From the NCBI RefSeq assembly GCF_003049085.1, contig NZ_PIQX01000001.1, forward strand, positions 186,001-250,000: a stretch of DNA of 64,000 nucleotides. The letters run 5' to 3'. A program made the translations under genes and the position numbers. Positions 1 to 64,000 of the stretch are shown one piece after another (position 1 is the stretch's first letter; each line of letters begins with the position of its first letter). The notes below the pieces were generated by a model. That model worked only from the letters and a program-made list of their open reading frames with translations, was not told where the DNA came from and made no database searches. Source of the DNA: Campylobacter concisus. GTDB taxonomy: Bacteria; Campylobacterota; Campylobacteria; Campylobacterales; Campylobacteraceae.

Positions 1-387
1 ACTCGCATCGACTTGCGCTAGAAGCGTAGTTGGGATATTTATAAAATTTATCCCTCTTTCATAGATGCTCGCCGCAAAGCCAGTCATATCGCTTATGACG
101 CCACCACCAAAGGCGATTAGCGTAGATGAGCGATCAAACTTACTCACAAAAAGCTGCTCCAAAATTTGCTCTAACGTCTTTAAATTTTTATACTCTTCGC
201 CGTCAGGCACACTTATGATAAATTTCTCATCACACTTCAAAATACTAAGTAGCTTTTCAAGATGAAGCCCCGCTACTTTAGCGTTTGTAACTATGCCAAC
301 CTTGCCTTTTAGTTCTAGTCTTTCAAGCTCGTTTATATAAATTTTATAACCTGATGCTTTTTCTTTAAGATTTAAATTTATCTGCAT
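1..387 (-). CDS. aroB: 3-dehydroquinate synthase, N-terminal part (cut by window edge)
   Basis: Second step of the shikimate pathway: cyclises DAHP to 3-dehydroquinate using NAD+ and a divalent metal, in the cytoplasm. About 129 N-terminal residues are visible. They include the nucleotide-binding stretch [12 protein letters not shown] and the following [12 protein letters not shown], both typical of AroB. The ATG lies at 385-387, two bases after the stop of the upstream gene, so the two are probably co-transcribed. The C-terminal two thirds, with the metal ligands, lies outside the window. Identity is secure from the motifs. Confidence 0.93.
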
Positions 388-389
388 TT

Positions 390-1811
390 TTACTCACTTA
401 CTGGCACAAAAAGCTGTGCATTTTGGCTTAGTTTTTTATAAAGCCTATTTAAATTTGTCGATAAAAAGGCAAATGCCCCACCATTTGCCACGCTTTTGCT
501 AAACATCACAAAATGAAGCAAATCTTTTGTATTTTTTAGTTTTACAAGCGGATTTTTAAGATTGTGATTTTCTATCTTTATACGCTTAGAAAATAGCGCG
601 CTAATGCTCTCAAAATGCTCTCTTAACGCTTCATCGTCGCTGTGTTTATTATCAAAATAGTAAAATTTCATCTCCAAATCAAGCTGTGCACAGCAGTCTG
701 TTATCACAGCTGATTGATTCTCCACTTCTTGGCTTTTATCGCCTAGTATCACGCCCTCTTTTATATTTGAGAGCAAAATTTTGCCTGTTTTTAGCACTGG
801 AAGTTTTAGCTCATAAAATACTTTTTTAAATTTAAAAAAGTATTTATCATCGCTTAAGATTAGGCCGATGTCGTGCTTTAACACATCATGTTTTATAGAT
901 TTGTTATCACTATTAAAATAATCCATCAAAACAATGATATTTTTCTCTTTTATCGCTTTTAAAGTATCTAAATTTTCACCTAAAGTTGGATTTATCACTC
1001 TAAAAAAAAGGCGTTTATTATTTAGTTTTGAATGCAAATACAAGCTATCCTTTATGAGCTTGCTAACACGTTCTTTGTCCATTGAGATCATATCGATCAG
1101 CACATAGATGTTGCTACCAAACGGGCTTGGAAACTGCCCACTTTCACGCTTAATCGAGCGGTAAACATTTTGAAGCACATTTGGATCACCAACGATCAGT
1201 AATATATCGCTTGGCTGTATCATTACATTTGGCTTTGGCAAGATGATCTCGCTGCCTCGATATATGAGGGCTATTCGCCATTTTTTTTGAGCTACTGAGC
1301 TAATGTGACGATACATATAAGAGCTACCTATTGGCACCTTAACTTCCATGATCTCACCCTCACTAAGTCCGATATTATCAGCTAAAACCGGCAAATCTGG
1401 TAAATAGTCCATAAGCCTTGATGCTGCAATATCTCTGATATCAACCACGCTTAAGTGTTTATCGCTTGCAAATATTTCTTTACATTTTTCATCAAGCTCC
1501 CATGAGCTCATAAAAACAGTCTCGGTCTTTGTGCTGATCTGTCTTAAATTTTCATAAACAGCAACCGCCTCATTTTTATCATCGCAAACTATACAAAACT
1601 GACTAAAATAGCCATCACTCACGCTTTTTAGCTTTGAGAGGCTAGTTGGGTCAAACTGGTAAAATGTAAAATTTTCATAATTTGATTTTTGGCTGTAATC
1701 CTCACTTGAAACAACGATATAGTGATGCAAATTTGATTTTGTTTCAAGCAGTCTGTTTAAAAAATTTCTTGCGAAAGTTCCATCTGCGATTATTAAAATT
1801 TTCTTCATCAA
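390..1811 (-). CDS. TrkA-N/TrkA-C-like nucleotide-binding protein (COG3400-type)
   Basis: A 473-residue soluble protein that begins with a Rossmann-like segment ([15 protein letters not shown]), as in TrkA/RCK regulators of K+ transport. A TrkA-C-like segment lies near residues 150-215 ([13 protein letters not shown], then [11 protein letters not shown]). The C-terminal half has a second Rossmann-like portion. No membrane segment is evident, so it is not a channel itself; it could gate a K+ transporter encoded elsewhere. It is packed directly upstream of aroB, as I recall for C. jejuni. The start may be either of two adjacent Met codons (1811 or 1808). Function is inferred from fold only. Confidence 0.7.
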
Positions 1812-1865
1812 TTCTCCGTATTTTAAAGCTCACATTATAACAAAAGGTCTTTAAAATAAGCTATT

Positions 1866-1894
1866 TTGGCTATAAATTTAAAATTTACAGCCAA
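1866..1894 (-). terminator. Hairpin downstream of the MCE transporter operon
   Basis: Inverted repeat TTGGCT...AGCCAA with an AT-rich, partly self-complementary interior. It lies just after the stop of the lipoprotein gene (minus strand) and before the TrkA-like gene. On the minus strand it is followed by an AT-rich stretch with a short T run. It plausibly ends the four-gene transporter operon. Confidence 0.5.
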
Positions 1895-1900
1895 GAAAAT

Positions 1901-2461
1901 TTAAGAGATTATTTCAGAGATTAGCGTATCGATTGCTAAATTTGTAGCCTTATTTATCGTATCAAAAATAGTACTTGAGCTTGGATCTGGACAAAAAATT
2001 TCTTTCGTGATCATGCCAGATTTTAGCGAAGTGTTTGCATTAAACAGCTCATAAGCTAGTGAAACTTCGGCCTTGTCGCCTCTTATCTGAAGTGAGATGA
2101 TGCTAACTTTTAGCCTAAGATCTTTTGCATTTGGCGAAAATATCGGCTTTGCAGCGCAGTTTGAATAAAGCCCTTTTACAAGCGATTTATAGACCATTTC
2201 GCTTGGCTCAGATACAAATTTAGCATCGCTTAGATATCTGATTTTATTATTTTCAGCTACGATCAAAATTTTTCTAGTATCGACCATATCAAGAGCACTT
2301 ACATTTTCGATGAAGACATTTTTTAGCTCTTTTTGCTTGTTTTCAGCTGAGCAAGCCTTATTTGAATAGTGAATTTCATACATCGTTGCAACTGGCACAT
2401 CCGTCTTTAGCGAGCAGCCAAGAAATAAAAGCGTAGCCGCTAGAAAGATTAAATTTCTCAT
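1901..2461 (-). CDS. ABC-type transport auxiliary lipoprotein (MCE system)
   Basis: A 186-residue lipoprotein with N-terminal signal MRNLIFLAATLLFLGC, where Cys16 is the expected lipidation site. The rest resembles auxiliary lipoproteins of the PqiC/ABC_trans_aux type that accompany MCE transporters and link the inner-membrane complex to the outer membrane. It overlaps the MCE gene by four bases (ATGA), which means coupled translation. Matching C. jejuni order (permease, ATPase, MCE protein, lipoprotein) supports the role. The exact lipid substrate cannot be read from sequence. Confidence 0.75.
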   Translation of the reverse strand: MRNLIFLAATLLFLGCSLKTDVPVATMYEIHYSNKACSAENKQKELKNVFIENVSALDMVDTRKILIVAENNKIRYLSDAKFVSEPSEMVYKSLVKGLYSNCAAKPIFSPNAKDLRLKVSIISLQIRGDKAEVSLAYELFNANTSLKSGMITKEIFCPDPSSSTIFDTINKATNLAIDTLISEIIS

Positions 2462-3390
2462 TTTTTATCTCCTTTGTCGTTTGGCACTGGATTTGTAAAG
2501 AAAAACTCGTAAGGATTATCTTCAAGCCTTTGAAGCGCGCCTCTAAATTCGCGAAGCGTCTTGTCAAATCCATTTAAAAAATCACTCGCTTCTCTTAATA
2601 ACGGCCCAACCGTATTTCTAAGATCGTATTCGCCATCTTTAGCCTTTTTGGCGATGAGCTCTTGCAGCGAATTATATCCAGTGATAGCCGAATTTGCCGA
2701 TACAAAAACTTGGTTTGCATTTGAAATTAGTCTATTTAAATTTTTAACCAATTCTTTTGTATCGGTTTTGTTTAAAGTATCTGTAAAATTTTTCACATTT
2801 TTAACGATACTATCAACCTCACTTAGCCCCTCTTCGTCTGTTAAAACTTGTGTAAATTTATCAATATTTTTAAGGACTGACTCTACGTGAGCGATATTTT
2901 CAGGCGAGAAAAAGTTATCGACTTTATCAAGTGTCTGATTTATCTTTAAAGTAATGTTTTCAGCGTTGTTTCCAAGCTTTGAAAAGAGGCTCTCTTCAAG
3001 CTGCAAGATAGGCTTTTGACCTGATGTAAAGTCTTTTGTGCCACGGCTTATATTTATACTAGCCACACCGCTAATAGCCTGAACTTCAATACTTGCCACG
3101 CTATCGGCCTTTATCGGCAGGTCTTCTCTAATTTTCATTGTGATGTTTATAAGAGCATTTTTATCATCAACAAAATTTATATCACTAACACTTCCAGCTG
3201 GCACACCGATAAATTTAACCGTAGAATCAACCTTTAATCCACTTGGCAGCTCAGTCGTGTGGATGTAGTACTCTTTAAAATCAACCTTTGTATTATTTTT
3301 ACTAGTCATCCACCAAATAAATATCGCAAATACTGTAAGGCAAGCCATAAAAAACATGCCAACAATGGTATAAGAATTTCTATTTTCCAT
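2458..3390 (-). CDS. MCE/MlaD-like substrate-binding protein
   Basis: A 310-residue protein anchored by one N-terminal membrane helix (about residues 8-27). A single MCE domain follows at about 40-120 (FKEYYIHTTELPSGL, then FIGVPAGSVSDI). A long helical tail at about 150-290 probably forms a periplasmic needle or tunnel. This is the MlaD-type component that carries lipid between the membranes. Its stop abuts the ATPase gene with no gap, and the lipoprotein gene overlaps its end. Family assignment is firm; transport direction and lipid are unknown. Confidence 0.86.
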   Translation of the reverse strand: MENRNSYTIVGMFFMACLTVFAIFIWWMTSKNNTKVDFKEYYIHTTELPSGLKVDSTVKFIGVPAGSVSDINFVDDKNALINITMKIREDLPIKADSVASIEVQAISGVASINISRGTKDFTSGQKPILQLEESLFSKLGNNAENITLKINQTLDKVDNFFSPENIAHVESVLKNIDKFTQVLTDEEGLSEVDSIVKNVKNFTDTLNKTDTKELVKNLNRLISNANQVFVSANSAITGYNSLQELIAKKAKDGEYDLRNTVGPLLREASDFLNGFDKTLREFRGALQRLEDNPYEFFFTNPVPNDKGDKK

Positions 3391-4143
3391 CTACTTTTTC
3401 CTCATTTTAAATAGCTCTTCAAGTGGGTTGTTTTTAAGATATTCAAGCTCTTTTATATTTCCCTCAAAAGCTATTTTTTTGTTATCTATTATCAAAAATC
3501 TATCCAAAATATCAAAAATACTATCAGCATCATGAGTCACCATGACAACAGTCACGCCGATGCTATCACGAAGCTCTTTTATGAGTGCATCCATCTGACG
3601 TGAGCTAACAGGATCAAGGCCGCTGTTTGGCTCATCTAAAAATAGTACTCTAGGGCTTAGCACCAAGGCTCTTGCTAGCGCAGCACGCTTTTTCATACCG
3701 CCACTTAGCTCGCTTGGATAGAGCATTGATACCTCTTTTTTTAGCCCCACTTTTTGTATCCAAAACATCGCTATCTCATCGATCTGACGCTTGTTAAATT
3801 TAGAGTACTCATGAAGCAAAACGCCCACATTGTCAAGGATCGTCATAGAGCTATAAAGCGCTCCAAACTGAAACATCGTTCCACTTTTTAGCTTAATCTC
3901 TTGCTGCTCCTCTTGACTACTTTTCCACATATTGACGCCATCAAAAAATATATCACCCTCGCTTGGCTTTTTTAGATATATCATCGTCTTCATAAGCGTC
4001 GTTTTCCCAGCACCACTGCCACCTAAAAAGCCGTAAATTTCTGCCTCTTTAACGCTCCAGCTCACATTATCGTGCATTATCTTATCGCCATAACACGTAG
4101 TTATGTTTTTTCCAACTATTATCTCGTTCATATCTTTAGCCAC
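3391..4143 (-). CDS. iamA: MCE-system ABC transporter ATPase (MlaF/IamA type)
   Basis: A 250-residue ABC ATPase with Walker A GGSGAGKTTL, signature LSGGMKKRAALARAL, Walker B RVLFLDEPNSGLDP and the switch His in VTHDAD. It powers the MCE lipid transporter. It overlaps the permease gene by 16 bases. In C. jejuni the orthologous pair is called iamAB (invasion-associated marker), a historical name that does not prove a direct role in invasion. Translation could also start at Met5, 12 bases downstream. Confidence 0.86.
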   Translation of the reverse strand: MAKDMNEIIVGKNITTCYGDKIMHDNVSWSVKEAEIYGFLGGSGAGKTTLMKTMIYLKKPSEGDIFFDGVNMWKSSQEEQQEIKLKSGTMFQFGALYSSMTILDNVGVLLHEYSKFNKRQIDEIAMFWIQKVGLKKEVSMLYPSELSGGMKKRAALARALVLSPRVLFLDEPNSGLDPVSSRQMDALIKELRDSIGVTVVMVTHDADSIFDILDRFLIIDNKKIAFEGNIKELEYLKNNPLEELFKMRKK

Positions 4144-5234
4144 ATAAAAATTATTGCGAAAAACGCATCAAGCGCAATGACCCAAAATATCGCATTTACA
4201 ACGCTAACTGTTGTCATTGCTCCAAGGCTTTGGGCGTTTTGGCTCACACCAAATCCCCTCATACACCCAATGATCGCTATTACCGCACCAAAAAATGGAG
4301 CTTTTATCATACCAACGGTAAAATGTCTAAGCTCGACCATCTCGCGAAATCTATTTAGATAGTCACTAAAGCTGATATCAAGTATCGTTTGACAAATGAT
4401 CATCTGCCCCAAAATACTTATCGCATCAGCTATAAAGATAATGACAGGCACACAAAGCACCATGGCGATGATGCGCGGCAAGACCAAGAAGTTAAATGGC
4501 TCAAAACCCATCGTCTTCATCGCGTCTATCTCCTCAGTTAGCTTCATAGCACCAATTTGCGCGGTAAAGCTGGAGGCCGACCTGCCTGCCACAACGATAG
4601 CAGCGATGAGCGGTGCCACCTCTCTAAGCGTTAGCATACCCATGATCTCTACTATAAATATACTTGCCCCAAAGCTTGCAAGCATCGCACTACCAAGATA
4701 TGCAAGCACGACGCCTATCAAAAAAGCGGTGAGCGATACGATAAAAACGGCATTTACACCGCCATCTTTTATGTAGTTACTAAATTCTCTAAACCTTAAA
4801 TTTGCAGGATTAAGGAAAATTTTGACGCTTTTTATCAAAAACTCGCCCAAAAACGAGCCAAACTCAACTAAATTTACAAATCCCTCGCAAATTTTCTCAC
4901 CGAGGCGTGAGAAAAAATTTAGGCTATTGTGCGGTGGCATATATCTAAAGTCGATCTTTTCGTCATTTAAAAGATCGCCCATCGCCTTTATCTTCTCGTC
5001 ATTTGTGATGATCTCAAATTTCTTGCCATTTAGCGTGTTTTTTAAAAGGATCAAAACAGCGTAATCAATGCTCTTTAGCTCACTAAAGTCAAATTTAACA
5101 TTGCCGTTAAGCTTTTGGATTTTTTTAAAAATGCTTTGTAAATTTTTAGCCTCTTTGTAGCTAAATTCGCCTGCAAATTTTATGGTCGCAGTGCCGTTTG
5201 CTTCGGTAAAAACGATATCATTTCTCTTTTGCAA
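4128..5234 (-). CDS. iamB: MCE-system permease with N-terminal STAS domain (MlaE/IamB type)
   Basis: A 368-residue inner-membrane permease. Residues 1-100 look like a STAS domain (FTEANGTATIKFAGEF; KFDFSELKSIDYAVL), the role MlaB fills as a separate protein in E. coli. Residues 130-368 form the MlaE/YrbE permease, with several membrane segments and the conserved stretch GRSASSFTAQIGAMK. It is the first gene of the operon on the minus strand, read divergently from tgt. Confidence 0.86.
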   Translation of the reverse strand: MQKRNDIVFTEANGTATIKFAGEFSYKEAKNLQSIFKKIQKLNGNVKFDFSELKSIDYAVLILLKNTLNGKKFEIITNDEKIKAMGDLLNDEKIDFRYMPPHNSLNFFSRLGEKICEGFVNLVEFGSFLGEFLIKSVKIFLNPANLRFREFSNYIKDGGVNAVFIVSLTAFLIGVVLAYLGSAMLASFGASIFIVEIMGMLTLREVAPLIAAIVVAGRSASSFTAQIGAMKLTEEIDAMKTMGFEPFNFLVLPRIIAMVLCVPVIIFIADAISILGQMIICQTILDISFSDYLNRFREMVELRHFTVGMIKAPFFGAVIAIIGCMRGFGVSQNAQSLGAMTTVSVVNAIFWVIALDAFFAIIFMWLKI

Positions 5235-5280
5235 AAAGTTCCTTTGCCTTAAAATTTCTGGATTATATTATAAATTTTGT

Positions 5281-5286
5281 TAAAAT
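5281..5286 (+). promoter_or_regulatory. Probable sigma70 -10 element for tgt
   Basis: TAAAAT preceded by TTTTGT in an AT-rich region, a usual Campylobacter -10 context without a clear -35. It would start transcription about 23 bases before the tgt ATG, and AAGGA sits in between as ribosome binding site. Sequence pattern only. Confidence 0.4.
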
Positions 5287-5315
5287 AAAAAATCAAAAAA
5301 AAATTAAGGACTTAG

Positions 5316-6446
5316 ATGAAATTTGAAGTTATAAAAAAAGATGGCAACGCAAGGCGCGGCATCCTCACAACCGCTCATAGCGTGATACAAACGCCAGTTT
5401 TTATGCCTGTTGGCACGGTTGGCGCAGTTAAAAGCTTAGATGCCTTTGATATGAGTGAAATTTTAGACGCAAAGATCATTTTAGCAAACACCTATCATAT
5501 GTATCTGCGCCCTGGCAGCAAGGTCGTGCGTGAGTTTGGCGGACTGCATGGTTTTTCTAAATTTGATCGCTCGTTTTTAACTGATAGTGGCGGATTTCAG
5601 GCGTTTTCACTTAGATCAAACACCAAAAACGACGATGGCGGGATAAAATTTAAAAGCCATATCGACGGCAGTACGCACTATTTCACACCAAGATCCGTCC
5701 TTGATACGCAGTATGACCTAGGCAGCGACATCATGATGATACTTGATGATCTAGTCGCCTTGCCTGCTGAGACAAAAAGGATCAATCTAAGCATAAAACG
5801 AACGATAAAATGGGCAAAAGAGGCGATTGATTATCACAAATTTATGCAAAGCAAGGGCGTTGGCTTAGAGCAAAATATATTTGGCATCGTTCAAGGTGGC
5901 ACCGACTATGAGGCACGTAAATTTTGTGCGCAGGCCTTAAATGAGATGCCATTTGATGGCCTTGCGATAGGAGGACTAAGCGTTGGCGAGAGCAATGAGG
6001 CGATGTATGACACAGTTGAGGCGGTTATGCCATTTATGGATGAGCTAAGACCGCGCTATCTAATGGGTGTTGGCACGCCTGAAGATCTTGTAGAAAACGT
6101 GGAGCGAGGCGTTGATATGTTTGACTGCGTCATGCCAACAAGAAATGCAAGAAACGGCACACTCTTTACTAGCTTTGGCAAGATAAATATAAAATCAGCC
6201 AAATTTATAAACGACCACGCACCAATCGACCCGCAGTGTCAGTGCTATACCTGCAAACGCTACTCCAGAGGCTATCTAAACCACCTTTTTAAGGCTAGAG
6301 AGCTAACGTTTTTTAGACTAGCAAGTCTTCACAACCTGCATTACTATCTAAATTTAATGAAAGAGATGAGAGAGGCGATAGAAAGAGGCGAATTTGCCAA
6401 ATTTAAGAAAAATTTTTATGCTAAAAGGGTAAAAAATGAGCTATAA
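5316..6446 (+). CDS. tgt: tRNA-guanine transglycosylase
   Basis: Exchanges G34 for the queuosine precursor in GUN-anticodon tRNAs. Length (376 residues) is normal. Visible features: TDSGGFQAF with catalytic Asp90, FGIVQGG, GGLSVGE, the [14 protein letters not shown] segment carrying the nucleophilic Asp, and the zinc site CQCYTC...NHLF near the C-terminus. AAGGA precedes the ATG. The CorA-like gene overlaps its last 11 bases. The tgt/CorA-like pairing next to aroB is as I recall in C. jejuni. Confidence 0.95.
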
Positions 6447-7134
6447 AAGTTCAGTTTGTGGATATTTTTATGGCGATGAATACGACTATATTTTGCTTGT
6501 TTCTTTCACGCAAAAGCAAAGCTATAAATTTTTATTTAAAAATGGCAAGATTTATAAAGAAGATCTTAATCACGAATGCGATAAAAACGAGTTTGAAGCG
6601 GCCCTTAAAAAACTATGTAATGAATATGCAAACAAAATTTTAGAACATCAAGAAGAACTAAACGAGTATGAAAAAATTTACGCTAGTCGAAAGAACTTTA
6701 ACAAATTTATCAAAAGACACCACTTTTTAAAATATGAGATTAGAAAATTTCAAAACAAGATATCTCACTTTTATGAGACACTTTCGATTTGTCAAAGTGA
6801 GCAACAAAATTTAAAAAAAGAGCTTAAAAATAGTACTCATGAGGCAAATGTTTTTAGAACAATGGCCAATGAGTATGCCTGCAGAATAGATGATATTTAT
6901 ACATTTATACAAAGTATAAAAAATGACAAAATCAATCAAAATATTTACATTTTGACAATGATATCAGCTGTAATGCTACCACTAAATCTGATAACTGGGT
7001 TTTTTGGCATGAATACACAAGGCTTGCCATTTAATGAAACTAAAAATGCTACTATAATAGTTGTATCAATAATGCTTGGAGTAATTCTTTGTTGTACTTC
7101 TTTTTTGTTTTGGTACACGAATAAGAAAAAGTAG
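6436..7134 (+). CDS. CorA-like divalent cation transporter (short form)
   Basis: A 232-residue protein with a charged, coiled-coil-like N-terminal region and two C-terminal membrane helices (about 172-192 and 202-225). The CorA family signature GMN sits between them ([10 protein letters not shown]), which forms the mouth of the Mg2+ channel. It is clearly shorter than typical CorA (about 300-350 residues), so the cytoplasmic domain is reduced. It overlaps tgt by 11 bases. The ion could be Mg2+, Co2+, Ni2+ or Zn2+; the sequence does not decide. Confidence 0.78.
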
Positions 7135-7268
7135 AAAATAAATAAATTTAGTATATATTTTAAATTTTTATAGACTAGTGGTAAAAACAATAAAAATAAA
7201 TAGATTTTTATTAATATTAAAACGATAAAAATATTTAATAGAAATTAGATTTAAAGAAAAGTTGAAAA

Positions 7269-7289
7269 GTCCTGAATAGGCTTCAGGAC
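7269..7289 (-). terminator. Terminator after rplS
   Basis: Perfect 8-bp stem GTCCTGAA/TTCAGGAC with a 5-base loop, immediately downstream of the rplS stop on the minus strand and followed there by ACTTTTCAACTTTT. It probably ends the long cheZ-to-rplS run. Confidence 0.65.
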
Positions 7290-7300
7290 AGATAGTAGAA

Positions 7301-7657
7301 TTATTTTCTAAGTTCGCGGATCTTAGCAGCTTTACCACGAAGATCACGTAGATAGAATAATTTAGCTCTTCTAACACGACCTTTTCTAAGAACTTTTATC
7401 TCTTCGATAGAATCACTAAAAATTGGAAAAATTCTCTCAACGCCAACACTATTAGCGCCAATTTTTCTAATGATAAATGTTTCACCAGTACCGCTACCAC
7501 GTCTAGCTATACAAATGCCTTCAAAATTTTGAATTCTAGTTTTATCGCCTTCGTGAATACGAGTAGCAACACGCAATGTATCTCCTGCACGGAAGTCAGG
7601 AATATTTTTACTAGCAATTTGAGCATTTTCAAATGCTTCAATGTATTTATTTCTCAT
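7301..7657 (-). CDS. rplS: 50S ribosomal protein L19
   Basis: A 118-residue ribosomal protein at the 30S-50S interface. It begins [13 protein letters not shown] and carries the family segments [28 protein letters not shown] and [16 protein letters not shown]. It is the last gene of the rpsP-khpA-rimM-trmD-rplS group, 8 bases after trmD, with a terminator behind it. Confidence 0.97.
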
Positions 7658-7665
7658 GTTTTTCC

Positions 7666-8358
7666 TTATTTATGTGGCTTAAGCTTTTGATATAAATCAG
7701 GGCGAAAGAACCTTGTTTTGCAGTGAGCCATCTTATTTTTTAAAGTGTGGATTTTAGCATGGTTACCCTTTAAAAACTCTGAAACCACAAAGATCGATCT
7801 AAAATTATCAGGCTTTGTAAAAGATGGGGCTTCAAGTAAATTATCCTCAAAACTCTCAACTTCAAGGCTCATATCGTTTCCTAAAACTCCAAGTACATTT
7901 CTTGATATTGCATCGCTCATACAAAGCGCAGGAAGCTCTCCACCAGTTAAAACAAAATCACCTATACAAAAAACTTCATCTGCCCAAAGCTCAACAACTC
8001 GTTCATCAAGGCCTTCATATCTACTGCAAACAAAACAAATGTGATTTTTTTTAGAAAGCCTCTTTGCATCATTTTGATTAAATTTTTTACCAGCTGGTGT
8101 CAAAAATATCACGTGAGTATTTTTATCTTTTGCTTTTAAAAATTTGATCGACTCATCCAAAGGCTGTGGAAACATTAAAAGCCCTGCTCCGCCTCCGATC
8201 ATATAATCATCAACTTTACTATGCTTATCTTTAGTAAAATTTCTTGGATTTATAAAATCAATTTCAATAAATTTATTACCAATTGCACGTTTTAAAATAG
8301 AATCACAAAAATAAGGTTTAACTAAATTTTCAAAAAGTGTAATAAACGTAAATTTCAT
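7666..8358 (-). CDS. trmD: tRNA (guanine37-N1)-methyltransferase
   Basis: Methylates G37 next to the anticodon, preventing +1 frameshifting. The 230 residues carry the SPOUT trefoil-knot motifs: [24 protein letters not shown] and [13 protein letters not shown]. It overlaps rimM by four bases (ATGA), so translation is coupled. The position in the ribosomal-protein group is the standard one. Confidence 0.97.
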
Positions 8359-8885
8359 GAATTTTCTAAAATGGCTCTAGCACCTTTTACTAAAATCTCT
8401 CCACCATCCAAATTTACGCTTTCAATAAAATGCTCCAAATATGGAATGTAAAAATTCTTTGGTTTACTACCCAAGGTAAGCTCTTCATCTGTTTTTATAT
8501 ATAAAAGTGAATTTGCAAAATTATCTTGGATATCTTCTACAATACCCAAAATTTCACCATTTTCTATAACTTTTAAGCCAATAATATCAAACTGAAAAAA
8601 TTCATTTTTTTTTAATTTGCAGTTTTTTCTAGTGAGCTCTTTTGTGGTATATATAGTTCTATTTACAAGCGTTTTAGCAAGATCTAAGTCATCAAAATTT
8701 TCAAATAAAACCAGCTCTTTTTGTCTATTATAGTCTTTTATGACGAGCTGATCATTGTTTTTGTCAAAAAAGGTTGCACCTTTTTTAAACTGTTCTGGGA
8801 AGTCGCTCTTATTGTGAAGCTTTAAGTAGCCCTTTAAACCAACACATCTTCCAATGGTAGCGACTTCAACAATATCACTATTCAA
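8355..8885 (-). CDS. rimM: Ribosome maturation factor RimM
   Basis: A 16S maturation factor that binds S19 and the 30S head. N-terminal RimM domain ([19 protein letters not shown]), then a PRC-barrel half ([13 protein letters not shown] ... [13 protein letters not shown]). Overlaps both neighbours (khpA by 8 bases, trmD by 4). An A9 run in the coding strand near 8605-8613 (the Lys-Lys-Asn codons) is long for a coding region but in frame. Confidence 0.93.
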
Positions 8886-9120
8886 TAGCTTTTACCGTTA
8901 CCCTATAACTTGTATTATCTTTGGCTTTACAACCAATAATAACGGTCTTTATAGCATTTATCATTTTACCATCTTTACCGATAAGTTTTCCTGTATCAAC
9001 CTTATCAGCACTTATAATTATCTCAGCAAAATTTTCACCAAGTTCCTGGCGATCAACACTTACTTTATCAGGAAAATCGGCAATCAACTTGGCATATTCG
9101 TATAAAAAATTTTTAACCAT
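8878..9120 (-). CDS. khpA: KH-domain RNA-binding protein KhpA
   Basis: An 80-residue single KH domain with the GxxG loop seen as IGKDGKMINAIK. Small KH proteins of this type pair with KhpB/Jag in many bacteria and sit between rpsP and rimM, as here. Start ATG overlaps the rpsP stop by one base. Cytoplasmic RNA chaperone role is inferred from family. Confidence 0.88.
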   Translation of the reverse strand: MVKNFLYEYAKLIADFPDKVSVDRQELGENFAEIIISADKVDTGKLIGKDGKMINAIKTVIIGCKAKDNTSYRVTVKAIE

Positions 9121-9347
9121 TATTTTGTAATTTGTGCAACTCTATCGCTAAGTTTAGCACCAACGCTTTTCCAGTAATCTAATCTCTCTTTGTTAAAATT
9201 TATAACATTTGGCTCAACCATAGGATTGTAATAGCCAATACTTTCTATCCAGCCACTATCACGTCTTTTTCTACTATCTGTAACAACTATACGATAAAAA
9301 GGTCTTTTCTTACGTCCCATTCTTGTTAGTCTTACTACTGTTGCCAT
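9120..9347 (-). CDS. rpsP: 30S ribosomal protein S16
   Basis: A 75-residue S16 with the family start [20 protein letters not shown] and [16 protein letters not shown] good ribosome binding site (AGGAGAA) precedes the ATG. It follows ffh by 72 bases that contain nothing else recognisable. Confidence 0.97.
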
Positions 9348-9419
9348 ATTATATTTCTCCTCTTGTTTTTAAATAAAGCTTAAATTTAGATAACAAATAT
9401 CCAAATTTAAACCCTTTTA

Positions 9420-10760
9420 TCAAACAGGTCTTTTTAAATTTGCTTGAGAAAGCATATTTGCAAGTCCTTTTGTTCCACCTTTTCCTGAAAATTTCTTAGC
9501 AAGTTTTGAGGCATTTTCAAACTGCTTTAAAAATCGATTCACCTCTATCTGAGAAAGTCCAGAACCAGCCGCTAAACGTCTTTTTCTACTATTATTCAAA
9601 AGTTCAGGATTTTCACGCTCTTTTTGCGTCATAGAGTTTATCATAGCCTTAATATGTAAAATTTCTTTTGAATTATCAAGGTCTATATCTTTTATCTGAT
9701 TTGCAATATTTGAAAGTCCAGGTATCATACCCATCAAAGACTTCATGCTACCAAGCTTTTTAACGCTTTCCATTTGATCCAAAAAGTCATTAAAGTTAAA
9801 CTGACCTTTTTTTATCTTTTGATTTAGACGCTTCGCCTCTTTTTCATCGATAATGGTCGATGTTTTTTCGACCAAAGTAGCTAAGTCGCCCTCGCCCATT
9901 ATGCGGCTTACGATACGATCTGGTATAAAGCTCTCGATATCAGCTACTTTCTCGCCAGTACCGACAAATCTAAGTGGAATATTTAGCTGTTTTGCGATGC
10001 TAATAGCTACGCCACCCTTTGAGTCAGAGTCAAATTTAGAAAGAATAACTCCAGAAATTCCTAAAATTTCATTAAAACTTGCAGCTGTTTTTACAGCATC
10101 TTGACCACTCATAGCGTCAGCTACGTAGAAAATTTCATGTGGATTTATCGCATTTTTTACATCTTTTATCTCTTGCATCAACTTCTCATCGATCGCGAGA
10201 CGACCAGCGGTATCCACTAAAAGCACATCGTAAAGACCAATTTTTGCTTTTTCTAATGCTTCTTTTGCCACTTTTATAGGATTATTTTCATTTTCTATAT
10301 AAAAAAGATCGATCTCGTTTGCAACGCAGAGCTGTCTTAGCTGCTCAACCGCCGCTAATCTCTGCAAGTCACAAGCCGCAACTAAAACTTTTTTCTTTCT
10401 TAGTTTTAGATAGTTTGCAAGCTTGATAGTTGTCGTAGTTTTACCGCTACCTTGCAAGCCAGCCATCAAAACAATGGTCGGTGCAACTGGCGCATAGACA
10501 AAGCCTTGATTGCCAGGAGCTGTTAAGATAGTAGTTAAATTTGACTTGATCGCATCTAGGAAATTCTTTTGACCAACGCCAGTTTGCTTTAGTTCGCTTT
10601 CGATAGACGCGAGTAGATCTTTGGTGACTTTGTGGTGAACATCAGCTTTTAAAAGAGCTTTTTTGAGCACGTCAAGTGCGTTTTTTAGAGCTTTTTCGTC
10701 ATCTACAAAACGTATCTTACTAACGGCTAATCTAAAAGACTCGCTAATTTGTTCGAACAC
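9420..10760 (-). CDS. ffh: Signal recognition particle protein Ffh
   Basis: SRP54 GTPase that targets nascent membrane proteins to FtsY/SecYEG. NG domain with GLQGSGKTTTTIKLA (P-loop), DTAGRLAID (G3) and SKFDSDSKGG (G4). The methionine-rich M domain that binds SRP RNA and signal sequences starts near residue 300 (MGMIPGLSNIANQI). 446 residues is the usual length. No SRP RNA gene was found in this window. Confidence 0.97.
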   Translation of the reverse strand: MFEQISESFRLAVSKIRFVDDEKALKNALDVLKKALLKADVHHKVTKDLLASIESELKQTGVGQKNFLDAIKSNLTTILTAPGNQGFVYAPVAPTIVLMAGLQGSGKTTTTIKLANYLKLRKKKVLVAACDLQRLAAVEQLRQLCVANEIDLFYIENENNPIKVAKEALEKAKIGLYDVLLVDTAGRLAIDEKLMQEIKDVKNAINPHEIFYVADAMSGQDAVKTAASFNEILGISGVILSKFDSDSKGGVAISIAKQLNIPLRFVGTGEKVADIESFIPDRIVSRIMGEGDLATLVEKTSTIIDEKEAKRLNQKIKKGQFNFNDFLDQMESVKKLGSMKSLMGMIPGLSNIANQIKDIDLDNSKEILHIKAMINSMTQKERENPELLNNSRKRRLAAGSGLSQIEVNRFLKQFENASKLAKKFSGKGGTKGLANMLSQANLKRPV

Positions 10761-10822
10761 TAATCACCTTCCTAAGTTGTTATTAAAGGGCGTATATTAC
10801 TAAATAATTTCTTTATTGCTCT

Positions 10823-11581
10823 TTAAATTTCAAATTTATTAGATAGCTCAAATCCAAGAGAGTTAAATTCTCTTGGGATCGGCGCTTTAAATTTATAGTC
10901 TAAAAGAGCGATGTAATAGGCATGCAAGAACATTCTATTTGCCCTATTTTTGCCGTATTTCTCATCGCCAACGATAGGTAAATTTAAGCTAGCCAAATGC
11001 ACTCTTATCTGGTGCGTCCTGCCTGTTTTTATAGCAACTTTTACAAGCGTTTTTTTACCCACAACCATAAGTGGTGAAATTTCACTGATCGCCTCTTTGC
11101 CATCTTTTGAGATCTTTGAAAAGGCGCCATTTTTATTTTTTATCGTTAAGATCGGCTCATTTACGACCACCTCCTCGCTCATGATACCCCTAACTGCGGC
11201 CACGTAAATTTTCTCAACCTTCATCTTTTTAAACTCATTTATGGCAAGGCTTGCAAATTCGTCATTTTTTACAAGAAGCAACACGCCACTCGTATCTTTA
11301 TCGAGTCTGTGAAGGAGTGGAAATTTATACATTTGGCTGATTTTTTCACTAGTCACGGCAGCTGGTTTATTAATGGCTATTAAATTTTCATCTTCAAAGA
11401 TAATGCTTGGCTTTGGCATCTCCTCGACGCTAAATTTAGTATTTTCACTCATTAGTGCACGAGCGATCATCACCTTTTGCCCCTTGGCATAGACTAGACC
11501 GCTATCTATTAGCTCCTTTGCCTCGTTGTTTGAGATGTTTTTTTGTTTGGCTAAAATTTTATACGCTTTTTCTTCACTCAT
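10823..11581 (-). CDS. RluA-family 23S rRNA/tRNA pseudouridine synthase
   Basis: A 252-residue protein: an S4-like N-terminus (AYKILAKQKNISNNEAKELIDSG) followed by the catalytic core. HRLDKDTSGVLLL holds the catalytic Asp, and KTGRTHQIRVHLASL is the second RluA motif. Substrate uridine cannot be told from the sequence. Start overlaps the waaA stop by four bases. Confidence 0.88.
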   Translation of the reverse strand: MSEEKAYKILAKQKNISNNEAKELIDSGLVYAKGQKVMIARALMSENTKFSVEEMPKPSIIFEDENLIAINKPAAVTSEKISQMYKFPLLHRLDKDTSGVLLLVKNDEFASLAINEFKKMKVEKIYVAAVRGIMSEEVVVNEPILTIKNKNGAFSKISKDGKEAISEISPLMVVGKKTLVKVAIKTGRTHQIRVHLASLNLPIVGDEKYGKNRANRMFLHAYYIALLDYKFKAPIPREFNSLGFELSNKFEI

Positions 11582-12714
11582 AAAGTGCTCCTTATATCTT
11601 CCATGATCGCATCAGCGCTTGCGTGCACGGCGATCTTGCTCTTTTTGGCGTTACTTTCTATTATGCCACCGATCTCGCTTGCCTTTGCGATGTAGATGTT
11701 TTCAACTAGGCTAAATAACGCCTTTTGATTAAATATAAACTCACCGCTAATTATCACTGGGTTAAATTGTGCGCACTCGATTGGATTATGCCCACCGATA
11801 TTTGGTACAAAACTGCCTCCAAGCACGACTACATCACTAATGGCATAGACATTTACAAGCTCGCCCAAAGTATCAAGTAAATTTACTTTAGCTTCAAATT
11901 TATACGTTTGACTAAATTTCGCAAAGCTAAAATCATGCTTTTTAGCGTACTCACTTGCTATCTTTTCAACATCTGCAAATCTCTCAGGATGGCGTGGTGC
12001 GATGATTAATAGATCGTTTTCTTTTAAATTTAAATTATCTAAAATCATCTCTTCTTCGCCCGCATGCGTGCTTGCTAGCACGATCACTCTAACTTTTGGC
12101 TTTTCATAAATTTTACTCACGCTTGGCAAAAACGCAGCTTTTATGTTGCCAACAACCTCTATTTCGCCTGCTCCAAGCGACTTTAACCGCTCTTTATCAA
12201 GCTCACTTTGGGTGTAAATCTTATCTATAAATTTAAAAAGATATCTATAAAAAAAACCAAATTTTAAGTAGCTTTTGTAGCTTCTATCTGAAATTCTAGC
12301 GTTTATCAGTATCACGCGGCTGCCTTTTAACTTCGCCATGAAAACCAGCATGAGCCAAAGCTCAGCCTCAAAAATGACTAAAATTTTGCTCTTTTTTAGC
12401 CAAAATGGCAAGAAAATTTCAAATGGCAAAAATCTCGTGTTAGAGCAAATTTTACTTGCCGCTTCAAAACCCGTATTTGTCACTACACTTATGGCTTTGC
12501 TATCAAATTTTTGCATCAAAGGTTTAAGCGCTTGTATCTCGCCAAACGAGCAAGCGTGAAAATGCACATCTGCATCTTGAAATTTAGGATTATTAAATAG
12601 AAAAAAACGTGCTGGAATCGACTTATGATACTTTTTTTTAAAACTTAAAAAAAATAAAAAGATAGCCCCAAAGAGATAGAGTATTGAGGCTAGAAAGTAA
12701 TATATTATTATCAC
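11578..12714 (-). CDS. waaA: Kdo transferase WaaA
   Basis: GT-B glycosyltransferase that adds Kdo to lipid A precursor at the inner membrane. N-terminal membrane anchor, then ARFFLFNNP, HACSFGEIQALKPL, FEAELWLM, INARISDRSYKSY and the C-terminal GGSFVPNIGGHNPIECA donor-site motif. I favour a GTG start at 12712-12714 (protein begins IIIYYFLASILYL after the start), because the upstream ATG at 12763-12765 lies inside the zinc-ribbon gene and adds no family-like residues. Long T and A runs near 12632-12655 (membrane-anchor region) are notable. Confidence 0.86.
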   Translation of the reverse strand: MIIIYYFLASILYLFGAIFLFFLSFKKKYHKSIPARFFLFNNPKFQDADVHFHACSFGEIQALKPLMQKFDSKAISVVTNTGFEAASKICSNTRFLPFEIFLPFWLKKSKILVIFEAELWLMLVFMAKLKGSRVILINARISDRSYKSYLKFGFFYRYLFKFIDKIYTQSELDKERLKSLGAGEIEVVGNIKAAFLPSVSKIYEKPKVRVIVLASTHAGEEEMILDNLNLKENDLLIIAPRHPERFADVEKIASEYAKKHDFSFAKFSQTYKFEAKVNLLDTLGELVNVYAISDVVVLGGSFVPNIGGHNPIECAQFNPVIISGEFIFNQKALFSLVENIYIAKASEIGGIIESNAKKSKIAVHASADAIMEDIRSTL

Positions 12715-12722
12715 GAAATGTG

Positions 12723-13430
12723 TTATTGCTCTTGTTTGTATAAAATTCTGCCACAATGCGGACATGTAACGATATCTTCACCCTTGATAACAGCAGAGAA
12801 AGTTTTGTCGTTTATCTGCATAAAGCAACCATAACAAGCTTGTTTTTTTACAGGAACAACAGCTGTGTTATGAGCCCATTTTCTAATTTTTTCATAAAAT
12901 GCGAGAATTTTTTGATTCATAGTGGCGATAAGCTTGTCTTTTTTAGCATAAACTTCTTCACGTTCTTTCCCGATATTTTCAAGCTCAGATGAAGTTTTGC
13001 TTTTTATATTTTTTAAATTCTCTTCAAGTTCAGCTTTTTTTGCACCAAGCTCATCTTTTTGACTATTTTTACTATCTATTAGCTTCTCAAGTCTAGCGAT
13101 CTCCTCATTTGCAGCCTCAAGTTGCTCTTTTGCAATATCTTCTTCAAGACTTAGAGCTTTTATCTCCTTTTCACTTTTTGCACTTGAGCTTTTTTTAGCC
13201 ACATCTTTTATCTTAGCACTAAACTCGGCTATATGAGCATTTGTTCCTGATTTTTGAGATTTTAAGTCACTTACCTCTTCATCTAGTCTTTCTATATTAA
13301 CCGTTATAGTTTCGCACTCTTCTTCTATATTTTTATAAGCCTTTTCTATATCCTGAATGCGTGGTATAAAGCCATCTATTTGTTTATCAAGATCAGATAA
13401 TTCAACTAATTGTTGTAAGTATTTATTCAT
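12723..13430 (-). CDS. Coiled-coil zinc-ribbon protein (HP0958/CdsZ family)
   Basis: A 235-residue protein: residues 10-175 form a long antiparallel coiled coil, and the C-terminus is a C4 zinc ribbon (CYGC ... CPHC). Helicobacter HP0958 of this family acts as an RpoN (sigma54) chaperone and flagellar mRNA regulator, so a role in flagellar control is possible here. The assignment to the family is firm, the role is inferred. It sits between Nif3 and waaA, as in C. jejuni. Confidence 0.85.
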   Translation of the reverse strand: MNKYLQQLVELSDLDKQIDGFIPRIQDIEKAYKNIEEECETITVNIERLDEEVSDLKSQKSGTNAHIAEFSAKIKDVAKKSSSAKSEKEIKALSLEEDIAKEQLEAANEEIARLEKLIDSKNSQKDELGAKKAELEENLKNIKSKTSSELENIGKEREEVYAKKDKLIATMNQKILAFYEKIRKWAHNTAVVPVKKQACYGCFMQINDKTFSAVIKGEDIVTCPHCGRILYKQEQ

Positions 13431-13446
13431 AATGTTTCCTTTTTTG

Positions 13447-14172
13447 TTAGCAATATGTAAATGGATTTTTAGAATTGCGTATTATAACTTCAATTTTCAG
13501 ATTTTGCAAATATTTTGCTAAAAAATCACCAAAATAACGTTCACTTTCATAGTGATTTATATCGATTAAATTTAGCCCATTTTCCTTTGCATAAAGAGCT
13601 TGATGATACTTTAGATCACCCGTTAAAAAGACATCTGCTTTGACATCTTGGATGAGATCTCCGCCACTTCCAGTGCAGATACAAATTTTAGAAATTTTAT
13701 CTTTTGCATGAACCACTCTTAAATTTTCTAGCCCAAGCTTCTCTTTTACAAATTTGCAAAGCTCATTAAATTTCATCTTCACATCAGCGTAGATCAAAAA
13801 GCCCTCTTTGCTTGAAATTTCAAGCCCCAAAACCTGCGTTACAAATTTTTCATTTAAAAATGCAAGGTCAGCATTTGTGTGAAGCGAGATGAGCGAGATA
13901 TTTTTTATCATCATCTCTCTTATGAGTGAGCTTGGATAAAGGCTGTAGTCCAGGCTCTTTAGCCCCTTAAAAATGAGTGGATGGTGGGTGATGATGAGCG
14001 AGTTTGGCAAGACATTTTGCAAAAGCTCGCTATCAAGATCAAGACTTAGATAAATTCGCTCAAATTCGCTATCAAATGAGCCAACTTGCAGGCCGCTATT
14101 ATCCCAAGATTCTTGGCTCGCAAATGGACAAATTTCATCTAAATTTTTATAAATTTCAGCTATTTTCATCAA
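13447..14172 (-). CDS. Nif3-like dinuclear metal-centre protein
   Basis: A 241-residue NIF3/YbgI-family protein. Metal-site motifs visible: SWDNSGLQVG near the N-terminus, LIITHHPLIFKG, SLHTNADLAF and, at the C-terminus, DINHYESERYFGDFLA. Family proteins may act as GTP cyclohydrolase type 1-like enzymes, but the reaction is unsettled. Located directly after glyQ. Confidence 0.88.
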   Translation of the reverse strand: MMKIAEIYKNLDEICPFASQESWDNSGLQVGSFDSEFERIYLSLDLDSELLQNVLPNSLIITHHPLIFKGLKSLDYSLYPSSLIREMMIKNISLISLHTNADLAFLNEKFVTQVLGLEISSKEGFLIYADVKMKFNELCKFVKEKLGLENLRVVHAKDKISKICICTGSGGDLIQDVKADVFLTGDLKYHQALYAKENGLNLIDINHYESERYFGDFLAKYLQNLKIEVIIRNSKNPFTYC

Positions 14173-14175
14173 ATT

Positions 14176-15036
14176 TTACTTTTGCTCTAAGCTCTCTTTA
14201 TACGTTAGCGCGCACTCTTTTGCAAGCTCACGAATTTTTAAGATGTAGTCTTGTCTTTGTGTCACGCTGATCGCTCCGCGCGCGTCAAGCACGTTAAACG
14301 TATGAGCCGCAAGCATGCAGTAGTCGTAAGCTGGCAGTGAAATTTTAGCCTCCAAGCAGCGCTTGCACTCGTTAAATGCGTTTTCAAACTGGTTAAAGAG
14401 CATATCAACATTTGCCACTTCAAAGTTATATTTGCTCCACTCATACTCGCCTTGTTTGTGAACGTCGGCATAGGTTACGATGCTTCCATCCCTGTCGTCC
14501 CAAACGATGTCATAGACGCTATTTACATCTTGGAGATACATGGCCAAACGCTCAAGTCCGTATGTTATCTCACCAGAGATCAGCTCGCATGCGATGCCGC
14601 CCACTTGTTGAAAATACGTAAACTGCGTCACTTCCATACCATCTAGCCAGACCTCCCAGCCTAACCCCCAAGCACCTAGCGTCGGGCTTTCCCAGTTATC
14701 CTCGACAAAGCGAATGTCGTGATCTTTTAAATTTAACCCAAGCTTTTCAAGACTTTTTAGATAAAGCTCTTGGATATTTTCCGGACTTGGTTTTATGAGT
14801 ACTTGAAACTGATAGTAAGCGCCTAGGCGGTTTGGATTTTCGCCGTATCTGCCGTCGGTCGGACGGCGGCTTGGAGCTACATATGCAGTCGCCCACGGCT
14901 TTGGTCCGAGGCTTCTTAAAAAAGTCGCTTGATGATAAGTACCAGCACCAGCAGGCATGTCGTATGGCTGAAGTATAACGCAACCTTGCTCTTGCCAATA
15001 GTTTTGAAGGGTTAATATTATTTGTGAAAATGTCAT
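14176..15036 (-). CDS. glyQ: Glycyl-tRNA synthetase alpha chain
   Basis: Catalytic alpha subunit of the two-chain glycyl-tRNA synthetase (286 residues). Family motifs: [50 protein letters not shown] and [22 protein letters not shown]. The partner glyS is not in this window, so the two subunits are encoded apart. Confidence 0.97.
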
Positions 15037-15054
15037 TGCTTTCCTTTTAAAATT

Positions 15055-16593
15055 TTACTTTACATAGTGTATAACTGCACCAGGTCCTAGCGGTAGATCA
15101 AAAATGTACCAAAACGACATTAGCGCTGTCCAAGAAATTAAAAATGCAACCGTATAAGGAAGCATAATAGAAACCACTGATCCGATTTTTAACTCTTTAT
15201 TGTATTTTTGCATAAAAGCTACTATCAAAACAAAAAACGGCATCAAAGGCGTTATGATATTTGTAGTAGAGTCGCCTATTCTAAAAGCAGCCTGTGTAAG
15301 CTCTGGTGAAAGTCCAAGATTCATAAACATTGGTACAAAAATTGGAGCCATCATCGCCCACTTTGCAGAATCAACAGCTATAAATAAATTTATAAAAGCG
15401 ATCAAGAAAATAAAAACTATAATAAGGCTAAGTCCGGTTAATCCAATCTCTTTTAGAAAAATAGAACCTTTGATAGAAAGCACTAGCCCAATATTTGAGG
15501 TATTAAAAAGATATGTAAATTGGGCTGCAAAAAATATCAAAACCAAAAACCCTGATAGCTCAGAAATAGATTGCTCCATAAATTTTATGGCATCATTACT
15601 ACTTTTTATACTCCTAGCGCCTACACCGTAAGCTACACCTACTACTATAAAAAGCAACATCATAAAAACAACAATAGAATGCATAAAAGTAGATTTCATA
15701 AAGCTTTCATTGCCTTTTGCTCCAAATAAAGAGCCTGAAGGCAAAATAGCCACAAGCAATAAAACCACAAAAACAATCAACGCTATTAGTGAAAATTTTA
15801 AGCCACGTTTTTGCTCTGCACTTATCTCGCTATGCTCTTTTAGGCTAAAATCACCCAAAAAATCAAATTTGCCAAGCCTAGGCTCTACGATTTTATCCGT
15901 TACAAACCAGCCAACAAATACGATCAAAAATGTCGAAGCTATCATAAAGTACCAATTTGCAGTTGCTAATACCATATAATCCGGATTTAACACGCTAGCT
16001 GCTTGCATAGAAAATGCTGCAAACATAGGGTCATTTGTACCGATTAATAAATTTGCCGACCAGCCGCCGCTAACACCAGCAAAAGCAGCAGCTAATCCAG
16101 CAATTGGATGGCGACCAAATCCAGCAAATAAAATAGCTCCAAGCGGGATTAATACAACATAGCCAACTGAGGAAGCAACATTTGACATTACACCAAGAAA
16201 AATAACGATTGGGGTTACCCATATTTTGGAAGATTTTAAGGCAATCTTTGTCATAAGTGCTGATAAAAGTCCAGACTTGTCTGCAATACCAATACCTAGA
16301 ATAATCGCAAAGACTACTCCCAAAGGATAAAAATTAGTAAAATTTTTAAGCACAGACGAAACAAAAGATCTAAGACTATCAGCAGAAAGCAAATTTATAA
16401 CATTTGCATTAAGCTGTGATATTTGTCCATCTTTGATAGCCTGATAGCTTACGCCAACGCCCATTTTTTCTAACACAAATGATATTATTATCGTAATAAT
16501 CGAAAGATATATAAAAAGCATAGTTGGATTTGGCAATTTGTTACCAAAATTTTCAATAAAACTTAAGATTGAACTATTGTTTTTTTTATTCAT
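15055..16593 (-). CDS. AbgT-family transporter
   Basis: A 512-residue inner-membrane protein with about 10-12 helices. Sequence landmarks of the AbgT/p-aminobenzoyl-glutamate family: FIENFGNKLPNPTMLFIYL at the N-terminus, NLLIGTNDPMFAAFS, FINLFIAVDSAKWAMMAPIFVP and RIGDSTTNIITPLMPF. Characterised members import p-aminobenzoyl-glutamate or export sulfonamide-like antimetabolites; which applies here is not decidable. It interrupts a gene order (glyQ, DUF3972, purE) otherwise shared with C. jejuni as I recall it, suggesting gain here or loss there. Confidence 0.86.
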   Translation of the reverse strand: MNKKNNSSILSFIENFGNKLPNPTMLFIYLSIITIIISFVLEKMGVGVSYQAIKDGQISQLNANVINLLSADSLRSFVSSVLKNFTNFYPLGVVFAIILGIGIADKSGLLSALMTKIALKSSKIWVTPIVIFLGVMSNVASSVGYVVLIPLGAILFAGFGRHPIAGLAAAFAGVSGGWSANLLIGTNDPMFAAFSMQAASVLNPDYMVLATANWYFMIASTFLIVFVGWFVTDKIVEPRLGKFDFLGDFSLKEHSEISAEQKRGLKFSLIALIVFVVLLLVAILPSGSLFGAKGNESFMKSTFMHSIVVFMMLLFIVVGVAYGVGARSIKSSNDAIKFMEQSISELSGFLVLIFFAAQFTYLFNTSNIGLVLSIKGSIFLKEIGLTGLSLIIVFIFLIAFINLFIAVDSAKWAMMAPIFVPMFMNLGLSPELTQAAFRIGDSTTNIITPLMPFFVLIVAFMQKYNKELKIGSVVSIMLPYTVAFLISWTALMSFWYIFDLPLGPGAVIHYVK

Positions 16594-16599
16594 TTTTTT

Positions 16600-17019
16600 C
16601 TAACCTAAAATAGATATAAAAATTTTTATCTCGTCGCTGCTGTAAAGCTCAAAATCCGTTTCATAGGCTCTTTTTAGCTCACTACTTTCAAAATATTTCC
16701 AAATTTCTCCCCAAAATTTTGTAACATTTTGTGGCTCATTTGCAAAACTAAAAACGGCATATTTACCACTTTTTATCTCTAAAATTTCATCACTTTTGTG
16801 GCTTGATCTTGTGCCGATGAAGTTATCGTAATGTCCGTTAAGATCACTTTCGTAGTTACAGTAAACGCTATAAATTTCACTTTTGCCATCATGGTATTTA
16901 CTCATAAATTTAGACCATAAAGCTGGAATTTTACCCTTGCCATCTATCTCATCTTTATTTTTAGTGCGAGTTTTTACACCGTAAATTTCAAAGCTATCAT
17001 CTAAATTTATAATCTTCAT
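16600..17019 (-). CDS. GyrI-like effector-binding domain protein
   Basis: A 139-residue single-domain protein of the GyrI/AraC effector-binding type (YGVKTRTKNKDEI at the start, SGKYAVFSFANEP near residue 83, FELYSSDEIKIFISI at the C-terminus). Stand-alone members bind small ligands or DNA gyrase. No DNA-binding domain is present. It lies six bases before abgT in the same direction, so it could sense the transporter's substrate; this is inference. Confidence 0.68.
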   Translation of the reverse strand: MKIINLDDSFEIYGVKTRTKNKDEIDGKGKIPALWSKFMSKYHDGKSEIYSVYCNYESDLNGHYDNFIGTRSSHKSDEILEIKSGKYAVFSFANEPQNVTKFWGEIWKYFESSELKRAYETDFELYSSDEIKIFISILG

Positions 17020-17022
17020 AAA

Positions 17023-17496
17023 CTACTTTTGTCCGTTAAAATTTTCAACCGCTTGGTTCCACATGAGTTTGTATTTTCGTTTTAAAAATTCAACTTCATC
17101 TTGTGAAATTTTAAGCTGTTTTGTAAGAGTCTCTACCGTTTTTCTATCTTCGTCATAGAGCTCTTGCATCGAAATAAGCGCCTCTTTTAAAAATTTATTC
17201 TCATTTCTTAGGGTTTCAAGCGTCTCATCCTTTGCGTCAAGCACCTTTTCGTGTAAATTTAATATCGTTCCAATCGTCTTTTCAACAAAGCTGATACCAT
17301 CTTGGCCTTGCGGTTGCAAAGATAAATTTTGCGAAACACTAGGCACAACACTCATCGTTCCCTCGCTCGCTTCTATCAAAATTTCTCCATTTTCCTCTTT
17401 GGTTTTCAAAACGCCACGATTTATCATATCTTCGATAACTTCACGCTCCAAGTGCACAAGTTTGCAAAATTCATCAACTCCAAGATAGGTCTGCAC
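17023..17496 (-). CDS. DUF3972-type coiled-coil protein
   Basis: A 157-residue Campylobacterota protein. N-terminal 30 residues (YLGVDEFCKLVHLEREVIEDMINRG) resemble a helix-turn-helix or excisionase-like fold. Residues 80-145 are a strong coiled coil rich in Glu/Lys. No catalytic motif. Sits 12 bases after purE, three bases before the GyrI-like gene. Function unknown; order purE-this gene-glyQ is as I recall in C. jejuni. Confidence 0.72.
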   Translation of the reverse strand: MQTYLGVDEFCKLVHLEREVIEDMINRGVLKTKEENGEILIEASEGTMSVVPSVSQNLSLQPQGQDGISFVEKTIGTILNLHEKVLDAKDETLETLRNENKFLKEALISMQELYDEDRKTVETLTKQLKISQDEVEFLKRKYKLMWNQAVENFNGQK

Positions 17497-17508
17497 CGCT
17501 TCTCCTTT

Positions 17509-18003
17509 TTACAGTATCACTTCAACCTTTGAAGAGTCTTCCTCTAAAGCCTTTATCTTTGCCTCTCTGTCAGCTTTTAGAGCACTTGCCAGACTATCAT
17601 CTTCAAGCGCTAAAATTTGCACTGCCAAATAGGCCGCATTTATGGCACCGGCCTTGCCGATAGCTAGAGTTGCCACTGGCATGCCACTTGGCATTTGCAC
17701 AGTTGAGTAAAGTGCGTCAACACCGCTAAGGGCCGAACCTGCCATTGGTATGCCGATCACTGGTTTTGTTGTATTTGCAGCAATCGCACCAGCTAGGTGA
17801 GCCGCCATACCAGCAGCTGCAATAAAGACTTTTGCGCCCTTTTTCTCAGCATTTGCGACGTACTCGCTCGTTCTTTTTGGGCTTCTGTGAGCTGAGCTGA
17901 TTATCAGTTCATATTTTACGCCAAATTTTTCAAGAGTTTTTGCCACCTCGCTAACGATCTCATAGTCACTTTTACTTCCCATTATAATAGAAACAAATTT
18001 CAT
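17509..18003 (-). CDS. purE: N5-carboxyaminoimidazole ribonucleotide mutase
   Basis: Purine biosynthesis: converts N5-CAIR to CAIR. 164 residues with the PurE landmarks MGSKSDYEIV, SAHRSPKRT, AAGMAAHLAGAIAANTTKPVIG and GVDALYSTVQMPSGMPVAT. Overlaps the U32 gene by four bases (ATGA). Confidence 0.97.
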   Translation of the reverse strand: MKFVSIIMGSKSDYEIVSEVAKTLEKFGVKYELIISSAHRSPKRTSEYVANAEKKGAKVFIAAAGMAAHLAGAIAANTTKPVIGIPMAGSALSGVDALYSTVQMPSGMPVATLAIGKAGAINAAYLAVQILALEDDSLASALKADREAKIKALEEDSSKVEVIL

Positions 18004-19259
18004 ATTTTCTCCCTTAAAAAGCTAAATTTTGGTAGCTTAATACCAAGGTTTATCTCATTTTCATTGCCACTATGAATTTCACTCATAACTTTACCTTTTT
18101 TGGTGATGAGCTGCTTAAATTTAATAAATTTCTTGCCATCTTGTGAATAAACCTTTGAGATTTCATTCTCGCTATCATCTATGTGTGAGCCGATAGGCGC
18201 CACAATCTCGTAGCTATTGCCTGGAAAAATTTTATATTTACACTTAAAAAACTCACCATCTTCGCTTATTGCATTTACCTGATGTGTGCCTTCTTCTAGG
18301 CTGCTAACGTGATTTTGTGTATCGGTTCGTTCATAAGGTCTATGCACCAAGTAGCCATCCGTAAAGCCGCGGTTTTTCAACGTATTTATCTCATTCTCAT
18401 AAATTTGTGCGTCAAATTTATCATTCATAGCATCATTTATCGCCATTTTGTAGGCTCTTGCTGTGCAAGCTGCATAGTACTCGCTCTTTGTGCGACCTTC
18501 TATTTTTAAGCTATCTATTACGCCACTATCAACGATCTCTTTGATGTGAGAGATAAGGCAAAGATCCTTTGAGTTCATAATATGAGTACCGTTTTCGTCC
18601 TCTTCTAAGCGGAAAAGCACACCACTCTCTTCGTTTTTAGCGTAAAGTTCATACTTAAACCTGCAGTCGTTGGCACAGCTGCCGCGATTTGACATACGTC
18701 CGCTTTGCACTGAGCTTACTAAGCACCTGCCAGAGTAAGCAAAGCACATCGAGCCATGTACAAAAATTTCAATGTCAAGAGTTGGAATTTCTTCTTTTAT
18801 CTTTATAACATCTTTTAAATTCATCTCGCGTGCTACGACGATACGTTTTGCGCCCATATCGTGATAAATTTTTGCATCAAGTACGTTCATAACGTTTGCC
18901 TGAGTTGAGAGATGTATCTCGATATCAGGAGCGATGGCTTTTGCTAGACTCATAACGCCTGGAGTTGCGATGATAAAGGCATCTGGCTTCATCGCCGAGA
19001 TAGTTTGCAAGTGCCTTTTTAGTGGCTCGATCTGAGAGTTAAAAGGAAAAGCATTTATGGTCGCATAAAATTTCTTTCCCTTTTCGTGTGTGTAGTCTAT
19101 CGCCTCTTTGAATGTTTCAAGGTTAAATTCCCTTGCCGATCTAGTCCTTAGTGAAAAACTAGCCACTGAGCCATAAACAGCGTCAGCTCCATACTCAAGG
19201 GCGATTTTAAGTTTTGTTAAATTTCCAGCTGGAGATAAAAGTTCAGGCCTTTTTAGCAC
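18000..19259 (-). CDS. U32-family protein (TrhP/RlhA type RNA hydroxylation factor)
   Basis: A 419-residue protein annotated historically as a collagenase-like peptidase. U32 signature visible: EIFVHGSMCFAYSGRC, then SNRGSCANDCRF. N-terminus PELLSPAGNLTKLKIALEYGADAVYGS is typical of TrhP/YegQ, which works in tRNA U34 hydroxylation, so an RNA-modification role is more likely than proteolysis. Starts with GTG at 19257-19259; overlaps the cheZ stop by one base. Confidence 0.87.
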   Translation of the reverse strand: MLKRPELLSPAGNLTKLKIALEYGADAVYGSVASFSLRTRSAREFNLETFKEAIDYTHEKGKKFYATINAFPFNSQIEPLKRHLQTISAMKPDAFIIATPGVMSLAKAIAPDIEIHLSTQANVMNVLDAKIYHDMGAKRIVVAREMNLKDVIKIKEEIPTLDIEIFVHGSMCFAYSGRCLVSSVQSGRMSNRGSCANDCRFKYELYAKNEESGVLFRLEEDENGTHIMNSKDLCLISHIKEIVDSGVIDSLKIEGRTKSEYYAACTARAYKMAINDAMNDKFDAQIYENEINTLKNRGFTDGYLVHRPYERTDTQNHVSSLEEGTHQVNAISEDGEFFKCKYKIFPGNSYEIVAPIGSHIDDSENEISKVYSQDGKKFIKFKQLITKKGKVMSEIHSGNENEINLGIKLPKFSFLREKI

Positions 19260-20017
19260 TATTTTTTACCCAAGCTTTCTATCAAGGCTTCGATATCGTC
19301 GTTGCTGACAAGATTTTCAGTCGTTGTATCACCAGCGATGTGAACAGCGGAGCTAACGCGCTTATCATCGTCAATTTTACCTTCAAACAAGGTATTCATA
19401 TATTTGCTAAGTGCTCTCATAACGTTGATAACACGCTCGATCTTTTGTCTATGGATGTCTTGATACTGCATCATATCCATAGCCATCATGATCTCATCTT
19501 GTCCCATTTGTAAATTTCCGATGATATTATCGATCGTGCCAAGAAGCGAGTTGTTTTTCTCCAAAGCCTCACTAAATGCAGCGATATTTGGAAATTTCTC
19601 GCTTAGTGTCGTAAATAGCTCAATATTTGAGTTTATTGTGTCTTTTAGGCTATTTGAGTCGCTCTCAGCGTCCATAAAAAAGTTATTTATCGTCTCAAGC
19701 TTATCAAACATCTGAGTAGCTTTTTCTTCGCTATCTCTTGTCACATCGTCAAGCTGATGAACCATTTTGTGATCTTCCGTTGGTGGTGGTGGTGGCCAAA
19801 CGCCATCTGCACTCACTCTGTAGTTTTCTGCATTCTTTGAATTACTTTCTGATTTTGACTGTGGCTCATCTTTAGTATCGATTGCTTCTGCAACTTCTGT
19901 TACCTCGTCCGTATCCTCTTTGACGTCCGCAACCTCTTGGTCAGCATCTTCTTTAGTATTATCTAACTCATCATCTAGCCCACCTGCCATAAGTGCGTCA
20001 AGTTCCTCTTGGGTCAT
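19259..20017 (-). CDS. cheZ: CheZ-like CheY-P phosphatase
   Basis: A 252-residue chemotaxis protein. The CheZ four-helix region is at about 85-215. The catalytic stretch MQYQDIHRQKIERV holds the QD..RQ pattern used to dephosphorylate CheY. The C-terminus ends DDIEALIESLGKK, like the CheY-binding helix of CheZ. The N-terminus MTQEELDALMAGGLDD resembles the CheY-binding peptide of FliM. A long acidic linker (20-65) and a Pro-rich PPPPPTED follow. First gene of the long minus-strand run. Confidence 0.87.
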   Translation of the reverse strand: MTQEELDALMAGGLDDELDNTKEDADQEVADVKEDTDEVTEVAEAIDTKDEPQSKSESNSKNAENYRVSADGVWPPPPPTEDHKMVHQLDDVTRDSEEKATQMFDKLETINNFFMDAESDSNSLKDTINSNIELFTTLSEKFPNIAAFSEALEKNNSLLGTIDNIIGNLQMGQDEIMMAMDMMQYQDIHRQKIERVINVMRALSKYMNTLFEGKIDDDKRVSSAVHIAGDTTTENLVSNDDIEALIESLGKK

Positions 20018-20151
20018 AAAAGCTCCTAATAAAATTTGGCTTGATTATATAGGATTTAAATAAAAAATAAGTTTAAAGGCAATGCTTTTATCTTTAAATT
20101 TATAAATTTTTAGATAGCATTTTTAAAATAAACGACCTTAAAAGGCTAAAA

Positions 20152-20931
20152 ATGACCGTCGATCTTCACAACCATACGCCACTTTGCAAGCACGCAGTTG
20201 GTGAGCCAAGAGAGTATGTACAAAACGCAATAAAAGCTGGCACAAAATACTTTGGTTTTAGCGATCACGCACCGATGAACTACGATGAAGCTTACAGAAT
20301 GAGATTTGATGAAATGCAAGGCTATGAAGACGAAATTTTACATTTAAGAGATGAATTTAGCGGTGAGATAGAAATTTTGCTTGGCTATGAGATGGATTTT
20401 TTAGATGGGTTTATGGATGAGCGAGTTTTTGCTAGAAAAGTTGATTATCTAATAGGCTCTGTGCATTTTTTTAATGGCTGGGCATTTGACAATCCAGAAT
20501 TTATCGGTGGCTACGAGGGCAAAGACTTGGATCAAATTTGGCAAGAGTATTTTGATAATGTAGAAAGATCAGCCAAGCTTGGCAAATTTGACATTATGGG
20601 GCATATCGATCTTTTAAAGCTTTTTAAATTTTTACCAAAAAAGGATGTTAGGATTTTAGCTAAAAATGCAGTAAATGCGATAAAAGAAGCAAATTTAGTT
20701 GTTGAGATAAATGCTGCTGGCTTTAGAAAGCCTATCGGCGAGCAATATCCAAGCGTAAATTTACTTGAACTAATAGCTGAAAAAGATATAACCATCACCT
20801 TTGGCTCAGACGCTCACGCAAAAGAAGATATCGGTAAAAATGGTGAAATTTGCGAGCAAATAGCTAGAGATTTAGGTTATTCAAAATGTGCTATTTTTAA
20901 AAATAGAGATAGAGAATTAGTAAAATTTTAG
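20152..20931 (+). CDS. PHP-domain histidinol-phosphatase (HisJ type)
   Basis: A 259-residue PHP metal-dependent phosphatase. Motifs: VDLHNHTPLCKHA (first metal site), FGFSDHAPM, LGYEMDF, IGSVHFFNGW, GHIDLLK and TFGSDAHA. Similar enzymes perform the penultimate step of histidine biosynthesis. No other his gene is adjacent, so the precise substrate remains an inference. Divergent from cheZ. Confidence 0.82.
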   Translation: MTVDLHNHTPLCKHAVGEPREYVQNAIKAGTKYFGFSDHAPMNYDEAYRMRFDEMQGYEDEILHLRDEFSGEIEILLGYEMDFLDGFMDERVFARKVDYLIGSVHFFNGWAFDNPEFIGGYEGKDLDQIWQEYFDNVERSAKLGKFDIMGHIDLLKLFKFLPKKDVRILAKNAVNAIKEANLVVEINAAGFRKPIGEQYPSVNLLELIAEKDITITFGSDAHAKEDIGKNGEICEQIARDLGYSKCAIFKNRDRELVKF

Positions 20932-20981
20932 ATTGGGTTCAAATAAAATATAAATTTAATCTTAAATATTATGTTTTATGA

Positions 20982-20987
20982 TAGAAT
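20982..20987 (+). promoter_or_regulatory. Probable -10 element of glnA
   Basis: TAGAAT preceded by TTTTATGA in AT-rich DNA, about 32 bases before the glnA GTG, with AAAAGGAG as a strong ribosome binding site in between. Pattern evidence only; no obvious NtrC or sigma54 site was seen. Confidence 0.4.
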
Positions 20988-21019
20988 ACGAAAAATTTAA
21001 AAATTAAAAGGAGAAAAAA

Positions 21020-22450
21020 GTGGGAAAATTCGTCCAAAATATAGATCATTTTTTTGATTTTTGTAAAGAAAATGAAGTCAAATTTGTAGATTTTAGATTT
21101 ACTGATTTAGGTGGTGCTTGGCATAGCATTAGCTACAACATAAAGGCTGTTACGAAAGAAAATTTCACAAATGGCATCCCGATGGATGCTAGCTCTATGC
21201 ATGGCTGGCAACCAATCGATAAGAGCGACATGATAATGAAACCAGAAGCTACAACTGCATTTTTAGACCCATTTACTTCTGATATTACAGTTGTTGTTTT
21301 TTGCGATATTTACGACATTTACAAGAGTCAAATTTATGAAAAATGCCCTCGCTCAATAGCTAAAAGAGCAATGCAGTACGTAAAAGATAGCGGTCTTGGC
21401 GATGAGGCATACTTTGGCCCTGAGAATGAATTTTTTGTATTTGACAATGTCAAAATCATCGACAGCCCAAACTGCGCGATGTATCAAGTAGATAGCGAAG
21501 AAGGCGAGTGGAACGATGCTACTGACTTCAAAGATAGCTACAACACAGGTCATCGCCCACGCAGAAAAGGCGGCTACTTGATGACTCAGCCGATAGATAG
21601 CATGGTAGATCTAAGAGCCGAGATGATGCAAGTTTTAGAGCAAGTTGGTCTTGAAGTCTTTTTAGGACACCACGAAGTCGCACAAGGTCAAGGCGAGATC
21701 GGCGTGAAATTTGGCAATCTAGTAGAAGCTGCCGATAATGTTCAAATTTATAAATATGTCGTTCGCATGGTGGCTCACCTAAACGGCAAGACAGTTACAT
21801 TTATGCCAAAACCACTTTATGGCGACAACGGAAGCGGCATGCACGTTCATCAATCAGTCTGGAAAGATGGTAAAAATTTATTCTATAAAGAGGGCAACTA
21901 CGCAAATTTAAGTGATTTCGCAAGATACTATATCGGTGGCGTTTTAAAACACGCAAGAAGCGTTGCAGCCTTTACTAACCCAAGTACAAATAGCTACAAA
22001 CGCCTAATCCCTGGCTTTGAAGCACCATCTATCCTAACATACTCTAGCCAAAACCGCTCAGCAAGTATCCGCATACCTTATGGTTCAGGTGAAAAGTCGG
22101 TTAGAGCCGAGATGAGATTTCCAGATAGCACAGCAAACCCTTATCTAGCCTTCTCAGCGATGCTAATGGCGGGACTTGACGGCGTTAAAAATAAATACGA
22201 GCCAGTTGGTCCTATGGATGAAAATTTATTTAAACTTCATCTTGATGAGATTAGAGAGCGTGGCATAGAACAGCTTCCACACACACTTCGTGGTAGCCTT
22301 GAAGCGCTAATTCGCGATAATGAATACTTAAAACCAATAATGACCGATCTTTTCATAGATACATATCAACACTTCAAATTTGAAACTCAAGTTTGGCCTT
22401 ACGAAGCGCGCCCAACCGCTTATGAGTTTAAAACCTGCTTCTCTTGCTAA
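21020..22450 (+). CDS. glnA: Glutamine synthetase, type I
   Basis: ATP-dependent ammonia assimilation: glutamate to glutamine. 476 residues, with the metal/glutamate-site segments [40 protein letters not shown] and [20 protein letters not shown]. The usual adenylylation region reads [12 protein letters not shown], so the regulatory Tyr is Phe and GlnE-type control is not expected, as reported for Helicobacter. Start is GTG behind AAAAGGAG. A terminator follows. Confidence 0.97.
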
Positions 22451-22468
22451 TCTAAAATTTTGAATTTT

Positions 22469-22495
22469 GCCTTGGCACACATGCCAAGGCTTTTT
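22469..22495 (+). terminator. glnA terminator
   Basis: Perfect 9-bp stem GCCTTGGCA/TGCCAAGGC with a 4-base loop followed by TTTTT, 18 bases after the glnA stop. Textbook intrinsic terminator. Confidence 0.88.
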
Positions 22496-22772
22496 ATATC
22501 AAACACAATTCATACAAAAATACAAAATATTTAACATAAAATTTTATGTATTTTTATTATAAATTTTAAATCTATACGGCTATGGATCATTATAAAAAGG
22601 GATATTTTTTATTTTTTTGCAAATGTACTAGAACTTTTATGCAAATCTATAAAAATTTATCCGCCCTCATTAAACTAAAATAAAAAATTTTAAAGCCAAT
22701 TAAATATATAAATAATCATAAATTTATGCCTTTTTTTATAAAATCCTTGAACTTTATAAAAAGGATACCGCA
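22496..22772 (+). promoter_or_regulatory. AT-rich leader of dnaX with probable -10 at 22739-22744
   Basis: About 280 bases without an open frame or RNA gene that I can support. The 3' end carries TTTTTTTATAAAAT (22731-22744), a Campylobacter-type -10 context. It is followed by AAAAAGGA as ribosome binding site and the TTG start of dnaX. The rest is AT-rich with no strong hairpin. Confidence 0.4.
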
Positions 22773-24410
22773 TTGCAAGCACTAGCTTTAAAATATCGCC
22801 CTAAAAATTTTGACGAGCTCATAGGTCAAGAAGCAGTTAGCAAAAGCCTAATACATGCACTTGACGAGGGTCGCATAAGCCACGCATATCTATTTTCTGG
22901 GCTTAGAGGCAGTGGTAAAACTTCAAGTGCCAGAATATTTTCAAAAGCTTTAGTGTGCGAAAAAGGACCTACTTCAAAACCATGTGAAGTATGCCCACAA
23001 TGCATCATGGCAAATGAGTCAAGGCATATGGACATCATCGAAATGGACGCTGCTAGCCACAGAAAGATAGATGACATAAGAGAGCTGATCGAGCAAACAA
23101 AATATGCTCCAGCAATGGCAAGATATAAAATTTTTATAATCGATGAAGTGCATATGTTAACCAAAGAGGCATTTAACGCTCTTTTAAAAACGCTTGAAGA
23201 GCCACCAAGCTATGTAAAATTTATCCTAGCGACGACTGATCCATTAAAACTCCCAACAACGGTGCTTTCAAGAACGCAGCATTTCAGATTTAAACAGATA
23301 AGCAGATACAGCATCATTAAACATCTTGAGTTTATTTTAAGCAAAGAAGGCATTAGCTACGAAAAAGAGGCACTTGAAATTTTAGCAAGAAGTGGCGGAG
23401 GATCGCTAAGAGATACTTTGACGCTTCTTGATCAAGCTATCATTTACGGAGCAAATAATGTCACGGCAAATGGCGTAGCATCGATGTTAGGACTTCTTGA
23501 TCCAGAAAAGATCGAGGAGATAATAGCTCATGTTTTAAATCACGATAAAAATGCTATCAGAGTGCTTGTAAGCGAACTTGAAAGCTATGATCTAGAGATG
23601 ATAATAGATGAAATTTTGGCAAATTTAAAGCAAAAATTTATAGAAAACGACTCAAAAATTTCTCTACTTGTTTATGAGAGATTTTTTAGGATTTTAGCAC
23701 AAGCTAAAGGTATGCTAAATGTAAGTAGCGACAATGGCTTTGTGCTAATGCTAATGCTTTTTATGATGATAGAAGCGCTAAATTTACAAGATATCGATGA
23801 CGCTATAAATGAAGTGATCTCAAAAAATAGCGAAAATTCCACACAAATCACAGAAGTCATCACTCAAAAAAGCCAAGTAGCTCCTGCTAAAATGCAAGGT
23901 CCATACGAACTCTTCTTAACAAAAATTTATGATAGAAATTACGATCTTGGCGAGTTTTTTAAAGAATTTGTAGAATTTAGTTTCTTTAATAATAATGAGC
24001 TTGGACTGATAGTAAATGCAAAAGATGAAAATCTTGAATATTTTAAGAAAAATTGGAAAATTTTAAATGAGATATTGCGTACGCTTTTTGGACAAAATGC
24101 AAAGATAGTAAATGCAAAGAGAGATGAACAAAAAGCACAAACTAAGACGCCTAAAGCCTCTTTAGAAAATAATGAAAAAAGCGAACTAGACGAGCTTGAT
24201 GAGGAAATTTCAAGACTAAATGCAAATAACGTTGAAACTAAAAATGAGCCAAAAACCGAAATAAAAAGCGAACTGCAAAACGAGAAAAACAGCTTTGCTT
24301 TAATGCTCAACAAAGAGCCAAAAACACCAGAAGAGCTTCAAAGGCAAAGAGAACAAGGTGTGCTAAAAGAGGCAAATAGGCTCTTTGGCGAGCCAACTAT
24401 CGAGAGCTAG
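22773..24410 (+). CDS. dnaX: DNA polymerase III subunit gamma/tau
   Basis: Clamp-loader ATPase of the replisome. 545 residues: Walker A GLRGSGKTSS, zinc site CEKGPTSKPCEVCPQC, Walker B FIIDEVHMLTKEAFNALLKTLEEPP, and sensor TTDPLKLPTTVLSRTQHF. The C-terminal 150 residues are variable and charged. Start is TTG at 22773 behind AAAAAGGA; no in-frame ATG fits. No frameshift heptamer in the correct frame was found, so a single product is expected. Confidence 0.94.
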   Translation: MQALALKYRPKNFDELIGQEAVSKSLIHALDEGRISHAYLFSGLRGSGKTSSARIFSKALVCEKGPTSKPCEVCPQCIMANESRHMDIIEMDAASHRKIDDIRELIEQTKYAPAMARYKIFIIDEVHMLTKEAFNALLKTLEEPPSYVKFILATTDPLKLPTTVLSRTQHFRFKQISRYSIIKHLEFILSKEGISYEKEALEILARSGGGSLRDTLTLLDQAIIYGANNVTANGVASMLGLLDPEKIEEIIAHVLNHDKNAIRVLVSELESYDLEMIIDEILANLKQKFIENDSKISLLVYERFFRILAQAKGMLNVSSDNGFVLMLMLFMMIEALNLQDIDDAINEVISKNSENSTQITEVITQKSQVAPAKMQGPYELFLTKIYDRNYDLGEFFKEFVEFSFFNNNELGLIVNAKDENLEYFKKNWKILNEILRTLFGQNAKIVNAKRDEQKAQTKTPKASLENNEKSELDELDEEISRLNANNVETKNEPKTEIKSELQNEKNSFALMLNKEPKTPEELQRQREQGVLKEANRLFGEPTIES

Positions 24411-24639
24411 CCTTATCTTTACTGCTAGCCTCTAGCCTCTTTTTTAGAGCTTCTTTTTTGCGAAGCTCTAACTCATAAGCTTCATTTAGTGCATCTTCAT
24501 CGTCCAAATTTGCTCCGTCTAAAAATTTTCGGTAGTCCTCAAATTGTTTATTTTTTATCCCCCAAAGCACGCCAAAAAGCAAAAATGCTCCCATCAAAAC
24601 CGAGATAAAAACCAGCATCGCAAGTGTCGCGCTATCCAT
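24397..24639 (-). CDS. ccoS: cbb3-type cytochrome oxidase assembly protein CcoS
   Basis: An 80-residue membrane protein with one N-terminal helix (LAMLVFISVLMGAFLLFGVLWGI) and the short charged tail typical of CcoS. CcoS helps mature cbb3 oxidase, the microaerobic terminal oxidase. Shares one base with the ccoI stop; its own end overlaps the 3' end of dnaX by 14 bases in convergent orientation. Confidence 0.88.
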   Translation of the reverse strand: MDSATLAMLVFISVLMGAFLLFGVLWGIKNKQFEDYRKFLDGANLDDEDALNEAYELELRKKEALKKRLEASSKDKASSR

Positions 24640-27020
24640 TATTTTTCCTTAAATTTTCTAACAATATAAAGCGAGTTTAAGATAACACTTAGCGAGCTAA
24701 GCGACATAAAAAGCGCAGCAAATAGCGGAATGACGTAGCCACATACGGCAAATGGCAGAGCAAGAACATTATAAAGAAGGCAAAAGAGCAAATTTTGCTT
24801 TATCGTTTTGTAAGTAAATTTCGAGATTTTTATGGCCTTCGCTAGACTTTTTAAACTATCATCAAGTAGCACTACATCGCTTCTTTCTAAGCTTATTGCC
24901 GCCCCGCTTCCCATACAAATGGCAACATGAGCAAGGCTAAGCGCTGCTGCGTCATTTATGCCATCTCCTGCCATTAGAACCTTTTTGCCCTGATCTTTTA
25001 GTTCGCTTATAAATTTAGCTTTCGTTTCAGGTAACATCTCTGCTCTAAACTCACTCACGCCAAGCTCATCTGCCACGTTTTTTACCACTTTTTGCACATC
25101 GCCACTTAAGATACACACTTTCATACCAGCGCTCTTTAGCTCGTCTATCAAGGCCTTTGCCTCGGGCTTTACACTATCTTTTAGGTAAAATTTCGCCACT
25201 AACTCACCATTAAGCCCCACAAAAAAGCTCACATTTTCTTCAGCTTCATCAAAGCTAATACCATTTTCAACTAAAAATCGCTTGCTTCCTGCATAAAATT
25301 TCTTACCTGAAATTTCAGCCTCAACACCCTTTGCCACGCTTAAATTTGTATTTTTAAGCTCTATTTTTCTTGCACCTTTTTGCTTTAGAAATTTAGCCAC
25401 TACCACGCTTATTTGATGACTTGATATAAGAGCTAGCGAATAAATTTCATCTAAGCTTATGCTTTCTTTTATGAAAAAATCACTAACTTCAAATTCCGCC
25501 TTTGTGAGCGTGCCAGTCTTGTCAAATACTGCTACATCGCACTTTGCAAGGCTTTCAAAAAATTTAGCCTCTTTAAAAAGAACTCTATTTTTAAAAGCCA
25601 CACCAAGAGCGCAAACACTACTAACTGGCGTGGCAAGCGCAAGCGCACAAGGGCAAGCGATCACGATGACGCTAACAGCTGTGACAATGGCTTCTGAAAA
25701 GCCAAATTTAAAGTACCAAAACCAAAATGTAAAAAATGCTAAAGTTAGCACGCTAAGAGAAAATTTAGAAGCGATTTTATTGACTACTAGCTCGATATTT
25801 GGCTTTTTTAGCTCTGCAGTTTGGAGCAAATTTATAAGCTGATTTAGATAAGAATTTTTAAAAATTTCCTTTGCTTCATAGATGATTTGTCCATTTTGGC
25901 AAATGACGCCACTTTTTACCTCTTGCCCCACTCCCAAGGTCACAGGCAGGCTCTCTCCCGTTAGACTTGAGCTATCCACGCTTGCCTCACCACTAAGCAC
26001 CACTCCATCAAGTAGCGCCCTCTCACCAGATCTAAGCACGATCTTTTCGCCCAAATTTACATCTCTTGGCTCTTTTAAAACATCCTTGCCATCCTCTAAA
26101 ATACATACCTTTGCAAGCAGCATATCATTTAAGAAATTTGAAGTCTCAAGCGCCTTTTTCTTACCCAAAATTTCTAAAAATTTACCGATAAAAACAAAGG
26201 TGATGATCATCGCAACTGAGTCAAAATAGCTCTCACCGCTTCTTGTAAACATCATATAAATCGAATAAATATAGGTAATGCTAGCTCCGGTGATAACAAG
26301 CAGATCCATATTTGGCGAAGCGTTTTTTATGGCTATCTTTGCCCCTTTGAAAAACTCGCTACCAGTATAAAAAAGTACAGGCGTTGCTAATACAAACTGC
26401 GCAAAGCTTAAAATATCTTTTATATCGCCTCTTATGCCACTAAAGTACCCGCTATATTGAGCGATGGCTAGCCACATAATGTTCATCGTAGCAAAGATAC
26501 CAACTAGCGCTTTTGTGTAAAATTTTCTTCTTTTCTTAGCTAGCTCGTCCTCTTTTTGACTCGTAGCATATGGCTTTGGGACGTAACCAACGGCATAAAT
26601 TTTTTCAATTATTTGCTCTACCAAAAGCTCTTGCTCATCAAAAACAATGACCGCTTTTTGATTAAGCGAGTTGATATTTACCTCCAAGACGCCCGGTAAG
26701 CTAAAAAGCGCCTTTTCAAGTAGCCAGATGCAAGCTGAGCAAGTGATACCATCGATTAAAAATGAAATTTGACTAAAGTCGCCCTCTTTTGTCACAAGCT
26801 CGCTAAAATTTGCCGCTAAATTTTTGATATTTAAACCGTTGCTCGCCGGTGTAAGTGTATTTTTACCAAGACGCTCATAAAACTCACTAAGCCCATTTTC
26901 ATTTAAAATTTCATAAACGCCTTTGCAACCAACACAGCAAAATTTCAGTCCACTTTCATTTGAGATCATCACGTTTTCATCAAATTTTAATCTACAATGA
27001 GCACATCTACTTTGTGGCAT
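24639..27020 (-). CDS. ccoI: Copper-type P1B ATPase for cbb3 oxidase assembly
   Basis: A 793-residue heavy-metal ATPase. The N-terminal Cys cluster CAHC...CCVGC is the extra metal-binding segment of CcoI/FixI. An HMA domain follows with GITCSACIW, then CPCALA in the membrane, TGES, the phosphorylation site DKTGTLT and GDGINDAAAL. Next to ccoS, this supports supplying copper for cbb3 oxidase rather than general copper resistance. Confidence 0.92.
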   Translation of the reverse strand: MPQSRCAHCRLKFDENVMISNESGLKFCCVGCKGVYEILNENGLSEFYERLGKNTLTPASNGLNIKNLAANFSELVTKEGDFSQISFLIDGITCSACIWLLEKALFSLPGVLEVNINSLNQKAVIVFDEQELLVEQIIEKIYAVGYVPKPYATSQKEDELAKKRRKFYTKALVGIFATMNIMWLAIAQYSGYFSGIRGDIKDILSFAQFVLATPVLFYTGSEFFKGAKIAIKNASPNMDLLVITGASITYIYSIYMMFTRSGESYFDSVAMIITFVFIGKFLEILGKKKALETSNFLNDMLLAKVCILEDGKDVLKEPRDVNLGEKIVLRSGERALLDGVVLSGEASVDSSSLTGESLPVTLGVGQEVKSGVICQNGQIIYEAKEIFKNSYLNQLINLLQTAELKKPNIELVVNKIASKFSLSVLTLAFFTFWFWYFKFGFSEAIVTAVSVIVIACPCALALATPVSSVCALGVAFKNRVLFKEAKFFESLAKCDVAVFDKTGTLTKAEFEVSDFFIKESISLDEIYSLALISSHQISVVVAKFLKQKGARKIELKNTNLSVAKGVEAEISGKKFYAGSKRFLVENGISFDEAEENVSFFVGLNGELVAKFYLKDSVKPEAKALIDELKSAGMKVCILSGDVQKVVKNVADELGVSEFRAEMLPETKAKFISELKDQGKKVLMAGDGINDAAALSLAHVAICMGSGAAISLERSDVVLLDDSLKSLAKAIKISKFTYKTIKQNLLFCLLYNVLALPFAVCGYVIPLFAALFMSLSSLSVILNSLYIVRKFKEK

Positions 27021-27207
27021 TTTTACTTTCTTTTATCTAAAATTTTTACTAATATTATTGCATCATATGCCTATTACGCACCATATAAATTTGAAGCAGA
27101 CAAACTGCAAAAATAGGCACAAATTTCTTTTTTTGTTACCGTTATAAAATGGCGAGATTATAGCAAATCAACCATTTTTGAGCAAAAATTTCATTTTATA
27201 CCATTTC

Positions 27208-27236
27208 TTGACAACAAAGTTTTATTTTTATAAAAT
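27208..27236 (+). promoter_or_regulatory. rho promoter (-35 TTGACA, 17 bp, -10 TAAAAT)
   Basis: TTGACA at 27208-27213 and TAAAAT at 27231-27236 with 17 bases between them, close to the sigma70 consensus and unusual in Campylobacter, where the -35 is normally absent. It gives a leader of about 65 bases before the rho ATG. Sequence evidence only. Confidence 0.65.
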
Positions 27237-27309
27237 GCCAAAACTTTCAAAAACTTCTTTTTGAAACCTAGAAATTCTGCAAAATTATCCCCGCATTTAA
27301 AGAGGAAAT

Positions 27310-28650
27310 ATGGAAAATAACCAAACCGAGCAAAGTGCTTCTCAAAACACAAAAACTACAAAAAAACATCAAGTATCAAGAACACACATACCAGTAGATG
27401 GACACAAGATCGAAGAGCTAAGAACGCTTAGCTTAGATGAGCTAGTACAGATCGCAAATAGCGTTGGTGTCGAAAATCCACGCGAATTTCGTAGGCAGGA
27501 TTTGATATTTGAGATACTAAAAACCCAGACAAAACAAGGCGGCTTTATACTATTTACTGGAATTTTAGAAATCACAAACGAGGGCTATGGCTTTTTAAGG
27601 GCTGTTGATGCAAATTTAAGCGATAGCTCAAACGACGCCTACGTTTCAAACTCTCAAATCCGCAAATTTGCACTTCGTGTAGGCGACATCATCACCGGCC
27701 AAGTAAGAGAGCCAAAAGATCAGGAAAAATACTACGCCCTTTTAAAGATAGAAGCAGTAAACTACATGCCTCTAGCAGACGCAAAAGAGAGGCCACTTTT
27801 TGACAACCTAACTCCACTTTTTCCAACTGAAAAGCTAAATTTAGAGTATGATCCGATGAAGTTAACGGGCCGTGTACTTGATCTTTTCACGCCTATTGGC
27901 AAGGGTCAACGTGGTCTCATCGTCGCACCTCCAAGAAGCGGTAAAACCGAGCTTATGAAAGAGCTAGCTCACGGCATCGCTAAAAATCACCCAGAAGCCC
28001 AGCTAATGGTGCTTTTGGTCGATGAGAGACCAGAAGAAGTTACTGATATGCAGCGCTGCGTAAAAGGCGAGGTATTTAGCTCAACATTTGACCTGCCAGC
28101 GCTTAACCACGTCCGCGTAGCAGAGCTAGTCATCGAAAAAGCAAAACGTCTAGTTGAGATGGGCAAAGATGTCATTATATTGCTTGATAGCATAACCCGT
28201 CTAGCACGAGCCTACAACACAGTGACCCCACCAAGTGGCAAGGTACTAACAGGCGGCGTGGACGCTAACGCGCTTCACAAGCCAAAACGCTTTTTTGGTG
28301 CAGCCAGAAACATCGAGCACGGCGGCTCTCTAACCATCATCGCAACTGCTCTAATAGACACTGGCTCACGTATGGATGAAGTAATATTTGAAGAGTTTAA
28401 AGGCACTGGTAACAGCGAGATCGTGCTTGACCGCAACATCTCAGACCGCAGAATTTACCCAGCTATCAACGTACTAAAATCAGGCACCAGAAAAGAAGAG
28501 CTACTTCAAAAACCTGATGAGCTTCAAAAGATTTGGGCTATCCGCTCTGCGATCGCCACAATGGACGACATCGAAGCGCTTAAATTCTTGTATGCAAAAA
28601 TGTTAAAAACAAAAGACAACAAAGAGCTTCTCTCTATCCTAAACGAGTAA
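27310..28650 (+). CDS. rho: Transcription termination factor Rho
   Basis: Hexameric RNA helicase that ends transcription. 446 residues: N-terminal Rho_N helix region ([18 protein letters not shown]), cold-shock-like RNA-binding domain ([17 protein letters not shown]), Walker [15 protein letters not shown], Walker [17 protein letters not shown] and the Q/R-loop [23 protein letters not shown] site precedes the ATG. Confidence 0.97.
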
Positions 28651-28653
28651 ATT

Positions 28654-28697
28654 TAACTGAGCTTGAAGCAGTTGCTCTGAGCTCAAATTTCTTTTTT
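28654..28697 (+). terminator. Probable rho terminator
   Basis: TGAGCT (28658-28663) pairs with AGCTCA (28680-28685). Between them lies a second small stem, AGCA/TGCT. The downstream arm is followed by AAATTTCTTTTTT. It lies just after the rho stop. Stem is imperfect in the middle. Confidence 0.6.
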
Positions 28698-28764
28698 ACA
28701 CCAAATTTATCAATAAATATTTCATAAATTTATTAGTTTAATTTTTTCAGTTTTATTTTTTTTG

Positions 28765-28770
28765 TAAAAT
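28765..28770 (+). promoter_or_regulatory. Probable -10 for the orphan lipoprotein gene
   Basis: TTTTTTTTGTAAAAT: a T-rich run, extended TG and -10 TAAAAT, the most common Campylobacter promoter layout. It lies 32 bases before the ATG, with AAAAAGGAAAA as ribosome binding site. Confidence 0.5.
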
Positions 28771-28802
28771 CCGAATTTTTAACTTTTATAAAAAGGAAAA
28801 AT

Positions 28803-29273
28803 ATGAAAACAAAAATCGTTTTTTCAGTCATTACAGCAACACTTACTTTTGCTCTAACTGGATGTGGTGAGCCAACTACTTTGGCTGAAATTTGTAAAGC
28901 TGATATGGGTAGTATCAAACATTTTAAAGGCGAAGTAAAGGTTTATAAAAGGGTAAATTTTGACTGGGAATATAATATAGAGACCAAGAAAAATGAATTA
29001 AAAGAAGATGGTATTAAAGGTTATCTGATAGTCGATAAAGATACAAAGGTTGATCTAGAAAAATTTAACGTAAAAGCCGTGGCTTTTAGTATGCCAAAAG
29101 GTAGCATACCCAAAAATACACCACATATGTATATCTTAAAAAAATATGATGACATAGGCGAAGGTAATAAAACAGAAGTTTTGGCAACACTAGAAACTTT
29201 AAATCCAAGATGTAATGTAGATGGTAGTCTAGAGCTTAAACAAAAAGATACAAAAATAATTGCAATAAAATAA
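28803..29273 (+). CDS. Predicted lipoprotein of unknown function
   Basis: A 156-residue protein with signal peptide and lipobox (ALTGC, Cys at about residue 21). The mature part is hydrophilic, lysine-rich and without a motif I recognise. Two further Cys (in AEICKAD and PRCNVD) could form a disulfide in the periplasm. It has its own promoter-like sequence and a terminator, so it is a single-gene unit. It separates rho from the damaged beta-barrel gene. Confidence 0.72.
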   Translation: MKTKIVFSVITATLTFALTGCGEPTTLAEICKADMGSIKHFKGEVKVYKRVNFDWEYNIETKKNELKEDGIKGYLIVDKDTKVDLEKFNVKAVAFSMPKGSIPKNTPHMYILKKYDDIGEGNKTEVLATLETLNPRCNVDGSLELKQKDTKIIAIK

Positions 29274-29274
29274 C

Positions 29275-29301
29275 AAAAGGTGGGCTAACCACCTTTTAAA
29301 A
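29275..29301. terminator. Bidirectional terminator
   Basis: AAAGGTGG/CCACCTTT, 8-bp stem with a 5-base loop, directly after the lipoprotein stop. It has T-rich flanks on both strands (TTTT downstream on plus; TTTTGTTATTTT on minus), so it can serve genes converging from either side. Confidence 0.7.
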
Positions 29302-29310
29302 ACTTATATC

Positions 29311-29397
29311 ATCTCGCTTTAAATTTTATATAACATATCCCGCCTACAAGCATCTCACTCTGTTTGATAAGCTCATCAAATTTTGGACTAAAAGCTG
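29311..29397 (-). pseudogene. Possible 3' remnant of a minus-strand gene
   Basis: On the minus strand an open frame of 28 codons reads FDELIKQSEMLVGGICYIKF and ends KAR-stop, with natural codon use. It finishes just before a hairpin that can terminate on this strand. It looks like the C-terminus of a lost gene abutting the truncated barrel gene. The family is not recognised and the stretch is short, so chance is not excluded. Confidence 0.35.
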
Positions 29398-29816
29398 GCT
29401 ATGATTTTGATAGTTTTAGAGTTTATGGAGCTTACATTTACGACTTTCAAGCAAAAAAGTCACTTGGCGATGAAGACGGTACAGTAATAAAATGGAGTAC
29501 ACATAAATTTATAGTAGGCGCAGACTATACACCAGAGTTAACAAAGGACATAAAACTAGTTCTTGGTGGCTACACTGGCTACTTAAAGCTTGAAATGGAT
29601 ATATTTGACATTCATGATGGCTCGGAAAAAGCTAATACAAATGACTGGATACTAGGTGCAAGAATTGGTGCTGAATACTCTATCAATGAAAATAATGCAG
29701 TTGAGTTTGGTCTAAAAGCTGATAGAACTGACTATGGCAAGATCAGTAAATTTGATTTTGTTGACACAAAAGAGACAAATGTCGGTCTTTATATGGGATA
29801 TACATATAAATTTTAA
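29334..29816 (+). pseudogene. 5'-truncated outer-membrane beta-barrel gene
   Basis: The frame is open from 29334. The segment from about FGLKAGYDF (29379 on) to the terminal GYTYKF has alternating aromatic/hydrophobic strands and a C-terminal Phe, as in outer-membrane barrels. There is no signal peptide and no usable ribosome binding site; the only start is a TTG at 29364, which would yield 150 residues. The N-terminal export signal and first strands are missing, so the gene is probably dead. Upstream sequence reads better on the opposite strand (see the remnant at 29311-29397). Confidence 0.62.
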
Positions 29817-29824
29817 TCACACAC

Positions 29825-29856
29825 AAGCTCAAATTTCAAAGCAAATTTGAGCTTTT
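29825..29856. terminator. Bidirectional terminator between barrel remnant and GNAT gene
   Basis: Perfect 12-bp stem AAGCTCAAATTT/AAATTTGAGCTT with a 6-base loop, followed by TT on plus. It lies between two convergent units and can stop both. Confidence 0.75.
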
Positions 29857-29864
29857 ACTAGAAA

Positions 29865-30344
29865 CTATAAATTTATAAGCTTTTCTAAATTTTCGCCGTC
29901 CAAGCGATAGTTTCTCCACTCAAGTGATTGATTTTTAGCACCCATACTTTCATAAAATTTAATACTTGGCTCATTCCAGTTTAGGCAGCACCACTCAAGC
30001 CTTTTTAAATTTTCATCCTTGCAAATTTGAGCTAAAAATTTAAAAAATGCCTTGCCGATACCTTGATTTCTAAACTCTTTTTTGACATAAATGTCCTCAA
30101 GATGGATCCCACCAAGTCCTAAAAATGTAGAAAATGTGTAAAAATAGATAGCATAGCCAATCACCTTACCCTCACTCTCGCAGACAAGGGCTTTTGCGTG
30201 ATTTTTATTAAAGATAGAGTCTGCAAAAATTTCATTTGTAAAAGTGACTTGATCGCTTAAATTCTCATAGCTAGCAAGCTCTCTTACAAGCTCGCATATC
30301 ACGTCTATATCGTCAATAGTTGCTTTTCTTATTTGAAATTTCAT
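29865..30344 (-). CDS. GNAT-family N-acetyltransferase
   Basis: A 159-residue GNAT fold. Acetyl-CoA loop seen as KEFRNQGIGKAFFKFL; the segments KATIDDIDVICELVREL (N-terminus) and LEWCCLNWNEPSIKFYESMGA (C-terminus) resemble spermidine/diamine-type acetyltransferases. Substrate not decidable. It shares one base with the nusA stop and is the distal gene of that unit. Confidence 0.83.
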   Translation of the reverse strand: MKFQIRKATIDDIDVICELVRELASYENLSDQVTFTNEIFADSIFNKNHAKALVCESEGKVIGYAIYFYTFSTFLGLGGIHLEDIYVKKEFRNQGIGKAFFKFLAQICKDENLKRLEWCCLNWNEPSIKFYESMGAKNQSLEWRNYRLDGENLEKLINL

Positions 30345-31447
30345 TAGTTATCACCAAAAAGCGCTTTTAAGTCTTTGATTGGCTCATTATTTTCTGCATT
30401 ACTACTAGTTTTTGAGCCAAGCTCATTTAGCTCGATCTCATAGCCAGTTAGCATGCTTGCCAGGCGGATATTTATACCGTTTTTGCCGATCGCCTTGCTC
30501 TTTTGCTCGCTCGCAAGTGTCACGATCGCCTTGTTTTCTTCGATCTTTACTGATGTGATGATCGCAGGTGCCATAGCGCGAGCTACCAAGATCGCTGGCT
30601 CAGTGGTGTACTCGATCACATCGATGCTCTCACCATGAAGCTCTTTGCTTACGGCATTTATCCTAACGCCCTTTGTACCGACAGTTGCGCCGACTGGATC
30701 GATGTTTGGAGTGGTTGAGATGAGTGCTACTTTAGCTCTCTCGCCAGGGATCCTTGCACTTCCTTGAATGATGATGCCGCCATCTTTTATCTCAGGCACC
30801 TCTGAAGTTAGCAGCGCTTCAAGAAATTTAGGTGAAGTCCTTGAAAGTTCGACCTTTATGCCTAAATTTTTATCTGTAAAAACTTTTCTAATGACCGCTT
30901 TTACCACGTCGCCTACTTTAAATTTCTCGCCTTTTATGCGGTTTTTACGTGGTAAGATGGCACGAAGCTCGTCTATCTCGATAAAAGTGTTTTCATCGTT
31001 ATCTACCCTAACAACTGGTCCAAAGACCATGTGTCCGCTCATCTCATTATATTTTTGTAAAATTTTCTCTTCTACTAGGCGCTGGATGTGATACTCAAGC
31101 TCTTTGTGAAGCGTTTGAGCTGCGGTTCTGCCAAGGTTATCAAGGCTTAGCTCGTAAGTGAGCTCATCGCCGATCTCTACGCCACTATCTATCTTTTTAG
31201 CCTCTTTTAAGCTTAAAAAGTGCTCATTGTCTTCAGCAAGCCTCTCATCGTCGTTTGCTACGATTGAAATTTTTTGATAAAGCTTTAAATTTTTATTTGC
31301 ATCGATGCTCACGTCATACTCATAATTTTCGCCATAAACCCTTTTTGCAGTGTTTATCAAGGCTCTTATGACGCGCTCTTTTACATCTTCTATCTCTAAA
31401 TTTTTCTCATTGGCAATTGACTCTATAATGTCTGATATTCTTTCCAT
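30344..31447 (-). CDS. nusA: Transcription elongation/termination factor NusA
   Basis: RNA-polymerase-binding factor. NusA N-domain (ERISDIIESIANEKNLE), S1 domain (HMVFGPVVRVDNDENTFIEI) and two KH domains (DPVGATVGTKGVRINAVSKEL; KAIGKNGINIRLASML). The start is the ATG at 31445-31447, behind GGAGAAAA; an in-frame extension 20 codons upstream has no ribosome binding site and no family match. Divergent from the HP0268-like gene. Confidence 0.95.
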   Translation of the reverse strand: MERISDIIESIANEKNLEIEDVKERVIRALINTAKRVYGENYEYDVSIDANKNLKLYQKISIVANDDERLAEDNEHFLSLKEAKKIDSGVEIGDELTYELSLDNLGRTAAQTLHKELEYHIQRLVEEKILQKYNEMSGHMVFGPVVRVDNDENTFIEIDELRAILPRKNRIKGEKFKVGDVVKAVIRKVFTDKNLGIKVELSRTSPKFLEALLTSEVPEIKDGGIIIQGSARIPGERAKVALISTTPNIDPVGATVGTKGVRINAVSKELHGESIDVIEYTTEPAILVARAMAPAIITSVKIEENKAIVTLASEQKSKAIGKNGINIRLASMLTGYEIELNELGSKTSSNAENNEPIKDLKALFGDN

Positions 31448-31577
31448 TTTTTCTCCATTGTGACGATAAATTTCGGGGATTTTTCGTGAAGTTTTGAAAT
31501 TATACATAAGCCATACTTTTAATAAGATTAAGCTTGTTATTAACTTTTATTTAATCCTTTTTTTATGATGTTTTGGA

Positions 31578-31583
31578 TATATT
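31578..31583 (+). promoter_or_regulatory. Probable -10 for the HP0268-like/miaB unit
   Basis: TATATT preceded by TTTTGGA, 37 bases before the first ATG of the plus-strand unit. Pattern evidence only. Confidence 0.35.
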
Positions 31584-31619
31584 GACCGATTAAAATTTAA
31601 GATTTTGAAAGGATTAAAA

Positions 31620-31862
31620 ATGGAGCTAAAACTTGCAAGAGCCGAATTAGACGCAAAACCAAAAACGATTTCACTAGAAAAAATAGAGGCGGCTGTCGAA
31701 AAAGAGGGTCAGAAAATTTTCTATTTTGATAAAGAAAACACACACAAACAACTAATCGCCTTAGTCGAGCATTTTGAAGAAAAAGGGCTAAGCGTCTATC
31801 ACAGAACCGTAAAATACGGACTTGATGATAGCGACTACATGTATGAAGTGCATATACTTTAA
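31620..31862 (+). CDS. HP0268-family small nuclease
   Basis: An 80-residue protein similar in length and pattern to Helicobacter HP0268 ([30 protein letters not shown]), described as a nicking endonuclease/ribonuclease. The ATG at 31620 is chosen because AAGGA lies just before it. Its stop overlaps the miaB ATG by one base. This arrangement next to nusA and miaB is as I recall in C. jejuni. Confidence 0.75.
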
Positions 31863-33163
31863 TGAGCAAAAAACTCTTTATCCAAACTTTAGGCTGTGCT
31901 ATGAATGTTCGTGACAGCGAGCATATCATAGCTGAGCTCTCACAAAAAGAAGACTACTCCTTAACACAAAATATAGAAGAAGCTGATTTAATCCTTATAA
32001 ATACTTGCTCGGTTCGTGAAAAGCCAGTTCATAAGCTCTTTAGCGAGGTCGGAGCCTTTGAAAAAGCTAAAAAAAGAGGGGCAAAGATAGGCGTTTGTGG
32101 CTGCACTGCTAGCCATTTGGGTAGTGAAATTTTTAAGCGCGCACCTTATGTTGATTTTGTTCTTGGCGCAAGAAATGTCAGCAAGATCACAAAAGCTGTA
32201 AATACGCCTAAATTTATCTCAACCGACATCAATCACGACGAGAGCGAATACGCATTTGGCGAATTTAGAGGCTCGCCATATAAAAGCCACATCAACATCT
32301 CGATCGGCTGCGACAAAAAGTGCACCTATTGCATCGTCCCACACACCAGAGGCGATGAAATTTCCATCCCTTCAAGTCTCATCTTAAAAGAGGTAGAAAA
32401 GGCTGCAAACAGCGGCGCAAAAGAGATATTTTTACTAGGACAAAATGTCAATAACTACGGTAAAAGATTTTCAGGAGTGCAAGAAAATATCGATTTTAGT
32501 GATCTGTTAGTAAAGATAAGCGAGATAGATGGCGTTGAGAGGATAAGATTTACAAGCCCACACCCACTTCACATGGATGATAAATTTCTTGAAATTTTCA
32601 CTAATAATCCAAAAATTTGCAAGTCTATGCACATGCCACTTCAAAGCGGAAATACCAAAGTTTTACGCGAGATGAAGCGTGGATACACAAAAGAGTGGTT
32701 TTTAGACCGTGCGCTAAGACTTAGAAAGATGTGTCCAGATGTGAGCATCTCAACTGATATCATTGTCGCATTTCCGGGCGAGAGTGATAGCGAGTTTGAA
32801 GATACAATGGATGTGCTTGAGCAAGTTAGATTTGAGCAAATTTTTAGCTTTAAGTATTCGCCTCGTCCGCTTACAAAGGCAGCTACTTTCACAAATCAAA
32901 TAGATGATAAAACCGCTTCAGAAAGGCTTACTCGCCTACAAAATCGCCACAATGAAATTTTAGACGAGATCGTAGCGGCACAAAAAGATAAAATTTTTGA
33001 TGTATATTTTGAAGAGCTAAGAGCAAATGGCGGCGTTGCTGGGCGAAGCTTTAATAACTTTTTAGTTCAAGTTGATGGAAGCGAAGAGCTTCTTGGCACT
33101 ACACAAAAAATCAAGATCACAAACCCAAAACGAATGGTTTTGTATGGCGAGCTGCAAATTTAA
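31862..33163 (+). CDS. miaB: tRNA-2-methylthio-N6-dimethylallyladenosine synthase
   Basis: Radical SAM methylthiotransferase acting on i6A37 in tRNA. 433 residues: N-terminal UPF0004 with three Cys ([22 protein letters not shown]), radical SAM motif [16 protein letters not shown], and a C-terminal TRAM domain. MiaB rather than RimO because of the CxxxCxxC context and the IVPHTRG sequence. Overlaps the HP0268-like gene by one base and the acyltransferase gene by 20. Confidence 0.95.
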
Positions 33164-33923
33164 AAATACCCTTGAAAAGCTCGCCCTAAATGTTGGCGTC
33201 TTTTTCATCTACATTTTGATGTGGCTCATTTTTCTAACTTGCAAAAAGAGCTACACTCCAAATTTCTTGCCACAAAATGGCTGTGTCGTCGTCTTTTGGC
33301 ACGGCAGGCTTAGCTTTATGAGCTTTGCTTACAGGCGCTGGTGGAGCAAGCAAAATAGAAAACAAGGTAAGGTGATAATCAGCGATCACAAAGATGGCGA
33401 GCTAATCACTAGAATAATCAAATTTTTTGGTATCGGCACCATTAGAGGCAGTAGCTCAAAAGGCGGCGCAAGGGCGCTTATAGAAGCCCTAAGAGAGATA
33501 AAGCAAGGCTACGACGTCATCATTACACCAGATGGCCCACGCGGACCAAGGCACAGCGTGGCAGACGGAGCTGCTGTGATCGCACAAAAGTCATCTTGCG
33601 AAATTTATGCTCTAAATTTTGAAGCAAGCTCGTTTTTGGAGTTTAAAAGCTGGGATAAGATGATACTTCCAAAGCCATTTTCAACTATAAATTTTAGCCT
33701 CTCAGCCCCTTTTAGTGTGAAAAATTTGGAGCAAAAAGAGGCAAAAGAGAAGATACAAAACGAGCTTTGGCAAGCCTCGCAAAATGACGGCGGTAAGAGC
33801 GTGAAGCAAAACCAAGAGGATTTTAGATCAAATTTAAAAATTTGGTGGAAAAAATATGCGCATAAAAATCCACAAATAAGCGATGAGATAAAAGAAATTT
33901 TGGACGAAATTTATGAAAAATAA
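33144..33923 (+). CDS. Lysophospholipid/lipid A-type acyltransferase (DUF374)
   Basis: A 259-residue membrane-associated protein. One N-terminal helix ([20 protein letters not shown]), then [34 protein letters not shown] and [16 protein letters not shown], which are the DUF374/LPLAT motifs. It probably acylates a lipid at the inner membrane. Start taken as the ATG at 33144, inside the miaB end; an earlier TTG/ATG pair at 33072-33077 would add a miaB-antiphase extension without family character. Confidence 0.8.
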
Positions 33924-34359
33924 GCTATCTATCTTTATAGCCATCTTTCTAATTATTTTATTTGGGCTATTTTTTTATAGCGACAACTCCTATAAGCTCG
34001 CTCTTGAAGCAAAATTTTTATACGAAAACAAAGAATACGAAAAGGCCTTAAATTTAAGCCAAAAAGCACTTGATATAGATATTTATAACAAAATGGCAAA
34101 TACTGTGCTAAACCAAAGCAAGGCTGCTATTAAATTTAACTCATACATAAAAAATGGCAAAGAGTATCTTGAGCGTATCAAAAAAATAAGCCAAAGTAGC
34201 GTCAGCAAGGCTGATAGTGAACGCATTAAGATGATGTGCGATGTGATGATAGATGGTTTTGACGACCTTAAAAACTTGGCCTTACTTGATAGTGAACTAA
34301 AAAATGAAGCTTTAAATACAAAAGAGATTTTCGTTAAACTTAAAAACGAGCTGTTTTAA
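33913..34359 (+). CDS. Membrane-anchored TPR-like protein, unknown function
   Basis: A 148-residue protein with an N-terminal membrane anchor (LSIFIAIFLIILFGLFFYS) and a helical body. One TPR-like unit is visible (AKFLYENKEYEKALNLSQKA). Probably periplasmic. Overlaps the acyltransferase gene by 11 bases, so it belongs to the same operon, and precedes the PilM-like gene by 60 bases. No enzyme motif. Confidence 0.65.
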   Translation: MKNKLSIFIAIFLIILFGLFFYSDNSYKLALEAKFLYENKEYEKALNLSQKALDIDIYNKMANTVLNQSKAAIKFNSYIKNGKEYLERIKKISQSSVSKADSERIKMMCDVMIDGFDDLKNLALLDSELKNEALNTKEIFVKLKNELF

Positions 34360-34419
34360 ACTTATTTAATCCCTTTTTAGCTACCATAACGAAAATTATG
34401 CACTAAATTTAGGAGATTT

Positions 34420-35424
34420 ATGTCTTTTAGCGTTAAAAAGCTTTTTTCTAACCTTTTTTTAAGCGTCGTGTTGGAGGGCAATGATTGCATATTCTTCGGT
34501 CAGGTCTTTAGAAATGGCAAACTTTTAAAAACTATAAACGCTAAATTTACAGATATAAATATCGATAGTATCGATGAAAAAATCATAAAATACATAGAAG
34601 AGCAAGAAAAAGCATATTTTGGTGTATATGTTTCAGTTTTTTTTAACGACGACTCGCAAGGCGCGCTTCCTAGTGTTAGCTTTGATGAATACAAAAAATT
34701 TAATATAAATACTAAAAATCTTACAAGCCTTATCATGCAGGATAGCTGGAGTATTTATGCAAATTTAAATGCTATAAAAAAATATAAAAATTTATTTGGA
34801 CAAGATAGTGTAGATCTCATCTACTCACCTATCGCCATACTCTTTTACGAGCTTTTAAAACGCGGAATTTCTCCAAAAACTACACTTTATCTTTATATCC
34901 ATGCACATTCGTTTACACTTGCGATCTTTAAAGATAAACAAATGAAGTTATCCACTTTTTTAAATATGTCTGGCTTTGAAGAAACCAACCAGGAAGCTGA
35001 AAGCCTAAAAGAAGAAGATATAACAGATATTGACAACTTAATCATTAAAGAGGAAAATGACGCAACATCTCTTGATGATTTTAAAAGTTTAGACGATTTT
35101 TTAAGTGATGATAAACAAAAAGAATTTGAAGACCTAAATTATGAACTAAACATGCCAGCTTCTACAAATGTAGAAAAATCGGTTGCTATTTTTGGGTATG
35201 ACATGAAGATGTTTGATTACATCGTAAAAGCCGTAAAAGAATTTTACGAAAATCCTCTCTACGGTGGTGATTTTATTGAGCAAATCATTGTTTTTGAAAA
35301 TACGAAAACAAGTGCAACTTTTTTACAATATCTGCAATCTGAGCTTTTAGTGGAGACTTCAGTGTATCCAGTGAATACAAATCATATTATGAATGAAATC
35401 ATGCAAGAAGAGATAATATTATGA
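34420..35424 (+). CDS. PilM/GspL-like cytoplasmic protein (tentative)
   Basis: A 334-residue soluble protein. No clear motif match, but length, predicted alpha/beta pattern (LYLYIHAHSFTLAIFKDKQM resembles an actin-like strand pair) and position before two small membrane proteins fit a PilM/GspL actin-like platform protein. Residues 185-235 are an acidic insert. Start ATG follows AGGAG. Overlaps the next gene by four bases. The PilM assignment is structural inference; an unrelated envelope protein is possible. Confidence 0.5.
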   Translation: MSFSVKKLFSNLFLSVVLEGNDCIFFGQVFRNGKLLKTINAKFTDINIDSIDEKIIKYIEEQEKAYFGVYVSVFFNDDSQGALPSVSFDEYKKFNINTKNLTSLIMQDSWSIYANLNAIKKYKNLFGQDSVDLIYSPIAILFYELLKRGISPKTTLYLYIHAHSFTLAIFKDKQMKLSTFLNMSGFEETNQEAESLKEEDITDIDNLIIKEENDATSLDDFKSLDDFLSDDKQKEFEDLNYELNMPASTNVEKSVAIFGYDMKMFDYIVKAVKEFYENPLYGGDFIEQIIVFENTKTSATFLQYLQSELLVETSVYPVNTNHIMNEIMQEEIIL

Positions 35425-35942
35425 GATTTAGCTTTATTTCTCCGGAACCAAGACCACTTATATCTATCTTTAGCAAAATTTGGCTAAGCCTTATAAGCTT
35501 TGTGTTTGTAGCTCTTTTGGCAACAAATTTCTTTATACTTTACAAAAATTATTCAATTGAAAAAAATATAAATTTTTTATCAAATGAGCAAAAAGAGCTT
35601 AGTCAAAAAATAGTCACAACAGATGAAATTTCAGCTAAACTAGCCGTACAAATAGAATCTGCAAATGATATCTTCACATCAAATTCTATTCTCAAGCAAA
35701 GCTTGCACAATCTTTTTGATCTAGTACCTGACAGTATAACGCTTGAAGAGGTTTTTATGGATAAAAGCTCGCTCATCATTCGCGGTATAACGCCGACAAA
35801 AGATGTATTTAATCAGCTTCTAGCTTCACCTTTAAGATCTATTTTTACGACTTCAAATACTAGCTTTTATCAAAGTAAAAACGGCTGGTATGGCTTTATA
35901 AGCACAAATAAAATTGATAATTCTGAGGGATATAATGAGTAA
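35421..35942 (+). CDS. PilN-like bitopic membrane protein (tentative)
   Basis: A 173-residue protein: short cytoplasmic N-terminus (RFSFISPEPRPLISIF), one membrane helix (about 22-44), coiled coil (45-80) and a ferredoxin-like C-terminus with IRGITPTKDVFNQLLASPLR, close to the PilN pattern of LxGxa and a short periplasmic alpha/beta domain. ATGA overlap with the PilM-like gene; next gene overlaps by eight bases. Confidence 0.55.
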   Translation: MRFSFISPEPRPLISIFSKIWLSLISFVFVALLATNFFILYKNYSIEKNINFLSNEQKELSQKIVTTDEISAKLAVQIESANDIFTSNSILKQSLHNLFDLVPDSITLEEVFMDKSSLIIRGITPTKDVFNQLLASPLRSIFTTSNTSFYQSKNGWYGFISTNKIDNSEGYNE

Positions 35943-36471
35943 AAAAGATACGAGCTTAGAAAAAATAGATCCCGTTAAGCTTTTACTTTTTATATTTGCT
36001 TTTATTGTAGTTTGCTTTATTATGATATTTGGTTTTATCGTGCCAAATATAAAAGAATTTAAAAGCCTAACTAGACAAAATTATTCACAGACCTCATCTT
36101 ATACAAAAGTAAAAAATGAATTTGAAGCTAAATTTAAAGCCCTTGAAGCAACTAAACAAAAAGATGGAGCTATCATTTCAGCTTTTGAGAATAAATTTGA
36201 TAAAGATAAATTTATAGAATTTGCCTCTAAATTTTTTAGTGAAGTAAGCCTTAGTAAAATAGAAGAAGGTGATAATAATGCTAGTGAGAAATTTTTTAGA
36301 TTTCGTCTAAATGTAACTAGCTCTCTAAGGACGCCACAAAAATTTTATGACTTTTTAGATGCGCTTAGCAGCTATGACAGTATCGTAAAGACTGAATTTC
36401 CTATCGTCATGAAAGGCGAAAAGGATAAAATCCATACTACTTTTAATATAAAAGTTTTTGGGTTGAAGTAA
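35935..36471 (+). CDS. PilO-like bitopic membrane protein (tentative)
   Basis: A 178-residue protein with one membrane helix (about 13-37), a coiled coil (about 40-75) and a C-terminal alpha/beta domain (RLNVTSSLRTPQKFYDFLDALSS), the PilO layout. Start is the ATG at 35935 behind GAGGGA; it overlaps the PilN-like stop by eight bases. Together the three genes look like an inner-membrane alignment subcomplex of a type IV pilus or type II secretion-like machine. No ATPase, secretin or pilin is next to them. Confidence 0.5.
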   Translation: MSKKDTSLEKIDPVKLLLFIFAFIVVCFIMIFGFIVPNIKEFKSLTRQNYSQTSSYTKVKNEFEAKFKALEATKQKDGAIISAFENKFDKDKFIEFASKFFSEVSLSKIEEGDNNASEKFFRFRLNVTSSLRTPQKFYDFLDALSSYDSIVKTEFPIVMKGEKDKIHTTFNIKVFGLK

Positions 36472-36475
36472 AAGC

Positions 36476-37540
36476 TTAAAGTCTACCATCAAGATAAAGT
36501 TTAACCAAAAACTCGCTATATCTTTTTCTGCCAAGATAGTTTAAATGATGCCCCATATCTGATAACTCATCATCGTTAATTTTAAAATTTGTTAGATCAA
36601 TAACTTTAGCATTTTTAATAGCTGACATTATCTCGTTTATATCATATTTTATAGTGGCACCATCAAATATAGGTTCTAATATAACAACAACCTTTATCCC
36701 ACTTTTTACAAGTGGATTAATTACATAATTTTGAAAATATTTTATAGTATTTTGATTCAACCCCTTTAGCTCGATCGTCCTACCATAATATTCTCTTGAC
36801 AATCCATCCGAAAAAAGAATAATATCTCCATTGCTACATTTTACAAAGATAATTTTTTTATTTTTTGTGACATTTGAATTTATATCTTCTATGTTGACTA
36901 GATCACAATCACTATATGCCTTTACATCAAAAATACTTTTTGCTTCAAAATTGCTTGCTTTGGTTTTATTATCTGGAGCAAATTTTCCATAAAACCCAAC
37001 TATCCTATTATAAATACCTTCAGAATATCTCAAGAACAGATGTATGCTTGCAAAAAAATCAGGTAGTGTTTTTAAAAAGACTATTTTATCTGTGCCAAAA
37101 TTTGCTACAAATTCATCATTGGTATAAATTTTGATACCTTTTTCTGTATAATCCTCAAAAAGTTTATTAATTTCTATACTAAAAATAACTTCCTTTATAT
37201 TAACTTTTTTAATAATTTTTGTAATAAAAGGGTAATCGCCTATAAAATTACCAGATACACCAAAATTATAAATACTGATATTATTTTCAGCAAAAATACT
37301 TGTTGATATATGATGAAGAGTTCTACTGCTTCCAACAAAAACGATATCCTTTTGCTTTTTGCTATTTAGTTTAAAGTGCTCCGCTTTTGAAATTTTATTA
37401 TCAACGAAATTTGTCTTACTTGTTCTACTTTCTGCAAAAACATAAAGCACAACATCAAGCCCAACCATAGCAAAAGCCACTAAAAACAGGCATAGAAATA
37501 CTTTTTTCTTAAAATCTAAAGTATAAAAATTCACTCGCAT
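36476..37540 (-). CDS. SGNH/GDSL-type protein partnered with MBOAT acyltransferase
   Basis: A 354-residue protein with one N-terminal membrane helix (about 13-35) and a periplasmic domain. DIVFVGSSRTLHHIS carries the putative nucleophile Ser72; MGHHLNYLGRKRY near the C-terminus gives the His of the triad. Such DltD/AlgX/PatB-like partners receive acyl groups from MBOAT proteins and place them on peptidoglycan or a glycan. It starts inside the last 32 bases of the MBOAT gene, so expression is coupled to it. Confidence 0.72.
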   Translation of the reverse strand: MRVNFYTLDFKKKVFLCLFLVAFAMVGLDVVLYVFAESRTSKTNFVDNKISKAEHFKLNSKKQKDIVFVGSSRTLHHISTSIFAENNISIYNFGVSGNFIGDYPFITKIIKKVNIKEVIFSIEINKLFEDYTEKGIKIYTNDEFVANFGTDKIVFLKTLPDFFASIHLFLRYSEGIYNRIVGFYGKFAPDNKTKASNFEAKSIFDVKAYSDCDLVNIEDINSNVTKNKKIIFVKCSNGDIILFSDGLSREYYGRTIELKGLNQNTIKYFQNYVINPLVKSGIKVVVILEPIFDGATIKYDINEIMSAIKNAKVIDLTNFKINDDELSDMGHHLNYLGRKRYSEFLVKLYLDGRL

Positions 37541-38885
37541 TATTAAGCCTAATTGCTAAGATTGATATAAACAAAAAGAAAGATGTTGCAAAAATTTGCC
37601 AGATAGTAAATTTAAATTTCTTATCAAATGCTATTTGCATAGAGTTTTTAAAAAGCAAAACAACCAAAAAAGCTAAAACGATAAAAAGTATCTCAAGATA
37701 GTTAACGTCTATCTTAAACTCACCAAAAAACATCCCTCGGATCACTTTCATGGCATCTTCAAAGCTTTTTGCCCTAAAAAATATCCATGTAAAATTTACA
37801 AAGTTAAAGGTGATGATCCAAGCAATGATTTTATTTAATTTAAAATTTAACTTTTGCCAACATCTGTGAATAACAATAGCAACACCATGTAAAGCACCCC
37901 AAACAACAAATGTCCAAGCAGCTCCATGCCAAAGACCGCCTATCAAAAATACCAAAAACAAATTTAGATAGGTACGGCTCTGCCCCCCCCTATTTCCTCC
38001 AAGTGGGATATATATGTAGTCTCTTAAAAAACGTGATAGTGTAATGTGCCACCTATGCCAAAAATCCTGAATATTTAAAGCCTTATACGGGGAGTTAAAA
38101 TTTATGGGAAGCCTTATGTTAAAAAGCAGCGCAAGACCTATCGCCATATCACAATAACCACTAAAATCAAAATAAAGTTGAAAGGTATACGAAAGTGACG
38201 TCGCCCATGCTTGCAGAAAAGTCAAATTTCCTTCCATATCAAATCCAGCATTTGCAAAAATCGAAAAAGTATCAGCAACCACACTCTTCTTAAATAGCCC
38301 TATGCTAAAAACAAAAAGCCCAAGAGCTATAAATTTATAGTTTTTTATAAGATTAAATTTATTTGCAAACTGAGGCATCATTTCTTTGTGATGCACTATC
38401 GGACCAGCAATAAGCTGTGGAAAAAATGTTATAAAAAGGCAGTAGTTTAAAAAACTATTCTCTTTTGTCTGCTTGTTATAACTATCCACTAGATATGCTA
38501 TTTGCTGAAATGTGACAAAACTAAGTGCTAGCGGCAAAGCGATATGAAGTAGACTTAAATTTGTATTTGCTATAGCGTTTAAATTTGAAATTAAAAAATC
38601 AGCATATTTAAAATATCCAAGTAAAGCGAGGTTGCAAACTATACCAAAAATCAAAATAGCTTTACTCTGATGTTTTGCAAGAAATTTTGAAATAAAGAAG
38701 TTAAAGATAATGCTTCCTAGTAAAATCGGCAGATAATAAACACTCCAATAAGCATAAAAAAATAAACTAGCACTTACCAAAAAAGCTTTTGCAAGATTGC
38801 TTAGTCTCTTTTTATTTAGAAAAAAATATACAAAAAATACAAGTGGTAAAAATACAAATATAAAGACATATGAGTTAAAAAGCAA
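37509..38885 (-). CDS. MBOAT-family membrane O-acyltransferase with G8 tract
   Basis: A 458-residue polytopic inner-membrane protein of the AlgI/DltB/PatA family. Landmarks: FVTFQQIAYLVDSY, FFPQLIAGPIVHH, FSGYCDMAIGLALLFNIRLPINF, FWHRWHITLSRFLRDYIYIPLGG and GGLWHGAAWTFVVWGALHG (His320 and His333, one of them catalytic). It moves acyl groups, usually acetyl, across the membrane. A run of eight G (37983-37990 on plus as C8) encodes Arg299-Gly-Gly in frame, so the gene is ON here. The acceptor (peptidoglycan, LOS or capsule) is unknown. Confidence 0.87.
   Translation of the reverse strand: MLFNSYVFIFVFLPLVFFVYFFLNKKRLSNLAKAFLVSASLFFYAYWSVYYLPILLGSIIFNFFISKFLAKHQSKAILIFGIVCNLALLGYFKYADFLISNLNAIANTNLSLLHIALPLALSFVTFQQIAYLVDSYNKQTKENSFLNYCLFITFFPQLIAGPIVHHKEMMPQFANKFNLIKNYKFIALGLFVFSIGLFKKSVVADTFSIFANAGFDMEGNLTFLQAWATSLSYTFQLYFDFSGYCDMAIGLALLFNIRLPINFNSPYKALNIQDFWHRWHITLSRFLRDYIYIPLGGNRGGQSRTYLNLFLVFLIGGLWHGAAWTFVVWGALHGVAIVIHRCWQKLNFKLNKIIAWIITFNFVNFTWIFFRAKSFEDAMKVIRGMFFGEFKIDVNYLEILFIVLAFLVVLLFKNSMQIAFDKKFKFTIWQIFATSFFLFISILAIRLNNASEFLYFRF
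37983..37990 (-). repeat. Poly-G8 tract inside the MBOAT gene
   Basis: Eight consecutive G on the coding strand, the only G/C homopolymer of this length I found in the window. In Campylobacter such tracts change length by slipped-strand mispairing. Reading ahead: loss of one G reaches a stop after residue 306, gain of one G after residue 348; both remove or scramble the catalytic WHG...HG segment. Confidence 0.85.
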
Positions 38886-38894
38886 TTTTATCCC

Positions 38895-39518
38895 TTATTT
38901 TTTCTCTACACATTTACCAAGCTGACAGGCTCTTTTGTAAAGTGCGTCCGCCTTTGTTTCATCGCCGCTTAGCTTTGCAAGCAAAAAGCACGACTGAGCG
39001 TATTCAAGCTCGCAGCTCTTTGCCAAAAGCCTTAGCACTCTAGCCTCAGCCTTAGTTCTATCTATCTTATGAACTTTTAAATTTTCGCTTTCGATGTATG
39101 ACTTTAGCCCCATTGCCTCGTTGTAGCAGCCAACACCATCGCCACTATCACAAGCTAGTTTATAAAGTTTTAGAGCTTTTTCCATATCTTTTTGCTCATC
39201 AATCAGCCCTTGCTCATAAATTTGACCCAAATTTGAACAAGCCGTCGCAAGCCCAGCATTGCAAGCTTTTTCGTAGTAGCCTTTTGCTTTTACAAAGTCT
39301 TTTTCGTTGCTAAAATTTACGGCTAAATTGTTGCAGTCGATGCTATTTCCATTCTCGCAGTTTTGCATCATCTTCTCTTTTTCAAGCTCAATACGCTCTG
39401 CCCTAGCCTCTTCATCACTTTGCCAAAAGCCAAAGCTTACCATCTTTTGCCAAGACCAGCAACCACTAAGCATAAAGCCCATGGCTAAAATAAGACTAAA
39501 ATTTAAGACCTTTTTCAC
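38895..39518 (-). CDS. Sel1-repeat (Hcp-like) lipoprotein
   Basis: A 207-residue lipoprotein: signal VLNFSLILAMGFMLSGC with lipidation at about Cys20, then Sel1-like repeats with paired Cys (IDCNNLAVNF, YYEKACNAGLATACSNLGQIYEQG, KLACDSGDGVGCYNEA, KSCELEYAQSCFLLAKL). The Cys spacing matches Helicobacter cysteine-rich (Hcp) repeat proteins, where disulfides stabilise each repeat in the periplasm. Partner unknown. One base separates it from the next Sel1 gene. Confidence 0.8.
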   Translation of the reverse strand: MKKVLNFSLILAMGFMLSGCWSWQKMVSFGFWQSDEEARAERIELEKEKMMQNCENGNSIDCNNLAVNFSNEKDFVKAKGYYEKACNAGLATACSNLGQIYEQGLIDEQKDMEKALKLYKLACDSGDGVGCYNEAMGLKSYIESENLKVHKIDRTKAEARVLRLLAKSCELEYAQSCFLLAKLSGDETKADALYKRACQLGKCVEKK

Positions 39519-40172
39519 TTACATTCCTAGCTTTGTACCTAGTCTTTTCATCTGCGGGCATGCTTTGCTTAGCCCACGAAAGCAAGCGACTTTATAAATT
39601 CCATAAGCCCTTTTTTCGTCTTTATTAACACCAAGACCAAGCTCATACATCGCTCCGATATTGGCGCAACTTGGCAAATCGCCAGCATTGCATGCATTCG
39701 TATAAGCTTGCATTGCTAAGTAATAATCTCGCTTAACGATTTCGCCCTTTCTATAAGCATTGCCTAAGTGATAGCAAGCTTGCATGCCTCCGCCATTGCA
39801 ACTTTCTTTATAAATAGAAATTGCCTTTTTTGGATTTTTTTTAACTCCAAGTCCAAGCTCATAAAGAGTGCCCAAATTTGCACAACCGACTTGTACTTTA
39901 GCATCGCAAGCTTTTTTATAATTTGTTAAAGCATTTTCATATTCTTTTAAAAGCTCGTAATTTACACCCAAATCATTGCAAGCTTCCGCATCGCCTTCTT
40001 CGCATTTTGGTATTAAAATTTCGATTGCATTTCTTGAAATTTGCTCTTTATTTTGCACTATTTTTTCATCCTTTGGTTGCTGCCACGAATCATCTTGTTT
40101 TTGTCCTACACCAATCACGTTTAAGCAGCCAGTGAAAAATAAAGCCGATAAAAGCAATAAATATTTTTTCAT
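39519..40172 (-). CDS. Sel1-repeat (Hcp-like) lipoprotein
   Basis: A 217-residue lipoprotein starting MKKYLLLLSALFFTGC; the ATG at 40170-40172 is chosen because AAGGA precedes it and it gives a proper lipobox. Four or five Sel1 repeats follow, each with a Cys pair (KKACDAKVQVGCANLGTLYELG, KESCNGGGMQACYHLG, TNACNAGDLPSCANIG, KVACFRGLSKACPQM). Tandem duplicate in type of the next gene. Probably a periplasmic scaffold; function unknown. Confidence 0.82.
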   Translation of the reverse strand: MKKYLLLLSALFFTGCLNVIGVGQKQDDSWQQPKDEKIVQNKEQISRNAIEILIPKCEEGDAEACNDLGVNYELLKEYENALTNYKKACDAKVQVGCANLGTLYELGLGVKKNPKKAISIYKESCNGGGMQACYHLGNAYRKGEIVKRDYYLAMQAYTNACNAGDLPSCANIGAMYELGLGVNKDEKRAYGIYKVACFRGLSKACPQMKRLGTKLGM

Positions 40173-40182
40173 TCTTTTCCTT

Positions 40183-41523
40183 TTAAAATTGTCCAAATAA
40201 GTCATTTAGTGCTTCACTGATACTTGGGTGAGTGAAAATTTGATTTTTAAAGAAATTTGCGTTTGCTTTTAAATTCATCGCAATTGCGATTTCATTTATC
40301 AGCTCATTTGCATATATGCAGTGAAAGCTAGCTCCTAAAATTTCTCCACTTTGTGCATCAACGATAGCTTTTAGCATGCCTACATCGTGATTTAGTACTT
40401 TTGCGCCTGGTACTGTTGCCATGCTAAGTTTTAGCTCTTTAAAATTTAGCCCAAATTTGCTTGCTTCTTTGGCGCTCATTCCAACTCTTGCTAGCGGAGT
40501 GTCGGTAAATAGCACATTTGCGTGAATGCTTCTATTTTTAGTATTTCTCTTTTTATCACCAAAAATTTGTGAATAAACTATCCTAAAATCATCTAAGCTC
40601 GTATAAGTAAAAAGCTCTCCGCCGCGCACGTCGCCTACCGCATAGATGTTTGGTACATTTGTTTGAAGGTTTTCATTTGTCTTTATAAAGCCTTTTTCAT
40701 TTAGCTCAACTCCAGCAGCTTTTAAATTTAAATCATCTACATTTGCCACTCTGCCAAGCGCGATCAAAAATGCATCAGCCCTAAGGCATCTTTGCTCGCC
40801 ATTTTGCTTGAAATTTAATATATTTTCTTTAACGCACTCTATCTCGCAACCCTCTAAAATTTCAACGCCTTGGACTCTAAGAGCTTCTTTTACGCTATTA
40901 GCTATATCATCATCTTCATTTTTAAGTAGTTTTGAGCGCCCTATGATAGTCACTTTTGAGCCAAAATTTGCAAACATTGATGCAAACTCTATACCGATAA
41001 AACCACTACCGATAATGACAAAATGCTTTGGTAAATTTTTTAGATCAAGCAGCGTTTGGCTTGAAAATACATTTGAGTTTACAACCTCAAAAGGAACATC
41101 TGCCTCTTTTGAGCCGCTATTTATGATGATAAAGTCGCCCTCTATTATCTTTTTCTCGCCGTTTGAGGTTGTCACAAGAACGCTATTTTCACTAGCAAAT
41201 GAGCCAACGCCGTCGATCACATCGATATTTTCTTTATCATTTAGCATCGCATAGTTTTTAGCATTCAAAGCTGAGATTAGTTTATTTTTATTTTCCACAC
41301 TAAGCGTGTAATATTCGCTTTCAACGCTATTATTTACAAATTTTGCCTCTTTAGCGGCTGTTATTAGACGTTTGGTTGGTATGCAGCCAACATTTATGCA
41401 AGTGCCTCCATACATCTTTGGCGATCTCTCTACAAGAGCCACTTTTTTGCCAAGTGCGGCAGCTTTAACCGCTAGCGTTTTGCCAGCTTTTCCAAAACCA
41501 ATAATTACAATATCATATTTCAT
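40183..41523 (-). CDS. RclA-like pyridine nucleotide-disulfide oxidoreductase
   Basis: A 446-residue FAD flavoenzyme. FAD site IVIIGFGKAGKTLAVKAA, redox disulfide GGTCINVGCIPTK (Cys42/Cys47), NAD(P) site VIIGSGFIGIEFASMFANFG, second FAD site NIYAVGDVRGGE and C-terminal dimer motif HPSISEALNDLF. The GGTCINVGCIPTK context matches RclA (reactive-chlorine defence, copper reductase) better than lipoamide dehydrogenase, and no 2-oxoacid dehydrogenase gene is near. Physiological substrate is inferred. Confidence 0.82.
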   Translation of the reverse strand: MKYDIVIIGFGKAGKTLAVKAAALGKKVALVERSPKMYGGTCINVGCIPTKRLITAAKEAKFVNNSVESEYYTLSVENKNKLISALNAKNYAMLNDKENIDVIDGVGSFASENSVLVTTSNGEKKIIEGDFIIINSGSKEADVPFEVVNSNVFSSQTLLDLKNLPKHFVIIGSGFIGIEFASMFANFGSKVTIIGRSKLLKNEDDDIANSVKEALRVQGVEILEGCEIECVKENILNFKQNGEQRCLRADAFLIALGRVANVDDLNLKAAGVELNEKGFIKTNENLQTNVPNIYAVGDVRGGELFTYTSLDDFRIVYSQIFGDKKRNTKNRSIHANVLFTDTPLARVGMSAKEASKFGLNFKELKLSMATVPGAKVLNHDVGMLKAIVDAQSGEILGASFHCIYANELINEIAIAMNLKANANFFKNQIFTHPSISEALNDLFGQF

Positions 41524-41525
41524 TT

Positions 41526-41846
41526 TCAGTCCCTTATCTTTCCCATTAAATAATAAGTTGTTTCATTTATCTTTTTTAGCTCCATTTTATATTTATTAGC
41601 CCAGTTTTTTATAATCTCATCAACTCGCTCTTTTATTTCATTAACGGTAGCTACATTTTTTATCTTTAGTCTATCTTCACTTCCACTCATCGCCACAAAA
41701 CAAAGGTGTGGCTTTAAATGATCGTTTAGTTCAATTATGCTCTTTGGCAAAAGACCATCAGTATTGTTTAAAATTCTACACATTTGAGCAGTGGTCGTTT
41801 CATTGACGTTATAGCCAAGCTGGATTAAAAGTGCATTATGATCCAT
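41526..41846 (-). CDS. Conserved small protein of unknown function
   Basis: A 106-residue soluble protein (DHNALLIQLGYNVNETTTAQM, EIKERVDEIIKNWANKYKM). No motif recognised; two Cys (positions 23 and 49). It lies two bases before the RclA-like gene on the same strand, so it is probably co-expressed with it. It may be a small regulator or partner, but the sequence does not show that. Confidence 0.6.
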   Translation of the reverse strand: MDHNALLIQLGYNVNETTTAQMCRILNNTDGLLPKSIIELNDHLKPHLCFVAMSGSEDRLKIKNVATVNEIKERVDEIIKNWANKYKMELKKINETTYYLMGKIRD

Positions 41847-41894
41847 ATCGTTCCTTTTGCTTAAAATTTGCGGGCATTATAAGATAAAATTGGA

Positions 41895-41900
41895 TAAAAT
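41895..41900 (+). promoter_or_regulatory. Probable -10 of the third Sel1 gene
   Basis: GATAAAAT (TAAAAT at 41895-41900) next to a near-repeat of itself (AAGATAAAAT TGGATAAAAT), 24 bases before the ATG, with TAAGGA as ribosome binding site. Pattern only. Confidence 0.4.
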
Positions 41901-41923
41901 CGCCTAAATTTTTAAGGACAAAT

Positions 41924-42475
41924 ATGAAAAAATTTATCATTTTTGTGTTTAGTGTTTTAATATTTTGGGGATGTTCGTTAGATCAAATTTCACAAAATTT
42001 TGGCCTTAGCGAGCCACCACTTGATCCAGAGGTCGAGCAAATAGCAGATGCCATCTATCTATACAATGAAGGCAACTATCCAAAGGCTTGCAAGAGGTTT
42101 TATGATTATGCAAAAGATGGCAATGTCCTTGCCATGCAGCAAACTGGCATTTGTTTTCGTGACGGCAAAGGCTTTAGCAAAGATATCTTAAGAGCACTCT
42201 TTTGGTTTGAGACAGCTGGCAGATATGGCAACATAGACGGACTAAGAAACGCTGGATATATCTACGAGTACGGTCTTGGGGTCAATAAAAATTTAGAAAA
42301 AGCGATATATTTTTACGAAAAAGCCACAAGCCTTGGCTCAAGCGAGGCCAGCTATGATCTAGGGCTTATCTATCTAGGCAAAAATGACTATAAAAAAGCG
42401 AGAATTTATCTTGATGAGGCTTGTTTTAAAGGCAAAGAAGAAGCTTGCACAAAGCTAAAAGAGATGAAATTTTAG
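41924..42475 (+). CDS. Sel1-repeat lipoprotein
   Basis: A 183-residue lipoprotein (signal IIFVFSVLIFWGC, Cys17). Sel1 repeats: MQQTGICFRDGKGFSKDILRAL, LRNAGYIYEYGLGVNKNLEKA, YDLGLIYLGKNDYKKA and a Cys pair ACFKGKEEAC in the last. Fewer Cys pairs than the two Sel1 genes 2 kb upstream. Probably periplasmic. Ends in a good terminator. Confidence 0.8.
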   Translation: MKKFIIFVFSVLIFWGCSLDQISQNFGLSEPPLDPEVEQIADAIYLYNEGNYPKACKRFYDYAKDGNVLAMQQTGICFRDGKGFSKDILRALFWFETAGRYGNIDGLRNAGYIYEYGLGVNKNLEKAIYFYEKATSLGSSEASYDLGLIYLGKNDYKKARIYLDEACFKGKEEACTKLKEMKF

Positions 42476-42490
42476 CTCTCATCTCTTTTT
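42457..42490. terminator. Terminator shared by Sel1 gene and prfB
   Basis: 11-bp perfect stem AAAAGAGATGA/TCATCTCTTTT overlapping the stop codon of the Sel1 gene, followed by more T. A-rich on the other arm, so it can also end prfB transcription on minus. Confidence 0.72.
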
Positions 42491-42499
42491 ATAAATTTA

Positions 42500-43600
42500 T
42501 TACGCCTCAGCCTTTTGAGCAATCAAGACGCCTTCTATCATCTTTTTGATGTCACCATCAAGTATCGCATCAGTCTGTGAGTATGCCTCGCCGCTGCGGT
42601 TGTCTTTTACTTGCTGATATGGGAAAAGCACATATGATCTTATCTGATGACCCCAGCCGATCTCGCTCTTTTCGACGCTATTGCTCGCCTCTTGTTGTTT
42701 CATTAGCTCAAGCTCGTAAAGGCGTGATTTTAGCATTTTCATCGCTGTGGCTCTATTTTTGTGCTGGCTGCGGTCATTTTGGCACTGCACGACGATGCCA
42801 GTTGGTATGTGCGTGATGCGAATGGCAGATTCAGTCTTGTTTACGTGCTGACCGCCTGCGCCACTGGCTCTATAAGTATCTATCTTTAGATCTTTTTCCT
42901 CGATCTCGATCTCTATGTCATCATCTATCTCAGGGCTTACCATGACGCTAGAAAAGCTAGTGTGGCGGCGTCCTGCGCTATCAAATGGGCTTGTGCGAAC
43001 GAGCCTGTGGATGCCATTTTCTGCTTTGAAATAACCATAAGCATTTTCGCCTTTTACGATAAAGCTCACATCCTTTAGCCCCGCCTCTTCGCCCTCTTGA
43101 AAGTCCAGAGTCTCGACCTTAAAGCCCTCACGCTCGCAAAATCTAAGATACATCCTATAAAGCATGCTCGCCCAGTCGTTACTCTCAGTGCCACCAGCTC
43201 CAGGGTGTATCGATACGATCGCGTTTTTGCCGTCATCCTCGCCACTTAAAAGCATAGAAATTTCTAAATTTACTATCTTTTCATCTAAATTTTTAGCATC
43301 TTCAAAGAGAGAATTTATAGTCTCCTCGTCATTTTCAGAATTTGCTAGCTCAAAGAGCTCTTTTGCGTCGCTAACTGCTTGGTGAGCGTCACTAAATTTA
43401 GCAAGCATGTTTGAAATTTTTGTCTTTTCTTTATTTAGCGCCCCAGCTTTAGCGATATCTTGCCAAAAGTCAGGGTCTTGCTCAGTGTCCTCGATCTCTT
43501 TTAGCTTAGCCTTTATCTCGTCAGGCTTTACGATAGAGCCTATGTTTTCAACTTTTGTTTGTAGCTTCTTTAAAAGCTCGTTGTATTCGTAACTATCCAA
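42500..43600 (-). CDS. prfB: Peptide chain release factor 2
   Basis: Recognises UGA/UAA stops. Motifs: SPF recognition tripeptide in [12 protein letters not shown] and the catalytic GGQ in [13 protein letters not shown] place the start at TTG 43598-43600 (366 residues): GGAG lies 5 bases upstream. The in-frame ATG at 43610-43612 has no ribosome binding site and lies within about 10 bases of the probable transcription start. No programmed frameshift (in-frame TGA) is present, unlike E. coli. Confidence 0.93.
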
Positions 43601-43624
43601 GTTTTTCTCCATAAATTTTTGCCG

Positions 43625-43630
43625 ATTTTA
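43625..43630 (-). promoter_or_regulatory. Probable -10 of prfB
   Basis: TAAAAT on the minus strand in GGCTAAAATCGGC, about 25 bases upstream of the favoured TTG start. A leader this short supports the TTG start over the ATG. Pattern evidence only. Confidence 0.38.
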
Positions 43631-43681
43631 GCCAAAAGTTGCTTACATTTTTAAATTTACGCCCTTTTAATCCTTTTTTGT

Positions 43682-43687
43682 TACAAT
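43682..43687 (+). promoter_or_regulatory. Probable -10 of panC
   Basis: TTTTTTGTTACAAT with -10 TACAAT, about 34 bases before the panC ATG. Common Campylobacter layout. Confidence 0.42.
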
Positions 43688-43720
43688 GCCAAGTTAAAAT
43701 TTAGATAAAAAGAGTCAAAT

Positions 43721-44542
43721 ATGCAGATCATAAGAACTATAAAAGAGCTTGAAAATTTTGTCCAAAATGCAAGCGGCAAGATCGGTTTTGTGCCGACAAT
43801 GGGCGCACTTCACAACGGACACGTTAGTCTTATAAAAAAATGTGTAAGCCAAAACGAGACAAGCATCGTCTCAACGTTTGTAAATCCAACTCAATTTCTA
43901 CCAGGTGAAGATCTGGACAAATACCCAAGAAAAGAGCAAAGCGACATCAAAATTTGCGAGCAAAACGGCGTTAGCGCTATCTTTATCCCAGATGCTAATG
44001 AACTTTACTTTGAAGATGAGCCGCTCATCGTCGCTCCAAAGAAATTTTCAGCCATCTTAGAGGGCAAAACTAGACCTGGACACTTTGACGGCGTCTTAAG
44101 GGTGCTAAACAAGCTATTTCGCCTAACTCGTGCAAATAGCGTTTACATGGGCAAAAAAGATACACAACAATTAATCATCGTGCAAAACATGATAAAGACA
44201 TTTTTTCTAAATGTCAGCCTAGTGGCTTGCGATATCGTTAGAGAGCCAGACGGCTTAGCGCTTTCAAGTAGAAACGTCTATATCTGCGACGAAGATAAAT
44301 GTAATGCTCTAAGGCTTTCAAGATCACTAAATAAAGCACAAAATTTGATCCAAAACGGCGAGGAAGACACAAGTGAGATCAAAACAAAGATGCTTGAAGT
44401 GTTAGAGCCATTAAAGGTTGATTATGTCGCCATTACGGATAGAAATTTAAATGAAATTTCCAAAATAGAAAAAAATAATACCATCATTTTAGTAGCAGCT
44501 TATGTCGGCAAAACTAGACTAATAGATAACATCTGGATATAA
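43721..44542 (+). CDS. panC: Pantothenate synthetase
   Basis: Joins pantoate and beta-alanine with ATP in coenzyme A biosynthesis. 273 residues with [14 protein letters not shown] (HxGH ATP site), [31 protein letters not shown] and GKKDTQQL, then SSRNVYICD. Two bases before rimO. No panB or panD nearby. Confidence 0.96.
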
Positions 44543-44544
44543 AA

Positions 44545-45855
44545 ATGCCAAAACTTCACTTAATTTCACTTGGCTGTAACAAAAATTTAGTTGATTCTGA
44601 GATCATGCTTGGTAGACTGCAAAACTACGATATCACAGACGATATCAGCGATGCCGACGTTATCATCGTAAATACCTGTGGCTTTATAAAATCTGCTAAA
44701 GAAGAGAGCATACAAACCATACTTGAGATGCACGAAGCTCGTAAAAATGGCTCTTTGCTGGTAGTAACTGGCTGTCTTATGCAGCGCTACAAAGACGAGC
44801 TTATGAAAGAGCTGCCTGAAGTTGATTTATTTACCGGTGTGGCTGACTATGACAAGATCGATGAGATCATCTTGAAAAAACAAAATTTATTTAGCCCGCA
44901 AACTTATCTGCAAGCAAATGAAGAGCGTGTGATAACTGGTTCAAACTACCACGCCTACATCAAAATTTCAGAGGGCTGTAACCAAAAATGCAGTTTTTGT
45001 GCCATTCCAACTTTTAAAGGCAAGCTAAAATCGCGCTCACTTGAAAACATCGTAAATGAGGTTAAAAATCTGGTCAAAAAAGGCTACTACGACTTTAGCT
45101 TTTTATCACAAGACTCAAGCTCATATATGCGCGATCACAGCGTTAGCGACGGGCTTATAAATTTAATAGACGAGATAGAAAAGATAAAGGGCGTAAGGAG
45201 TGCCAGGATACTTTATCTCTATCCAAGCACAACTAGCAAGGAGCTAATTGAGCGTATCATCGCCTCGCCTGTCTTTCACAACTACTTTGACATGCCGATC
45301 CAACACATCAGCGAAGACATACTAAAGATAATGAAGCGTGGAAGTGGCGCTAAAAAGATAAAAGAGCTTTTAAATTTAATGAGAAATGCCGAGAATTCAT
45401 TCTTACGAACTGGTGTCATCGTGGGACACCCGGGCGAGAGCGAGGAGGATTTTGAGGAGCTTTGCGAATTTTTAGAAGAGTTTAAATTTGATAGAATTTC
45501 AGCCTTTGCCTACTCAAAAGAAGAAGATACGGCATCTTTTGAAATGGAGCAAATCCCAGCCAAGATCATCTCAAAAAGACTAAATAAGATAGAAAAAATC
45601 ACTAAAAAATCGATAAATGAGAGCTTGCAAAAAGAGATTGGCAAGCAAATTTATGCTTCTCTTGAGGGCGAAAGTAGTGAGGGGGAGATGTTTTACGCAG
45701 CCAAAAAAGATATCTGGGATAAAGATATAGATGGCGAAATTTTAATAAACGAAAGCGATGTAAAAGAGCTTGAGATCGGCTCACTCTATCTTTGTGAGGT
45801 CTCTGACGTGGTCGATCAAAAACTAATCGCTAAAATCATCAAAAAAGCAAAATGA
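44545..45855 (+). CDS. rimO: Ribosomal protein S12 methylthiotransferase
   Basis: Radical SAM enzyme adding a methylthio group to Asp of S12. 436 residues: [35 protein letters not shown] (three N-terminal Cys), radical [20 protein letters not shown]-terminal TRAM. IPTFKG and DSE identify RimO rather than MiaB; the window encodes both. Overlaps tilS by four bases. Confidence 0.95.
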
Positions 45856-46832
45856 TAAGCCAAAATGTGCGAGAAAAGCTAAACTCAGGTGCAAACCTAC
45901 TAGCCTTCTCGCACGGTATAGACAGCACCGCACTTTTTTACATTTTAGAAGAGGCTGGGATCAAATTTGATCTAGCGATGGTTGATTACAATGTTCGAGA
46001 GCAAAGTAAAAGCGAGATAAAAAGTGCAAAAGAACTCGCAGATAAATTTGGTAAAAAAATTTATACCAAAAGCGTTTTTTTAGATAATTCAAATTTTGAA
46101 AAAAATGCGCGCGAGGTAAGATATGAGTTTTTTGGAGAAATTTGCCAAAAATTTGACTATGAAAATTTGGTCCTAGCGCATCAGTTTGACGATAAATTTG
46201 AGTGGTTTTTGATGCAGCTTAGTAAGGGTGCTGGGCTAAAAGAGCTCTTTGGCATGAGCGAGCTTGAAAAGAGAAAGCACTTTTGGCTAGTTAGGCCGCT
46301 TTTAAATTTACGCAAAAAAGAGCTTCAAAACTATCTTGATGAGAGAAATTTACGCTATTTTATCGATGAGACAAATTTAAAAGGTGAGTTTAAAAGAAGC
46401 TTCATGAGGCTAAATTTTAGTGAGCCATTTTTGGATAGATATTTTATTGGCGTACAAAAGAGCTTTGAGTTTTTAGAAGCCGATAGACAAATTTTAATGC
46501 CAAATATCACAAAAATAAGTGATGAAATTTTTATCATAAAAAATGATAGTAATGCGATACGAGGCGTTGATATGGCGGCAAAAGAGCTAAACGTGCTTCT
46601 AAGCAAAGCTCAAAAAGATGAGCTAAGCACAAATTTAGCAAAGCAAATAAGCGTGGTGCTAAGCGGCAAGATAGCTGTCGGATACGCAGACACTTACCTT
46701 TTAGTAACTCCATTTTGTAAAACCATAATGCCAAAAATTTTTAAAGAGAAGGCTAGAATTTTAAAAATTCCAGCTATAAATAGAGGCTATCTTTTTGCTA
46801 TAAATTTTGATTTATCAGAGTTAAAATTTTAA
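45852..46832 (+). CDS. tilS: tRNA(Ile)-lysidine synthetase
   Basis: Converts C34 of the CAU-anticodon tRNA-Ile to lysidine. 326 residues: PP-loop [17 protein letters not shown] (SHGIDS in place of the usual SGGxDS), [33 protein letters not shown] and [11 protein letters not shown]. Shorter than E. coli TilS, as normal in Campylobacterota. The Gly-to-His change in the loop seems tolerated in the group; all other landmarks are in place. Confidence 0.92.
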
Positions 46833-46865
46833 TCAAGTAGTTCTAAAAATAATAGATAAAGAAGA

Positions 46866-46904
46866 TTTGGCTTTTGCCTGAAACGCTAAAAACAAAAGCC
46901 AAAA
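46866..46904. terminator. Hairpin between tilS and prs
   Basis: TTTGGCTTTTG/CAAAAGCCAAA, 11-bp stem with a 16-base loop between convergent tilS and prs. Flanking T runs are weak, so it may act as a shared 3' end rather than a strong terminator. Confidence 0.5.
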
Positions 46905-46908
46905 TCAA

Positions 46909-47835
46909 TTAAAATAAGCTATTTACGCTTTCATTGTGATATACACGGCGTATCACTTCGCCAAATAAAGAAGCAGCACTTAGCACTTTTATACAAGGAA
47001 GCTCCTCAGCTAGAGGTATCGTATCTGTTACCACCAACTCATCTAAAAAGCCCAGTTTTAACCTATCGTAAGCTGGTCCACTAAGGACTGGATGCGTACA
47101 AAATGCCATAACGCTAGTTGCGCCACGCTCTTTAAAAATTTCAGCTGCTTTTACGATCGTACCAGCTGTATCGATCATATCATCAACCAAAATCACATCT
47201 TTGCCATTTACGTCGCCAATTATATTCATCACTTCGCTCTCGTTTGCTTTTTCGCGGCGTTTATCAACAATAACCATGTCAAGATTTAGATTTTTAGCCA
47301 AGGCTCTAGCACGAGCCACACCGCCTACATCAGGGCTTGCAACGATTGGATTTGGTAAATTTTTAGCTCTTACGTAGTCATTAAAAATGATGCTTCCATA
47401 AAGGTTATCAACCGGAATATCAAAAAATCCTTGAATTTGTCCTGCATGAAGATCCATAGTGACGACTCTATCGATACCTGCTGTTTGCATCATGTTTGCC
47501 ACTAGTTTTGCAGTGATCGGCACTCTAGGAGCTGCTTTTCTGTCTTGTCTAGCGTAGCCAAAATACGGCACAATCGCTGTTATAGAGCTTGCACTACTGC
47601 GTCTTAAAGCGTCAGTTAAAATAAGTAGCTCCATTAAATTTGTATTTGTCGGTGCACATGTTGGCTGAATGACAAAAACATCTTTTCCGCGAACGCTCTC
47701 GCCGATTTGCACGCTGATCTCTCCATCGCTAAATCTTTTTATACTTGCCTCGCTAAGAGGAAGTGAAAGATATTGCGAAATTTTCTTTGAAAGCTCAATA
47801 TTAGCCGTTCCTGAGAAAATTTTATAGCCTCTCAT
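46909..47835 (-). CDS. prs: Ribose-phosphate pyrophosphokinase
   Basis: Makes PRPP for nucleotides, histidine and tryptophan. 308 residues: [51 protein letters not shown] and the PRPP-binding loop [14 protein letters not shown]. Standard length and single-gene unit. Confidence 0.97.
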
Positions 47836-48061
47836 AATGATAACCTTTTTAGTGATTTTTATATTGGGATTTTATCGAAACGAGCTTTAATTTAAATTTA
47901 TTCTTTTTAGGACCATTTCTAGCCCTAGTTTAATTCTTATCGCCGCAATCAAAAATTTGAGCTTTAATTTTACAAACCTTAAAATTTAAACAAGTATAAA
48001 AAATATAAGATAACTAAGAATATTTTTTTATTTATAAACATTATAGGATTACAATCACAAC

Positions 48062-48421
48062 ATGTTTAAAGCTTATAGAATTTATGATTTTATCAAAGAT
48101 GATAGTTTGGATATGAAGGCGGCTTTTGTTGATAGACTCTATCCAAGAGGCATAAGAAAAGAGATATTTTCAAATTTCCTTTGGCTAAAGGATATCACAC
48201 CAAGCACTGCTTTAAGAGAGTGGTTTCATGAAGATAGAGAAGCTAGATTTGATGAGTTTTGTGAGAAATTTGAGCTCGAGCTTAATAATGAAAAAGCGCA
48301 ATCTTGCTTTAAAATACTAAAAAAACTAGAAAAAGAGCATGGCGATATAGCACTTCTAACAGCTAGCAAAGATATAAATCTTTGCCATATCGTTGTGTTA
48401 TTAAAAATTTTAAATAAGTAG
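48062..48421 (+). CDS. DUF488-family protein
   Basis: A 119-residue soluble protein with the DUF488 landmarks VDRLYPRGIRKE, LKDITPSTALREWF and DIALLTASKDINLCH. Family function is not established. Own promoter-like AT-rich upstream region. Convergent with the pyridoxal kinase gene, 9 bases apart. Confidence 0.82.
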   Translation: MFKAYRIYDFIKDDSLDMKAAFVDRLYPRGIRKEIFSNFLWLKDITPSTALREWFHEDREARFDEFCEKFELELNNEKAQSCFKILKKLEKEHGDIALLTASKDINLCHIVVLLKILNK

Positions 48422-48430
48422 TTTGCCCGC

Positions 48431-49255
48431 CTATTTTGCAAGAGTGCCAAGCATCTTTTCAAACTGCACACCATACCATGTGCGGCTCTTATCTTTTAGC
48501 GTGATTTTAATGCTACTAAGCACAAAATTTGCTGCCTTTTTGATAGAATTTTGCATGCTTTCGCCATTTATGAGTGAACCAAAAAGCACAGAAGCAAATA
48601 TATCTCCAGTCCCACTCGTGTGAAATGGTAAAAATTCATGGAAATACTCTACCTTCTCTTTTGTCTTTGCGTCGTAAGCTATGATGCCGCATTCATTTTG
48701 CTTGTATCTAATGCCCTTTAACACAATCTTTCTAACTCCAAAGCTAGCCAAGCTTTCAAGCAACTCTAAAATATAATCTTGCGTATAGTCACTGCCTAAA
48801 AACGGCATCCCGCACATAAAGCTTGCTTCAGTTATATTTGGCGTGATGACGTGAGCCTTTGTACAAAGTTCACGCATTTTCATAACAAATTTTTCATCAA
48901 ATCCGTGATAGAGCTTGCCATTGTCGCCCATGCAAGGATCTATAAGTATTAGTGGAGCAGAGTCATTAAACTCATTAAAAATTTTCTCTATCAGCTCAAG
49001 CTGGCTAAAACTACCCAAAAATCCAGTATAAATTCCATCAAATGCGATATTTTCTTTGTGCCATACTTGTGTTATCGCGTCAAATTCATCAGTCAGATCA
49101 CAAAATGTGAAATTTTTAAAGCCAGTATGAGTCGAAAGTAGCGCAGTAGGCAATATACATGCTTCGATGCCTTGAGCGCTAATTATTGGAAGTGCAACGG
49201 TAAGGGAACATTTACCAACGCACGAGATATCTTGTATTGTAAGGATTCTTTTCAT
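48431..49255 (-). CDS. Pyridoxal/pyridoxamine kinase (PdxY type)
   Basis: A 274-residue ribokinase-fold kinase of the vitamin B6 salvage pathway. Motifs: ILTIQDISCVGKCSLTVALPI, TALLSTHTGF, DPCMGDNGKLY, TPNITEASFMCG and the anion hole HTSGTGDIFASVL. Abuts the radical SAM gene by one base. Confidence 0.87.
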   Translation of the reverse strand: MKRILTIQDISCVGKCSLTVALPIISAQGIEACILPTALLSTHTGFKNFTFCDLTDEFDAITQVWHKENIAFDGIYTGFLGSFSQLELIEKIFNEFNDSAPLILIDPCMGDNGKLYHGFDEKFVMKMRELCTKAHVITPNITEASFMCGMPFLGSDYTQDYILELLESLASFGVRKIVLKGIRYKQNECGIIAYDAKTKEKVEYFHEFLPFHTSGTGDIFASVLFGSLINGESMQNSIKKAANFVLSSIKITLKDKSRTWYGVQFEKMLGTLAK

Positions 49256-50179
49256 TTATGCTCTTAGTTTATAAAATTTTACTCCAGCAACATCGGCTAG
49301 ATAAACCACATCTTGTTGCAAGAGTTTGTTTAAAATTTGCTTTGAGTATTCTGAGAAATTCTCTTCAACATTTGCAATAGTTTGCGGACGACGCCTTAGC
49401 ATTTCTAAAATTTCATCTTCACTAAAGTTATACTTTTGCTCTATTTTGTGAGCCTTAGCTATATTAACCGGTACGCCACTTATCTGCTTGGCTAGCTCCT
49501 CTAGTTTTTTGGCATCTACACTCTTTACATTATAGGCTGGTGGACGATCTATCGTGCCAATATCCACTCGGTGCGGAGCTATCTCATTTATCGCCACATT
49601 AAGTGCTTCAAACTCACTTTTTTTGTCGTTAAATCCAGCCACGACTAAAATTTCAAGCACAAGCTCGCCAGTAAATTCCTTGCGAAATTTAGCCATTGCT
49701 TTTATAAGTTCATTTACTTCTATACCACTTTTATTGCGGTCTATCTTTTTAAAAGTGCTTTGCACCGCGCTATCAAGGCTAAATTTCACTATATCAAGCC
49801 CTTGCAAGGCTTCACAAATTTTTGGATCACACACGCCTGAGCCATTGCTTAGAATGAGTGTTTTTGCGCTACCTTTTAGCTCATTTACTTTTGCTATCAG
49901 CTCTTTTAAGTACGGGTAAAGAGTTGGTTCGCCATTTGCTGTAAGCGTGATGACGTCGATGTTTTGATAAGTTTTTAAAGCTTCTTTTAAATCGCTTATG
50001 ATCTCATCAACGCTTGGCGGATTTTCTATTGTTTCAACAGTCTTTGCACCACTTAGCTCGCAATAAACACAGTCAAAATTACATGATTTTTGCTTTGGGC
50101 TTAGATCTATGCCAAGGCTCATGCCAAAACGGCGAGAATTTATCGGTCCAAAGACGATGCAAGGCTTGTTACCTTGCAC
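49256..50179 (-). CDS. Radical SAM protein
   Basis: A 307-residue radical SAM enzyme. Cluster motif [10 protein letters not shown], preceded by [17 protein letters not shown] and followed by [13 protein letters not shown] and [10 protein letters not shown]. This class (MoaA-like fold, no extra cluster Cys seen) is often found beside hemE in Campylobacter, as here. It may act in a modification pathway; substrate unknown. Overlaps hemE by 11 bases. Confidence 0.8.
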
Positions 50180-51191
50180 TTTTTGTCTGTACCTGTTTTA
50201 TAAAATATTTTGCATTCTCAACTGGCACATCAGGCAAAATTCCATGACCAAGATTGAAAATATGAGGCACGCCTTCCATCGTGCTTAAAATTTTATCTAC
50301 GCCCTCATCTATCGCCTTTTTGCTATAAAGTCTAGTTGGCTCCATATTGCCCTGAAGGACATATCTTGGGCTAAGTTTTTCTTTTGCTAGTTCGATCGGT
50401 GTACTCCAATCAACGCCAAAAACATCAAATTTGCCTGAAATTTTATCCAGATAGCCACTTATGCCTTTTGGGAAAACTATGAGCGGGATCTCTGGAAATT
50501 CAGCCTTGACGCTATCAACTATTTTGTTTATGTAGTTAAACCCAAACTCAAAATACGCCTGCTCTTCAAGCGCAGCCGCCCAGCTGTCAAAAATTTGCAC
50601 CGCATTTACGCCTGCTCTTATCTGCTCTTTGACGTAAAGGATGAGAGCTTGCGTCACTTTTTCTAAAATTTGATGTAAAAATTCTGGATCTTGATAGAGC
50701 ATTTTTTTGCAGATCGCATAAGTTTTACTGCCACCACCCTCGATCATATATGTAGCTATCGTCCAAGGTGCGCCGCAAAAGCCAATGAGCGCCTTATCTT
50801 TGGCTAAATTTTCTCTTGTGAGCTTTATCGTGTCATAGACGTATGCTAAATTTTTAGTCGATTTTTCGATACTAAGTGCATCAAGTGCGGCCTTATCACG
50901 CAAAGGCTCACTAAAAACTGGCCCTTCGCCTTTTTCAAAACGTAGATCCATGCCCATTTCAAGAGGCACAACAAGGATGTCGCTAAATAAAATCGCCGCA
51001 TCAACGCCAAGAATTTCAACTGGTTGAAGCGTAACTTCGCTAGCCTTTTTGTAGTCTTTGCAAAGAGATAAAAAATCCCCTGCTTGCGCGCGTACTCGCA
51101 TATACTCTGGCAAATATCTACCGGCTTGGCGCATCATCCAAACAGGCGTATAAGGGGTAGGTTTTTTAAGACAAGCGTCTATAAAAATCAT
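50169..51191 (-). CDS. hemE: Uroporphyrinogen decarboxylase
   Basis: Converts uroporphyrinogen III to coproporphyrinogen III in haem synthesis. 340 residues with [38 protein letters not shown] and [10 protein letters not shown], then [19 protein letters not shown]. Normal length. Confidence 0.97.
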
Positions 51192-51254
51192 TAAATTTCC
51201 TTTAAATTTTTAAATGGATATTACCTAAAAATAGCTAAAGAAAAGATGTAGAAG

Positions 51255-51284
51255 AAATTTTAAGCGTAAAAACGCTTAAAATTT
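51255..51284 (-). terminator. Terminator after the YqhA-like gene
   Basis: Perfect 13-bp stem AAATTTTAAGCGT/ACGCTTAAAATTT with a 4-base loop, starting at the stop codon (51284-51286) of the YqhA-like gene on the minus strand. Lies upstream of hemE, so hemE has separate transcription. Confidence 0.8.
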
Positions 51285-51790
51285 TAGTGATCTCCCTTGT
51301 GAAGGAAGTAAAGTCCAAGGCAAAGTGCTAGGATAGATGCCGCAAGGTATGCCATCTCAAGCGGAGTTGTGAAGTTTGCGTGAAGCACCCTTTGGAAGAA
51401 ATTTACGATTAAGACCATGACGATCACTTTGCCAAGCTTATCTTTTAACTCATCAAGTGAATGCACTTCAAGCACCTTGCTCTGCTTTGACTGCTTTAGC
51501 TGAGTGATCTCCGAGATGAAAAGCTCGTAAATTCCGAAGCTAAATATATAAAGAACAAGTGCCATCAAGTATAGATCGATCGCTCCAACTATCTCGCCAA
51601 CGACTTCTGAGTGAAAATTTTCAACGTGAAAATCTGCGGCGAAGAAATATCTATAAACCTCTAAAAGCACCTTGCCGACATCATAACTTGCGATAACAAA
51701 AAGCACGATCGCACCTAAAAGTCCAAAAACTACTGGAAAAAGTGTAAAGCTGTTGCTTGCAAGCAAAATTTTTTCAAATATCTTACGCAA
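51284..51790 (-). CDS. YqhA/UPF0114-family membrane protein
   Basis: A 168-residue protein with three or four membrane helices (NSFTLFPVVFGLLGAIVLFV; DLYLMALVLYIFSFGIYELF; VIVMVLIVNFF; MAYLAASILALCLGLYFL). Matches the YqhA family, of unknown function. Seventeen bases behind asd in the same direction. Confidence 0.8.
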   Translation of the reverse strand: MRKIFEKILLASNSFTLFPVVFGLLGAIVLFVIASYDVGKVLLEVYRYFFAADFHVENFHSEVVGEIVGAIDLYLMALVLYIFSFGIYELFISEITQLKQSKQSKVLEVHSLDELKDKLGKVIVMVLIVNFFQRVLHANFTTPLEMAYLAASILALCLGLYFLHKGDH

Positions 51791-51806
51791 TAAAAATCCT
51801 TTTTAT

Positions 51807-52832
51807 TTACTCTTGCATCGCGATCCACTTTTGCGCGATCCTCACGGCATTTGTCGCAGCCCCTACGCGGATCTGATCGGCACTACACCAAAGATGAAGC
51901 ACATTAGGTCTGTAATTATCAACTCTGATCCTACCGACATAAGTCTCATTTGTATCACTTGAAATGATAGGCATCGGATACTCTTTATTTGCTGGATTAT
52001 CGACTACAACGACGCTTGGAGCTTTGCTTAAAATTTCTCTTGCTGCATCCGCACTTACATCTTTATCAAAGTGGATAGTGATCGCCTCAGAGTGGCTTCT
52101 AAGCACTGGCACACGCACACAGGTAGCGCTAACTTCTATATCTTTGTGAAGAATTTTTTGCGTTTCATTGACCATTTTCATCTCTTCTTTTGTGTAGTCG
52201 TTATCCAAAAAAACATCGATGTGAGGGATCACATTTAGCGCTAGGCGGTGTGCAAATACCTTTGGCTCGCACTCATCAAGCTTAAACTCAAAGAATTTTT
52301 GCATCTGAACGACAAGCTCTTCCATGCCCTCTTTGCCAGCACCGCTTGCTGCTTGGTATGTAGAAACATCGACTCTATTGATACTAAAAGCGTCGTTTAG
52401 TGGTTTTAAAATTTGCACCATTTGGATAGTCGAGCAGTTTGGATTTGCGATAATGCCGCGGTTTTTCCACTGTGCTATATCACTTGGATTACACTCTGGC
52501 ACAACAAGAGGGATGTCTTTATCCATCCTAAAATGGCTAGTGTTATCGATGACTACTGCGCCACTATCAGCTGCAAATTTGGCAAATTTTTCTGAAACTG
52601 AGCCACCAGCGCTAAAAAATGCGATATCTATCTCGTGCTCGCTAAAAACCTTTTCGGTTAGCTCTTTTACTTTGTAATATTTGCCATTAAATTCGATCTC
52701 ACTACCAGCACTTTTTGCGCTAGCAAGCGGCAAAAGCTCTCCAACTGGAAACTCAACCTCTTCCATCACTCTAAAAAGCTCTTCGCCAACAGCTCCAGTA
52801 GCACCAACGACCGCTATGTTAAATTTTCTCAT
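51807..52832 (-). CDS. asd: Aspartate-semialdehyde dehydrogenase
   Basis: Lysine/threonine/methionine and diaminopimelate branch point. 341 residues: VGATGAVGEELFRVMEE (NADP site), SAGGSVSEKFAK, NPNCSTIQM with the catalytic Cys, and QAASGAGKEGMEEL. Downstream of the two small lipoproteins and flgR, as I recall for C. jejuni apart from the lipoproteins. Confidence 0.96.
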   Translation of the reverse strand: MRKFNIAVVGATGAVGEELFRVMEEVEFPVGELLPLASAKSAGSEIEFNGKYYKVKELTEKVFSEHEIDIAFFSAGGSVSEKFAKFAADSGAVVIDNTSHFRMDKDIPLVVPECNPSDIAQWKNRGIIANPNCSTIQMVQILKPLNDAFSINRVDVSTYQAASGAGKEGMEELVVQMQKFFEFKLDECEPKVFAHRLALNVIPHIDVFLDNDYTKEEMKMVNETQKILHKDIEVSATCVRVPVLRSHSEAITIHFDKDVSADAAREILSKAPSVVVVDNPANKEYPMPIISSDTNETYVGRIRVDNYRPNVLHLWCSADQIRVGAATNAVRIAQKWIAMQE

Positions 52833-52844
52833 CTACTCTCCTTA

Positions 52845-53336
52845 TCATAATTTTAATCTTGAAATATCCATCAAAGCTAGTCTAATGTTTTCTCTAATGG
52901 CTCCGTTTATAGCCGAGCGCAATCTATCAGCTGCCATAAGACCAGATCTTGTCTGCTGTGAGCTAGTAATTATAGAGTGTCTATAAACAACAGTGTCACC
53001 CTTTTTTACTATCCACGCTATCTCCATTTTAGCATCAAAGCTAAGCCCCATAAACGGATATGTGGCATTTACGATAAAAGCACTTATGTGGATATCTGCC
53101 ATATCTTTTGTTACTGTTCTAAACATTCCGGTTTTTTGTATTGCATCAACAAGCGCTTTTTCAAACTCGTTATAAAAATTCTCTTCAACAACGGTTATAC
53201 CAGTAGTATATAAGCTAACACTTTTATCGTATCTATTCACAGGAATAAAATTTGGAGAAAGCTCTGTATAGGTTGTATTTTTAAGCCCACAACCTGTCAT
53301 AAAAAATAAAATAAAAACGACTAATAAGTTTCTCAT
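52845..53336 (-). CDS. Predicted lipoprotein
   Basis: A 163-residue lipoprotein (signal VVFILFFMTGC, Cys16). The body (EFEKALVDAIQKTGMF, DIHISAFIVNATYP) resembles small periplasmic YajG/LPS-assembly-type alpha/beta folds but no firm family call is possible. Tandem with a second lipoprotein directly upstream; no gap between the two. Function unknown. Confidence 0.65.
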   Translation of the reverse strand: MRNLLVVFILFFMTGCGLKNTTYTELSPNFIPVNRYDKSVSLYTTGITVVEENFYNEFEKALVDAIQKTGMFRTVTKDMADIHISAFIVNATYPFMGLSFDAKMEIAWIVKKGDTVVYRHSIITSSQQTRSGLMAADRLRSAINGAIRENIRLALMDISRLKL

Positions 53337-53750
53337 CTAATATCCTTGTTTTTGCTTTATCATCATAGCATCGACCACCTCTTGCACCATCAGCTCAAGA
53401 AGCGGTAACGTCTGCGATCCATTCCTGATCTCGTTGCCTATTACCATAGGAAATCTATCTTTGGAATCTCTAAAAATAATATACAAGATACCATAGTCTA
53501 AATGTGCTATCTCGTATGTGACAATAACATCAGCAACTTTTTCGCTACTTTTTATTTCATAGCCCTGTCTTGAAATAGAACGCTCTATCATATTATTTAT
53601 GCCGCGATTATCCGAAAGATTTTGACTGACAAAAAAGCTTTTAACGTTGCTCTTTTTGCTATCTGGTACGACAAGTATCTCTTGACGCATAGATCCAGCA
53701 CATCCGCAAAAAAGTAAAGCCATCAAAATAAGTAAAATTTTTCTCAACAC
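53337..53750 (-). CDS. Predicted lipoprotein
   Basis: A 137-residue lipoprotein (signal KILLILMALLFCGC, Cys17). Mature part (RQGYEIKSSEKVADVIVTYEI) has the alternating pattern of DUF4136/LpoB-like folds, unproved. Its stop is one base from the start of the next lipoprotein. The pair sits between flgR and asd. Confidence 0.62.
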   Translation of the reverse strand: MLRKILLILMALLFCGCAGSMRQEILVVPDSKKSNVKSFFVSQNLSDNRGINNMIERSISRQGYEIKSSEKVADVIVTYEIAHLDYGILYIIFRDSKDRFPMVIGNEIRNGSQTLPLLELMVQEVVDAMMIKQKQGY

Positions 53751-53810
53751 ACCCTCCTTGTTTTTTTTAAATTTCTGATAATTTTACTAACCAAAAACTT
53801 AAATTTAAAA

Positions 53811-54965
53811 TTATTTTTTACTTCTAGATTGCAAAAAAAGATCTTTTGGCAAAATTTCATCACCTTCGCTTAGTATTGCCGCTCTTTGCACAACCGAGAT
53901 GAGTTCTCTAATGTTACCTGGATAGTCGTAGCTCAAAAGCTCTTCTTTTGCTGCTTTTGAGAAATTTTTAGCCTCAAAGCCATACTCTTTGCAACATTTT
54001 TCCAAAGTATCCTGCGCGATAGGTAAAATTTCGTCTTTTCGCTCACGAAGTGGGGGGATGAAAAGCGGGATCGTATTTAGGCGGTAGAAAAGATCCTCTC
54101 TAAACCTGCCCTCCCTCATCGCAAGCTCTAAATTTGCGTTTGTGGCGCAGATGATGCGAACGTCTATCTTTTCGCTCTTTGTAGCGCCAAGTCTTGTTAT
54201 CTCGCGCTCCTGCAAGGTACGAAGCAGTTTTGGTTGTAAATTTATGGGCATCTCGCCGATCTCATCTAAAAATAGCGTTCCGCTATTTGCTAGCTCAAAC
54301 TGCCCTTTTTTAGTAGTTGCAGCGTCAGTAAAAGCGCCTTTTTCAAAGCCAAAAAGCTCACTTTCTATCAAATTTTCAGGTATCGCAGCCATGTTTAAAG
54401 CGATAAATGCCGCATCTTTTCTTGGTGAGTTTGCGTGGATAAATTTAGCAAAGACCTCCTTGCCAACGCCGCTTTCGCCACTAAGCATTATTGAAGCGTC
54501 TGTTCTTGCAGCTTTTAGCGCGATATTTAGCGTCGCTTCAAGCGCTTTTGAAGTGGCTAAAAAGCCGTTATTTTCGCTTTTAGTTTCAACTTTTTTTATG
54601 CTTTTTGGGGTTTTTTGTTTTAGCGCCTCTACCCTTTTTATCGCTTCATATAGCGTCGAGACGTCAAATGGCTTGGTTAAAAAGTCCTTCACGCCGAGCC
54701 TAACGCTCTCGATCGCCTTGTTAAGTGTGGCGTTTCCAGTCATTATGATGACGTCAAATTTGCCGTTTAGCTCCTTAATGAACTCAAGTCCGTCCATCTT
54801 TGGCATGTTTATGTCGGTGATTATTAGATCAGTGTCGTCGCTTAGCTTTTTTAGAGCCTCAACTGCGCTCTTGTAGCTTTTGATGTGTAGCTCTTCATAC
54901 TCGCCAAGTGCGATCTCAAGCGACTTTCGCATATTGATGTCATCTTCTACTATGACGATATTCAT
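53811..54965 (-). CDS. flgR: Sigma54-activating response regulator FlgR
   Basis: NtrC-family activator of the flagellar sigma54 regulon, partner of FlgS. 384 residues: receiver with VEDD and phospho-acceptor in LIITDINMPKMDG, AAA+ domain with Walker A GESGVGKEVFAKFI, the sigma54-contact loop GAFTDA, and LDEIGEMPINLQPKLLRTLQE. It ends LPKDLFLQSRSKK with no Fis-type DNA-binding helix-turn-helix, as known for Helicobacter FlgR, so it should act without a specific enhancer site. Downstream of flgQ by 12 bases. Confidence 0.92.
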   Translation of the reverse strand: MNIVIVEDDINMRKSLEIALGEYEELHIKSYKSAVEALKKLSDDTDLIITDINMPKMDGLEFIKELNGKFDVIIMTGNATLNKAIESVRLGVKDFLTKPFDVSTLYEAIKRVEALKQKTPKSIKKVETKSENNGFLATSKALEATLNIALKAARTDASIMLSGESGVGKEVFAKFIHANSPRKDAAFIALNMAAIPENLIESELFGFEKGAFTDAATTKKGQFELANSGTLFLDEIGEMPINLQPKLLRTLQEREITRLGATKSEKIDVRIICATNANLELAMREGRFREDLFYRLNTIPLFIPPLRERKDEILPIAQDTLEKCCKEYGFEAKNFSKAAKEELLSYDYPGNIRELISVVQRAAILSEGDEILPKDLFLQSRSKK

Positions 54966-54977
54966 TTGATCTCTTTT

Positions 54978-55370
54978 TTATTGAAGTGTGCCGATGATAG
55001 CGGATTTTGGCTTAAATTCCACCATAAATCTAACTGGCAAAATTTTCAAATTTGAAGCGTTTGAGATCTGTGCATTTTTGACATTTAGCTCATTTTTTAT
55101 CATCACTTTTTTTAAGGCAAAGCAGTCAAAAATTTCATCTTTGTGTAAATTTAAAAAGCCAAGAGTTGTGGTGTTTTCATCTTTAAAAGCATCTATCTGG
55201 CAAAGAAATTTTGGTTTTGGATTTAGTGTTAAAGTCATCGCTTTTGAAAATGAAATTTCTTCAAAGGCAACTATTTGATTTTTCGTATCGACCTTCGCCC
55301 AGAAGATAAACTCCTCCAGGCAAAAGGCGAAATTTAAAAGTATCGTTAGTAAGAAAAGACTTCTCGCCAC
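54978..55370 (-). CDS. flgQ: Flagellar motility protein FlgQ
   Basis: A 130-residue exported protein (signal LFLLTILLNFAFC). The position behind flgP and before flgR, and the size, match FlgQ, which stabilises FlgP for the basal disk around the flagellar motor. It overlaps flgP by 25 bases. Little sequence signature; assignment rests on context. Confidence 0.72.
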   Translation of the reverse strand: MARSLFLLTILLNFAFCLEEFIFWAKVDTKNQIVAFEEISFSKAMTLTLNPKPKFLCQIDAFKDENTTTLGFLNLHKDEIFDCFALKKVMIKNELNVKNAQISNASNLKILPVRFMVEFKPKSAIIGTLQ

Positions 55371-55852
55371 TTATCTTCGTCTATCTTAAGCTCCATATTT
55401 ACCTTATAAAGCCCGTCTTTGAAATTTTCGTTCACGATCCTTGCGTTTTTGACAAGACCTTGAACCTTTGAAGTGATAGATGAATCATTTAACATCGCGT
55501 CTCTTACGGTATCTTCAGCGTTAATCTTTACGCCATAAAGCTTACCAGCAAGCTGAGAATAAGCATCCGCCATCGCCGCTCTTTTTGCAAGAGTGACCGA
55601 CTGAGCGTATGAGAGCGAATTTAGCGGAGCTATGCCCTCGCCTGTGGCTCTAAAAGTGGTCTCTTTTGGAGCGCTATCATATATCATCTTCTCTTTTTTC
55701 ATCACCTCTCTAAGATCGTCTTTATCGACCTTTTGGATAACTACGTTGCGGTTTGATGTGTTAGTTGGCTCGCCCATAAAGCCGTTAAATGAGCAGCCGC
55801 CAAAAATAGCGATCATCAAAGCAAAAGATAAAATTTTAGCCTTCATAAACAA
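55346..55852 (-). CDS. flgP: Flagellar basal-disk lipoprotein FlgP
   Basis: A 168-residue lipoprotein (signal SFALMIAIFGGC, Cys20). The LPP20/FlgP fold is visible in ATGEGIAPLNSLSYAQSVTLAKRAAMADAY, with an amphipathic core. Position next to gyrA, flgQ and flgR matches C. jejuni. FlgP forms the large basal disk needed for motility through viscous mucus. Confidence 0.86.
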   Translation of the reverse strand: MFMKAKILSFALMIAIFGGCSFNGFMGEPTNTSNRNVVIQKVDKDDLREVMKKEKMIYDSAPKETTFRATGEGIAPLNSLSYAQSVTLAKRAAMADAYSQLAGKLYGVKINAEDTVRDAMLNDSSITSKVQGLVKNARIVNENFKDGLYKVNMELKIDEDKWREVFSY

Positions 55853-55891
55853 CCTTTTTTTATGCTTTTATTTAAAATTTAATAGCAAAAT

Positions 55892-58513
55892 TTATTCCAA
55901 AAGCCCCATATCTTCGCTTGGTGCTTCATCCTCATCTTCGCCATCATCTGCCTTAGGGCATCTTGCAATACTTACAACATCATCGCCATCGACATTTACG
56001 ACGATCACGCCACTTGTGTTACGTCCTGCTTTGCGGATGCTTTGCATATCGACTCTTATCATCTTGCCGCTTGATGTTAGAGCCATTAGATCTTGTTCTT
56101 CATCAACCATCACAACGCCCACTAGATCGCCTGTTCTGCTTGTTAGTTTCATGCAGATGACGCCTTTACCGCCGCGGTTTGTCAAGCGGTACTCATCAGC
56201 GGTTGTGCGCTTGCCGATACCTTTTTGAGATATGCTTAAAATTTCTTGATCATTGCTTTCGATGACTGCTGCGCCCACGACCTCATCGCCTGGCTCTTTA
56301 AATTTAATGCCAGTTACGCCGCGTGCAGTTCTGCCCATTTGGCGAACCTTGCTGATCTTAAATTTAAGGCACATACCCTTTTTAGTAACGACAAACAGCA
56401 TTGTCTCATCGCCTGAGTTTGCATCCTCTTCGGCATTTGCACTATCTTCATCGATCTCGTTTTGAAGCTCTTCAACTTCAAGCACCTCAGTCTCTACGCT
56501 TAGCTCATTTTCAGGGTCGGTGACCGGCATATCATCGTATGTTTGAGCGATGAGCGCAGTTACTAGCTCGTCGTTCTCATCGAGGCTTATCGCTCTTACG
56601 CCAACTGAGCGGATGTTTTTAAACTCACTTAAATTTGTGCGTTTTACGATGCCATTTTTAGTAAAGAATGCTAGCGATTTGCTCTCGTCAAAATCAGTCG
56701 TTGGGATGATCGCCTTGATCTTCTCATCAGGCTGCAACTGGATCAAATTTACAACTGCTTTGCCTTTTGCTGTGCGGCTTCCCTCTGGGATCTTATAGAC
56801 TTTTAGCCAGTAGAGCTGTCCGCGGTCAGTCACAAACATAAGCGTATCGTGGGTATTTGAAGTAAAGAAGCTTTCTATAAAGTCATCATCGTATGTCGTG
56901 ACCGCTACTTTGCCCTTGCCACCACGTTTTTGCTTCTCGTACTGCTTGCTTGGCACACGCTTGATGTAGCCGCGGTGAGTTATGGTTACGACCATATTTT
57001 CATTTGGTATGAGATCTTCGATGTCGATATCATCGTAGTCATCAACGATCTCAGTAACTCTTGGTACTTTAAATTTATTTTTGATCTCAAGAAGCTCTTC
57101 TTTGATCAAATTTTCAAGCAATGTCTCGCTCTTTAAAATTTCATCAAGTCTTGCGATCTCAGCCATAAGCTCAGCTAGCTCGGCCTCTAGTTTTTCTCTC
57201 TCTAGGCCTGTAAGCTTGCTTAGACGCATATCAAGGATAGCGTTTGCTTGAAGTTCTGAGAGATTAAATTTACTCATCAAGCCTTCTCTAGCAACCGCCG
57301 TATCGGCACTATTTCTAATAAGCTCGATCACCTCATCTATGTTATCAAGTGCGATCTTTAGACCCTCTAAGATGTGGGCTCTTGCACGCGCTTTTTCAAG
57401 CTCAAATATCGTTCTTCTAATGATGACCGTTTTTCTGTGATTTAAAAATAGCTTAAGTAGCTCGATAAGATTAAATACCTTTGGCTCTTTGTTATTAATG
57501 GCAAGCATAATAACGCCAAAAGTGCTCTCCATCGTGGTTGATTTAAAGAGGTTGTTTAGCACGATATCGCTCATCGCGTCGCGTTTTAGCTCGATGACTA
57601 CACGGATGCCGTCCTTGTCAGACTCATCTCTAACCTCGCTGATGCCCTCTATCTGCTTATCTTTTACAAGCTCGGCGATCTGCTCGATGAGCCTTGCTTT
57701 GTTTGTTTGATAAGGCAGCTCGTCGATGACGATGACATCTTTGTTTGGCTTTTTTTCTATGTGAGTTTTGGCTCTTAGTTTGACCCTGCCACGACCTGTG
57801 CGGTAGGCCTCTATGATGCCTTTTTTACCAAAGATGATACCGCCAGTTGGGAAATCTGGACCTTTTATAAATTCCATCACCTCTTCAAGCGTCGCCTCTT
57901 TGTTTTCAAGAAGTAGCAAAAGACCGTCTATTAGCTCATCAAGGCTGTGTGGTGGGATATTTGTCGCCATACCGACCGCGATACCGCTTGAGCCGTTTAA
58001 TAATAAATTTGGCACACGGCTAGGCAAAACATCTGGCTCAACCTCTCTATCGTCATAGTTTGGCACAAAATCAACCGTGTCTTTATCGATATCTTTTAAA
58101 AGCTCTTCAGTAAGCATTGTCATTCTAGCTTCTGTATAACGCATCGCAGCTGCGCTGTCGCCATCAATCGAGCCAAAGTTTCCTTGTCCATCAACGACTG
58201 GATAACGCATAGAAAATTTCTGAGCCATACGAACAAGCGCGTCATAAACTGCTGTGTCACCATGTGGGTGGTACTTACCGATGACTTCACCGACGATACG
58301 AGCTGACTTCATATAGGCACTTCTGCTGCCAACACCGAGGTTATCCATAGCGTATAAAATTCTTCTATGAACTGGCTTTAATCCGTCTCTAGCGTCAGGC
58401 AAAGCACGTCCGACGATGACGCTCATAGAGTAGTCAAGATAGCTAGTTTTTATAGACTCTTCGATATCAACAGATGCGATATCTTGGGTTAATTCAAGTA
58501 GATTGTCTTTCAT
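55892..58513 (-). CDS. gyrA: DNA gyrase subunit A
   Basis: Breakage/reunion subunit of type II topoisomerase. 873 residues. Catalytic Tyr126 in [12 protein letters not shown]; GyrA-box QKRGGKGKV near residue 530. The quinolone-resistance region reads [10 protein letters not shown] with Thr87 and Asp91, the unmutated state for Campylobacter. The C-terminal acidic tail ([10 protein letters not shown]) is present. First of the run gyrA-flgP-flgQ-flgR. Confidence 0.97.
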
Positions 58514-58539
58514 TTTTTTCCTTAAATTTAGCTTGGCTG

Positions 58540-58545
58540 ATTTTA
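58540..58545 (-). promoter_or_regulatory. Probable -10 of gyrA
   Basis: TAAAAT on the minus strand in TTTTAAGCTAAAATCAG, about 30 bases before the gyrA ATG. The flanking -35 is not convincing. Confidence 0.38.
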
Positions 58546-58611
58546 GCTTAAAATTAATAAAAACTTGCTAAATAGCAAATCAGCGACTTTAGCAATAGAG
58601 CGATGAAAATT

Positions 58612-59007
58612 TTAGTCTAAAATTTTTGCTATCTGCTCTTTTTTAAGAATAAAATCATAGCTAAAAGCATCAACCACGACTCCAGCGTAGCTGCTCTCTT
58701 TTAGCATCGCAAGATACTCTTTTAGCCCTATCTCAATGCTTTCTTGCTCGCTGTCATTTCGCCAAAGCTTCATCGCTTCTTTGCTTGTAAATGCCGGAAA
58801 ATAGCTAAGCTTTTCGCCCTCATCTTCAAGCAAAATAAATTTGATATTTGAGCCCTCTTCTTCGTAAACTACACCACCATCTGGCTTTGCAAGTGCTTGG
58901 TTTAAAAGCACCGGAGCGAAAAAGCTAGCCTTTTTTAAAGCCGCTATCAAATTTATCTCATTTTGCTGGCTAGGATTACTTAAAAATTTATCCATCGCTT
59001 CTTGCAT
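58612..59007 (-). CDS. SseB-like protein
   Basis: A 131-residue protein with an SseB N-terminal-like pattern (FFAPVLLNQALAKPDGGVV, YFPAFTSKEAMKLWRND, VDAFSYDFILKKEQI). Family members have no agreed enzymatic function. It lies one base behind gmhA in the heptose operon and so may share its transcript. Confidence 0.75.
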   Translation of the reverse strand: MQEAMDKFLSNPSQQNEINLIAALKKASFFAPVLLNQALAKPDGGVVYEEEGSNIKFILLEDEGEKLSYFPAFTSKEAMKLWRNDSEQESIEIGLKEYLAMLKESSYAGVVVDAFSYDFILKKEQIAKILD

Positions 59008-59008
59008 A

Positions 59009-59578
59009 TTAACCCCTAAAAACCTCGTCTACGGCCTGGCAGATCGTGTGAATAAAAAATATGTGCGACTCTTGTATCCTTGCAGTGTCGCTTGAGTTAA
59101 CGACTAAATTTAGATCGCAGCCCTCATTCATCGCTCCGCCTCCTTTGCCACTAAGTCCAAGCACTGATACGCCCATTTTCTTTGCACTTTTTATAGCCTC
59201 AAGAACGTTTTTGCTGTTGCCGCTTGTTGAGATCGCTACGAGTAAGTCGCCAGGACGAGCCAAGGCCTCAAGCTGACGTGAAAAAACGTAATCAAAGCCG
59301 TAGTCGTTGCCGATAGCCGTAAGTGCCGAAGTATCAGTGGTTAGCGCGATGCCCGGGAGCGCTTGACGCTCGCTTTTATATCTGCCAGTTAGCTCAGCTG
59401 CAAAGTGCTGAGCGTCCGCCGCAGAGCCACCGTTGCCGCATATTAGCACCTTTTTGCCATTTTTTAGCGTATCAGCTACCATCTGGCAAGCACGCTCTAG
59501 GCTATCAAGCAAATTTACATGCTCGCTAAAGGTCTTTTGGTGAGCCTCGAGCTCATTTTTTATCATCGTTTTTAGCAT
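59009..59578 (-). CDS. gmhA: Sedoheptulose-7-phosphate isomerase
   Basis: First step of ADP-heptose synthesis for LOS core. 189 residues: [57 protein letters not shown] and [13 protein letters not shown]. Overlaps hldE by 26 bases; an internal ATG at 59566 could be the true start and would cut that overlap. Confidence 0.94.
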
Positions 59579-60971
59579 CTTTTATCCTTTTTATTATCCC
59601 TGTCGTGCTTTTACCCTCGACAAAGTCGATGAGCCTGACCTCTTTTACGATCTCGCTGCCAACGACCTCTTTGTCTTTATAATCAGCCCCTTTTACAAGC
59701 ACGTCAGGCTTTATCTTTGCTATTAAATTTAGAGGCGTATCCTCGTCAAAAATCACGACATAGTCAACAAATCCAAGTCCACTTAGCACGCAAGCTCTAT
59801 CATCTTGTGAGTTTATAGGTCTTGCCTCGCCTTTTAGCCTCTTTACTGAAGCATCAGAATTTAGCCCGACGACCAAAAGATCGCCAAGCTCCCTTGCGCA
59901 CGCTAGGTATTTTACGTGTCCAGCGTGCAAGATATCAAAGCAGCCATTTGTGAAAACGACCTTTTTCTTGCCCTTTTGGCTCAAAATTTCCTCTAGCTCC
60001 TCAACGCTTTTAAGCTTGTGCTCGAAATTTGCTCCAAATGAGCTATTTAGCAGCTGCTCGATCTCGCTAAAGCTAGCCGTTGCGCTACCTATCTTTGCTA
60101 CAACTACGGCTGCTGCAAGGTTTGCTATCTTTATCGCCTCTTTTATATCAGCTCCGTTTGCTAGCATGTAGCCAAGTGTCGCCAGCACCGTATCTCCAGC
60201 GCCAGTGACGTCAAAGACCTCTTTTGCTTTTGCCGCAAAGATATGCAATTTGTCATCATATAGCGCGATGCCTTCTTCTGAGATCGTGATGATCGAATAG
60301 GTCAAATTTAGCTCGTCTTTTAGCTGTTTTATCGCCTTTTCAAGCTCAGCCTTGTCTTTTATCTTTAAATTTGTAGCCTCGCTCGCCTCTTTTTTATTTG
60401 GCGTTAGAAGGGTTGCGTTTTTATACTTTGAGTAGTCGCTGCCTTTTGGATCGATAAGCACTGGGATCTTTAGCTTCACGCACTCGTTTATGATCTCTTG
60501 GCAGACCTTTTCGCTAAGCACGCCCTTGCCGTAGTCACTTAGCAAGACGGCCTTGAAATTTGCAAGATTTTCTTTTACTTTTGAGACGAGCTCATCTTCT
60601 AAATTTATCTTGACAACGCTCTCTTTATCGATCCTGACAACTTGCTGGTGAGACGCCATAATGCGGCTTTTTATCGAGCTCTCGCGCCCTTTTTCAGTAA
60701 GGATGAGCTCATCTTTTACATTTAGCTCAGCAAGCTTCTCTTTTATCTTTTTGCCAGCCTCGTCATCTCCTAAGACGCTAGCCACGCTCACGTTTGCGCC
60801 AAGAGAGAGTAAATTTCTTACTACATTGCCAGCGCCGCCAAGCGTGTAGGTTTCGTTATTTATCTTTACCACCTGCACAGGCGCTTCAGGCGAGATGCGC
60901 TCGCAACTGCCCCAGATATAGTGATCTAGCATGAGATCGCCGACTACTAAAATTTTAACTCTCTTAGCCAT
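59553..60971 (-). CDS. hldE: Bifunctional heptose-7-phosphate kinase / heptose-1-phosphate adenylyltransferase
   Basis: Steps two and four of the ADP-heptose pathway. Kinase domain (about 1-320) with the PfkB motifs [15 protein letters not shown] and [14 protein letters not shown]. Nucleotidyltransferase (about 340-472) with [16 protein letters not shown]. Length 472 is normal. Overlaps hldD by eight bases. Confidence 0.95.
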
Positions 60972-61953
60972 TTAGCTCTTCCTTATAAATTCTCTTTATC
61001 TCTGGCAAGTAGTCTTTTATCGCCTCTTCTAAGCTCCAAGTCGCACTAAAGCCAAATGCCTCGCGAGCTGGGGCGACGTCGGCCTCTGTGTGAAACTGAT
61101 AAGAGCCCACAAATGGGTTTTTGATATATTCGTTACCTAAATTTACGCCGATCTCGCGTTGCAAGATGTCAGCGATATCTTGAAAGCTTCTAGCCTTGCC
61201 AGTAGCTGCGTTATAGACGCCACTTGGCGCATCAAGCGCTTTTATGTTTGCGTCAATGATATCTTTTATATAGACAAAGTCGCGTTTGATCTGGTCGCTA
61301 CCCTCAAAGAGCCTTGGGGTCTTGCCAGCTAAAATTTGCAGACCAAACTGAAGCACCATCGAGGCAGTTTTATTTTTGAAAAACTCGCCCTTGCCAAAGA
61401 CGTTAAAATACCTCAGCCCAACCACGCTCACACCGCGTTTTGCGTAAATTTTATTGATATTATCCATGCTTAGCTTGCTAAAGCCATAGACGTTATTTGG
61501 CGCTTCGCACTCGCCAACTGTTTGTGGGCTCTTTGCGTTGCCATAAGTCGCCCCTGAGCTAGCGTAGATCATCTTTGTGCCTAAACTCTCGCAGATATCA
61601 AGCAAATTTACAAAGGCATTTACATTTGTTTTTATTAGCTCATCTTGCTCTTTTACAGTGGTGTCAGAGATCGCTGCTTCGTGATAGATGACGTCTGGGC
61701 GAAAGCTTTTTATCTTCTCAAGCGTGCTAGGGTCATTGATGTCGCCGGCGTAAATTTCACCTTTAAAACCAAGTAAATTTTTAAAATGGCCAAAGCTTTT
61801 TAGGTTGCCGTTGCTAAATGTCTCGTCATTTCTAAATTTATCCACAACAAGCACGTGAGCATCTTTAAAATTTTCGTCAAAATAATGCGCCAGCGCCGAG
61901 CCTATAAAGCCAGCGCCACCAGTTATAACTATCTTTTTTCCATTTAAATTCAT
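60964..61953 (-). CDS. hldD: ADP-L-glycero-D-manno-heptose 6-epimerase
   Basis: Final step of the pathway. 329 residues, NAD(P) short-chain epimerase: VITGGAGFIGSALAHYF, YASSGATYGNAK (catalytic Ser/Thr region), YGFSKLSMDN (catalytic Tyr-Lys) and RYFNVFGKGEFFKN. Overlaps gmhB by four bases. Confidence 0.95.
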   Translation of the reverse strand: MNLNGKKIVITGGAGFIGSALAHYFDENFKDAHVLVVDKFRNDETFSNGNLKSFGHFKNLLGFKGEIYAGDINDPSTLEKIKSFRPDVIYHEAAISDTTVKEQDELIKTNVNAFVNLLDICESLGTKMIYASSGATYGNAKSPQTVGECEAPNNVYGFSKLSMDNINKIYAKRGVSVVGLRYFNVFGKGEFFKNKTASMVLQFGLQILAGKTPRLFEGSDQIKRDFVYIKDIIDANIKALDAPSGVYNAATGKARSFQDIADILQREIGVNLGNEYIKNPFVGSYQFHTEADVAPAREAFGFSATWSLEEAIKDYLPEIKRIYKEELNG

Positions 61954-62465
61954 AGTGATTTTTCCTTTTTTAGCTTATTTAAAACATCTCTGACATCTTT
62001 AAAATTTATGCCATCGAGCAAGAAATTTCTACCAACGCCTGCTCTTTTGCCAGCTTCGACATCGCTTGGTTTATCACCTATCATGAGCGAGTTTTCAAGG
62101 TCTATGTCAAACTCTTTGCAAGCATCAAGTATCATTTTTGTATTTGGTTTTCTGCAAGCGCAATCCGCCTCTGGGGCATGTGGGCAAAAATAGACTTTGG
62201 TGATAAAAATTTGCTCTTTTTTAAAGCTTTCAAGCATAAATTTATTTAGAGCGTCAAACTGCTCCTGCGTGTAGTAGCCTCTTCCGATACCTGATTGATT
62301 TGTCACGACAAAGAGCTTGTAGCCAGCCCCAGCAAATTCCCTTAACGCATCAAAAATGCCATCGATAAATTTAAAATCTTTTATCTCGTAAACATATCCA
62401 GCATCTTCGTTTATTACGCCGTCTCTATCTAGAAAAAGTGCTTTAATAGGCTCATTTTTATTCAT
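61950..62465 (-). CDS. gmhB: D-glycero-D-manno-heptose-1,7-bisphosphate 7-phosphatase
   Basis: Third step. HAD phosphatase with LFLDRDGVINEDAGYV, VTNQSGIGRGYYT, the zinc-site Cys set CPHAPEADCACRKP, and IGDKPSDVEAG. 171 residues. First gene of the heptose operon on minus. Confidence 0.94.
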   Translation of the reverse strand: MNKNEPIKALFLDRDGVINEDAGYVYEIKDFKFIDGIFDALREFAGAGYKLFVVTNQSGIGRGYYTQEQFDALNKFMLESFKKEQIFITKVYFCPHAPEADCACRKPNTKMILDACKEFDIDLENSLMIGDKPSDVEAGKRAGVGRNFLLDGINFKDVRDVLNKLKKEKSL

Positions 62466-62500
62466 TTGGTGATTATAGCCAAAATATTTTAACTAGCTTC

Positions 62501-62528
62501 TTGCGAATTTACCTTTTTGTACTATAAT
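62501..62528 (+). promoter_or_regulatory. Promoter of the cytochrome c gene
   Basis: TTGCGA (62501-62506), 16 bases, then TATAAT (62523-62528) within TTTTTGTACTATAAT, about 29 bases before the ATG. AAAGGAT is the ribosome binding site. Good sigma70 fit for this genome. Confidence 0.55.
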
Positions 62529-62556
62529 GCACAAACTTTTTTACAAAGGATGAAGA

Positions 62557-62859
62557 ATGAAAAAATTACTAATTGTTTCTAGCGTTGCGGCTCTACTTTC
62601 AACTGCTGCCTTTGCTGCAGATGGTGCTGCTATCTACAAAAAATGCATCGCCTGTCATGGTGCAAAAGCTGAAAAAGTGTTTAATAATAAAGTTCCAGCT
62701 TTAACATCTCTTGATGCAGCAGCTATCGAAGAGGCACTAAAGGGCTATAAAACAGGAGCAAATAAATTTGGTCTTGGCGCTATGATGAAACCAATCGCTA
62801 CGCCAATGAGCGACGAAGATGCAAAAGCAGTAGCTGAATACATCCAAACTTTAAAATAA
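62557..62859 (+). CDS. Periplasmic class I cytochrome c
   Basis: A 100-residue exported cytochrome: signal LLIVSSVAALLSTAAFAADG, haem site CIACHG and axial Met in MMKPIATPM. Small c-type cytochromes of this kind carry electrons to cbb3 oxidase, whose assembly genes ccoS/ccoI lie elsewhere in this window. Downstream of gmhB in divergent orientation. Confidence 0.93.
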   Translation: MKKLLIVSSVAALLSTAAFAADGAAIYKKCIACHGAKAEKVFNNKVPALTSLDAAAIEEALKGYKTGANKFGLGAMMKPIATPMSDEDAKAVAEYIQTLK

Positions 62860-62865
62860 TAATTA

Positions 62866-62890
62866 GGGGCATTCGCCCCCTTCTATATTT
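62866..62890 (+). terminator. Terminator after the cytochrome c gene
   Basis: GGGGC/GCCCC, 5-bp GC stem with an ATTC loop followed by C then TTCTATATTTTT. Short but GC-rich in an AT-rich setting. Confidence 0.6.
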
Positions 62891-63009
62891 TTAAATTTAT
62901 ACTAATAATCCATAAAACAATACTAGGTGGAAAATTCTCTTTTTATATTTAAAAGTTATGAAACCTATTTTTACTAATCTTTCTTTTTACATATTAAAAC
63001 AAAACTATT

Positions 63010-63438
63010 CTAGTCTTCAAAGCCATAAAACAACGCTTAGAAATAGCTAAGAGCGTAAGTAAAATAGAGGCTCGTAAACTCTTTACTGAAACAAAAGACG
63101 ACTAAGTGCTTCGTATGGCTTACTACTGGGTATCTCAAGGGGCTTATGACAACTGCAAAGACCTACCATTAAACAAGTGCCCCATAACTCATCTAAACCA
63201 CGATACAGCAAATCGTATGTGGTGGGCTGTAAGAAACCATCTAGGATATAAGGGAGAAAACAACACTCACGGACTATACGTATTACGCCATACAGTGGCT
63301 TCTAGGTTAGTGAGTTTGAAGGGATTTAATGCTCATAAACTGATGGCTTTTATGGGTCATACAGATATCAAAAGTAGCTTACACTACGTTCATCTCAATG
63401 TTGATGATATACGCGATGGTGTGGGGGTTGGTGCTTAG
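63010..63438 (+). pseudogene. Decayed tyrosine recombinase/integrase
   Basis: Two pieces in one frame separated by a TAA at 63103-63105. Upstream piece FKAIKQRLEIAKSVSKIEARK looks like an arm or linker. Downstream piece (110 residues if started at GTG 63106) carries the C-terminal catalytic set: HGLYVLRHTVASRLV (HxxR), MAFMGHTDIKS (His) and nucleophile Tyr in LHYVHL. The core N-terminal part with the first catalytic Arg is missing, so it should be inactive. It lies 30 bases from a tRNA half, consistent with an old integration site. Confidence 0.78.
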
Positions 63439-63467
63439 TTAAAAGATGATAAAAAGTAATGGGCATT

Positions 63468-63512
63468 TGGTTGCGGAGGACGGATTTGAACCGCCGACCT
63501 TCGGGTTATGAG
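63468..63512 (-). other. 3' half of tRNA-Met (CAT): probable attachment-site copy
   Basis: On the minus strand this reads from a 7-base anticodon loop with CAT, through the variable region and T arm (GGTTCAAATCC), to acceptor CTCCGCA, A and CCA. The 5' side does not pair: the bases just before the loop are CTTAACG, not the expected TCGGG, and no TGCGGAG acceptor strand lies upstream. So it is a truncated tRNA, not a gene. A 3' half like this is what integrases leave at one end of an element inserted into a tRNA gene. Confidence 0.82.
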
Positions 63513-63566
63513 CGTTAAGGGCTTTTATAAGTAGCCATTAAGCTACATTTTTTTAAAATCCATTTT

Positions 63567-63860
63567 ATGAAAATATTAAAAAGCACTACATTTGACAAAT
63601 GGTTACATAAATTAAATAATCCGATCGTTAAAATTTCTATTTTAAGAAGATTAGATCAAATAGAAACTAGAGATCATTTAGGAGATTATAAATTTATTGA
63701 TACAGATTTATATGAGCTTAGATTTTTTAATCGTGGTGGAATAAGAATATTTTTTACTTTTAATGGCGATGAAATAATTATATTATTAAATGCTGGCGAT
63801 AAAGATAGTCAAAGCGATGATATTAAAAAAGCAAAAGAGATATTGAAGGATTATAAATGA
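63567..63860 (+). CDS. RelE/HigB-type toxin
   Basis: A 97-residue protein of the Gp49/HigB-like toxin family: STTFDKWLHKLNNPIVKISILRRLDQIE, then YELRFFNRGGIRIFFTFNG and ILLNAGDKDSQSDDIKKAKEIL. These toxins cleave mRNA on the ribosome. It is followed with ATGA overlap by the antitoxin gene. No Shine-Dalgarno precedes its ATG, and a TAAAAT lies only 8 bases upstream, so it may be weakly translated or leaderless. Confidence 0.85.
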   Translation: MKILKSTTFDKWLHKLNNPIVKISILRRLDQIETRDHLGDYKFIDTDLYELRFFNRGGIRIFFTFNGDEIIILLNAGDKDSQSDDIKKAKEILKDYK

Positions 63861-64000
63861 AAGAAGAATTTACAAAATTTAATCTAGAAGACTATTTAAC
63901 AACCGATGAACTTAGAAAAGAATATTTAAATCAAGTTTTGGCTGATGGCGATATCGAAGAATTTAAAAGGGCTTTATTTTATATAGCAAAATCAAAAGGT
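63857..64000 (+). CDS. HigA-type antitoxin, N-terminal part (cut by window edge)
   Basis: 48 residues visible, starting KEEFTKFNLEDYLTTDELR and running to FKRALFYIAKSKG, the N-terminus of addiction-module antidote proteins that carry a Cro/C1 helix-turn-helix further on. AAGGA precedes the ATG with good spacing. Overlaps the toxin by four bases, toxin-first order as in HigBA. Cut at the window end. Confidence 0.82.
   Translation, partial: MKEEFTKFNLEDYLTTDELRKEYLNQVLADGDIEEFKRALFYIAKSKG

Follow-up and report, generated by a model that had tools for sequence, protein, structure and literature searches.

A PilM/PilN/PilO-like gene set behind miaB in Campylobacter concisus very probably encodes the flagellar motor cage and follows a TPR protein that may be a further part

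The three overlapping genes M, N and O in the stretch of DNA analysed here (64,000 nucleotides, the window) are, with high confidence, fcpM, fcpN and fcpO, which encode the peripheral cage of the flagellar motor. The identification is based on homology, on the locus and on co-occurrence with flagella, while assembly, stoichiometry and function are carried over from the orthologs in C. jejuni and H. pylori. M-N-O is an already known system; the TPR protein T, encoded upstream, is the lead beyond the available published work. Seven genes run in one direction at this place in the window:

31605..31862, forward strand: HP0268-like gene, 85 aa (Pfam HP0268, E 6.8e-38), which opens the conserved neighbourhood and is found in the same place in L148, a locus titled C. 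jejuni
31862..33163, forward strand: miaB, which marks the upstream side of fcpMNO and precedes the DUF374 gene or fcpM in most loci
33144..33923, forward strand: DUF374 acyltransferase-like gene, 259 aa from ATG or 283 aa from TTG 33072 (Pfam DUF374, E 5e-30)
33913..34359, forward strand: T, TPR-containing, inner-membrane-anchored protein, 148 aa, a candidate additional part
34420..35424, forward strand: M (fcpM), 334 aa, putative cytoplasmic PilM-like, actin-fold cage protein
35421..35942, forward strand: N (fcpN), 173 aa, putative bitopic PilN-like cage protein
35935..36471, forward strand: O (fcpO), 178 aa, putative bitopic PilO-like cage protein

The sequence-only reading had proposed an M-N-O layout of three overlapping genes at 34420-36471, and the open reading frames of the window bear this out, except that the start of O was revised to ATG 35935, which is preceded by GAGG and was preferred over TTG 35914. 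M and N overlap by 4 bp (ATGA), and N and O also overlap. Hydropathy agreed with the topology that had been proposed: there is no transmembrane helix in M, a soluble protein, and a single N-terminal one in each of the bitopic proteins N (residues 22-40) and O (residues 18-36). The order and overlap of M, N and O were kept in nearly all of 50 loci from genomes of the family and in 79 of the 80 named loci (Campylobacter, Sulfurimonas, Sulfuricurvum, Sulfurospirillum and relatives), and the arrangement is therefore not due to chance. The closest named relatives were C. concisus (90-91% in N). The gene immediately downstream of O is unrelated and lies on the opposite strand, and no PilP/PilQ or Gsp gene set is linked to the locus. 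By reading only, the opposite strand at 36476-39518 of the window encodes a 354-aa protein, an MBOAT/AlgI-like membrane protein (458 aa) and a Sel1-like repeat lipoprotein.

None of the three proteins matched Pfam or NCBIfam above the cut-off, and searches of PDB sequences with profiles of M, N and O gave no relevant match. Ortholog alignments were built from the genomes of the family (32 sequences for M, 32 for N and 30 for O), and those of M and O were used for AlphaFold2. The M model (pLDDT 79, pTM 0.76, disordered at 187-248) found actin-like proteins as its best PDB matches in Foldseek (BT_3980, E 2e-10; P. aeruginosa PilM 5eox, E 3.5e-9; FtsA, E 2.3e-8), together with the PilM of a type IVa pilus model and a PilM-PilN complex; the TM score of these structural matches was about 0.45. 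As FtsA and other actin-like proteins also match, the fold of M by itself cannot single out PilM. The O model (pLDDT 81.6) has a long helix (13-76), two short helices and then a small alpha/beta domain, and its best PDB matches were PilO from two organisms and Amuc_1100 (E 6e-5 to 1e-2; PilO 3jc8 at 6e-5, 5uvr at 5e-3 and 2rjz at 7.5e-3). The actin-like fold and the alpha/beta domain by which the earlier proposal could be checked were found in the predicted structures of M and O, respectively. According to these models, M is PilM-like with an actin-like fold and O is PilO-like, with a helix, a coiled coil and a small alpha/beta domain.

The evidence for N comes from sequence profiles and consists of weak matches to PilN. 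Pfam PilN (PF05137) was matched weakly by 10 of the 32 members (best E 0.0023). In hhalign, N preferred the PilN half of the PilMN fusion encoded elsewhere in the same genome (P 1.5e-4 over 118 columns), with a column-shuffle control that was unreliable, as it produced one outlier, at 139.8, for N; we count the hhalign result as weak support. When M, N and O were compared in the same way with E. coli HofM/N/O and with the genome's own PilMN and PilO, there was a modest rise for N against PilN and O against PilO only. PF11104 (PilM_2) was matched by none of the 32 members of the M alignment and by nothing in the own genome, the PilM half of the own PilMN fusion included, and M gave no significant profile match to that PilM. 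The proposed PilM/PilN/PilO likeness consequently stands for M, as an actin-like protein, and for O, while for N it extends to weak PilN matches.

Next, we compared the distribution of M with those of a flagellar marker and a pilus marker. M was detected in 51 and FlhA in 50 of the 81 genomes of the family; 49 genomes had both, 29 had neither and three were discordant (M without FlhA in G007 and in G012, which is 82% complete, and FlhA without detected M in G008). Fisher p for the association was 1.7e-18 across the 81 genomes, uncorrected for relatedness and with two whole genera lacking both. T2SSF, the marker for type IV pili and competence, was present in 78 of the 81 genomes, including 27 of the 30 without M. 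M therefore tracks flagella and not pili. Two other markers were dropped: PF11104, as the match inspected (E about 1e-4; L099:6301-7719) was FtsA, in place of which T2SSF was used, and PF20560 (MotA_N), which fails even in the flagellated genome of the window.

The same genome carries flhA, fliG, fliM and an FlgY-like E-ring gene behind purA. It also carries a complete pilus/competence cluster, separate from the set in the window, at about 153.5-162.8 kb of its contig (G000:C1; L094:3515-12813), in the order PilMN fusion, PilO, PilP, secretin, AAA ATPase, TPR protein, T2SSE ATPase and T2SSF (PilC-like). The sequence-only reading had taken the set of the window for the inner-membrane alignment module of a type IV pilus, type II secretion or competence (Cts) machine, with the remaining components possibly encoded at other sites. 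The PilM-like and PilO-like folds suit such a module, as does the existence of a cluster with a secretin, ATPases and a PilC-like gene, but a PilMN fusion, PilO and PilP are already encoded within that cluster, and the near-universal T2SSF contrasts with an M that follows FlhA, making this setting highly improbable. The other option offered, an independent envelope scaffold, came close, since the set is that of the flagellar motor cage. A second secretin in this genome was considered as a pilus part and rejected, as it belongs to a filamentous-phage-like element about 1-9 kb past the end of the window (L095:2089-9824 of G000:C1), recognised by eye, with the secretin assigned by Pfam, and comprising a small coat-like protein, a Zot-like ATPase, a pIV-like secretin, a replication protein and an integrase.

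Another genome of the family, G007 (99% complete; L181:6870-8708, L250:2866-6899 and L097:852-4473), gave no FlhA match and has intact frames for FlhF, FlhG, FliM, FliN/FliY and a fusion of the FliF C-terminal part with FliG (612 aa), together with a shortened fcpM, fcpN and fcpO. Such a set of rotor and cage genes without an export gate is either a disappearing relic or the basis of a filamentless structure derived from the motor. G075, which lacks FlhA, encodes a 331-aa protein (L182:1309-2304) whose C-terminal end matches FliG_C (8.5e-12) and which adjoins a hisC-like gene; it looks like another flagellar remnant. In the otherwise flagellated G002 (L031), stop codons or a frameshift disrupt fcpM, with N and O left intact.

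T had been described as a TPR-like, anchored protein and suggested as a possible fourth part; the description was confirmed by a single TPR repeat (about residues 35-64) and one N-terminal transmembrane helix (residues 5-23 by hydropathy). With a profile, T was detected in some 120 of the 249 genomes of the Campylobacterales (124 reach E <= 1e-3, three of them only weakly). It is absent from C. jejuni-type loci and from loci that we read, from the genomes, as C. fetus-like. There is no mention of T in the available text of PMC11870540, as distinct from its Extended Data Figure 10, which shows the upstream genes.

It is possible, though we hold it as a tentative reading, that T forms another subunit of the cage or stator scaffold, one that most environmental Campylobacterales and the C. 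concisus group have retained and that has disappeared from the C. jejuni and C. fetus-like lineages. Within the family, all genomes with T also have M. T lies at the fcpMNO locus in 52 of the 80 named N loci, and M, N and O follow it in 30 of 40 T loci examined from the order (two are cut off and eight are without them). Moreover, in L212, one of these eight, T begins 3 bp behind a rod gene of the FlgE/F/G type, with fliP near, and seven T loci keep T with fcpMNO after loss of the DUF374 gene. In L218, another of the eight, an N-like frame lies 2 kb from T. Against a role in the cage, a XerH-like tyrosine recombinase gene separates T from fcpM in many Sulfurimonas and Sulfuricurvum loci (also L118:2153-3004 and L128:2136-2993), and in most loci it is the DUF374 gene that T overlaps or comes directly after. 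Furthermore, four of the eight loci (L193, L198, L226 and L227) keep miaB-DUF374-T with no fcpMNO following.

The last two observations would rather fit a partnership of T with the DUF374 acyltransferase-like protein in membrane lipid modification, with T being a mere neighbour of the cage genes. We consider this unlikely, as in the seven loci noted above T stands beside fcpMNO without the DUF374 gene, T adjoins the rod gene in L212, and most of the loci of the family without T still have the DUF374 gene, which was present in all 51 family loci examined. T is treated here as a plausible candidate for a further motor part. It might, with the same reserve as for the subunit reading, be an unrecognised ancestral part of the Campylobacterales flagellar motor scaffold, with secondary loss in the lineages to which the model organisms belong. 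If so, the motors of many relatives have one part more than the published models. A motor part of this kind would fall outside the C. jejuni model, because the C. jejuni lineage has no T, and would help to explain why motors differ in structure across the Campylobacterales.

By orthology with the published cage, FcpN and FcpO would form pairs in the inner membrane by way of their membrane helices and coiled coils, their small alpha/beta domains would face the periplasm, and PflD would join them. FcpM would lie beneath in the cytoplasm, probably with a grip on the N-terminal tail of FcpN like that of PilM on PilN. Residues 1-21 of N, ahead of the membrane helix, are strongly conserved in the family alignment (S4 is invariant, and P8, P12, F17 and W21 are nearly so); we infer the grip on this tail from its conservation and from the PilN tail bound to PilM in 2ych. 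The cage as a whole would surround and stabilise the stators.

The pilus/competence cluster of the same genome is of the same M/N/O kind as the set in the window, but it is unlinked to it, and its PilM and PilN are fused and followed by PilO, PilP, a secretin and ATPases. Type IV pilus PilM/PilN/PilO (P. aeruginosa; HofM/N/O in E. coli) share with the window set the three-gene order and the combination of one actin-fold cytoplasmic protein with two bitopic proteins, and the predicted folds of M and O match the solved PilM and PilO. The window set differs from this alignment complex in that no PilP/PilQ stands behind it, in its marginal sequence similarity and in a distribution that tracks flagella.

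The motor cage of H. pylori is likewise built of PilM/N/O homologs (PilO being HPG27_252), and an effect of these proteins on early biofilm formation has been reported (PMC11237671); we liken the window set to this cage by description. In C. jejuni, according to the available part of PMC11870540, FcpM, FcpN and FcpO (CJJ81176_0481-0479) are PilM/N/O homologs that form the motor cage and are encoded in an operon of their own, upstream of which miaB is conserved; their genes accompany the flagellar gene set whether pilus genes are present or absent, and mutants in which they are deleted have no cage and retain stators in about 10% of the motors. In published work, the 34 cage units per C. jejuni motor consist of FcpM/N/O and PflD, and the cage holds the MotAB stator units in position. 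We take CJJ81176_0481-0479 to be Cj0456c-Cj0454c, and Cj0455c to be fcpN from its size and its position between Cj0454c and Cj0456c. Deletion of Cj0455c makes C. jejuni non-motile (PMC11955535). The comparison of 81 genomes against flhA and T2SSF tests the published assignment of fcpMNO independently, at the level of genomes, and assigns the set to flagella, not to pili or competence. The window system shares with that of C. jejuni the order of the genes, the miaB neighbourhood, the sizes and folds of the proteins and the co-occurrence with flagella. In L148 the order is HP0268-like gene, miaB, DUF374, M, N and O, with N 43% identical to that of the window and M and O at the same positions; the window locus differs in having the TPR gene in addition, placed after the DUF374 gene and before fcpM.
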